Assembly: GCA_026706345.1 (NCBI GenBank)
Contig: JAPOYX010000161.1
Coordinates: 1-32,610 of the forward strand
Source: Gemmatimonadota bacterium
Lineage (GTDB): Bacteria; JAAXHH01
DNA: 32,610 nt
Reading direction: 5' to 3'
Of this stretch, positions 1-32,610 are shown piece by piece. A program made the translations under genes and the position numbers. Position 1 is the stretch's first letter. Each line of letters opens with the position of its first letter. The notes below the pieces were generated by a model. That model had not been told where the DNA came from. It was given only the letters and a program-made list of their open reading frames with translations, and did no database searches.

Positions 1-243
1 GAGCAGCATGACACCGCCCGCCAGGATGTGCAGCCATCCGAGGATCCGCTCCGGCGCGAAGTACCGGTCCGCCACCAGGCCCAGGAAGAAGGGGGAGATG
101 ATCGCGGCCACCGGGTTTACCGTGTAAGGCCAGTGGGTAAGGTCTCCCATCCCGTGGGCGCTCATGTAGACGGCGATCGTCGTGAACCAGGCCCCCCAGA
201 TGAAGAACTGGAGGAACATCATGAAACTGAGAGATGGGAACAT
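1..243 (-). CDS. MFS transporter, nucleoside:H+ symporter type (partial)
   Basis: This is the N-terminal 81 residues of a membrane transporter that runs off the left edge of the window. The translation starts MFPSLSFMMFLQFFIWGAWF and continues with SPFFLGLVADRYFAPERILG, a pattern typical of the nucleoside-permease branch (NupG/XapB-like) of the major facilitator superfamily. The LADR-like stretch after the second hydrophobic segment matches the MFS loop 2-3 signature. The ATG at 243 is chosen because an in-frame TAG lies a few codons upstream. It lies 99 bases downstream of the TonB-like gene in the same direction, so the two may share a transcript. Substrate is inferred from family only; nucleosides are likely but other polar solutes are possible. 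Confidence 0.8.
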   Translation of the reverse strand, partial: MFPSLSFMMFLQFFIWGAWFTTIAVYMSAHGMGDLTHWPYTVNPVAAIISPFFLGLVADRYFAPERILGWLHILAGGVMLL

Positions 244-342
244 GAAATCCTGGTTCTATCTGTCAACCTGGGTGGCGCGGGCCGCCTGGTCGACCGGCCC
301 AGCCTGATCCTGCCGCGGTACGGCCGCCAACTGGCAACGAGA

Positions 343-1209
343 TTACCTGCCTACCTTGTAGCCGTAGCCGACGGCGATCCAGGCCTTGACCGGCCGTTGT
401 TTCAAGGTGGCGGGATGATACCGGGAGGCGTAGATCTTCTCGAGCAGCAGCCGATCGATCTCCGGATACCCGGTCGATTCGATCATGGTGGCGTCGACGA
501 CTCGGCCCTGTTCATCGATCAGCAACTCGAACCGGACGATGCTGTCCTTTACGTGACGCAGTTTCCGGGGGATCTCCTTCCGGGATATGCTCATGTTGAG
601 GCGCCGCGGAACCGGGCGTGTATCGTATCTCCAGGTGCCGTCGCCGCCATCGCCCAGGCCGTCCGAGCCGCCGGTCCCGCTTCCCCCCTCGACGCCGCCA
701 TCTACGCCCGAGCCTCCCATTCCGGCCTCGTCGCCCGGTTCGTCCTCGGTATCCATGGCGACGGCCACGGCCCGCTCCATCTCCTCCTGGGAGGCGATCT
801 CGTGTTCCTCGGCGATCAGGCTGTCGTCGATGGGCTCCGGGATGCCTACGACCACGGGAACGGGTACGCCCTTGCTCATGATATCGTCGCCGAGATCCTC
901 GGGCGGCTCAAGCCGGCCGGGACGGCCCCCGCCCCGCTCCGTCGTGATCAGCCTGGACGGATCGATAAGGTCGATCAAGTGGTCGGGATAGGGCATGATC
1001 TCGAGCTCGACCATGGGCTCGAAGTCGATCCGGCCGTACAGGTAGATCCCGCCGGCGGCGAAGAAATGCAGGAAGGCGGCGCACCAGATCCCGGCGACCA
1101 GAAATTGCCGCGAGAACCGTTTGAGCGGATGGGGGACCAGTTCATCGGCCTCGTACCGTTGGAGGAAACGTCCCACCCGGTGCGCGATTTGTCCAAAGTC
1201 ACCATTCAT
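343..1209 (-). CDS. TonB-like energy transducer / TonB C-terminal domain protein
   Basis: The 288-residue protein has a cytoplasmic N-terminus of about 35 residues, one membrane segment (about 36-58), a long acidic and glycine-rich linker (about 150-190, many G, D, E and S) and a C-terminal TonB-like domain (about 205-288). That domain carries the expected pattern: an amphipathic 'RFELLIDEQGRVVDATMIES' type strand-turn-strand, then LLLEKIYASRYHPATLKQRPVKAW. TonB family proteins span the periplasm and pass proton-motive energy from ExbBD to outer-membrane receptors. Here the linker is acidic and glycine-rich rather than proline/lysine-rich, which is atypical. No exbB or exbD lies beside it, so the role as a true TonB is inferred; it could be a structural periplasm-spanning protein. 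The start is ATG at 1209. Confidence 0.75.
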   Translation of the reverse strand: MNGDFGQIAHRVGRFLQRYEADELVPHPLKRFSRQFLVAGIWCAAFLHFFAAGGIYLYGRIDFEPMVELEIMPYPDHLIDLIDPSRLITTERGGGRPGRLEPPEDLGDDIMSKGVPVPVVVGIPEPIDDSLIAEEHEIASQEEMERAVAVAMDTEDEPGDEAGMGGSGVDGGVEGGSGTGGSDGLGDGGDGTWRYDTRPVPRRLNMSISRKEIPRKLRHVKDSIVRFELLIDEQGRVVDATMIESTGYPEIDRLLLEKIYASRYHPATLKQRPVKAWIAVGYGYKVGR

Positions 1210-1276
1210 GGCAGGCCATCACGGGTTCGGGCACGGTGGTCGGCCGGCAGAAATCTGCGCCGGAGCTAATACCCAT

Positions 1277-1305
1277 AAATTCCACCGCGCATGCTGCACT
1301 GTCAA
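1277..1305 (-). promoter_or_regulatory. possible promoter for the TonB-like gene
   Basis: On the minus strand a perfect TTGACA lies at 1305-1300. The hexamer 17 bases downstream is GAATTT (1282-1277), a poor -10 box, so only the -35 element is convincing. The position, about 70 bases upstream of the start codon at 1209, is suitable. Confidence 0.25.
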
Positions 1306-1362
1306 GGTTTTTGGCCGTACCGCCCGGGCCCTGCGACCCCGTCGAATGCAGCCATAAAACGC

Positions 1363-1391
1363 TTGACAGGGGAGGGGGCCGGTTTCATCAT
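1363..1391 (+). promoter_or_regulatory. putative sigma70-type promoter for the cyclophilin-led operon
   Basis: A perfect -35 TTGACA at 1363-1368 is followed after 17 bases by CATCAT at 1386-1391 (4 of 6 match to TATAAT). It lies about 150 bases upstream of the chosen cyclophilin start at 1541 and is the best plus-strand promoter in this divergent gap. Confidence 0.4.
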
Positions 1392-1540
1392 GCCTTACGT
1401 TTTCGAGTTCGCCCGCCTTGCCGGTTGAACCGGGTATCCGCTGCTATTCCCAGGCATTCACGACGGGGTTCATCCCACGGTCATCCGGCTGGGCAGTCGC
1501 AGGCGGTCGTGATGCCGTTGACCGGACGGGGATCATACTC

Positions 1541-2248
1541 ATGAGAAATCCGGCGACTAAAACAAAACCCATCCTGACCGGCCTGCTGCTTCGCGGTCTC
1601 CTCGGTGTACCGGCCTGCCTGCTGCTCTGCGGTCTCTTCGGCGGACCAGACAGTCTGGTTGGACCGGGCGGGCCAGGCGGACCGGGCGGACTGGCCCGCG
1701 CCCAGGAAAAAGAAATCGCCCTGGAGATGACCACGGAGGCGGGAGTCATCGAAATCGTGCTCGATCCGGTCCGCGCGCCGGCCACCGTGGCGAATTTCAT
1801 GCGGTACGTGGACGCCGGGCAATACAACGGCGGGGTGTTCCACCGGACGGTGACCATGGACAACCAGCCGAACAACGACGTGAAGATCGAGGTGATACAG
1901 GGCGCCGTAAATCCCGACTACCGGGACGACAGCTATCCGCCCAACAGCGGATTCGATCCGATTCCCCTCGAGCGGACCTCCGCGACCGGGCTCAGGCACG
2001 TGGACGGGGCCATCTCCATGGCGCGCATGGGGCCGGACACGGCGACTTCGGGGTTCTTCTTCTGCATCGGCGATCAGCCCGAACTGGATTTCGGCGGCAA
2101 ACGCAACCCGGACGGGCACGGATTCGCCGCTTTCGGCCTGGTCACCCGCGGGATGGACGTGATCCGGAAGATCCAGATGTCTCCCCGCGAGAACCAGCGG
2201 CTTACACCGCCGGTCGTGATCTCCCGGGTAGCTCGAAAAACCAGGTAG
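1541..2248 (+). CDS. exported cyclophilin-type peptidyl-prolyl cis-trans isomerase
   Basis: The predicted protein of 235 residues begins with a long hydrophobic signal sequence (about residues 8-35) ending near ARAQ, followed by a cyclophilin domain. Cyclophilins catalyse cis-trans isomerisation of Xaa-Pro bonds; this one would act in the periplasm. Visible family features are the strand EMTTEAGVIEIVLDP, the APATVANFMRYVDAGQYNGG helix and turn, the FHRTV catalytic segment with the key Arg, and SMARMGPDTATSGFFFCIG for the substrate-binding face. The frame is open back to 1418, but the ATG at 1541 gives a normal signal peptide. A Gly-Pro run and an imperfect internal duplication sit in the leader. 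It opens a closely spaced plus-strand gene series, with the next gene 36 bases downstream. Confidence 0.85.
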   Translation: MRNPATKTKPILTGLLLRGLLGVPACLLLCGLFGGPDSLVGPGGPGGPGGLARAQEKEIALEMTTEAGVIEIVLDPVRAPATVANFMRYVDAGQYNGGVFHRTVTMDNQPNNDVKIEVIQGAVNPDYRDDSYPPNSGFDPIPLERTSATGLRHVDGAISMARMGPDTATSGFFFCIGDQPELDFGGKRNPDGHGFAAFGLVTRGMDVIRKIQMSPRENQRLTPPVVISRVARKTR

Positions 2249-2284
2249 CTTGACCACGAAGGCAACCACGGACAGGAGCATTAC

Positions 2285-4840
2285 ATGGCCGACCGCGTTG
2301 AGCGACCCGAGTCGTTTTTCGGCTTCCGCCTCGGCGACGACTACAAGATGGCCCGTTGGGACCGTATCACGGAGTATTTCTATCTGCTGAGCCAGCAGAG
2401 CGAGCGCATCCGCGTAGTCAACCTGGGTCCGACGACGGAAAACAACCCCTTCTTGCTGGCCATCATTACTTCCGCCGGCAACCTCGCCCGCCTGGAGGAG
2501 CTCCGGGAGATCAACGGGCGGATTGCCGATCCGCGGGGCCTTTCCGACGCCGCGATCGACGGTCTGGTGCAGGAGGGCAAGGTCGTCGTGTGCCAGTCCA
2601 TGAGCCTCCACGCCAGCGAGATCGCCGCCACGCAGATGGCGCCCCAGCTCGCCTACGACCTGGTCACGGGCAACGACGAAACCACGAAGAACATCCTTGA
2701 AAACGTCATTTTCCTGATGGTCCCGTGCTTCAATCCCGACGGCCAGATCATGGTGGCCGACTGGTACGACGAGCACGTGGGCACCGAATACGAGGGGTGC
2801 GATCTGCCCTGGCTGTACCACCGGTATTGCGGCCACGACAACAACCGGGACGCCATCATGCTGAACCTGGTGGAATCCCGGTACATGGCGCGGATCATGT
2901 TCCAGGACTGGCATCCCCACGTCTTCCAGGACCACCACGAGATGGGCGGCTACCAGCCCCGGCTCTTCGTCTGCCCCTACTGCGAACCCATCCACCCCCA
3001 CGCCGATCCGCTCATATGGCGCGAGATCAACTGGTACGGGGCGCACATGGCCTACAAGCTGGAGGAAGCGGGCCACCAGGGCGTCATCAGCGGCGCCATG
3101 TTCCCGGCGTGGTATCACATGGGGTTTCACTGGCTCGGCAACTACCACAACATCGCGAGCCTGTTGACCGAGACCGCCCAGGCGAAGCTGGCCAGTCCAT
3201 TGTATATCCATCCCCACCAGCTCAGCGGCGAGAACGGCAACACCCTGCACACGCTGCCGCACTACAAGCCGCAGACCAACTTTCCGAATCCGTGGCCGGG
3301 GGGCTGGTGGCGGCTCCGGGACATGGTGGACCAGCAGCGCGTCGCCGCCACGGGACTCATGGACATCGCGGCGCGATGCCGGGAGACGGTGCTTCGGAAC
3401 GCCGTGCAGAAGGCCCTGCACCAGACTCACAGGGGCCTGGAAGATGAGTCGGCAGGGTTCTTCATACGACCGGACCAGCACGACCCCCAGGTCGTGACCG
3501 GCTTGGTGAACGCCCTGCTCCGGCAGGGTATCGACGTGCAGCGGACCCGGACCCGGGCGACGGTGGGAACCCGCGTCTATCCCGCGGGCACCTGGTTCGT
3601 ATCCAGTTCCCAGCCCAAGCGAGGCGTGGTCAAGACGCTGCTGGAACGGACCCTGTGGCCGGACGACGCCTGGGCGCGCAAGGCCGACGGATCGCCCACG
3701 CGAATCTTCGACAACGCGACGGACACGCTCGCGGAAATGATGGGCGTATCCGCGGAGCCGTCGGAGGTGCCGCACGCCGGACTGGACGCGGGATCGCTGA
3801 ACCTGGATCCGGTGATCGAGTCGGTGCCGGCGAACGGATCGGTCACCGGAGACGGGGCGCACGGCATGGCCGTCGATCCCCGTCATAACGCCGCCTTCGG
3901 CGCGGTCAACGCGCTGCTGGAAGCGGGCGCCGAGGTCAGTCGGGCAACCAGCCCCCTTTCGACCGGCGGAGGCGGCCTGCCGGCCATGCCGCCCGGCACC
4001 TTTATCGTCAGCGGGGTCGACCAGGCACGGGCCGAGGGAGTCGTCCGGGAGACCGGAGCCGCCGGCTTTCGACTCGAGGAACCGGCGGAAGGCGATCCGG
4101 TCGCTAAGCCGCGCATCGCCATGTACCAGCGGTACTGGGGCGGCAACATGCCCGAAGGCTGGACCCGCATGACGCTGGAGCAGGCGGGCTTTACCTATCG
4201 CACGGCCAGGGACGCCGATATCCGGGACGACCTCCACGACCTCTGCGACGTGTTCATCCTGCCCGACGACACGATGGACATGATGGCCGGAACCGAACAG
4301 GAAGTCGAAAAACGCCTGAAGTCCGTGCCTCAGCCCGAAAAGTACCGTAGCGCCCTGGGCGAATCGGAAATTGAGGCCATCGGCGCCTTCGTGGAAAAAG
4401 GCGGCACGCTCGTGGCCGTCGGCGGCGCGTGCCGGCTTCCCATCGAGAAGTTCGGCCTCCATATCACGGACGTAACGGCCGGTCTGCCGGAAAGCGCCTT
4501 CTTCTGCCCCGGTTCCATGCTGCGGATCCGGGTCGACAACACCCACCGGCTGGGTTACGGCATGCCGGACCGGGCCCTGGTCATGCACCGTACCAGTCCC
4601 GTGCATTCGATCAACCCGTCGCACTTCAACGACCGGTACGAAGTGGTCGCCGCCTATCCCGAAAAAGACGTGCTCGAAAGCGGGTGGCTGATCGGCGAGG
4701 AACATATCGCCGGCAAGCCCGCCATGATCAGCGTGCGCCATGGCGAGGGACGGATCGTGCTCTACGGGTTCCAGGTGAACTTCCGCAACCAGACCCACGG
4801 TACCTTCAAGCTGCTCTTCAACGCGCTGTACGGGAACTGA
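2285..4840 (+). CDS. M14-like zinc metallocarboxypeptidase with C-terminal amidotransferase-like domain
   Basis: The 851-residue protein starts with an M14 (carboxypeptidase A-like) fold, residues about 8-340. The metal site is readable: H109-A-S-E112 as the HxxE pair, N150-P-D-G and N186-N-R-D for substrate contacts, a His-rich DWHPHVFQDHHEMGG segment (208-222) holding the third zinc ligand, and E296 in TETA as the likely catalytic glutamate. M14 enzymes hydrolyse C-terminal amino acids or related amide bonds. The second half carries a flavodoxin/glutamine-amidotransferase-like region ending in GGTLVAVGGACRLP and GRIVLYGFQVNFRNQ, similar to large M14-related proteins seen in environmental bacteria. 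Unlike most of those, no signal peptide is present, so it should be cytoplasmic. CAGGAG precedes the ATG at a good distance. Substrate unknown. Confidence 0.8.
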   Translation: MADRVERPESFFGFRLGDDYKMARWDRITEYFYLLSQQSERIRVVNLGPTTENNPFLLAIITSAGNLARLEELREINGRIADPRGLSDAAIDGLVQEGKVVVCQSMSLHASEIAATQMAPQLAYDLVTGNDETTKNILENVIFLMVPCFNPDGQIMVADWYDEHVGTEYEGCDLPWLYHRYCGHDNNRDAIMLNLVESRYMARIMFQDWHPHVFQDHHEMGGYQPRLFVCPYCEPIHPHADPLIWREINWYGAHMAYKLEEAGHQGVISGAMFPAWYHMGFHWLGNYHNIASLLTETAQAKLASPLYIHPHQLSGENGNTLHTLPHYKPQTNFPNPWPGGWWRLRDMVDQQRVAATGLMDIAARCRETVLRNAVQKALHQTHRGLEDESAGFFIRPDQHDPQVVTGLVNALLRQGIDVQRTRTRATVGTRVYPAGTWFVSSSQPKRGVVKTLLERTLWPDDAWARKADGSPTRIFDNATDTLAEMMGVSAEPSEVPHAGLDAGSLNLDPVIESVPANGSVTGDGAHGMAVDPRHNAAFGAVNALLEAGAEVSRATSPLSTGGGGLPAMPPGTFIVSGVDQARAEGVVRETGAAGFRLEEPAEGDPVAKPRIAMYQRYWGGNMPEGWTRMTLEQAGFTYRTARDADIRDDLHDLCDVFILPDDTMDMMAGTEQEVEKRLKSVPQPEKYRSALGESEIEAIGAFVEKGGTLVAVGGACRLPIEKFGLHITDVTAGLPESAFFCPGSMLRIRVDNTHRLGYGMPDRALVMHRTSPVHSINPSHFNDRYEVVAAYPEKDVLESGWLIGEEHIAGKPAMISVRHGEGRIVLYGFQVNFRNQTHGTFKLLFNALYGN

Positions 4841-4873
4841 CACGTAAGCGATCGAACAGGAAAGGCACGCCCC

Positions 4874-5857
4874 ATGCCCATCGTCGACTTTCACAACCAC
4901 GTCTATCCGCCCCGGTACGTCGAGGAGATCCGGAAGGGTCCCAGCGCCTACACGGTGACCGAGGACGAAGACGGCAACCCGGTTCTGCACTCCCCCGGCG
5001 ACTACAATATCCTGGTCCCCGGCCATCGGCTCATGGACGTGCGCCTGGAGGTCATGGAGGAAGCGGGCGTCGACACGCATGTCATCACCTTCACCGCGCC
5101 GGGCACGCTCATCGAGACGCCGGAGCGGTCCGCCGAACTGAGCAGCAAGGTCAACGACCTTTTCGCGGAAATACAGCGCGGGCACCCGGATCGCTTTCCG
5201 GCCCTGGCGACCCTGCCGCTGAACAATCCGGGGGCCTGCGCCGCCGAGCTGGAGCGGGCCGTCGGCAAGCTGGGCCTGAAGGGGGCGTGCGTGTACAGCA
5301 ACGCCAACGGCGTGGCGCTCAGCGACCCGTGCTTCTGGCCCATGTACGAGATCGCGGACGATCGTGAAATGGTCGTTTTCATCCATCCCACCTTCCCCCT
5401 GGGCGTGGAGGCCATGAAGGATTACATGCTCATGCCCGCGGTAGGATTCCTGATGGATACGACCCTGGCCACGGCCAGCCTGCTCTTCAGCGGCTTGGTG
5501 GAGCGCTTTCCGAACATTCGCTGGGTGCTGGGCCACCTGGGCGGCGCCGTGCCCTACCTCGCCGAGCGCTTCGACCGGTGCTACGAGGCCTTTCCGCAGT
5601 GCCGCGCGAACCTGGAGAACCACCCCACGGTCTACCTGAAAAACCAGTTCTACTACGACACGGTCAATTTCGACGTGGACGCGCTGCATTTCGCCCTGGG
5701 CTTCGCGGGCGCCGACCGTATCGTGGCCGGGAGCGACTATCCCCACCAGATCGGCAGCATGCCGAAGATGATCAAGAGCATCAACGCGATGGACCTGTCG
5801 GACGAAGACCGCGAAGCCATTCTAGGGGGAAACGCCGTCCGGCTGCTGGGGCTTTGA
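4874..5857 (+). CDS. amidohydrolase 2 family protein (ACMSD / gamma-resorcylate decarboxylase type)
   Basis: The 327-residue TIM-barrel metal enzyme has all expected ligands: H7 and H9 in DFHNH, H171 in FIHPTFP, H221 in LGHLGG and D288 in AGSDYPH. The spacing closely follows alpha-amino-beta-carboxymuconate-semialdehyde decarboxylase (ACMSD), whose family catalyses non-oxidative decarboxylation or hydrolysis of small ring or enol acids. It lies 33 bases after the M14-like gene and is preceded by AGGAAAGG as ribosome-binding site. In this operon it probably carries out one step in breakdown of a small organic acid. The exact substrate cannot be told from sequence. Confidence 0.85.
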   Translation: MPIVDFHNHVYPPRYVEEIRKGPSAYTVTEDEDGNPVLHSPGDYNILVPGHRLMDVRLEVMEEAGVDTHVITFTAPGTLIETPERSAELSSKVNDLFAEIQRGHPDRFPALATLPLNNPGACAAELERAVGKLGLKGACVYSNANGVALSDPCFWPMYEIADDREMVVFIHPTFPLGVEAMKDYMLMPAVGFLMDTTLATASLLFSGLVERFPNIRWVLGHLGGAVPYLAERFDRCYEAFPQCRANLENHPTVYLKNQFYYDTVNFDVDALHFALGFAGADRIVAGSDYPHQIGSMPKMIKSINAMDLSDEDREAILGGNAVRLLGL

Positions 5858-5964
5858 TCGATTCGTTGTGGCTGAGCGCTCCGCCACGGTTGACCGTCCC
5901 GGTCAGCCCGGTTGATCGCAAATGACCGGGGACAGTGAAACCACCGGTCGAAACGGTTGAAATC

Positions 5965-6753
5965 ATGGATCTCATGCTCCACGGAAAAAGAGCGATTGTC
6001 ACCGGCGGCAGCCGGGGCATCGGACGTTGCTGCGCGCTGGCCCTGGCCAGGGAGGGCGCCCGCGTGTGCGTCACGGCCCGAAACCGGGACCTGCTGGACG
6101 AGGTGGTTCGGGAGATCGAAGCGACGGGCGGCGAAGGATACGCGGTTGCGGCCGATCTGGTCTCGCTGGACGACTGCCGCGGGGTGGTCCGTGAAACAGC
6201 CGACACCTTCGGCGGCATCGATATCCTGGTCAACTGCGCCGGCGCGGCGCGGGGAGGCGACATCCTGGCGCTTCCCGCGGAACAGATCGACGAAGGGCTG
6301 GCGCTGAAGTCATACGGTTACCTGCGGATGTCGCAACTGGTGATCCCGTACATGCAGGAGAACCGATGGGGACGCATCATCCATATCGCCGGCAACGCGG
6401 GAACGAGCCCCGGCCGCGGCAACATCCCCTTGAGCCTGGCCAACGTCGCCGTCCTGAACTGCACGCGGGCCCTGTCGGACGCGGTATCCGGCGACGGCAT
6501 CCTGGTCAACGCCATATGTCCCGGCATGACGAACACCCGGCGGGCCCGGGACCTGCAGCAGGCGGAGGCCGACCGGCAGGGCCGGGACGTCGAGGACCTG
6601 CTTCGCGAAGCCGGCGAGCGGCTTCCCGCCGGCCGCATCGCGGAACCGGAGGAGATCGCCGCCGTGGCGACTTTCCTCGCGTCCGAATCCTGTTCGTACG
6701 TCTTTGGTACCGCCGTCTACATGGACGGCGGCGAAAGACGGGGCACGCCCTGA
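5965..6753 (+). CDS. divergent short-chain dehydrogenase/reductase lacking the catalytic tetrad
   Basis: The 262-residue Rossmann protein has the cofactor motif T13-GGSRGIG (13-20), the D64 adenine contact and NCAG (90-93). The four catalytic positions can be placed by their fixed spacing: Asn is replaced by K115 in LKSYG, Ser by G143 in IHIAGNAG, Tyr by L156 and Lys by N160 in PLSLANVAV. The spacings 115-143 (28) and 143-156-160 (13, 4) are those of FabG, so this is substitution, not misalignment. The protein probably binds NAD(P) but cannot use the classical mechanism. A GTG at 5935, preceded by GGGG, would add 10 residues; the ATG at 5965 matches the usual SDR N-terminus better. It sits between the amidohydrolase and the cupin in one orientation. 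Confidence 0.85.
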   Translation: MDLMLHGKRAIVTGGSRGIGRCCALALAREGARVCVTARNRDLLDEVVREIEATGGEGYAVAADLVSLDDCRGVVRETADTFGGIDILVNCAGAARGGDILALPAEQIDEGLALKSYGYLRMSQLVIPYMQENRWGRIIHIAGNAGTSPGRGNIPLSLANVAVLNCTRALSDAVSGDGILVNAICPGMTNTRRARDLQQAEADRQGRDVEDLLREAGERLPAGRIAEPEEIAAVATFLASESCSYVFGTAVYMDGGERRGTP

Positions 6754-6822
6754 AACCGTCCGGGCGAGACCCCTGGCATCTGTCATTCGCAACTGTCGCC
6801 TTCAATCAAAAGGAGCACCATC

Positions 6823-7209
6823 ATGGCTGAAAACACGTCCAAATCCTTCGCGGCGCATTCGGACGGCGCGGAATGGGTCAAAGGGCTGCGGCCCTATTTC
6901 GTGTATCGCGACCTGGGCATGAAGTCCGCTACGGATGGCCGGGTGATGGCCCACGTCATCCGGGCCGCCCAGTCCTGCGACGGTCCCATGGGTTATCATT
7001 CCCACGAACTCGAATTCCAGATGAACTACCTGCTCAAGGGCTGGGCGCGCATCGACCTGGCGGACGTGGGCGAAATCGAAGTAACCGCGGGTGACGCGTG
7101 GTACCAGGCGCCCGGCGTCGCGCATGAGTTGATGGAATACTCCGACGATTTCGAAGTCATCGAGATCACCATACCGGGCGACTTCCCGACCATCGACGAG
7201 ACGCGCTAG
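6823..7209 (+). CDS. small cupin-domain protein
   Basis: The 128-residue single-domain cupin has motif 1 at G57-Y-H59-S-H61, with Q66 where the family often has Glu, and motif 2 around PGVAH101. These residues would bind one metal ion. Such small cupins act as isomerases, dioxygenases or metal-dependent sugar and keto-acid enzymes, or as sensors. A strong ribosome-binding site (AAGGAG) lies 8 bases before the ATG. The next gene begins 8 bases after the stop, indicating co-translation. Its partners (SDR, amidohydrolase, dehydrogenase) suggest a role in the same metabolic route; the reaction is not identifiable. Confidence 0.85.
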   Translation: MAENTSKSFAAHSDGAEWVKGLRPYFVYRDLGMKSATDGRVMAHVIRAAQSCDGPMGYHSHELEFQMNYLLKGWARIDLADVGEIEVTAGDAWYQAPGVAHELMEYSDDFEVIEITIPGDFPTIDETR

Positions 7210-7217
7210 GACCGGCC

Positions 7218-8105
7218 ATGAACGTCGGATTCATCGGGTTGGGCAATATGGGCAATCCCATGGCCGCCAGCCTCCTGCGCGCCGGACACGCCCTTCGCGT
7301 CCACGACCTGGACGAGGATAAGGCCGCGAACCTGCTGGATGCCGGGGCTTCGTGGGCGTCATCCCCCCGCGAGACGGCAGCGGGCGTCGACGCGGTCATC
7401 ACCTCGCTGCCCGGACCCGCCGCGGTGGAAAAGGTGGTCCTGGGCGGTGACGGCGTGTTCGAAGGCCTCGCGCGCGGTTCCGTCTATATCGATACGAGCA
7501 CGGGCGAACCGGGACTCATCCGGCGCATCGCCAGGGAAGGCGCGGCAAAGGGGATCGACGTGCTGGACGCGCCGATCAGCGGCGGAGTCTTCGGCGCTCG
7601 AGACGCCACCCTGACCGTGTTCGTCGGCGGAGACGAGGCGGTGTTCGACCGGTACGAGCCCCTCCTGCGCGGCGTGGGCAGTACGGTCGTCCGCATGGGG
7701 GATACCGGCAGCGGCGTCGCGACCAAGCTGGTGAACAACCTCATGATGTTCATCAATTTCATCGGCGCCTGCGAAGGGATGGCCATCGGCACGCGGGCGG
7801 GTATCGACCCGCGTACGTTGATCGACGCCATCCGGCCGAGCATGGGCCAGAGCCGGATGATGGAGCGGTGCCTGTCCCGTTTCCTGGACGGCAAGTCGCT
7901 GTATTCCGCCATCGACCTGGGGGTGAAGGACATGCATCTGGGCGTCGCACTCGGGAGGACGCACGATGTCCCGCTGGAAATCGCCCCGATCGTCGAGGAC
8001 CTTCTCAGACGGTTCCAGGACCAGGGGAACGCCCAGGCCGACCTCCTCGAATACATCGGAGACTACCTGAAGCGGGCGGGCGCCGACCCGTCCGGAAGAT
8101 CGTGA
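7218..8105 (+). CDS. NAD(P)-dependent beta-hydroxyacid dehydrogenase family (HIBADH/GarR/MmsB-like)
   Basis: The 295-residue protein belongs to the 3-hydroxyisobutyrate/tartronate-semialdehyde dehydrogenase family. The N-terminal Rossmann motif is GLGNMG (7-12), the substrate-binding signature DAPISGG lies at 117-123, and the catalytic lysine is K170 in ATKLVNN, followed by the all-helical C-terminal domain. Members oxidise or reduce 3-hydroxy acids such as 3-hydroxyisobutyrate, tartronate semialdehyde or succinic semialdehyde. All diagnostic residues are intact, in contrast to the SDR two genes upstream. It starts 8 bases after the cupin stop and ends 8 bases before the next gene, so it is part of the operon. 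Confidence 0.88.
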   Translation: MNVGFIGLGNMGNPMAASLLRAGHALRVHDLDEDKAANLLDAGASWASSPRETAAGVDAVITSLPGPAAVEKVVLGGDGVFEGLARGSVYIDTSTGEPGLIRRIAREGAAKGIDVLDAPISGGVFGARDATLTVFVGGDEAVFDRYEPLLRGVGSTVVRMGDTGSGVATKLVNNLMMFINFIGACEGMAIGTRAGIDPRTLIDAIRPSMGQSRMMERCLSRFLDGKSLYSAIDLGVKDMHLGVALGRTHDVPLEIAPIVEDLLRRFQDQGNAQADLLEYIGDYLKRAGADPSGRS

Positions 8106-8113
8106 GGACATCC

Positions 8114-8650
8114 ATGCGCTGGAGAGTATCCATTATCCTGGCCGCGTTCCTGGTGCCGGGCGCCTTCGCGGCCTCCGTACCATGCGCCGCCGCGAACACG
8201 CTCGCACGGTCCGCGGCCGCTTTTCCGCAGTCCGCGGCCGGCCTTCCAGAGTCCACGAAGGAGTCGCCCGACATCCGGGGATCCTGGAAGCCGGAAACGT
8301 ACCGGCTCAAATTCGGACCGGTTCACGAGGTAACCGGCCTGATCACCTTCACCGAAAAGGACTGGTCGGTCCTCTTCTTCATCGTAACCGACGAGGGTCC
8401 CCGGCGGGGTTCCGGCGAAGGGGGCACCTATTCCTTGGACGGAGACAAGCTGACCTTCCGGCACCTGTACAATCTTTCCGGCGGCCACGCGGTCGACGGT
8501 TTCGAGGCCAGCGACCTGTCGATGAGGGTGAGACCGCCGGACGCCGTCGACGCGCCCGCCGAACCCTGCGCCATCGAGGTGAAGGACGATTTGCTGACCA
8601 TCTTCTTCCCCAGCGGAAACCAGATGACCTTCCGGCGCAGTTCCGATTGA
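8114..8650 (+). CDS. small secreted protein of unknown function, possibly lipocalin-like
   Basis: The 178-residue product starts with a signal peptide (MRWRVSIILAAFLVPGAFA, cleavage probably near AANA-type residues 25-30). The mature part reads as alternating beta strands with the phrases GSWKPETYRLK, GLITFTEKDWSVLFFI, GGTYSLDGDKLTF and DDLLTIFFPSGNQMTF, a pattern similar to small lipocalin-like or META-like beta-barrel proteins. I do not recognise a specific family. The frame is open far upstream, but the ATG at 8114 begins the signal peptide and lies 8 bases after the dehydrogenase stop. It ends the operon; about 200 bases separate it from rpiA. Confidence 0.65.
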   Translation: MRWRVSIILAAFLVPGAFAASVPCAAANTLARSAAAFPQSAAGLPESTKESPDIRGSWKPETYRLKFGPVHEVTGLITFTEKDWSVLFFIVTDEGPRRGSGEGGTYSLDGDKLTFRHLYNLSGGHAVDGFEASDLSMRVRPPDAVDAPAEPCAIEVKDDLLTIFFPSGNQMTFRRSSD

Positions 8651-8776
8651 AGACCGCGCCACGGCTTCGGATAAGCAGCCGTGCCGGGTCCTCCCGCCCG
8701 CGCGCCGCCCCCGCTCCCGTCCTTTACAACGCATCTACGGCAACTTTACCGTATAGGCTTGAAGGACGGGAATCAG

Positions 8777-8806
8777 TTGACATTACCGGCCGTTCCGGCT
8801 TATCTT
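8777..8806 (+). promoter_or_regulatory. putative sigma70-type promoter for rpiA
   Basis: A perfect TTGACA (8777-8782) is followed after 18 bases by TATCTT (8801-8806, 4 of 6). It lies about 45 bases before the rpiA start at 8850, in the 199-base gap after the secreted-protein gene. Confidence 0.4.
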
Positions 8807-8849
8807 TGGACGCTGTCATTCAGCCGGATCGAGACCGGGGAAACAGGCC

Positions 8850-9560
8850 ATGACCTCCGAAGCACTGACCCGAGAGATGAAGAAGACCGTCGGAGTCGAA
8901 GCAGCCCGGATGGTCGGCCAGGGCGACGTGGTCGGACTGGGCACGGGATCGACGGCGGAGTTCATGATCGAGGAACTGGGGCGCCGCGTGCGGGAGGAGA
9001 ACCTGAACATCGTCGGCATACCCACTTCCTTCGACGCGTCGGTGCTGGCCCGCAGGAACGGCATCCCGGCGGGGACGCTGGACGACGTGGACCGGGTCGA
9101 CATCGCCGTGGACGGCGCGGACGAGGTCGACCCCGCGATGAACCTGATCAAGGGCCGAGGCGCCGCCCACCTGCGGGAGAAGATCGTGGACGGCATGGCC
9201 GAACGGTTCATCGTCATCGTGGATGAATCGAAACTGGTCGAGCGGCTGGGAACGAAATGTCCCGTGCCGCTGGAAGTCCTTCCCATGGCGGTTCAACCCG
9301 TCATGCGGGCCGTCGAAGCGCTGGGGGGGGAACCCCTGCTGCGCATGGCGGTACACAAAGACGGACCGGTCATCACCGACCAGGGGAACATGGTGGTGGA
9401 CGCCCGTTTCGACGGAATCGACGACCCCGGCGGAATGGAAAGCACGCTCAACAACATCCCCGGCATCCTTGAAAACGGCCTCTTCGTCGGCCTGGCGACC
9501 GGGATACTCATCGGGAGCATATCCGGCGAAGGACGCATCGAAGTGGAAAGAAGAACCTGA
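8850..9560 (+). CDS. rpiA: ribose-5-phosphate isomerase A
   Basis: RpiA interconverts ribose 5-phosphate and ribulose 5-phosphate in the pentose phosphate pathway. The 236-residue protein shows all family blocks: GLGTGSTA (29-36) for phosphate binding, DGADEVDP (88-95), [11 protein letters not shown] (101-111) with catalytic E110, and the [13 protein letters not shown] segment. Length is normal. It is cytoplasmic and monocistronic or paired with ccmF, 110 bases downstream. A run of eight G at 9323-9330 lies inside the gene without disturbing the frame. The ATG at 8850 is weakly supported by GGGGAAA upstream. Confidence 0.95.
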
Positions 9561-9670
9561 ACCCACGGGGCCGTTCGTCGCGGTCCAATGGCCGCCGCCG
9601 CGCTTTTCCGATTGCCGCACGTTACGCGGACCCGCGGCGCTGCCTGAGCCCAGAATTGAATGAAACGTAA

Positions 9671-11689
9671 ATGAACGATATCGGATACTTCAGCCTCCTG
9701 CTCGCCTTCATGACGGCGGCCTACGGCGGCGTGACCGGCGTGGTCGGCGCCCGCGCGCGGAACCCGCAGATGATTGCCAGCGGGGCCCACGGCGTTCTCG
9801 CCACCTTCGGCCTGCTGACCCTGTCGTCCATCGTGCTGGTGTACCATTTGTACACGGGCAACTTCCAGGTGGAGTACGTCGCCTCCTACACCAGCAGCAC
9901 CCTGCCCGATTTCTACCGCGTCACCGCGCTGTGGGCCGGGCAGAAGGGATCCCTGCTCCTGTGGGTATGGACCCTGTCCCTCTTCGCTTTGGTGGTGCAC
10001 CTCACAAACCGGGACCGGAACCAGACGCTGATCCCCTACGTCCACGCAGTGATGATGTCGGTGGTCCTGTTCTTCATCGCCCTGCTCATCTTCGTGGCCG
10101 ATCCCTTCGAGCTGCTGCCCTTCGTGCCCGCCGAGGGCCGCGGACTGAACCCGGTGCTGCAGATGCCCCTCATGATCATCCACCCGCCCATTCTCTACCA
10201 GGGCTACGTGGGGACCGTGGTCCCCTTCGCCTTCGCCATGGCCGCGTTGATCACGGGGGAACTGGGCGACACGTGGATCCGGACGATCAGGCGATGGACC
10301 CTCTACGCCTGGTTCTTCCTCGGGTTCGGCCTGATGCTGGGCGGCCGCTGGGCCTACGTGGAACTGGGATGGGGCGGATACTGGGCCTGGGATCCCGTGG
10401 AAAACGCGGCGCTCATGCCCTGGCTGACCATAACCGCCTTTCTCCATTCCGTGATGATCCAGGAGAAGAAGGGCATGCTGAAGATCTGGAACTTCATCCT
10501 GATCATCCTGACCTTCGGCCTGGTCTACTTCGGGACATTTCTCACGAGAAGCGGGGTCGTTTCGTCGGTGCATTCCTTCACCACATCGGGCATCGGTCCC
10601 ATGTTCATGGGTTTCGTCATCGTCTCGATGGTGTTGTCCTTCGGCCTGCTGATCAGCCGGCGCCGCGCCCTGAAGGCCCGCAGCGAACTCGACTCCTTCG
10701 TCTCGAGGGAAAGCAGCTTCCTGCTGAACAACCTGGCCCTCGTGGGCGTGTGTTTCGCCATCCTCTGGGGGACCATTTTCCCCGTGCTTTCCGAGGCCGT
10801 CAGCGGCGAGAAGATCACGGTGAGCGCGCCGTACTTCAACGAGATAAACGTGCCGCTCGGCATCTTCCTGCTCTTTCTGACGGGCGCCGGTCCGCTTTTC
10901 GCGTGGCGCAAGACCTCCGTTCAGAGTCTCAAGCGGCATTTCACCATACCCATTGCCTGTTTCATCGCCGCGGCCGCCATCCTGCTGGCCTTCGGCATCC
11001 GGCACGTCTACGCCCTGCTCTCCTTCAGCATGTGCGCCTTCGTGGTCGGAGCCATCGGACTCGAGTTCTACCGCGGGGCCCGCGCGCGCCGTTCCACGAA
11101 CGACGAATCCTGGCCCGCGGCTTTCTACCGGCTGGTCATGGGCTACAAGCGCCGGTACGGCGGTTACGTCGTTCATATCGCCATCGTGCTCCTGTTCATT
11201 GGCTTCACCGGGTCCGCCTTCAACCGGGAAGAGAACTTCGCGGTGCGGGAGGGCGAATCCTTCCAGATCAAAAACTATACGCTGGACTTCGATTCCCTCA
11301 CCGAAACCAACATGGGCGAGTACATATCGTACGCAGGCCTGCTCCGCCTTTCCGTGGACGGCGAGCCTGTCGTTATGATGGCCCCGGAGAAACGTCTCTA
11401 CCCCATACAGGACCAGGTGACTTCGGAAGTATCCATCTGGTCGACGCTGAATGAAGACCTCTACGTGGTCCTGGCCGAACTGAACGAAACGCTTGACGTA
11501 GCTACATTTAAGGTCTACATTAATCCATTGGTAAACTGGGTCTGGATCGGTACGGCACTGCTCATGCTGGGGACGATCATTCTCTTCCTCCCGGATCGAT
11601 TCGGCAGAAAAACCACCGGACGTGAACGGCGCGAAGGGGTTGGCGAACCTCGTACGCCGGTGCCCGGGACCCGGGATGTAACCGTCTGA
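9671..11689 (+). CDS. ccmF: cytochrome c-type biogenesis protein CcmF (haem lyase subunit)
   Basis: CcmF is the large inner-membrane protein that attaches haem to apocytochrome c at the periplasmic face. This 672-residue protein has about 14 membrane segments. The tryptophan-rich WWD domain is at 234-251 (GWGGYWAWDPVENAALMP region). The family histidines can be placed at H171 (HPP), H259 and H301, near the positions of the essential histidines of the Escherichia coli protein, and a fourth lies in YVVHIAIVLLF near the C-terminus. No other ccm genes are adjacent, so the rest of the pathway must be elsewhere. The ATG at 9671 lacks a clear ribosome-binding site. It is followed by a 564-base gap before rny. 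Confidence 0.92.
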   Translation: MNDIGYFSLLLAFMTAAYGGVTGVVGARARNPQMIASGAHGVLATFGLLTLSSIVLVYHLYTGNFQVEYVASYTSSTLPDFYRVTALWAGQKGSLLLWVWTLSLFALVVHLTNRDRNQTLIPYVHAVMMSVVLFFIALLIFVADPFELLPFVPAEGRGLNPVLQMPLMIIHPPILYQGYVGTVVPFAFAMAALITGELGDTWIRTIRRWTLYAWFFLGFGLMLGGRWAYVELGWGGYWAWDPVENAALMPWLTITAFLHSVMIQEKKGMLKIWNFILIILTFGLVYFGTFLTRSGVVSSVHSFTTSGIGPMFMGFVIVSMVLSFGLLISRRRALKARSELDSFVSRESSFLLNNLALVGVCFAILWGTIFPVLSEAVSGEKITVSAPYFNEINVPLGIFLLFLTGAGPLFAWRKTSVQSLKRHFTIPIACFIAAAAILLAFGIRHVYALLSFSMCAFVVGAIGLEFYRGARARRSTNDESWPAAFYRLVMGYKRRYGGYVVHIAIVLLFIGFTGSAFNREENFAVREGESFQIKNYTLDFDSLTETNMGEYISYAGLLRLSVDGEPVVMMAPEKRLYPIQDQVTSEVSIWSTLNEDLYVVLAELNETLDVATFKVYINPLVNWVWIGTALLMLGTIILFLPDRFGRKTTGRERREGVGEPRTPVPGTRDVTV

Positions 11690-11795
11690 AAGACCGTGGA
11701 CAGATCACGGACGCGACACGCGCAACCACTGCGGATCAAGCGAGTGGCCCGTATGGCCGCGCCCTAATGTTGCAGAACTACAACCCGGTTCATAC

Positions 11796-11957
11796 ACCGG
11801 TAGCTTCATACTGTATGACCTGATTTGGCAATTCGATAAGCAGGGTGGGGGTGCCACGGGAAGCCCGGGCGCCTTGGAAAACGAATATCGCAAGCAGAAC
11901 ATATGGCTGAAACCGTTCCTCGCAAGCATGTGGTATAGGTTCTGTTCGACTACCGGT
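11796..11957 (+). ncRNA. candidate structured RNA upstream of rny (possibly 6S RNA)
   Basis: The segment is closed by an 8-bp stem, ACCGGTAG (11796-11803) with CTACCGGT (11950-11957). Inside are TATgACC (11814-11820) pairing with GGTATA (11932-11937), a stem CAGAAC (11895-11900) with GTTCTG (11939-11944) as an alternative, and near the middle a strong hairpin GGTGCC-A-CGGG/CCCG-GGCGCC (11850-11873). The overall shape is a long imperfect hairpin of about 160 bases with a G-rich apex. In several bacterial groups the 6S RNA gene (ssrS) lies just upstream of rny, which makes 6S a reasonable hypothesis. The strand is assumed from the neighbours. No promoter, U-tract or conserved 6S sequence was recognised, so the call is tentative. 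Confidence 0.3.
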
Positions 11958-12184
11958 TGAGATTTATGGAAATGTGCATGGATTCTTCTCGACGCAGACA
12001 GGCGCAGTAACTTTCTGAACGGACTCACTGGAACCGTCTGGCGGCAGATCGTCGGGAAAACGCGCATAACACCACTACGGCTGAACGGTTCAAGAAACAC
12101 GGGCGCCATACCTTCCTCGCCAGTAGGCAACACGTCCCCTGCCGGCGTACGCCGACCCGGTCACGCTCTGGACCGGCGGCGGCC

Positions 12185-12243
12185 AGCTTATCGACATCAA
12201 ACCCAGGTTCGACGCTACTAAGCGATAAGCTGCGATATCGCAG
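12185..12243 (+). promoter_or_regulatory. double inverted repeat in the rny leader
   Basis: AGCTTATCG (12185-12193) pairs with CGATAAGCT (12223-12231), a 9-bp stem with a 29-base loop. It overlaps the perfect 14-base palindrome CTGCGATATCGCAG (12230-12243). The palindrome runs into the G5 ribosome-binding site (12243-12247) of rny, so the two stems exclude one another at 12230-12231 and the second could mask translation start. It may be a DNA operator or an mRNA switch. Confidence 0.5.
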
Positions 12244-12253
12244 GGGGTGTTGT

Positions 12254-13933
12254 ATGGATTTCCCATTGGAAAACCTGAACGGCTTTTTGCTGCCCCTAGC
12301 CGCCCTGACCCTGATTTCCGGGCTCGTCGGGTTGGTGATCGGCACGATCTGGCGGCGCAGCAAAGCCGGCGAAATGGAGGAGAAAGCCCAGAAGCGCGCA
12401 CAGCGCCTTTTCAAGGAAATGGAAGTGCAGCGCCGTGCGGAGCTGCTTGAGGAGAAAAGAAAATGGCACGACGCGCGGGAGGCCCAGGAGGAGGAAATCA
12501 ACGGCAGGCAGTCCGCCCTGGAAAGCCACGAGCAGGACATGATGGACCGGGAGAAAGAGTACGAACAGCGATTCGACACCCTGAAGGACCGCGAAGATCA
12601 GACCGGCTTGAGGGAAGACGAAGTGGAGAAGCTGGAAGAGAAGCTGAAAACGCAGGAAGTCCGGCTGAAGGAATCGGCCTCGGAATACCGCAATCGGCTG
12701 GAAGCCCTTGCCCGGCTGACCGCCGAGGAAGCCAAGCAGCAGCTTCACGATGAACTCATTCGCGACGTGAAGCAGGAAGCGGAACACAGAGTCAGAGACA
12801 TTCTGAAAACCGCCCAGACCAACGCCAACCGGGAGGCGAGAAAGATCGTTACGCTGGCGATCAGCCGGTGCGCGGTGGATCAGTCGACCCAGACGAGCGT
12901 CGCGGTGGTACCTCTGCCCAATGACCAGATCAAAGCCCGTATTATCGGAAAAGACGGCCGCAACATCCGGACTTTCGAGGCCGCCAGCGAAGTGAAGGTC
13001 ATGGTGGACGATACCCCGGAGGCCGTGGTCATTTCCTGCTTCGATCCCATTCGCCGGGAAATCGCCCGCACCGCCATGGCGGATCTCGTATCCAACGGCA
13101 AGATTACCCAGAGCCGTATAGAAGAAATGATCACGCGGGCACAGGAGCAGATCGACAACCTGCTGCTCTCGGAAGGGGAGCAGGCCGTCACCCAGCTCAA
13201 CCTGAAATCCATGCATCCCGAGATGATGAAGCTGGTCGGCCGGCTGCGGTTCCGGTCCAGTTACGGCCAGAACGCCCTGGATCACTCGAAGGAGGTGGCC
13301 TTTCTCACCGGCATGATGGCCGTTGAGGTCGGCCTGGACGAACTGCTCGCCCGGCGCTGCGGACTCCTTCACGACGTCGGCAAGGCCCTGGATCACGAGA
13401 TGGAGGGATCACACCCGGAAATCGGCCTGGCCTTCGCGGAAAAGTATGGCGAGCCCGAGGAAGTCAAGAACGCGATCATTGCCCATCACAACGACGAGAA
13501 CGAGGAAATCACCTCGCCCATCACCTTTCTGGTCGCCGCGGCGGACGCCATTTCCGGCGCCCGGCCCGGCGCACGCAGGAATGATCCCGAAGACTACATC
13601 CGCAGAGTGGTGGAACTGGAAGAACTCGCCCGGGCGTTCGACGGGGTGGCCGACGCCTACGCCATCAACGCCGGACGCGAGATCCGGGTCATGGTCCGGC
13701 CGGACCAGGTGGACGACGACCGGACGCACACGCTGGCCTGCGAGATATCCCAGAAGATCCGCAACGACCTGACCTATCCCGGGCACATCAAGGTGACCGT
13801 GATCCGGGAGAAGATCGCCCACAGGATGACGAACAAGCGGGACGACCAGCAACAGGGCGGACGTCGAAGGTCGTACGGAAGAAACCGGAACCGGCGTCAT
13901 TCCCCGACGCCCAGCGGACAGGCGGCGGGATAA
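12254..13933 (+). CDS. rny: ribonuclease Y
   Basis: RNase Y is a membrane-anchored endoribonuclease that starts mRNA decay. The 559-residue protein has an N-terminal membrane segment (about 12-33), a long charged coiled coil (about 35-200), a KH RNA-binding domain containing IIGKDGRNIRTFE, and an HD phosphohydrolase domain with H344 (DHSKE) and the metal motif H373-D374-V-G-K-A. The end differs from most homologues: after the usual VTVIREKIAHRMT sequence there is a basic, Arg/Gln/Gly-rich tail of about 35 residues. The ATG at 12254 follows a G5 ribosome-binding site by 6 bases. The leader holds strong inverted repeats. Confidence 0.95.
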   Translation: MDFPLENLNGFLLPLAALTLISGLVGLVIGTIWRRSKAGEMEEKAQKRAQRLFKEMEVQRRAELLEEKRKWHDAREAQEEEINGRQSALESHEQDMMDREKEYEQRFDTLKDREDQTGLREDEVEKLEEKLKTQEVRLKESASEYRNRLEALARLTAEEAKQQLHDELIRDVKQEAEHRVRDILKTAQTNANREARKIVTLAISRCAVDQSTQTSVAVVPLPNDQIKARIIGKDGRNIRTFEAASEVKVMVDDTPEAVVISCFDPIRREIARTAMADLVSNGKITQSRIEEMITRAQEQIDNLLLSEGEQAVTQLNLKSMHPEMMKLVGRLRFRSSYGQNALDHSKEVAFLTGMMAVEVGLDELLARRCGLLHDVGKALDHEMEGSHPEIGLAFAEKYGEPEEVKNAIIAHHNDENEEITSPITFLVAAADAISGARPGARRNDPEDYIRRVVELEELARAFDGVADAYAINAGREIRVMVRPDQVDDDRTHTLACEISQKIRNDLTYPGHIKVTVIREKIAHRMTNKRDDQQQGGRRRSYGRNRNRRHSPTPSGQAAG

Positions 13934-13942
13934 CTTCGCCGC
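13922..13942 (+). other. stem-loop across the rny stop codon
   Basis: GCGGCG (13922-13927) pairs with CGCCGC (13937-13942) around a 9-base loop that contains the rny stop. There is no T-tract after it, so it is unlikely to be a simple intrinsic terminator; it may protect the rny message 3' end or sit upstream of queG translation. Confidence 0.35.
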
Positions 13943-13956
13943 GCGCTCGGATCCCC

Positions 13957-15108
13957 GTGTCTCTTACCGAAGAAATCAAGGTCCACGCCGGGTATCTCGG
14001 CTTCGACCTTGCCGGCGTAACCACGGCCGACCCCCCACGGTACGGGGAATACTACGCCCAATGGATCGAGCAGGGCATGGCCGGCGAGATGGCCTACCTG
14101 GGCCGCCGGATCGAGAAACGGCAGGACCCGGGACAGATCCTGCCGAACGCCCGGTCCCTCGTCGTAGTCGCCATGAACTACCGGTGTCCGGACCCGGATC
14201 CCATCCCGGGCGGCACGCCCGAAGTCACCCCCGGAGGCGCGCACCGCGGCAAGATCGCCCAGTATGCCCGGGGCGACGACTACCATGACGTAATGAAGGA
14301 AAGGCTGGAGGCGCTGCTTCGGTTCATCCGGGACCGGGCCGGCCGTCCCGTGGAGGGCAGGGTGTACGTGGACACCGGTCCCGTGCTGGAACGCGAATTC
14401 GCCGTCCGTGCCGGCCTGGGCTGGTTCGGGAAGCACACCAATCTCATCCACAAGCGCATCGGATCGTGGCTGCTGATCGGGGAGATCCTGCTCGACATCG
14501 AACTCGATCAGGACCGGCCCGCGGCCGACCACTGCGGCACATGCACGCGGTGTATCGAAGCCTGTCCGACCGATGCCATCGTCGAGCCCTACGTGGTCGA
14601 TTCGCGCCGCTGCATTTCCTATCACACCATTGAACTGAAAGGCGCCATTCCCACCGCGTACCGCGCGGCGATGGGAAACCGCGTATTCGGATGCGACGAC
14701 TGCCAGGATGTCTGTCCCTGGAACCGCCGGGCGCCCGTAACGGGCCATTCGGCCTTCATTCCCCGTCCGTGGAACGAAATGCCGGGCCTGATCGAAATGC
14801 TGGGGCTGACGCCGGAGGAGTTCCGGACCCGATTCCGGGGCAGCCCTGTAAAACGGACCAAGCGGCGGGGCCTGCTGCGAAACGCCGCGGTAGCCCTGGG
14901 CAACACGAAGGATCCTGAGGCGATACCCGCGCTCGCCGATTCGCTCGGCGACGACGAGCCGCTGGTCCGAGGACACGCGGCCTGGGCACTTGGGAACGTC
15001 GGCGGCGACGGGGCGGCCGCGGCTTTGGAGAAGGCGAAGAAGACCGAAAAAGATCCCTGGGTAATCGAGGAAATAGACCAGGCGCTTGCGGAATGCGCGG
15101 CTTCTTAG
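13957..15108 (+). CDS. queG: epoxyqueuosine reductase
   Basis: QueG catalyses the last step of queuosine synthesis, reduction of epoxyqueuosine in tRNA, with cobalamin and two [4Fe-4S] clusters. The 383-residue protein shows the N-terminal cobalamin-binding catalytic domain with the DTGPVLEREFA segment, then ferredoxin-type cysteines CGTCTRCIEACP and, further on, C-x2-C-x3-CP in CDDCQDVCPW with the extra CISYH cysteine. The C-terminal 70 residues form HEAT-like repeats (NAAVALGNTKDPEAIPAL, HAAWALGNVGG), as expected. The start is GTG at 13957, 23 bases after rny; no better ATG is in frame. It follows rny in the same direction. Confidence 0.93.
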   Translation: MSLTEEIKVHAGYLGFDLAGVTTADPPRYGEYYAQWIEQGMAGEMAYLGRRIEKRQDPGQILPNARSLVVVAMNYRCPDPDPIPGGTPEVTPGGAHRGKIAQYARGDDYHDVMKERLEALLRFIRDRAGRPVEGRVYVDTGPVLEREFAVRAGLGWFGKHTNLIHKRIGSWLLIGEILLDIELDQDRPAADHCGTCTRCIEACPTDAIVEPYVVDSRRCISYHTIELKGAIPTAYRAAMGNRVFGCDDCQDVCPWNRRAPVTGHSAFIPRPWNEMPGLIEMLGLTPEEFRTRFRGSPVKRTKRRGLLRNAAVALGNTKDPEAIPALADSLGDDEPLVRGHAAWALGNVGGDGAAAALEKAKKTEKDPWVIEEIDQALAECAAS

Positions 15109-15213
15109 GTCTCAAGGATGCGACGGCGAAAAACACAGGCCAACGGCGTACGCATGTATGCCGTTTCCGCGTCCGACCGGCAGCCGGCGAACCATGCTGT
15201 TTTTTGAAAACCC

Positions 15214-15241
15214 TTGCCTCCTTGAAGGTTATACATATATT
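15214..15241 (+). promoter_or_regulatory. possible promoter for the lytic transglycosylase gene
   Basis: TTGCCT (15214-15219) is followed after 16 bases by TATATT (15236-15241, 5 of 6). It lies in a conspicuously AT-rich stretch (15198-15241) in an otherwise GC-rich 213-base gap. A TTGAAA at 15204-15209 could pair with TATACA at 15230 but with a 20-base spacer. Confidence 0.35.
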
Positions 15242-15321
15242 CCAGGTGGCTTCGGTGGCAGGTACCGGGCGATAGATCAATGTCCGGCAGCCAAATCGTT
15301 CTCTGAATTGCTGACGCAGAT

Positions 15322-17067
15322 ATGATTAGACATCTCCCGCTCATAGGCCTCGTGATCCTGGCCGGTTGCGCCGGTCCCCGAACCCTTGAACCGGGCTCGC
15401 GCTCCACGCCCGCTCCCGGGACGGCGGATACCACCGGAAAGATCGTCGCGGTGGAGGAATTGCCGGTCCCGGATCTTACCCTCGATCACGTCACCCTGGC
15501 AGATTCCCTGGCGACGCGGGACCCCGATCGTCTGCTCGCCGACATCCGGCTGCGCTATGACGCGGCCCTCGCCGCGCTGGAGCGATCCGATACCACGGCC
15601 GCGCACGCCGCGGTCGACGAAGTGCTTGGCCTGCTCATCCTGCTGAGCGACGACCAGAAGCACGCGGCGACCCCCGCGCAGGCCGACCTCCTCAGGCAAC
15701 TCGGCCTGCTGGTGGACCGCATCCAGGACAGGCGCCGCGCGGCCGCCGAAGTCCGGGGTTCGATTCCCCGGGTCATCAACCGCCGCGTCACGCGACAGAT
15801 CAATCTGTATCTCAAAGACAAGAGCCTGGACATACTCAAGGCCGCCTATCAACGGTCCGGGCGCTACACCCCGATGATCCGCGAGCAACTGGCCGCCCTG
15901 GGGCTGCCCATCGAGCTTCAATGGCTTCCGATCATTGAAAGCGCCTTCAAACCCAGGGCCTTTTCGTGGGCGGCCGCGGCGGGCATGTGGCAGTTCATCT
16001 ACGATACCGGCAAGCGGTACGGACTCAAGCGGTCCGGTTGGGTGGACGACCGCTTCGACCCCTACAAGGCCACGCCGGCCGCGCTCGCCTACCTGGGGGA
16101 ACTGTACGGCATGTTCGACGACTGGTTTCTCGCCCTGGCGGCATACAACTGCGGCGAGTATCGCGTGCTTCGCGAGATCAACCGGACGGGGAACCGGGAT
16201 TACTGGAAGATGCGCCTCCCCCGGGAAACCCGGAACTACGTGCCCAAATTCCTCGCGGTACTGCATATACTCGAAAACCCGGAGAAATACGGCGTAGACT
16301 GGCCGGAAACCCACCATCCCCACCTGTTCGAAGCGGTGCATATCGACAAATCGGTCACGCTGAAGGATGTCGCCGATCTGCTGGCCATGCCGCAGGACGA
16401 TCTCAAGGCCCTGAATTCCGATATACGTTATGGCGTGACGCCACCCACCGGGTATTCGTTGCGCGTACCCCTCGGCGCCGGAACGACGCTGATCGGCAGC
16501 CTCGACGAGCTGCCGGAGTCGGATTTCAAGCCCCCTCCCGAGGTACGCAGGTACCGCGTGCGCCGGGGCGATACGCTCGGCCATATCGCCCGCAGATTCC
16601 GGACTTCGGTCAGCAGGCTCCGGCGCATGAACCGGATCCGGGGCAGCCTGATCCGTATCGGCCAGGTGCTTCGCGTGCCCGGAAGGAATTACAACAACCG
16701 GTTATGGGTGGACCAGGCGCCTTCGTACGGCACGCCGAAGGACGCCCTGTCCCACACGGTGCGGCGCGGTGACACGCTGATCCGCATCGCCCGGTATTAC
16801 GGGACGTCCGTTACCGCGCTCAAGCAGAACAACGGCCTGCGGAGAGACCTCATCCACCCCGGACAGGTACTTCGCCTGCCCGCTACCGGGAAAGACGGCG
16901 GCAGGGGAATCGACGGTGGTCCGGTGACCTACAACATCCGCTCCGGGGATACGCTTTCTCGCATCGCGCAGGTCTTCAAGGTTTCCGTCACGGCGCTCAT
17001 GCGGGCCAACCCTGACATACAGGCCCGGCGGCTGAGAATCGGCCAGCGGATTATCATTCCCGGCTGA
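15322..17067 (+). CDS. lipoprotein lytic murein transglycosylase with three LysM repeats (MltD-like)
   Basis: This enzyme cleaves the MurNAc-GlcNAc bond in peptidoglycan with formation of 1,6-anhydroMurNAc. The 581-residue precursor has a lipoprotein signal ending in LAG-C16. A helical region (about 80-160) is followed by the SLT/MltD catalytic domain (about 170-330), with catalytic E206 in LPIIESAF, then AAGMWQFIYDTGKRYGL and ALAAYNCGEYRV. Three LysM peptidoglycan-binding repeats begin near 411 (YRVRRGDTL), 478 (HTVRRGDTL) and 537 (YNIRSGDTL). Length and order fit MltD. It is presumably anchored in the outer membrane. The ATG at 15322 is the start of the signal peptide, though the ribosome-binding site is weak. 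Confidence 0.92.
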   Translation: MIRHLPLIGLVILAGCAGPRTLEPGSRSTPAPGTADTTGKIVAVEELPVPDLTLDHVTLADSLATRDPDRLLADIRLRYDAALAALERSDTTAAHAAVDEVLGLLILLSDDQKHAATPAQADLLRQLGLLVDRIQDRRRAAAEVRGSIPRVINRRVTRQINLYLKDKSLDILKAAYQRSGRYTPMIREQLAALGLPIELQWLPIIESAFKPRAFSWAAAAGMWQFIYDTGKRYGLKRSGWVDDRFDPYKATPAALAYLGELYGMFDDWFLALAAYNCGEYRVLREINRTGNRDYWKMRLPRETRNYVPKFLAVLHILENPEKYGVDWPETHHPHLFEAVHIDKSVTLKDVADLLAMPQDDLKALNSDIRYGVTPPTGYSLRVPLGAGTTLIGSLDELPESDFKPPPEVRRYRVRRGDTLGHIARRFRTSVSRLRRMNRIRGSLIRIGQVLRVPGRNYNNRLWVDQAPSYGTPKDALSHTVRRGDTLIRIARYYGTSVTALKQNNGLRRDLIHPGQVLRLPATGKDGGRGIDGGPVTYNIRSGDTLSRIAQVFKVSVTALMRANPDIQARRLRIGQRIIIPG

Positions 17068-17132
17068 CCGGCCGGCGTAGCAACCGACCACAGACCAGGA
17101 TTACGCAAGTCCGTGAAAGGAGAAGCCGGTAC

Positions 17133-17438
17133 ATGGGATACGTCAAAGCGGCGGATCTGGATGAATTGAACCCGGGCCAGATGAAAATGGTCTCGATCGA
17201 TGGGAAGGAGATCGTCCTTTGCAACGTGGACGGGAAGTACTATGCCGCCGATAACTTCTGCCCCCACATGGGCGCGCCCCTGAGCGAAGGGGAACTGGAC
17301 GGCACCGATCTCTGGTGCCCCTTCCACGGCGCTTCTTTCGACGTGACTACAGGTGACGTGCTGTCGCCGCCCGCCTACGAGAATCTCACCTGCTTTCCGG
17401 TCCGGGTGACCGGCGATGCCGTGGAAATAGAAATCTAG
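17133..17438 (+). CDS. Rieske [2Fe-2S] ferredoxin-type protein
   Basis: The 101-residue soluble protein has the Rieske ligands C43-P-H45 and C62-P-F-H65 that hold a [2Fe-2S] cluster through two Cys and two His. It resembles the small ferredoxin components of ring-hydroxylating oxygenases and the NirD-like electron carriers. No oxygenase or reductase gene is adjacent, so its electron partner is unknown. GAAAGGAGAAG precedes the ATG at a suitable distance. Its last 13 codons are part of a 39-base sequence that is repeated 72 bases further on, between this stop codon and the convergent thiL gene. Confidence 0.92.
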   Translation: MGYVKAADLDELNPGQMKMVSIDGKEIVLCNVDGKYYAADNFCPHMGAPLSEGELDGTDLWCPFHGASFDVTTGDVLSPPAYENLTCFPVRVTGDAVEIEI

Positions 17439-17507
17439 CTGCCGTTCGACGCGAGGTGGCGCAACATACCGGTCCGGGTGACCGGCGACGCCGTGGAAAT
17501 AGAAACC
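17397..17507 (+). repeat. direct repeat of the Rieske gene 3' end (2 x 39 bases)
   Basis: Bases 17397-17435, the Rieske C-terminus PVRVTGDAVEIEI, recur at 17469-17507 with 37 of 39 identities at a 72-base offset. One difference is synonymous (GAT/GAC) and one changes Ile to Thr. Each copy includes the hairpin CCGGTC-CGGGT-GACCGG (17397-17413 and 17469-17485). The second copy lacks a stop and start of its own. It looks like the remnant of a tandem gene duplication or a local slippage event. Confidence 0.85.
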
Positions 17508-17513
17508 CGGCCG

Positions 17514-18557
17514 TCAGCTCCGGAAGTGGTCGTACCCGTCCGGGCGCAGGGGCCTTCGTCCGGCGTGATCCGCAAATACACATCCGCGATCCTCGGATAC
17601 GCATTCGCCTATGGGGGTCAGGGGGGTTCCGGTGCGCTCCGCCAGTTCGGCCGCCAGGTGATCCACCCGGTCCGGCGCAACGGCGCACAACAGTTCGAAT
17701 TCCTCTCCGCTTTCCAGGGCCGTCCTCACGGGATCTAGCCGAAGATCCTCCATGGCCCGCCTGGTTTCATCCGCGATGGGCAGAGCGGTCCCGTCCAGGG
17801 TCAATCCGACCCCGCTGCCGCGACACAGGTGCAGGGCATCTGAGCTGAGCCCGTCGCTCACGTCGATCATGGCGTGGACCCAGCCGCTGCGGGCCAGTAT
17901 GCCGCCCTCGCGGACCCGGGGAACGGGCGTGCGGTGACGGAACAGCGCGTCTTCGAACCGGTCCGGCGGTCTCCCCGCGACCGGTTCCTCCCGCGCCGAC
18001 CGAAGCAGACGCAGACCGGCCTCGCTCGCACCCAGGTGCCCGGTCACGCACAGCGTATCCCCCACCCGGGCACACCCGCGCGTCGTGATATGTCTCCCTT
18101 CCGCTTCTCCTGTCACCGTGATGGAGACGACGGTCGGTCCGTCCGTCGAGCTCAGGTCACCACCGACGATGGATACGGAAACTCCGGTGTGCCGCGCCAG
18201 GTCGCGAAACCCCGCGTACAGCGCTTCCACGTCTTTCGCGGTGCGCCGGGCCGGAAGACAGAGGGTCGTCAACGCGTGCCTGGGCACACCGCCCATGGCC
18301 GCGATATCACTGTAGTTGGCGGCCAGGCTCTTCCATCCGATCTGCCGCCACGACGAGAAAGCGACGTCGAAATCAATACCTTCCACGAAGGTGTCGGTCG
18401 TCAGCAGGGTCGTCATGCCGGGCCCGGTCTCTACGGCCGCGGCGTCATCTCCGATCCCTGTCACGACGCTCGGATCCGGCTCGGGCAGCGCGGCCCTGAT
18501 GCGCCGGATCAGTTCGAATTCGCCGGGAAGACCCGCGCCTTCCTTCTGATTTGCCAC
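17514..18557 (-). CDS. thiL: thiamine-monophosphate kinase
   Basis: ThiL phosphorylates thiamine monophosphate to thiamine diphosphate, the active cofactor. The 347-residue protein shows GEFELIRRI at the start, GIGDDAA, the TTDTFVEGIDF segment, NYSDIAAMGG, IVGGDLS and DVSDGLSSD, all typical of this AIR-synthase-like family, and the length is normal. The start is GTG at 18557; the ATG a few bases upstream is out of frame. It lies 55 bases downstream of the large regulator gene in the same direction and may be transcribed with it. It ends convergently with the Rieske gene. Confidence 0.95.
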   Translation of the reverse strand: MANQKEGAGLPGEFELIRRIRAALPEPDPSVVTGIGDDAAAVETGPGMTTLLTTDTFVEGIDFDVAFSSWRQIGWKSLAANYSDIAAMGGVPRHALTTLCLPARRTAKDVEALYAGFRDLARHTGVSVSIVGGDLSSTDGPTVVSITVTGEAEGRHITTRGCARVGDTLCVTGHLGASEAGLRLLRSAREEPVAGRPPDRFEDALFRHRTPVPRVREGGILARSGWVHAMIDVSDGLSSDALHLCRGSGVGLTLDGTALPIADETRRAMEDLRLDPVRTALESGEEFELLCAVAPDRVDHLAAELAERTGTPLTPIGECVSEDRGCVFADHAGRRPLRPDGYDHFRS

Positions 18558-18612
18558 GGTTCATCGTTTCCTTCTCGCGCGGTCGGGACGCGCGAATCCA
18601 TGTGCCAACCTC

Positions 18613-21426
18613 TCACGCGTCCTTCCCGAACCGCCCCTCGATCCGTTCCCGCGAGCGCGTGAAGATCTCTATGCCGGCCGTGACGCCGCCGCCGAAGAGC
18701 AGCCCCTCCAGGGCACCTAGGGCGACCTGGGTGGTGCGCCCGAACTCTCCCTCGCCGAAGATCGTCGCAATGGTTTCGAGCCGTATCTGCGATGCCCCGA
18801 AGGACTGCCGCATGATTTCCAGACTGCTGGTGAACATGTTGCCGCCCAGCACGCTCAGGGCGATACTGGCGATCATGCCCCCCAGCGCGCCGAAGACGAT
18901 ATAAAGAAAACTCCGCCACTGCCCGGGCCGCCTGGCCAGGTAATACGTGACGACCGGGCCGAGGGCCACGCCCGTGCCGATAAGGGTGCCCTCGAGACCC
19001 CCGGTAAGACCCGCGGGGTGCTGGCCGAACAGGGTTTCCAGGGTATCGGAGCTGTACAGGTTGAACGCCGCGCCCACCATCCCGCCGCCCAGCGCACCGC
19101 CCAGTACGCCGAGCCATCGACTGTATTTCCCCGATACGCGCCGCAGGGCGACCATGCCGAAGGACACGCCCGCACCGCCGAAAGCGCCGCCGAACAGGCC
19201 CAGGCCCGCCAGGACGAAAATAGGCGAGAGCGCATCGGACGGCAGACCGGAACTGGTAGCGGCGAGGGCGGTTCCCAGGAGTAGCCCGCCAAGCAGTCCG
19301 GCCACGGCGCCGCCGAACGTTCCGCCGATGCCTTGCTGCATGATGTCGATCCCGCCCTGTTGCAGGCGCATCAGTATGAAACCGACCATCACCATAACCC
19401 GGTACAGCCGGGAAAGTTTGATCGACCGGTCCTGTTCACGGAGAAAAGTCAGGCTGACCGCGCGCTGGAGGCGGCTCACGGACTCGTGGCCCGTGGGACG
19501 GGTCAGGATGGACTCCACGGCCGAACCGAACCAGTCCGCCAGTTCGATGCTCGCCGCCCTGCGCACTTTCAGCGCGGGATCCCGCAACGCGAGATGCCTG
19601 AGCCGGTTGTTCAGGGCCGCGCAGCGCACGGGCCGGGACGACTCCACGGCGCGTCGGCGGACCTCCTCGCGATCGTTGTACAGGGCATCCAATATCACGT
19701 TCAGCGCGTCCGGCACCCTTTCAACCAACCAGGCAGGCACGGGCAGATCCCTGTTGAGCAGGCTGATGCAAAGCAGGTACGCTTCCTGGCCGGAGACCCC
19801 GATTTCTTCCAGGTAGGGCGAGAGCAGATCCAGGCTTTCACGGTCCATGATGAGCTGGTAGGTCCGGTAATTCTCCACCGACCGTTCGAGCAGGCTGCGT
19901 GCCTGCTTTGCTTCGTAAACGCTGCCGGTCAGCCAGCGGGACACTTCGGGAATCAGGCATTCGTGGGCGAGTTCGAGCCACCCCTCTCCCTCCTGGTTTC
20001 GCCGCCGGACGATACGGGCGTCGACCAGTTCCCCGAGCAGGGTTCCAAGGGCACCGTCGTCGTACCGGTCGCCGGTCTGGATACGCGAAGCCAGTTCGGA
20101 CTCCCGGACGACGATGAGCCGTTCATCCGCGGAGATGAGCGCCAGAAGCACCTGCTGCACCACGGACAGGTCGGCCGCCGAAAACCGGCGGAGCACCCTT
20201 GCGAGGTAGTCGGCAAGGATTTGCGAAGCCCCGCCCAGATTGTCATAAGCCGACTCCGTGATCATGTTCCCCGTATCGCGCTGGTCGTAAAGCGTATCGC
20301 ACACGATCTGCAAATGGGGCGGGTCGACGGAGTCCTGGTCGGAGAGGTCTTCGAGCAGGCGGTTCACGAGCATGTCCTCGAACCGGCAGCCTACCCGCCA
20401 GGCGGGCCCCGTTATGGCCCGGGCCGCCTGTTCCGGGGATAGTCGGCCGAGCCGGTACTCGTGGTGGAAGATCTCCGGAACCACCGGTTTGAGCTGGCTC
20501 ATCTCCGCGAGCAGGTCCTCTCTCATCACGAATACGAACTGCAGCGGCAGGGTATCGTCCTCCATGACCGCTCCCAGTTCGCTGATGAACGCCTCCCGGC
20601 TCTTCGCATCGAGCAGGAGGAAGAACTCTTCGAACTGGTCCAGCATGACGACGAGCCGGGAGGATGGACCGGACCGGCGCCCGTGAAACAGTTCCCGAAG
20701 GGAAATATCGTCCGAACCGGCATCGTCTTCTCCGGTTCCAAGGACAAGCCGCCGGACGATGCGCTTCATGTGCTGCAACGGATCGGTAAAACTCCGGATG
20801 ATACACGCCCGGTGTCCCTGGTCCTGCAGCCAGGGGATGAGGCCGGCCCGAAGAATCGAACTTTTGCCGACGCCGGAACGGCCGTAGAGGAGGAACGACC
20901 GCCGGGAGAGGATCCTGGAGCAGATGTTCTCGATCTCCTCCTCGCGACCGAAGAACAGGCCCTGGTCGTTTTCGGTGTAATAGTCGAGGAACTTGTACGG
21001 CCGGGTCGGCTTGGCCTGAAGGGCCGGCGGGGTCGGTTCCTCCAGGATCTCCACCGCATCGCCGATGAAGACGTATCCATGCTTGGGTACCGTTTTGACG
21101 TAGCGGGGGTTCGACGCGTCGTCCCGCAACTGTTTTCGGATCGACTTGATACACTGGGTCAGCGCCGTATCGCTGACGATTACGTCCTCCCAGATTTCGT
21201 CGAAGATACGGTTCTTTTCCACCAGTTGCCCCGCGTTGGATACCAGCAGCACAAGTACGTCGAAATACCTGGAACTTAAAGGCAGCGTGGCGTCTTTCAG
21301 GCGAACCTGGCGGTTCTGGATGTCCAGCACGAAGTCGTCGAACCGGAAGCCTTTTGCGGCGGTCTGTTGCGTCATTCGGGGCTCAAGTGGACGAATTTCG
21401 GGGAGAAAGGCGCAGTATTCATACAT
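18613..21426 (-). CDS. winged-helix / STAND-like NTPase / multi-pass membrane regulator
   Basis: The 937-residue protein has three parts. Residues about 27-122 form an OmpR/CadC-type winged helix (FDDFVLDIQNRQVRLKDATL, LTQCIKSIRKQLRDD, VPKHGYVF). Residues about 145-520 form a P-loop NTPase of the novel STAND kind: the entry motif LFFGREEEIENI, Walker A G182-RSGVGKSS and Walker B RLVVMLDQFEE (257-267). A helical, HEAT-like stretch follows (about 520-660). The last 260 residues hold several glycine-rich hydrophobic segments (such as GGAVAGLLGGLLLGTALA), so the C-terminus is in the membrane. It is probably a membrane-tethered transcription regulator gated by a nucleotide switch. Signal and targets are unknown. 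A second possible start is the Met at 21375. It has its own promoter and palindrome upstream. Confidence 0.85.
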   Translation of the reverse strand: MYEYCAFLPEIRPLEPRMTQQTAAKGFRFDDFVLDIQNRQVRLKDATLPLSSRYFDVLVLLVSNAGQLVEKNRIFDEIWEDVIVSDTALTQCIKSIRKQLRDDASNPRYVKTVPKHGYVFIGDAVEILEEPTPPALQAKPTRPYKFLDYYTENDQGLFFGREEEIENICSRILSRRSFLLYGRSGVGKSSILRAGLIPWLQDQGHRACIIRSFTDPLQHMKRIVRRLVLGTGEDDAGSDDISLRELFHGRRSGPSSRLVVMLDQFEEFFLLLDAKSREAFISELGAVMEDDTLPLQFVFVMREDLLAEMSQLKPVVPEIFHHEYRLGRLSPEQAARAITGPAWRVGCRFEDMLVNRLLEDLSDQDSVDPPHLQIVCDTLYDQRDTGNMITESAYDNLGGASQILADYLARVLRRFSAADLSVVQQVLLALISADERLIVVRESELASRIQTGDRYDDGALGTLLGELVDARIVRRRNQEGEGWLELAHECLIPEVSRWLTGSVYEAKQARSLLERSVENYRTYQLIMDRESLDLLSPYLEEIGVSGQEAYLLCISLLNRDLPVPAWLVERVPDALNVILDALYNDREEVRRRAVESSRPVRCAALNNRLRHLALRDPALKVRRAASIELADWFGSAVESILTRPTGHESVSRLQRAVSLTFLREQDRSIKLSRLYRVMVMVGFILMRLQQGGIDIMQQGIGGTFGGAVAGLLGGLLLGTALAATSSGLPSDALSPIFVLAGLGLFGGAFGGAGVSFGMVALRRVSGKYSRWLGVLGGALGGGMVGAAFNLYSSDTLETLFGQHPAGLTGGLEGTLIGTGVALGPVVTYYLARRPGQWRSFLYIVFGALGGMIASIALSVLGGNMFTSSLEIMRQSFGASQIRLETIATIFGEGEFGRTTQVALGALEGLLFGGGVTAGIEIFTRSRERIEGRFGKDA

Positions 21427-21459
21427 TCCTCACAGAATACTCACCGGGACCTCATGCAA

Positions 21460-21471
21460 TCCATATATGGA
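21460..21471. promoter_or_regulatory. perfect palindrome at the regulator transcription start (candidate operator)
   Basis: TCCATATATGGA is a perfect 12-base palindrome. It lies just downstream of the -10 box of the minus-strand promoter, covering the expected transcription start, and between two divergent genes. Such a position suits an operator, most simply for self-control by the winged-helix protein. Confidence 0.45.
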
Positions 21472-21474
21472 ATG

Positions 21475-21503
21475 AATATAATCCCCTTATGAGCATATGT
21501 CTA
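21475..21503 (-). promoter_or_regulatory. sigma70-type promoter of the winged-helix/STAND gene
   Basis: Read on the minus strand, TAGACA (21503-21498, 5 of 6) is followed by exactly 17 bases and TATATT (21480-21475, 5 of 6). The start point would be near 21468, about 42 bases before the start codon at 21426. It is one of the two best promoter matches in the window. Confidence 0.55.
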
Positions 21504-21528
21504 ATCTTCCACCCTTTAGTAAATCCGT

Positions 21529-21556
21529 TTGTGAGACCGCATCGTTCACGTTTAAT
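21529..21556 (+). promoter_or_regulatory. possible promoter for ribB
   Basis: TTGTGA (21529-21534, 4 of 6), 16 bases, TTTAAT (21551-21556, 5 of 6). Transcription would begin near 21563, giving a short leader that contains the G5 ribosome-binding site before the ATG at 21580. There is no room for an FMN riboswitch. Confidence 0.4.
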
Positions 21557-21579
21557 TACATCCGATAGGGGGTAAGCGC

Positions 21580-22227
21580 ATGTTATCCCATTTCTGCACC
21601 ATTCCCGAAGCCGTGGAAGAAATCAGGGCGGGCCGCGTACTGATCGTCATCGATGACGAAAACCGGGAGAACGAGGGCGACTTCATGGTGGCCGCCGAAA
21701 AAGTCACGCCCGAAATCATCAACTTCATGTCACGGTACGGACGGGGGCTGATCTGTCTGCCCACCACGAGACAGCGGCTTGAAGAGCTGGACATTCCGAT
21801 CATGGTCAACGGAAAGATGTCGATCGCGGACACGCCCTTCACGGTGTCCGTGGATGCCGTGAAGGGCGTTACCTCCGGCATTTCCGCGCATGACCGGGCA
21901 AAAAGCGCCCGATTGTTCGTAGAACCGGATACCGTGCCGGAAGACTTCGAACGCCCGGGACATCTCTTTCCGCTACGGGCACGCGACGGAGGCGTGCTGG
22001 AAAGGGACGGTCACACCGAGGCGACGGTCGACCTGATGAGACTGGCCGAACTCTACCCGGCCGGCGTCCTGTGCGAAGTGCTGGACGAGGACGGGTCCAT
22101 GGCCCGTCTGCCCCGGCTGATCGAAATCGCCGACGAGCATCATCTGAAGATCGCAACCATTAAGGACCTCATCGAATACCGGCTCGAAGAGGAACTCGTA
22201 CTGGAATTCGCCTGCAGCGGCGGATAA
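21580..22227 (+). CDS. ribB: 3,4-dihydroxy-2-butanone 4-phosphate synthase
   Basis: RibB makes the four-carbon precursor of riboflavin from ribulose 5-phosphate. The 215-residue protein has the metal and substrate motif DDENRENEGD (25-34), GLICLP, TVSVDA, GISAHDRA and RPGHLFPLRA followed by GHTEATVDL, all standard. It is the stand-alone form without the fused GTP cyclohydrolase II (RibA) domain found in many bacteria, so ribA must be elsewhere. The ATG follows GGGGG at a good distance. No FMN riboswitch is visible in the leader. It is divergent from the large regulator and lies upstream of the hpn genes. Confidence 0.95.
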   Translation: MLSHFCTIPEAVEEIRAGRVLIVIDDENRENEGDFMVAAEKVTPEIINFMSRYGRGLICLPTTRQRLEELDIPIMVNGKMSIADTPFTVSVDAVKGVTSGISAHDRAKSARLFVEPDTVPEDFERPGHLFPLRARDGGVLERDGHTEATVDLMRLAELYPAGVLCEVLDEDGSMARLPRLIEIADEHHLKIATIKDLIEYRLEEELVLEFACSGG

Positions 22228-22376
22228 GGCGACGGAATCCGGCTTAAGCCACGACCGGAACGAGGGGGATGCGAGCCGTCGCGGAACGGGTGATGTGCCC
22301 GGTCCGCGGCGGGTACGCTGCCGCCGGCCGTCAGCGGGTAAGCCCGACCACACGCAACATGGCCCGTCTGCCCCGG
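22098..22376 (+). repeat. 19-base exact direct repeat between ribB and the hpnC leader
   Basis: CATGGCCCGTCTGCCCCGG occurs at 22098-22116 inside ribB and again at 22358-22376 upstream of hpnC, 260 bases apart. Both copies read MARLPR in the frame of their genes, and the second offers an alternative in-frame ATG (22359) for hpnC. Confidence 0.8.
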
Positions 22377-22412
22377 GATATCAATCGAAGCCGGTCTTTC
22401 CGCGTCTTATTC

Positions 22413-23348
22413 ATGCCCCAGCTACCCGACTACCTGCCGGAAGCCGTGCTCCGGTTCGATGATCTCGCCCTTGACGCGCTGCCCGACGCAGGCGACTCTT
22501 CCGTAGCAGCCGCCCGCCTGTACTGCAGCCGCCTCGCACGCCGGCATTACGAGAATTTCATCGTCGTTTCCCGGTTCCTCCCCGCCGCGCTGCGACAGCA
22601 CTTCTACCACGTCTACGCCTACTGCCGGTGGTCTGACGACCTCGCCGACGAAACAGGCGATCCCGGATTGTCCCTTGAACTGCTCGAATGGTGGGACGCG
22701 GAATTGCAGGCCTGTTACGACCAAAGCGTACGACATCCGGTATTCATCGCCCTCCGGGAAACGATCGACCGCTTCGAGATACCGATTACCCCGTTTCGCG
22801 ATCTGCTGACCGCGTTCCGGCAGGACCAGGTGGTAACGCGTTACCGGACCTACGCCGACGTGCTCGAATACTGCCGTTACTCCGCCAATCCGGTGGGTCA
22901 CCTCGTGCTCTACCTGTGCGGCTACCGGGACAGGGAACGCCAGGCGCTGTCGGACGCTACGTGTACCGCGCTCCAACTGACCAATTTCTGGCAGGACGTC
23001 CGGGTGGACTTGGAAAAGGGCAGGATCTACTTGCCCCTGGAGGACCTGGACCGGTACCATTACACCGAGGCGGACCTCGAGGCCGGGGTCGTCGACGAGC
23101 GTTTCAGGGAACTGATGGCGTACCAGGTGGACCGGACGCGCAGGCTGTTCGAAGAAGGGCTCGGACTGTGCGGCCTGGTGGACGCGCGGGTCAGGCTGGA
23201 CATCGAGTTGTTCAACCGGTGCGGCGCGGCCGTCCTGGACCAGATCGAAAAACAGCGTTACGACGTGCTGTCCCGGCGGCCCGCCCTGTCATCCGCCCGG
23301 AAGACCGGCCTGTTGCTGAAATACGCACTGAAACGACTCTGGAGCTGA
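22413..23348 (+). CDS. hpnC: hydroxysqualene synthase HpnC
   Basis: HpnC is a squalene/phytoene synthase family protein that converts presqualene diphosphate to hydroxysqualene in the HpnCDE pathway. From the ATG at 22413 it has 311 residues. The first Asp-rich motif reads YCRWSDDLADE and the second QLTNFWQDVRVDLEKGRIYLP, as in HpnC. The reading frame is open upstream to 22269 with other possible starts at 22359 and 22269; 22413 gives the typical N-terminus (LPDYLPEAV), but no start has a clear ribosome-binding site. It is followed by hpnD 64 bases downstream. The three hpn genes form a transcription unit, possibly with ribB. Confidence 0.88.
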   Translation: MPQLPDYLPEAVLRFDDLALDALPDAGDSSVAAARLYCSRLARRHYENFIVVSRFLPAALRQHFYHVYAYCRWSDDLADETGDPGLSLELLEWWDAELQACYDQSVRHPVFIALRETIDRFEIPITPFRDLLTAFRQDQVVTRYRTYADVLEYCRYSANPVGHLVLYLCGYRDRERQALSDATCTALQLTNFWQDVRVDLEKGRIYLPLEDLDRYHYTEADLEAGVVDERFRELMAYQVDRTRRLFEEGLGLCGLVDARVRLDIELFNRCGAAVLDQIEKQRYDVLSRRPALSSARKTGLLLKYALKRLWS

Positions 23349-23412
23349 AACGGACCGCCCGCGATTCAGAGTGGTTGGCGAGCGTTGTCCGAAACGCTGG
23401 ATCACCGTTGCC

Positions 23413-24300
23413 ATGAACCTTGTGGATCGACAGCCCACCGACCGGGAAGCGTTGCGCCGTTCCTATGATTTCTGCCGCGAAATCGCGAAATCGAGGGCGA
23501 GAAACTTCTACTATTCCTTTATCGTCCTGCCGCCTGAGCGGAGACGGGCCATGTGCGCGGTCTACGCCTTCATGCGCCACTGCGACGATATCGTCGACGA
23601 GGAAGCCGGGGAGGCCGACAAGAAGACCCGGCTGAACGCCTGGCGCGAGACCCTGGACCAAGCCTATGACGGAACGCCGGCCGACAGCGGCGGCCTGTTG
23701 CCGGCGTTCCGGGATACGGTGAGGCGATTCGATATCCCGAGGGCGTACTTTGACGCCATCATCGACGGCGCGGAAATGGACCTGACCGTGACACGCTACG
23801 CCACCTTCGAGGACCTGTACCAGTACTGCTACCGCGTGGCTTCCGCCGTGGGACTGGTGTGCATACACATATTCGGATTCCGGGGCAAAGAGGCCAAACG
23901 GTACGCCGAGTCCTGCGGCATCGCCTTTCAACTTACCAATATACTCCGCGACGTGCGGGAAGACGCGGGGATGGGCCGAGTCTACCTGCCCCAGGAAGAC
24001 CTGGACGACTTCGGGTACTCGGAAGAGAACATACGGAACGGAGTCTTCAACGACGCGTTCCGGCGGCTGATGGTTTTCCAAGTGGAGCGCGCCAGAAGCT
24101 ATTACGACGAAGCGCTGCCGCTCCTTCCGCTGGTTCAGTCCTCGAGCCGGGCGTGTCTGGCGGCCATGATCGGCATTTACCGGGCGTGCCTCGAAGAGAT
24201 CCCCCGCCGCCACTACGACGTCTACAGCCGGCGCGTCAGCCTGTCCGCCTGGAAGAAGCTCGCCATTACCGCCCGGGCGCTGATCCGAAAACGCGTATGA
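23413..24300 (+). CDS. hpnD: presqualene diphosphate synthase HpnD
   Basis: HpnD condenses two farnesyl diphosphates to presqualene diphosphate. The 295-residue protein has the prenyl-diphosphate/Mg2+ motifs FMRHCDDIVDEE and QLTNILRDVREDAGMGRVYLP and the YDVYSRR end pattern typical of the family. The ATG at 23413 is preferred over the GTG at 23371, because the homologous N-terminus begins close to the REALRRSYDFCREIAKSRARN helix. Its stop overlaps the hpnE start by ATGA, showing translational coupling. Confidence 0.9.
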   Translation: MNLVDRQPTDREALRRSYDFCREIAKSRARNFYYSFIVLPPERRRAMCAVYAFMRHCDDIVDEEAGEADKKTRLNAWRETLDQAYDGTPADSGGLLPAFRDTVRRFDIPRAYFDAIIDGAEMDLTVTRYATFEDLYQYCYRVASAVGLVCIHIFGFRGKEAKRYAESCGIAFQLTNILRDVREDAGMGRVYLPQEDLDDFGYSEENIRNGVFNDAFRRLMVFQVERARSYYDEALPLLPLVQSSSRACLAAMIGIYRACLEEIPRRHYDVYSRRVSLSAWKKLAITARALIRKRV

Positions 24301-25763
24301 GCCAGGTAATCGTCATCGGGGGCGGACTGGCCGGACTGGCCGCTGCGGTCGCGCTGGCCGATGCGGGTCTCCAGGTCGAACTGTACGAAAGACGTCCGAT
24401 ACTGGGTGGCCGCGCGTCTTCCTTCATACACCCGTCGAGCGGCGAAAGGGTGGACAACTGCCAGCACGTGCTCCTGGGCTGCTGCGTCAACCTCCTCGAC
24501 TTCTACGCGCGCCTCGGTGTCCGGGACCGTATCGCCTTCCACGGGACCATTCCCTTCATCGACGAATCCAACCGGGTATCGGTCATCGGACCTTCCCGCC
24601 TCCCTCCGCCCCTTCACCTGTTTCCTTCGTTCCTGCGGCTGCGAACCATGGGTTTTCGGGACAAGCTTTCGATCGTCCGTACCGTGGCAGGCATGATTCG
24701 CCACGTTACGGGACATCGGGATACAGACAGCCTGGATGTACAACACGCCGCTGAAGCGCCACACGGCGCGGAGCCGTCCCCGGTTTCCATGGCCACCTGG
24801 CTCGCGACCCACGGAGCGACGGAACGGGCCGTGGAAGCCTTCTGGAAACCCTTCCTCATCAGTGCGCTCAACGATGAACTGGACGACATCGATGCCGAAT
24901 ACGGTATCAGGACGACCGTCCGGGCCTTTCTGATCAATCGCCGCGGGTACGAGGTGGGTCTGCCCGCCGTACCGCTGGGGGACCTGTACGCGCCCTGCAT
25001 AGATTACATCGAGCAGCGGGGCGGCCGCGTCGTGCTCGACCAGGGTGTTGCCGGCCTGTCGACCCACGGCGGCCTCGTGAATTCCATCTCGCTGCAGGAC
25101 GGTTCGTCCGTCGAGGCCGGGGCGTACCTGTCGGCCCTGCCCTTCGACGTCCTGCGCAGGCTGCTGCCCGAAAGCCATGCCTCGAATCCCTACTTCGCGA
25201 TGCTGAGCGGACTGTCGGTCTCTCCCATCACGGCCGTGCACGCCTGGTTCGACCGGCCCGTGACGGATCTGGACTACGCCGCGGTGATCGGTCGGAGGAT
25301 ACAGTGGATTTTCAACCAGTCCATTCGAGACCCCGAGACCTTTTCCACGGGTGACGCGGGCGCCTATCTCGGACTCGTGGTCAGCGCTTCCGATGAATGG
25401 ATGAAAATGCCGCAGCAGAGGATCATCAACCAGGTCATGGAAGATCTCGAGTCTCTGCTGCCCGCCGTGCGCCAGGCCGAACTGCTCAAGGCCGTCGTCG
25501 TCAAGGAAGGCAGGGCCACGTTCGCGCCTAGACCCGGTTGCGACGCGCTGCGCCCGGGACCATCCAGCCCCCTTTCCAACTTCTTCATCGCGGGCGACTG
25601 GGTGCAGACGGACTGGCCGGCCACCATGGAAAGCGCCGTGCGCAGCGGCTACCAGGCCGCCGAGGCCCTGCTGCGGAGCCAGGGCGTGCAGGCGCGCATC
25701 CTGAAATCCGAATTGCCCCTCGAAGGGCTCATGAGATTGCTGGCGGGGAAGCGGGACCTCTGA
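24297..25763 (+). CDS. hpnE: squalene-associated FAD-dependent desaturase HpnE
   Basis: HpnE reduces hydroxysqualene to squalene and resembles carotenoid desaturases. The 488-residue protein opens with the dinucleotide fold VIVIGGGLAGLAAAVAL, an ELYERRPILGGRASSF segment for FAD, and ends with FFIAGDWVQTDWPATMESAVRSGYQAA, the usual FAD C-terminal motif. The ATG at 24297 overlaps the hpnD stop by four bases. With hpnC and hpnD it forms a full farnesyl diphosphate to squalene route. No squalene-hopene cyclase gene (shc) follows inside the window, so hopanoid formation is inferred. Confidence 0.93.
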   Translation: MSQVIVIGGGLAGLAAAVALADAGLQVELYERRPILGGRASSFIHPSSGERVDNCQHVLLGCCVNLLDFYARLGVRDRIAFHGTIPFIDESNRVSVIGPSRLPPPLHLFPSFLRLRTMGFRDKLSIVRTVAGMIRHVTGHRDTDSLDVQHAAEAPHGAEPSPVSMATWLATHGATERAVEAFWKPFLISALNDELDDIDAEYGIRTTVRAFLINRRGYEVGLPAVPLGDLYAPCIDYIEQRGGRVVLDQGVAGLSTHGGLVNSISLQDGSSVEAGAYLSALPFDVLRRLLPESHASNPYFAMLSGLSVSPITAVHAWFDRPVTDLDYAAVIGRRIQWIFNQSIRDPETFSTGDAGAYLGLVVSASDEWMKMPQQRIINQVMEDLESLLPAVRQAELLKAVVVKEGRATFAPRPGCDALRPGPSSPLSNFFIAGDWVQTDWPATMESAVRSGYQAAEALLRSQGVQARILKSELPLEGLMRLLAGKRDL

Positions 25764-25776
25764 CCGGCGCGATATC

Positions 25777-25812
25777 TTGACCCCATGGAATCCTTCGGTT
25801 ATATTTCGAAGG
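25777..25812 (+). promoter_or_regulatory. sigma70-type promoter with inverted repeat over the -10 box
   Basis: TTGACC (25777-25782, 5 of 6), 17 bases, TATATT (25800-25805, 5 of 6), about 55 bases before the isomerase-like gene. CCTTCG (25792-25797) and CGAAGG (25807-25812) form an inverted repeat that brackets the -10 box, a possible operator. Confidence 0.55.
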
Positions 25813-25861
25813 GTACGCATCCCCGTCCGCATTCGTTTCGTTTCATGAAAGAAGGATCCAT

Positions 25862-26629
25862 ATGCCCGCCAACCTGCTTGCATGCCGAACGGCAAGCTAC
25901 GGAAAGTTCAGCGAATCCGCCTATGCCCATCTGCCCACGATCGGCGTTCATCACGTGGAAATCAACGCGCCCGCGCCCGACCAGGTCGCCGAAGTCAGGT
26001 CCAGGCTCGAAAGTCACGGGCTTTCGGCCAGCAGTCTGCAATGCCCGGTGGAGATCGAATACGACGACGTTGACCAGCGGCTGACTCCCCACCTCGATGC
26101 CGCGGCGGCCCTGGGCGCCGGAACGCTCTTCGTGAGCGTACAGGCCGGGGAACTGGATAAGAGCGTGGCTTACGAACGGTTGCGCCGCGCGGGGGCAAAA
26201 GCGGCCGAGTACGGGATCACCATCGGCATGGAAACCCATCCCGACCTGGTCACCAACGCGGCCGTCGCCCTGGAGACCATGCGCGGCGTCGATCATCCAA
26301 ACGTCCGCGTGAACTACGACACGGCCAACATCCACTACTACAACCGGGACGTGGACCACGTCGACGAGATGGAAAAGGTCATCGACTATATCGGCAGCAT
26401 GCACCTCAAGGATACCGACGGTAGATACAAGACCTGGTGTTTCCCGACATTCGGCGAGGGAATCGTCGATTTCAAGGCGGTTTTCGACCGGTTGAACGGC
26501 CGCGGGTTCCACGGTCCGTTCACCATGGAAATCGAGGGCGTGGAAGGAGAATCGCTTAACGAAGAGGAGACCTGCCGGCGCGTGGCGGATTCGGTGGCCC
26601 ACCTGCGGAGCGTCGGGTGTGACGTGTAG
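25862..26629 (+). CDS. sugar phosphate isomerase/epimerase family protein (AP-endonuclease 2-like TIM barrel)
   Basis: The 255-residue TIM barrel has the metal ligands of this family at E124 (GMETHPD), D153 (NYDTAN), H181 (MHLKDT) and E223 (MEIEG). Members isomerise or epimerise keto-sugars, inositol derivatives or hydroxypyruvate; the substrate here cannot be set. GAAGGA lies 6 bases before the ATG. The gene has its own promoter with a nearby inverted repeat, and is followed 14 bases later by a GNAT gene, so the two likely form one unit. Confidence 0.87.
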   Translation: MPANLLACRTASYGKFSESAYAHLPTIGVHHVEINAPAPDQVAEVRSRLESHGLSASSLQCPVEIEYDDVDQRLTPHLDAAAALGAGTLFVSVQAGELDKSVAYERLRRAGAKAAEYGITIGMETHPDLVTNAAVALETMRGVDHPNVRVNYDTANIHYYNRDVDHVDEMEKVIDYIGSMHLKDTDGRYKTWCFPTFGEGIVDFKAVFDRLNGRGFHGPFTMEIEGVEGESLNEEETCRRVADSVAHLRSVGCDV

Positions 26630-26643
26630 AGGACGGAACGTCC

Positions 26644-27177
26644 ATGCCTGAACAACAGCTTCGGATGGTACGTCCCGACCTGGAACACCTCCCGGAAATC
26701 GGTGTGCCGATGGAGTATGCGTTGAGGACCTACCGGCCCGGCGACGAGGCAGTCTGGTGCGAAATCATGAACACGGGCATCGGTACGGACTGGACGGCCA
26801 AAAAGTGCCGCAGGGAACTGACGGAACGGGAACCGTTCATGGCGGACGGGTGTTTCTTCGTTACCCGCGCGGGAGAAGCCGTGGCCACGGCCTGCGCCTT
26901 TGACATCCAGCCCGACGGCGTCAACGCCGCGCAGGTACACATGGTATGCGCGAAACCCGCCCACCGCAGGCGGGGACTGGGCCGCCTCGTAACCCTGGCC
27001 GTGCTCCATTACATGCGGGAGCATGGCTACTCGGCCGCCTTTCTGGGTACGGACGATTTCCGCGTGCCGGCCGTCAAGACCTATCTCGGGCTGGGATTCG
27101 TACCCGACTATATCGAGGACAGCCACCGGACGCGATGGTCCGCCATCTTCGCGAAAATCGGGGAACGGCCGTCCTGA
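26644..27177 (+). CDS. GNAT family N-acetyltransferase
   Basis: The 177-residue protein has the acetyl-CoA pyrophosphate-binding motif VCAKPAHRRRGLGRLVT (R/Q-x2-G-x-G/A type) and the following helix LAVLHYMREHGYSAAFLGT, then YLGLGFVPDY, all typical of the GNAT fold. The first 22 residues before YALRTYRPGDEA are outside the fold, and a second ATG at 26710 is possible. A GGACG-GAA-CGTCC hairpin (26631-26643) abuts the start codon. Substrate unknown. Confidence 0.85.
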   Translation: MPEQQLRMVRPDLEHLPEIGVPMEYALRTYRPGDEAVWCEIMNTGIGTDWTAKKCRRELTEREPFMADGCFFVTRAGEAVATACAFDIQPDGVNAAQVHMVCAKPAHRRRGLGRLVTLAVLHYMREHGYSAAFLGTDDFRVPAVKTYLGLGFVPDYIEDSHRTRWSAIFAKIGERPS

Positions 27178-27234
27178 ACCTGCGGCGGTTATACTGCCGT
27201 GCACAAACCACCACCTTCGATACGGAAGTTCCAT

Positions 27235-28005
27235 ATGCAACGTATATTTCGCCGCGCAACGCATACCGCGAGCATCGCGGCCCTTGTCGTCCTGGCCGTC
27301 ACGGCGCGGACGGGCCCGGCCAACGCGCAGGATGAGGAAGTCGTGGACGTGCCCCCCGTCGTCATCACCGGGATCGGCATCCTTGGCGGTTTCCCGACGG
27401 GCGAGTTCGGTGAAAACGTCAAGAACCCGGGCATCGGCCTGTCCGGATTCGCGGGCTATATGATCCCCCGGACACCCGCCGTGATCGGCCTGGACCTGGG
27501 CTACATGATCTACGGCCACGAGCGGCGCACCGAGCAGTTCAGCCTGACGATACCCGACGTCCTCGTCGACGTGGTCACCGAGAACAACATCTTTTCGATG
27601 AACGCCTTTCTACGCCTGCAGACCAAGTCCGACCCGCTGCGTTTCTACGTAGAAGGCGTCGTGGGCTTCCACTACCTGTTCACCAGCACGACGATCGAGG
27701 AGCTCTTCGGGTTCAGCGGCGAGGATATCGCCAGTTCCACGAATCTCGATGATTTCGCCTTTACCAAGGGCGTGGGCGGCGGGTTGCTGATCGAACTGTG
27801 GAGAGGCGGCGAAGACCGGACGCCGCAGAACCGTTCCCTGCGGACTGTGTCCCTGGATTTTCGGATGCGCTACCATGACGGCTCCCAGGCCGACTATCTG
27901 AAACGGGGCGACATCGTCCGCAGGGCGGGCACGGCCGAACTCAACATAACCAAGTCGACCACCGATCTCATCACAGCCCATCTCGGAATAGCGTTGGACT
28001 TCTAG
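27235..28005 (+). CDS. outer-membrane beta-barrel type protein
   Basis: The 256-residue precursor has a signal peptide (MQRIFRR then AALVVLAVTARTGPANAQ) with cleavage expected after NAQ or ANA. The mature part has alternating hydrophobic/polar strands (such as PAVIGLDLGYMIYGHE, LRFYVEGVVGFHYLF, RSLRTVSLDFRMRYHDG) and ends in HLGIALDF, with the C-terminal aromatic residue usual for BAM-assembled outer-membrane proteins. I do not recognise a specific family. GTG at 27199 is an upstream alternative, but ATG 27235 has GGAAG before it and begins the signal peptide. Confidence 0.7.
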   Translation: MQRIFRRATHTASIAALVVLAVTARTGPANAQDEEVVDVPPVVITGIGILGGFPTGEFGENVKNPGIGLSGFAGYMIPRTPAVIGLDLGYMIYGHERRTEQFSLTIPDVLVDVVTENNIFSMNAFLRLQTKSDPLRFYVEGVVGFHYLFTSTTIEELFGFSGEDIASSTNLDDFAFTKGVGGGLLIELWRGGEDRTPQNRSLRTVSLDFRMRYHDGSQADYLKRGDIVRRAGTAELNITKSTTDLITAHLGIALDF

Positions 28006-28128
28006 CGAATGGGTCCCGGCGCACCGCGTTCAAGGGCTGACCGGCGTCAGGCACTGCATTTCATAAAAGGCGGCTTGCCAGACGATTCCAGCCGCGCCGG
28101 TCATCATCTCATATCCGGAGGCTTAAGG

Positions 28129-29457
28129 ATGAACCAGGACGATTTCGTAATCGAAAGTATTCCCGAAACGGCGTGGCAGGTGTCCCGCCGGACATTTATG
28201 AAGCGGCTGGCTGGCGGCATCGCCGCGGGCGGCGCCCTGGCCTGCGGTTCATCCGCATCCGCCTCGCCTCCCCAGGATCTGGACACGGCGGTCTCCGGCA
28301 ACGACCCGAACGACGAGCGGTACTGGCACGCGGTCCGCAGCCAGTTCCTCCTCAGGGAAAACCTGGCGCTGATGAACGCCGCGAATCTGTGTCCCTCGCC
28401 CTATCCGGTGATGGAATCGGTTTTCAAGTATACCCGGGACCTGGACTACGACGCGTCCTTTCAAAACCGGACCAAGTACCGCCAGATCAGGGAAGACACA
28501 CGCGGGAAGATGGCCCGTCTCCTGGGCGCCCACCCCGACGAGATCGCGCTGGTGCGGAACACGAGCGAGGCAAACAACGTCATCAGCACCGGCTTTCACC
28601 TCGGGACGGGCGACGAAGTGCTGTTGTCCGATCTGAACCACCCCTCGAACAACCAGGCGTGGCAGGTCAAGGCCCGGCGGTTCGGCTTCAAGCTCAACTA
28701 CGTGTCGGTTCCGGTGGTACCGCAGAGCGAGGACGAGATCGTCGATGCCTTCGAACGGGCCTACACGCCGGCGACTAAAGTCATGTCCTTCACCCACGTA
28801 TCCAACCGTACCGGGCTGACCATGCCGGCCGGAAGGCTGTGCGCGGCGGCGCGGGCCCGCGGCGTGTTCTCCCTGGTCGACGGGGCCCAGAGTTTCGGCG
28901 CCCTGGAGATCGATCTCGCCGGCATGGGCTGCGACGCCTACTCGGGCAGCGCGCACAAGTGGTTCATGGGCCCGAAGGAGGTCGGCGTGCTCTACGTCCG
29001 CAAGGACAGCCAGGGTGCCGTCTGGCCCAGCATCGTGAGCGCGGGCTGGCGGGACGAGGTGGAGGAGAGCGCACGCAAGTACGAGGTTCTCGGACAGCGG
29101 GACGACGCGGCGCTGACGGCCACGGGACGGGGCGTCGAATTCCACGAGAAGATCGGGCCCGCCCGCGTGGAGGCCCGCATGCGCCAGGTGGCCACGGCCA
29201 TCAAGGACGGTCTTTCCGATCTGCCGGGCGTAGAGCTTTCCACGTCCATGGACCCCGCGCTTTCCGCCGGCGTCGTCATCTTCAAGCCGGGCGAGCTCGA
29301 TCCGCGCAAAGTCTTCGACAAGCTCTACAGTACGTACCATATCGCCGGCGCGGGCATGGGACCCAACGTCCGGCTTTCCCCCCATATCTACAACACGCTC
29401 GACGAGGCGGACCGCGCCGTCGCAGCGGTCGCGGAGATACTGAGGGACGGAGTCTGA
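28129..29457 (+). CDS. Tat-exported class V aminotransferase-fold PLP enzyme
   Basis: The 442-residue protein has a twin-arginine motif S19-RRTFMK25 followed by a weakly hydrophobic, glycine/alanine-rich segment to about residue 45, so it is likely exported folded with its cofactor. The body is a class V (cysteine desulfurase / isopenicillin-N epimerase) fold: NTSEANN, LNHPSNNQAW, VDGAQSFGALEIDL and the Schiff-base lysine K277 in GSAHKWFMGP. Family members perform desulfuration, epimerisation or transamination. The extracytoplasmic substrate is unknown. A Cys at 39 in the signal region gives only a weak lipobox. CGGAGG lies 7 bases before the ATG, which fixes the start; the open frame further upstream is not used. 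Confidence 0.88.
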   Translation: MNQDDFVIESIPETAWQVSRRTFMKRLAGGIAAGGALACGSSASASPPQDLDTAVSGNDPNDERYWHAVRSQFLLRENLALMNAANLCPSPYPVMESVFKYTRDLDYDASFQNRTKYRQIREDTRGKMARLLGAHPDEIALVRNTSEANNVISTGFHLGTGDEVLLSDLNHPSNNQAWQVKARRFGFKLNYVSVPVVPQSEDEIVDAFERAYTPATKVMSFTHVSNRTGLTMPAGRLCAAARARGVFSLVDGAQSFGALEIDLAGMGCDAYSGSAHKWFMGPKEVGVLYVRKDSQGAVWPSIVSAGWRDEVEESARKYEVLGQRDDAALTATGRGVEFHEKIGPARVEARMRQVATAIKDGLSDLPGVELSTSMDPALSAGVVIFKPGELDPRKVFDKLYSTYHIAGAGMGPNVRLSPHIYNTLDEADRAVAAVAEILRDGV

Positions 29458-29495
29458 GCCTTCCCGCCGGCGCAGGTCCACCGCCTGACGGGCCC

Positions 29496-30965
29496 ATGTC
29501 AAAGCGAAACGCCGCCGTCATACTCTACGCCGCGCTGCTCATCGCGGGCGTGCTGCAGGTATTCCAGTCGATCGTCATTGCCCATTTCTTCGACCCGGAA
29601 TACCTGGCGCCCTACCGCTACGGCATCCTGGCGGCCGGATTCGCCTACCTGTTCGCCACCGGGCTGATCGAGAGCGTCTTCTTCTTCATATCGGGGAAAT
29701 ACGCCCCGGACGCCCGCCGGTACGCAGGGAACACCCTGATCAGCTGCGCGCTGATCTTCCTGGCCCTCCTCCTGTTGTTCCATCTCCTTCTCAAACCCTA
29801 CGTACTCATCCGCACGGAACTGGGACCCTATCTTCGGGAAATCGGCGTTTACCTCCTTATCGTGCTGTTCCTGTTCGTCAACATGACCGTCCACAACGCC
29901 CTGGTCGGCCGCGATCACGCGGCCGTCGCGAGCGGGCTGCGCGTGTTTCAATACCTCCTGCGCATCCTGGCCATCGCCGCCGCGCTGTTCTCGGGCCTGA
30001 TTGCGTCCATCTACGAACTCATCCTGCTGATCGTAATCCTGGAGGCCTTCCAGTCCCTGCTCTATGTACTTGTCCTGCTCAACACGAAGCTGCTGTCCTT
30101 CCGGCTGCGGGGCATCGAGGCCGGGGCCCAGTACCGCTACGCCCTCGGACTGGGCATCGCGGGATTCATTCCCTTCATCAACGCGAGCCTGGACAAGATC
30201 ATGATCAGCGCCTTCCTGGGCGCCTCCAGTTTCGCGATCTTCAGCGTGTCGGCCATCGAACTGCCCATCGCCGGCATCCTCATCAGCGTGTTCGGGTCAG
30301 TGCTCTTCTCCACTTACGTGGGATACGCCGAAGGCGGCGATCATTCGTCCATGGCGGCGCTGTGGCGCAAGTGCACCACTTACGGCATGATCGCCATCGT
30401 ACCCACGGGGGTCTTCGTCTTTCTCTTCTCCGACGCGCTGTACCGGCTCATCCTTCCGGACGCCTACTTCGAAGGCCACCGGGTCCTGGGCATCTACGCC
30501 CTGCTCCTGCTGCTCCGCTTCAACAGCCCGGACGTGCTCGCCCGGGCCCTCAACCGGAACGCGATCATCGTCCAGGCCGCTACGGCTACGCTGATCGTCA
30601 GCGTCGCGGGCAACCTGGTCTTCATCAATACATTCGGCCTGTGGGGCGCGGCCCTGGCCACCCTGTGCGGGACCGCCGCGGGATGGATCTACTACCTGGC
30701 CCGCTACGCCCGGCTGCTCGACACCACCATGGGACGGCTCTTTCCCTGGAAACCCTATGTCCGGCTGATCGCCATTTCAGCGGTCTTCTTCGGCGCGGCC
30801 AGGTGGACCTTCGACCGGATCGAGGTCAGTATCGCCCTGGCCATCCTCGGCGCCGCGGCGTACTCCCTCTACGCGTTCTCCTTGTTGGAGAAACCGGAGA
30901 AGGAGTACGTCCGGGGTTTGGTGAGGAAGATGGGCGTTCCGATCCGGTCACCGGACCGAACCTGA
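29496..30965 (+). CDS. polysaccharide flippase, Wzx/MATE-like membrane protein
   Basis: The 489-residue hydrophobic protein has roughly 12-14 membrane segments, the layout of lipid-linked oligosaccharide flippases (Wzx/MurJ/PST family). Recognisable parts include GLGIAGFIPFINASLDKIMISAFLG in the middle, typical of the first segments of the second repeat. These proteins move undecaprenyl-linked oligosaccharides across the inner membrane. The frame is open far upstream but the ATG at 29496 begins just before the first membrane segment. A glycosyltransferase starts 3 bases after the stop, which supports a role in surface polysaccharide assembly. Confidence 0.82.
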   Translation: MSKRNAAVILYAALLIAGVLQVFQSIVIAHFFDPEYLAPYRYGILAAGFAYLFATGLIESVFFFISGKYAPDARRYAGNTLISCALIFLALLLLFHLLLKPYVLIRTELGPYLREIGVYLLIVLFLFVNMTVHNALVGRDHAAVASGLRVFQYLLRILAIAAALFSGLIASIYELILLIVILEAFQSLLYVLVLLNTKLLSFRLRGIEAGAQYRYALGLGIAGFIPFINASLDKIMISAFLGASSFAIFSVSAIELPIAGILISVFGSVLFSTYVGYAEGGDHSSMAALWRKCTTYGMIAIVPTGVFVFLFSDALYRLILPDAYFEGHRVLGIYALLLLLRFNSPDVLARALNRNAIIVQAATATLIVSVAGNLVFINTFGLWGAALATLCGTAAGWIYYLARYARLLDTTMGRLFPWKPYVRLIAISAVFFGAARWTFDRIEVSIALAILGAAAYSLYAFSLLEKPEKEYVRGLVRKMGVPIRSPDRT

Positions 30966-30968
30966 TAT

Positions 30969-31880
30969 ATGCGTACATCTCTTCCTCACGTAACGATCGT
31001 CATACTCAACTGGAACCGGGAAGCGGATACGCTGGAGTGCCTGGAATCCCTGGCGCGACTGGATTATCCTTCCTTTTCGATCGTAGTCGTGGACAATGGT
31101 TCGACCGATGGATCGCCGGATGTCATCGAGCGGTGGGGGCGTGAGAACCTGCCTTTGGCGCTGATTCGCAACGCCGAAAACAGGGGATTCGTCCGCGGCA
31201 GCAACCAGGGTGTGCGCCACGCGCTGGCGAACGGTACCGATTACGCGTTCCTGCTGAATAACGACACGGTCGCGGAGCCCGACGCGCTTTCGTTACTTGT
31301 CGCTGCGGCGGAACGATCCGATGATATCGGCATGGTGGGTCCTAAGATATACCAGTACGGAAAGGACAACATGCTCGACTCGGCAGGTACGCGAACGATA
31401 CCCTGGCTGGCGCAGGGGTTTCTTCTGGGTCACGGAGAAGAAGACCACGGCCGGTATGACAACCCACGCGATATGCCCTATGTCACGGGAACCGCGCTCC
31501 TCGTCAAGCGCACCGTTCTGGAAAAGGTCGGACCGATGGACGAGGACTATTTTTGCTATTTCGATGACTTCGACTGGGGACTGAGGGCGCGGAAAGCCGG
31601 TTTCAGGCTGCTTTTGGAGCCAAAGGCCGTTGTCCGCCACAAGGGGTCGCGGACGGCAGGTTTCAACAGTCCCTTCTATATCCATCACATGGTTCGCAGC
31701 AGGATTCTGTTCGCAAGGAAACACGTGTCGTTTCCGGCTTTTCTGTTCGCGTTCCTGCCTTACCTTTTTCTGTATCGTTATCTTCGGCCGGCGGCTATCT
31801 TGATCTTCCGTCGCAGATGGGGCCACCTGCGCGCGCTCCATCGCGGGATCCGGGAAGGATTAAAGTTCCCAACCAACTGA
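30969..31880 (+). CDS. family 2 glycosyltransferase (rhamnosyltransferase-like)
   Basis: The 303-residue protein has a GT-A fold: VTIVILNWNRE, VVVDNGSTDGS for the nucleotide, LLNNDT for the metal (DXD-like) and EDYFCYFDDFDWGLRARKAGF for the acceptor site, a pattern of bacterial rhamnosyl- and related transferases (WbbL/RfbF-like). The C-terminus has a hydrophobic, aromatic-rich stretch (about 255-275) that may touch the membrane. It transfers a sugar from a nucleotide donor to a surface polysaccharide; donor and acceptor are unknown. It starts 3 bases after the flippase stop, so they are coupled. GC content starts to fall here. Confidence 0.9.
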   Translation: MRTSLPHVTIVILNWNREADTLECLESLARLDYPSFSIVVVDNGSTDGSPDVIERWGRENLPLALIRNAENRGFVRGSNQGVRHALANGTDYAFLLNNDTVAEPDALSLLVAAAERSDDIGMVGPKIYQYGKDNMLDSAGTRTIPWLAQGFLLGHGEEDHGRYDNPRDMPYVTGTALLVKRTVLEKVGPMDEDYFCYFDDFDWGLRARKAGFRLLLEPKAVVRHKGSRTAGFNSPFYIHHMVRSRILFARKHVSFPAFLFAFLPYLFLYRYLRPAAILIFRRRWGHLRALHRGIREGLKFPTN

Positions 31881-32004
31881 AAGTTGCTTCAATCTTGGTT
31901 TTCTATCACACCTGACCGTTGTATTTCGATATCTCTTTCATTGCCACCTTACCTCGAACGGCAACGAGATCATGTAAAAACCGCATATTGTGTAAACCAG
32001 TCTC

Positions 32005-32610
32005 ATGAACCAATACACACAGAAAACCCGGGAATGGCTCGACGATCGTTTTAGGCAGACTGACAGCCATGGAGTTTATTTTGCCCATCAGCCGATATAT
32101 GGTTTCCGTATGGGACATAGTGAAAAAAATCTGCTGCACAGGTATACAATCACTTATCACATTATGAAAGTGTTGTCCCATCTCAACTTCGATAACCTCA
32201 TTGATGTTGGCGGTGCGGAAGGATATAAAGGAGCGATGATACGACATCTTTTCAATGCAGACGTTATGAGTTGTGATTTGTCTCAAGAAGCGTGTAAGAG
32301 AACCGATGAGATATACGGTATCGATTCTCAGGCCATAGATGTTCAGGACCTGCCTTTTGAAACAGATTCCTTCGACATTGTATTGTGCAGTGAAGTGCTG
32401 GAACATGTTCCCGAATTCGAAACGGCAGTGGAGCAATTAGTTCGAGTATGTAGAAAAGCGGTGGTAATAACGCTTCCTCATGAATCAAAAAAACATGTCG
32501 AGAAACATAGTACCCAACCGCATGCCCATCTACGAGCTTTTGACTTGAATTCACTTGATTACCTCGAGTTACGCGGGTTTAAGATTACTCTAATAAAAAT
32601 GAACAAACAG
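32005..32610 (+). CDS. SAM-dependent class I methyltransferase (partial)
   Basis: The open frame from ATG 32005 runs off the right edge with 202 codons and no stop. The sequence reads FDNLIDVGGAEGYKGAMI (SAM-binding motif I, near residue 65-80), then DLSQEACKR, IDVQDLPFETDSFDIVLCSEVLEHV (motifs II-IV) and VVITLPHE, the order of Methyltransf_11-type enzymes. It follows the glycosyltransferase by 124 bases and is clearly AT-richer (about 40-43% GC in sampled lines against over 60% in the genes to the left), so it is probably acquired with a surface-polysaccharide cluster. No good ribosome-binding site is visible. Confidence 0.85.
   Translation, partial: MNQYTQKTREWLDDRFRQTDSHGVYFAHQPIYGFRMGHSEKNLLHRYTITYHIMKVLSHLNFDNLIDVGGAEGYKGAMIRHLFNADVMSCDLSQEACKRTDEIYGIDSQAIDVQDLPFETDSFDIVLCSEVLEHVPEFETAVEQLVRVCRKAVVITLPHESKKHVEKHSTQPHAHLRAFDLNSLDYLELRGFKITLIKMNKQ

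Follow-up and report, generated by a model that had tools for sequence, protein, structure and literature searches.

A STAND-type winged-helix protein that probably turns on adjoining squalene or cell-wall carrier lipid genes in three bacterial phyla

CadC and ToxR have one membrane helix and a periplasmic sensor but lack an NTPase; MalT and GutR are soluble and carry DNA-binding domains of other types. The closest described system is that of AfsR from Streptomyces, a large SARP with a STAND NOD which, as the available portion of the source describes it, is a STAND regulator with an OmpR-type domain that binds two 11-bp direct repeats near the -35 region and is relieved of inhibition by ATP (PMC10936776). 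The same portion presents MalT and GutR as one-component STAND activators gated by an inducer, in their case a sugar, together with ATP (PMC10936776). Among transmembrane transcription regulators, one survey found ~56% to be single-pass and 27% to have at least three segments; the term NTPase is absent from its main text, to the extent that this text was available (PMC10269533). In the open-licence literature we found no paper on a protein combining nSTAND1 with Trans_reg_C, none on a one-component regulator with a STAND NTPase, a winged helix and transmembrane segments, and, in titles and abstract openings, none on a dedicated uppS regulator or an undecaprenyl-linked STAND winged-helix regulator. 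To our knowledge, little is known about the control of undecaprenyl phosphate and squalene supply in bacteria at the level of transcription.

The stretch of DNA that we analysed, hereafter the window, comprises 32,610 nucleotides and encodes one protein that combines a Trans_reg_C domain, an nSTAND1 NTPase, weak HEAT-like helices and six glycine-rich hydrophobic segments. Its open reading frame (18613-21426, reverse strand) has 937 codons, and a preliminary description had accordingly given it as a 937-residue protein. The codon count stands, but the open frame 5′ of Met18 contains no ATG, GTG or TTG in 11/11 other genomes of the same genus, and we therefore took Met18, at position 21375, as the start, so that the regulator gene occupies 18613-21375 (reverse strand) and encodes 920 aa.

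Profile searches bore out the OmpR/CadC-type DNA-binding domain and the P-loop NTPase of that description. The first is Trans_reg_C (PF00486, residues 47-120; 21067-21288, reverse strand), which matched with a Pfam E-value of 3.5e-17 and 62.7 bits against a curated cut-off of 26.2. The second is nSTAND1 (PF20703, residues 143-507; 19906-21000, reverse strand), with an E-value of 5.6e-61 and 207.7 bits against a curated cut-off of 27.1; this match starts shortly past the end of the winged helix at residue 120. The Walker A (GRSGVGKSS) and Walker B (LDQFEE) motifs are present and invariant across an 8-row alignment, and in 14 further proteins that were scanned the Walker A pattern occurred in all 14 and the Walker B pattern in 12. 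The Walker A lysine, previously given as K189, is K188 in that numbering and K171 of the 920-aa protein. HEAT-like helices (19519-19698, reverse strand) had also been proposed; the region is helical in the predicted model, but the HEAT_2 match (E 0.071) is under the cut-off. The recognition-helix region, TALTQCIKSIRKQL, is well conserved (29/30 orthologues read) and differs from that of four paralogues in G000 and G059 (rows L002, L142, L145, and L146, the filter's unrelated stretches not being counted).

The likeness to AfsR lies in the OmpR-type domain joined to a STAND NTPase, and in the 11-bp repeats near -35 that are described below. However, AfsR has BTA and TPR domains according to the available part of PMC10936776, whereas the window regulator has nSTAND1, HEAT-like helices and six hydrophobic segments, and no BTA domain was detected in it by Pfam at E up to 1. 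AfsR also acts on other targets, in other phyla, and the main text of PMC10936776 never uses the word "membrane". With MalT and GutR, as partly described there, the protein would share the plan of a one-component STAND activator, but their inducers are sugars. With CadC and ToxR it shares an OmpR-type winged helix, in its case on a protein predicted to lie in the membrane, and PDB sequence matches were obtained to both of their DNA-binding domains; unlike these single-helix proteins, it has six hydrophobic segments and a STAND module, and it scored 62.1 bits with the CadC model, for which the cut-off is 400.

About six glycine-rich hydrophobic segments had been noted previously, and hydropathy indeed places six within residues 660-902 of 920. 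Glycine makes up 20.8% of residues 651-905, and six or seven hydrophobic segments were computed in 12 other full-length proteins, two partial proteins being excluded. The membrane domain (18670-19398, reverse strand) was modelled with a mean pLDDT of 68.6 (model m892374ca9368), but the full-length model was poor (pTM 0.37, too low for use), so that the topology given for the domain is tentative. Foldseek with the membrane domain gave zero matches under E 0.001, and structure comparison returned helical matches alone, the best being a mitochondrial carrier (6gci, Z 12.0). Part of the domain shows a weak likeness to Tim17/Tim22/Tim23-type helices (8e1m, Z 7.9; 6lo8, Z 7.0) and to the complex I chain 5xtc_V (Z 8.3), which we take to be Tim17-like, but such matches (Z ~7-9) lie inside the chance range for helical models, where unrelated rows reach 12, and a Pfam search of the regulator at E up to 1 contained no Tim17 match. 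From the hydropathy and the helical model, we infer that the regulator is inserted in the membrane.

The nSTAND1 module invites another reading, in which the regulator is a conflict protein whose NTPase senses phage, with the winged helix or the membrane domain acting as effector. nSTAND1 proteins do occur in putative conflict systems, as far as the accessible part of the source goes (PMC10907252), and five of the six nearest nSTAND1 relatives tested outside the family carry SIR2_2 (L052, L053, L054, L055, and L060, but not L056); in such SIR2-nSTAND1 proteins the NTPase module is the same, with a SIR2-like N-terminus in place of the DNA-binding domain, and L054 also has HEAT and glycine-rich hydrophobic segments. 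However, the best PADLOC match had an E-value of 0.04, no relative turned up when viral contigs were scanned with a pattern, the gene is single-copy in 16/16 genomes of the window's phylum with one clade per phylum, and the neighbours and operator sites are steadily isoprenoid-lipid, metabolic and envelope genes. We therefore rejected a defence system, which we regard as extremely improbable, and found no support for the earlier suggestion of a phage sensor. The regulator may nevertheless have a role in stress.

Beyond the one full-length copy in each of these 16 genomes, we found orthologues in 5/162 genomes of an acidobacterial class and in 9/40 of the Caldithrix phylum, where the nine proteins are 40-76% identical (median 44%). 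In the window, the divergent genes on the forward strand are ribB (3,4-dihydroxy-2-butanone 4-phosphate synthase; 21580-22227), which is the first divergent gene in the window's genus, hpnC (22413-23348; TIGR03464, 341.3 bits, cut-off 250.45), hpnD (23371-24300; TIGR03465, 308.8 bits, cut-off 278.6), and hpnE (24297-25763; TIGR03467, 432.7 bits, cut-off 283.05). The start of hpnC was chosen by reading, the mechanical ORF beginning at 22269. The preliminary description did not mention this hpnCDE operon as a likely target. ribB has no known isoprenoid link, and it was not in the stretches examined from G012 and G013. A riboswitch 5′ of ribB was rejected, as there were zero Rfam matches in the window at gathering thresholds; of 200 shuffled versions of the ribB leader, 193 were at least as stable as the leader itself (z 1.73). 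We also discarded the label "hopanoid regulator" and limited our claim to squalene synthesis, because squalene-hopene cyclase (PF13243) was not detected in 6/7 Latescibacterota genomes searched, being present in G015.

Conservation of the neighbourhood among homologues, which had been suggested as a check, was found in all three phyla. hpnC is divergent from the regulator in 12/12 Latescibacterota loci with a contig that extends far enough (10 of the window's genus, G012, and G013), and uppS, encoding undecaprenyl diphosphate synthase, is divergent in 9/9 Caldithrix-phylum and 4/5 acidobacterial loci; PF01255 was confirmed for 12 of these 13 linked genes, with G224 outside that search. Such pairing could be mere inherited synteny, with the operator belonging to a different, unlinked regulator. 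The window's genus is syntenic throughout the region, each phylum forms one clade, and sub-groups of the Caldithrix phylum have further neighbours in common, so that part of the synteny is inheritance; however, of all the neighbours only uppS is shared by the nine Caldithrix-phylum loci, and for this and the genomic distribution of the operator given below we consider that explanation quite improbable. Independent recruitment of uppS was itself rejected: the tree splits the linked UppS proteins, yet one clade remains compatible with an AU test (p 0.47). That tree has 25 rows (13 linked and 12 other), drawn from 31 PF01255 matches by excluding fragments, locus-less rows and G014 and adding G224.

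Between the regulator and ribB lies an operator (21418-21455, forward strand) that is conserved across loci in the form CTCAC-N6-CTCAC-N6-CTCAT, with an 11-bp period, 5′ of a -10 box. In the window the repeats, all on the forward strand, are CTCAC (21429-21433), CTCAC (21440-21444), and CTCAT (21451-21455), with a degenerate fourth, TTCAT (21418-21422), in the 11-bp register. The -10 element of the ribB-hpnCDE promoter, TATAAT (21477-21482, forward strand), lies 21 nt past the last repeat. An operator had been proposed previously at the palindrome TCCATATATGGA (21460-21471), which we rejected since it is not conserved within the genus; it sits in the spacer of the divergent promoter and adjoins the conserved operator.

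TGA triples with a period of 11 occur 5′ of the regulator gene in 13 of 18 representatives, compared with an average of 0.10 and a maximum of 2 in 500 sets of dinucleotide shuffles, and at the other periods from 5 to 30 the count was never above 1. The 18 were taken from 28 upstream regions, with a single entry for the window's genus; G007, where the upstream sequence was too short, and G060, whose start is masked, supplied no region, and G013 was scored as a miss, its repeats being >150 bp from the regulator start. Downstream of the repeats, TAnnnT lies exactly 21 nt after the last one at 12/20 sites and at 20 nt at 4 more, the remaining 4 having TAnnnA, while shuffled controls gave at most 7 at any offset. 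These 20 sites comprise 17 on the regulator side and 3 on the uppS side, and leave out the regulator side of G222 (no clear box), G060, and eleven further genus rows; the anchor repeat was picked by eye, and for G224 and G226 another register scores higher. Tandem direct repeats with an 11-bp period at about -35 of the target promoters are the arrangement of OmpR/PhoB/SARP-type operators; PhoB likewise uses 11-bp repeats. These features suggest that the operator is bound by the winged helix of the regulator.

The position of the operator also bears on whether the protein would be an autorepressor that binds near its own start and so blocks transcription of both its own gene and the divergent hpn or uppS operon. 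In favour of this, the third TGA of five Caldithrix-phylum loci ends 4-19 bp upstream of the predicted regulator start, two of these starts being TTG codons taken mechanically. In contrast, the repeats stand at variable distances from the regulator start, 4 to 54 bp and, in G013, more than 150 bp. On the divergent side the spacing to the -10 is near-fixed at 20-21 nt, polarity is the same at stand-alone uppS sites, and the last repeat sits at -35, the customary position of an activator. We thus think autorepression of this kind unlikely, and favour activation of the target promoters over their repression; repression of its own gene could possibly be combined with activation of targets.

A search for the operator followed by a -10 gave 31 matches in 21/30 genomes that have the regulator, against 0 for the reversed control, and 4 matches in 3/60 related genomes that lack it, where the reversed control gave 1, although 18 of the 31 lie at the regulator's own loci, on which the operator was defined, by construction. 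Restricted to the same two groups as the regulator-less genomes, the genomes with the regulator had 13 matches in 10/14. That the composite pattern tracks presence of the regulator argues against an unlinked one. The same element is carried by four uppS units away from the regulator, three of which are also among the 20 sites used for the -10 distance. In the acidobacterial G222, which has no adjacent uppS, an exact operator lies 5′ of the distant uppS; G218 and G219 have a second exact operator 5′ of a DUF4352-uppS unit; and in G014 (Latescibacterota) an operator with one mismatch to the strict pattern precedes a tsf-pyrH-frr-uppS unit that contains the only uppS found in that genome. The polarity towards uppS is identical at these stand-alone sites. 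No operator was found near uppS in G000, G001, G004, and G012, where uppS was located whole.

Several sites precede genes without a known isoprenoid link (a TonB receptor, an ArsP_1 permease, DoxX, and YjbQ); by Pfam-supported names, the G011 C49 site precedes the permease and the G010 C381 site the TonB receptor. The regulator-side promoter of G014 points at an NTP_transferase gene that lies on the other strand; an alcohol dehydrogenase follows 1.4 kb beyond. One exact G222 site adjoins a different wHTH gene and has no -10 at 21 nt, and the operator may therefore belong to another winged-helix protein; among 17 places of wHTH paralogues in the operator-scanned genomes, 0/17 coincide with a site.

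We consider it probable that the regulator is an AfsR-like, ATP-gated membrane activator that switches on isoprenoid-lipid genes consuming FPP, and its sequence context suggests that in three phyla it probably turns on the adjoining genes for squalene or the cell-wall carrier lipid. The locus has the architecture, the gene pairing in three phyla, the operator with its near-fixed -10 distance and polarity, and the extra sites at uppS units. The earlier idea of a membrane-tethered, nucleotide-gated switch fits the architecture, pairing, and operator; its membrane insertion and ATP gating, like a signal from isoprenoid lipid or the state of the bilayer, are our extrapolations. In the mechanism that we propose, the N-terminal winged helix would bind the tandem 11-bp repeats (CTCAY-N6), which would stand in for the -35 region of target promoters. 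The nSTAND1 module would alternate between a closed and an ATP-bound state and thereby let several copies of the regulator line up on 3-4 repeats, and the glycine-rich membrane domain would set this switch in response to the membrane's state. More tentatively, and with somewhat less than even confidence, we suggest that this domain directly reads the isoprenoid-lipid pool (squalene, undecaprenyl phosphate or the like), which the STAND module would convert into cooperative DNA binding. The targets would be genes whose products convert farnesyl diphosphate to linear isoprenoid lipids: in Latescibacterota hpnCDE, for squalene, and in Acidobacteria and the Caldithrix phylum uppS, for undecaprenyl diphosphate. 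Some envelope genes would be targets as well.

With a defined protein, an operator of 11-bp period and named target promoters in three phyla, the question is directly testable. STAND NTPases are widely discussed as immunity modules; here one apparently serves as a membrane-embedded metabolic activator. If the membrane domain does read the lipid pool, this protein would control the flow of farnesyl diphosphate into membrane and cell-wall carrier lipids, and would resemble eukaryotic sterol sensing in its logic, as a bacterial counterpart made of one protein and kept across three phyla.

The preliminary description had given the regulator 937 residues. Its open reading frame was borne out, at 18613–21426 on the minus strand, but its start was not: the 11 other genomes of the same genus can start only at the equivalent of Met18, and we therefore conclude that the regulator comprises 920 residues. 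Pfam confirmed the proposed winged helix (Trans_reg_C, residues 47–120) and NTPase domain (nSTAND1, residues 143–507), both far over cut-off; for the HEAT-like helices, the HEAT_2 match is suggestive at most. Glycine makes up 20.8% of residues 651–905 (numbering of the 920-residue protein), and the expected half-dozen or so glycine-rich membrane segments agree with six computed hydrophobic segments (six or seven in 12 other full-length proteins), the membrane topology being predicted from hydropathy and a middling structural model. TALTQCIKSIRKQL, the recognition-helix region, shows good conservation in 29 of the 30 orthologues read; four winged-helix paralogues from genomes G000 and G059 differ there.

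One full-length copy is present in each of the 16 genomes of the window's phylum, Latescibacterota, and orthologues occur in 5 of the 162 genomes from the class to which an Acidobacteria MAG belongs and in 9 of 40 from the phylum that includes Caldithrix sp. RBG_13_44_9; the regulator tree has one clade per phylum. A role as a phage or stress sensor had also been suggested. In a pattern scan of viral contigs no relative turned up, and the best match among the PADLOC defence models had an E value of 0.04. A Chloroflexota protein (L054:9164–12262; SIR2_2, nSTAND1, HEAT_2 and about five glycine-rich hydrophobic segments) shares the NTPase-HEAT-membrane chassis and carries a defence-type N-terminus. 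Other nSTAND1 relatives occur on at least eight contigs of the Deltaproteobacteria MAG CSMAG_234 (L052, L053, L055, L057, L058, L059, L061 and L083); all three tested by Pfam have SIR2_2, nSTAND1 and TPR, with a guanylate-cyclase domain in addition in two.

The palindrome at 21460–21471, initially taken for the operator, was not conserved when we aligned the divergent region across the genus. The alignment revealed a distinct conserved block, and the corresponding region in the other phyla contains three (A/G)TGAG units repeating every 11 bp. Of 18 representatives, 13 have a TGA triple at period 11, compared with a shuffle average of 0.10, and no alternative period between 5 and 30 is found in more than one of the 18. 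Viewed from the hpn/uppS side, the operator reads CTCAC-N6-CTCAC-N6-CTCAT; in the window these three repeats lie at 21429–21455 on the plus strand, with a degenerate further repeat at 21418–21422, and are followed by a TATAAT −10 box (21477–21482). Among 20 sites, a −10-like TAnnnT starts exactly 21 nt past the operator in 12 and at 20 nt in four more, while the remaining four have TAnnnA at 21 nt. This spacing of 20–21 nt puts the last repeat at about −35, where an activator would sit. Conservation within the genus is strong in the segment directly after the ribB-hpnCDE −10 (21483–21520), yet the leader folds less well than most shuffled sequences.

In the window, ribB-hpnC-hpnD-hpnE is divergent from the regulator gene, and HpnC, HpnD and HpnE each score above their NCBIfam cut-offs. 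According to the part of the published account available, HpnD, HpnC and HpnE convert FPP to squalene (PMC6439483). Among the 12 genomes of the genus, hpnC is present in all 10 whose contigs extend to it. In G012 and G013, from other genera of the same family, a zinc alcohol dehydrogenase gene precedes hpnCDE, and ribB and thiL are absent from the stretch fetched. In G015 such a dehydrogenase gene is the regulator's immediate neighbour on the divergent side; in G014 an NTP_transferase gene, encoded on the same strand as the regulator, separates the two. Both contigs then end. In the window, thiL (17514–18557) lies 55 bp past the regulator on the same strand. It follows the regulator across the genus, but was not found beside it in the stretches of G012, G013 or G014.

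In the Caldithrix phylum, uppS is divergent from and adjacent to the regulator in all nine loci (in G261 with one short mechanical ORF between), and is the sole neighbour common to all nine, further neighbours being common within sub-groups. Four of the five acidobacterial loci likewise have a divergent uppS, three with a DUF4352-like gene in between, joined in two of them by a radical-SAM gene. A PF01255 match backs 12 of the 13 uppS genes linked in this way, and Pfam support for the neighbourhoods was obtained on examples. UppS uses FPP, and FPP as substrate is the common point of the two enzyme sets. Two uppS genes were found in 10 of 12 linked genomes searched, and only the linked copy in G229 and G236. 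In the Caldithrix phylum, the UppS proteins linked to the regulator (L164–L172) group as one deeply diverged clade on a branch of 1.37 (support 100/100), apart from the second, ordinary UppS, and may make a product of other chain length.

We then considered sites across whole genomes. With up to one mismatch allowed, 20 genomes gave 64 operator matches versus 18 for the reversed pattern; both figures are inflated by multiple counting of overlapping repeats. Operator and −10 combined in one exact pattern gave 31 matches in 21 of 30 regulator-bearing genomes and none when reversed. Of the 31, 18 fall in the divergent region of the regulator itself, 4 stand ahead of uppS units and 9 are elsewhere. 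The 14 regulator-bearing genomes of the acidobacterial class and Caldithrix phylum account for 13 matches in 10 genomes; 60 regulator-free genomes drawn from the same two groups gave 4 in 3, and 1 for the reversed pattern.

Several telling sites precede uppS units. Among the acidobacterial orthologues, only that of G222 lacks uppS as a neighbour, and there an exact operator stands about 180 bp upstream of the distant copy; in G218 and G219 the DUF4352-uppS unit is preceded, at about 55 bp, by a second exact operator; and G014 has an operator, with a −10 at 21 nt, ahead of tsf-pyrH-frr-uppS. By contrast, the search with up to one mismatch found no site near uppS in G000, G001, G004 or G012. Within the window's genus, a TonB receptor has a site ahead of it in six genomes (G000, G001, G003, G004, G006 and G010), as does an ArsP_1 permease in five (G000, G004, G006, G008 and G011); a Band_7/SPFH domain comes after the permease in the three genomes where the sequence reveals it. 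One site in G000 precedes a DoxX gene. One G222 site lies at a CreD-domain gene. A CreD-like gene also follows uppS in three Caldithrix-phylum loci; CreD was identified by Pfam in L171 and L250 and by reading in the other two cases. Either this regulon or a related protein may account for the sites ahead of TonB, permease, DoxX and YjbQ genes. The regulator-side operator of G222 faces the YjbQ gene (L161:5726–6199, TIGR00149), not uppS. The TonB receptor gene behind an operator in the window's own genome (L239:3043–5599) reads in more than one frame, owing to a frameshift or an assembly error. In G218, an exact operator and −10 precede an AmpH-like serine hydrolase (L248:3084–4424) scoring 116.9 bits against the AmpH model, below the NCBIfam cut-off of 266.

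The component parts are known already. We found no paper naming both nSTAND1 and Trans_reg_C, and the word NTPase is absent from the main text of a survey of transmembrane transcription regulators (PMC10269533); as far as the literature searched shows, the combination, the operator and the isoprenoid targets are undescribed. Our whole account rests on sequence evidence, and the promoter geometry points to activation. AfsR is a likely model for how the regulator works: in the part of the study available, its OmpR-type domain sits on 11-bp direct repeats overlapping the −35, restrained by the STAND and TPR parts until ATP is bound (PMC10936776). Since the HEAT-like helices and membrane domain take the sensor position, the signal is probably in the membrane, and the targets suggest that it would be an isoprenoid lipid.
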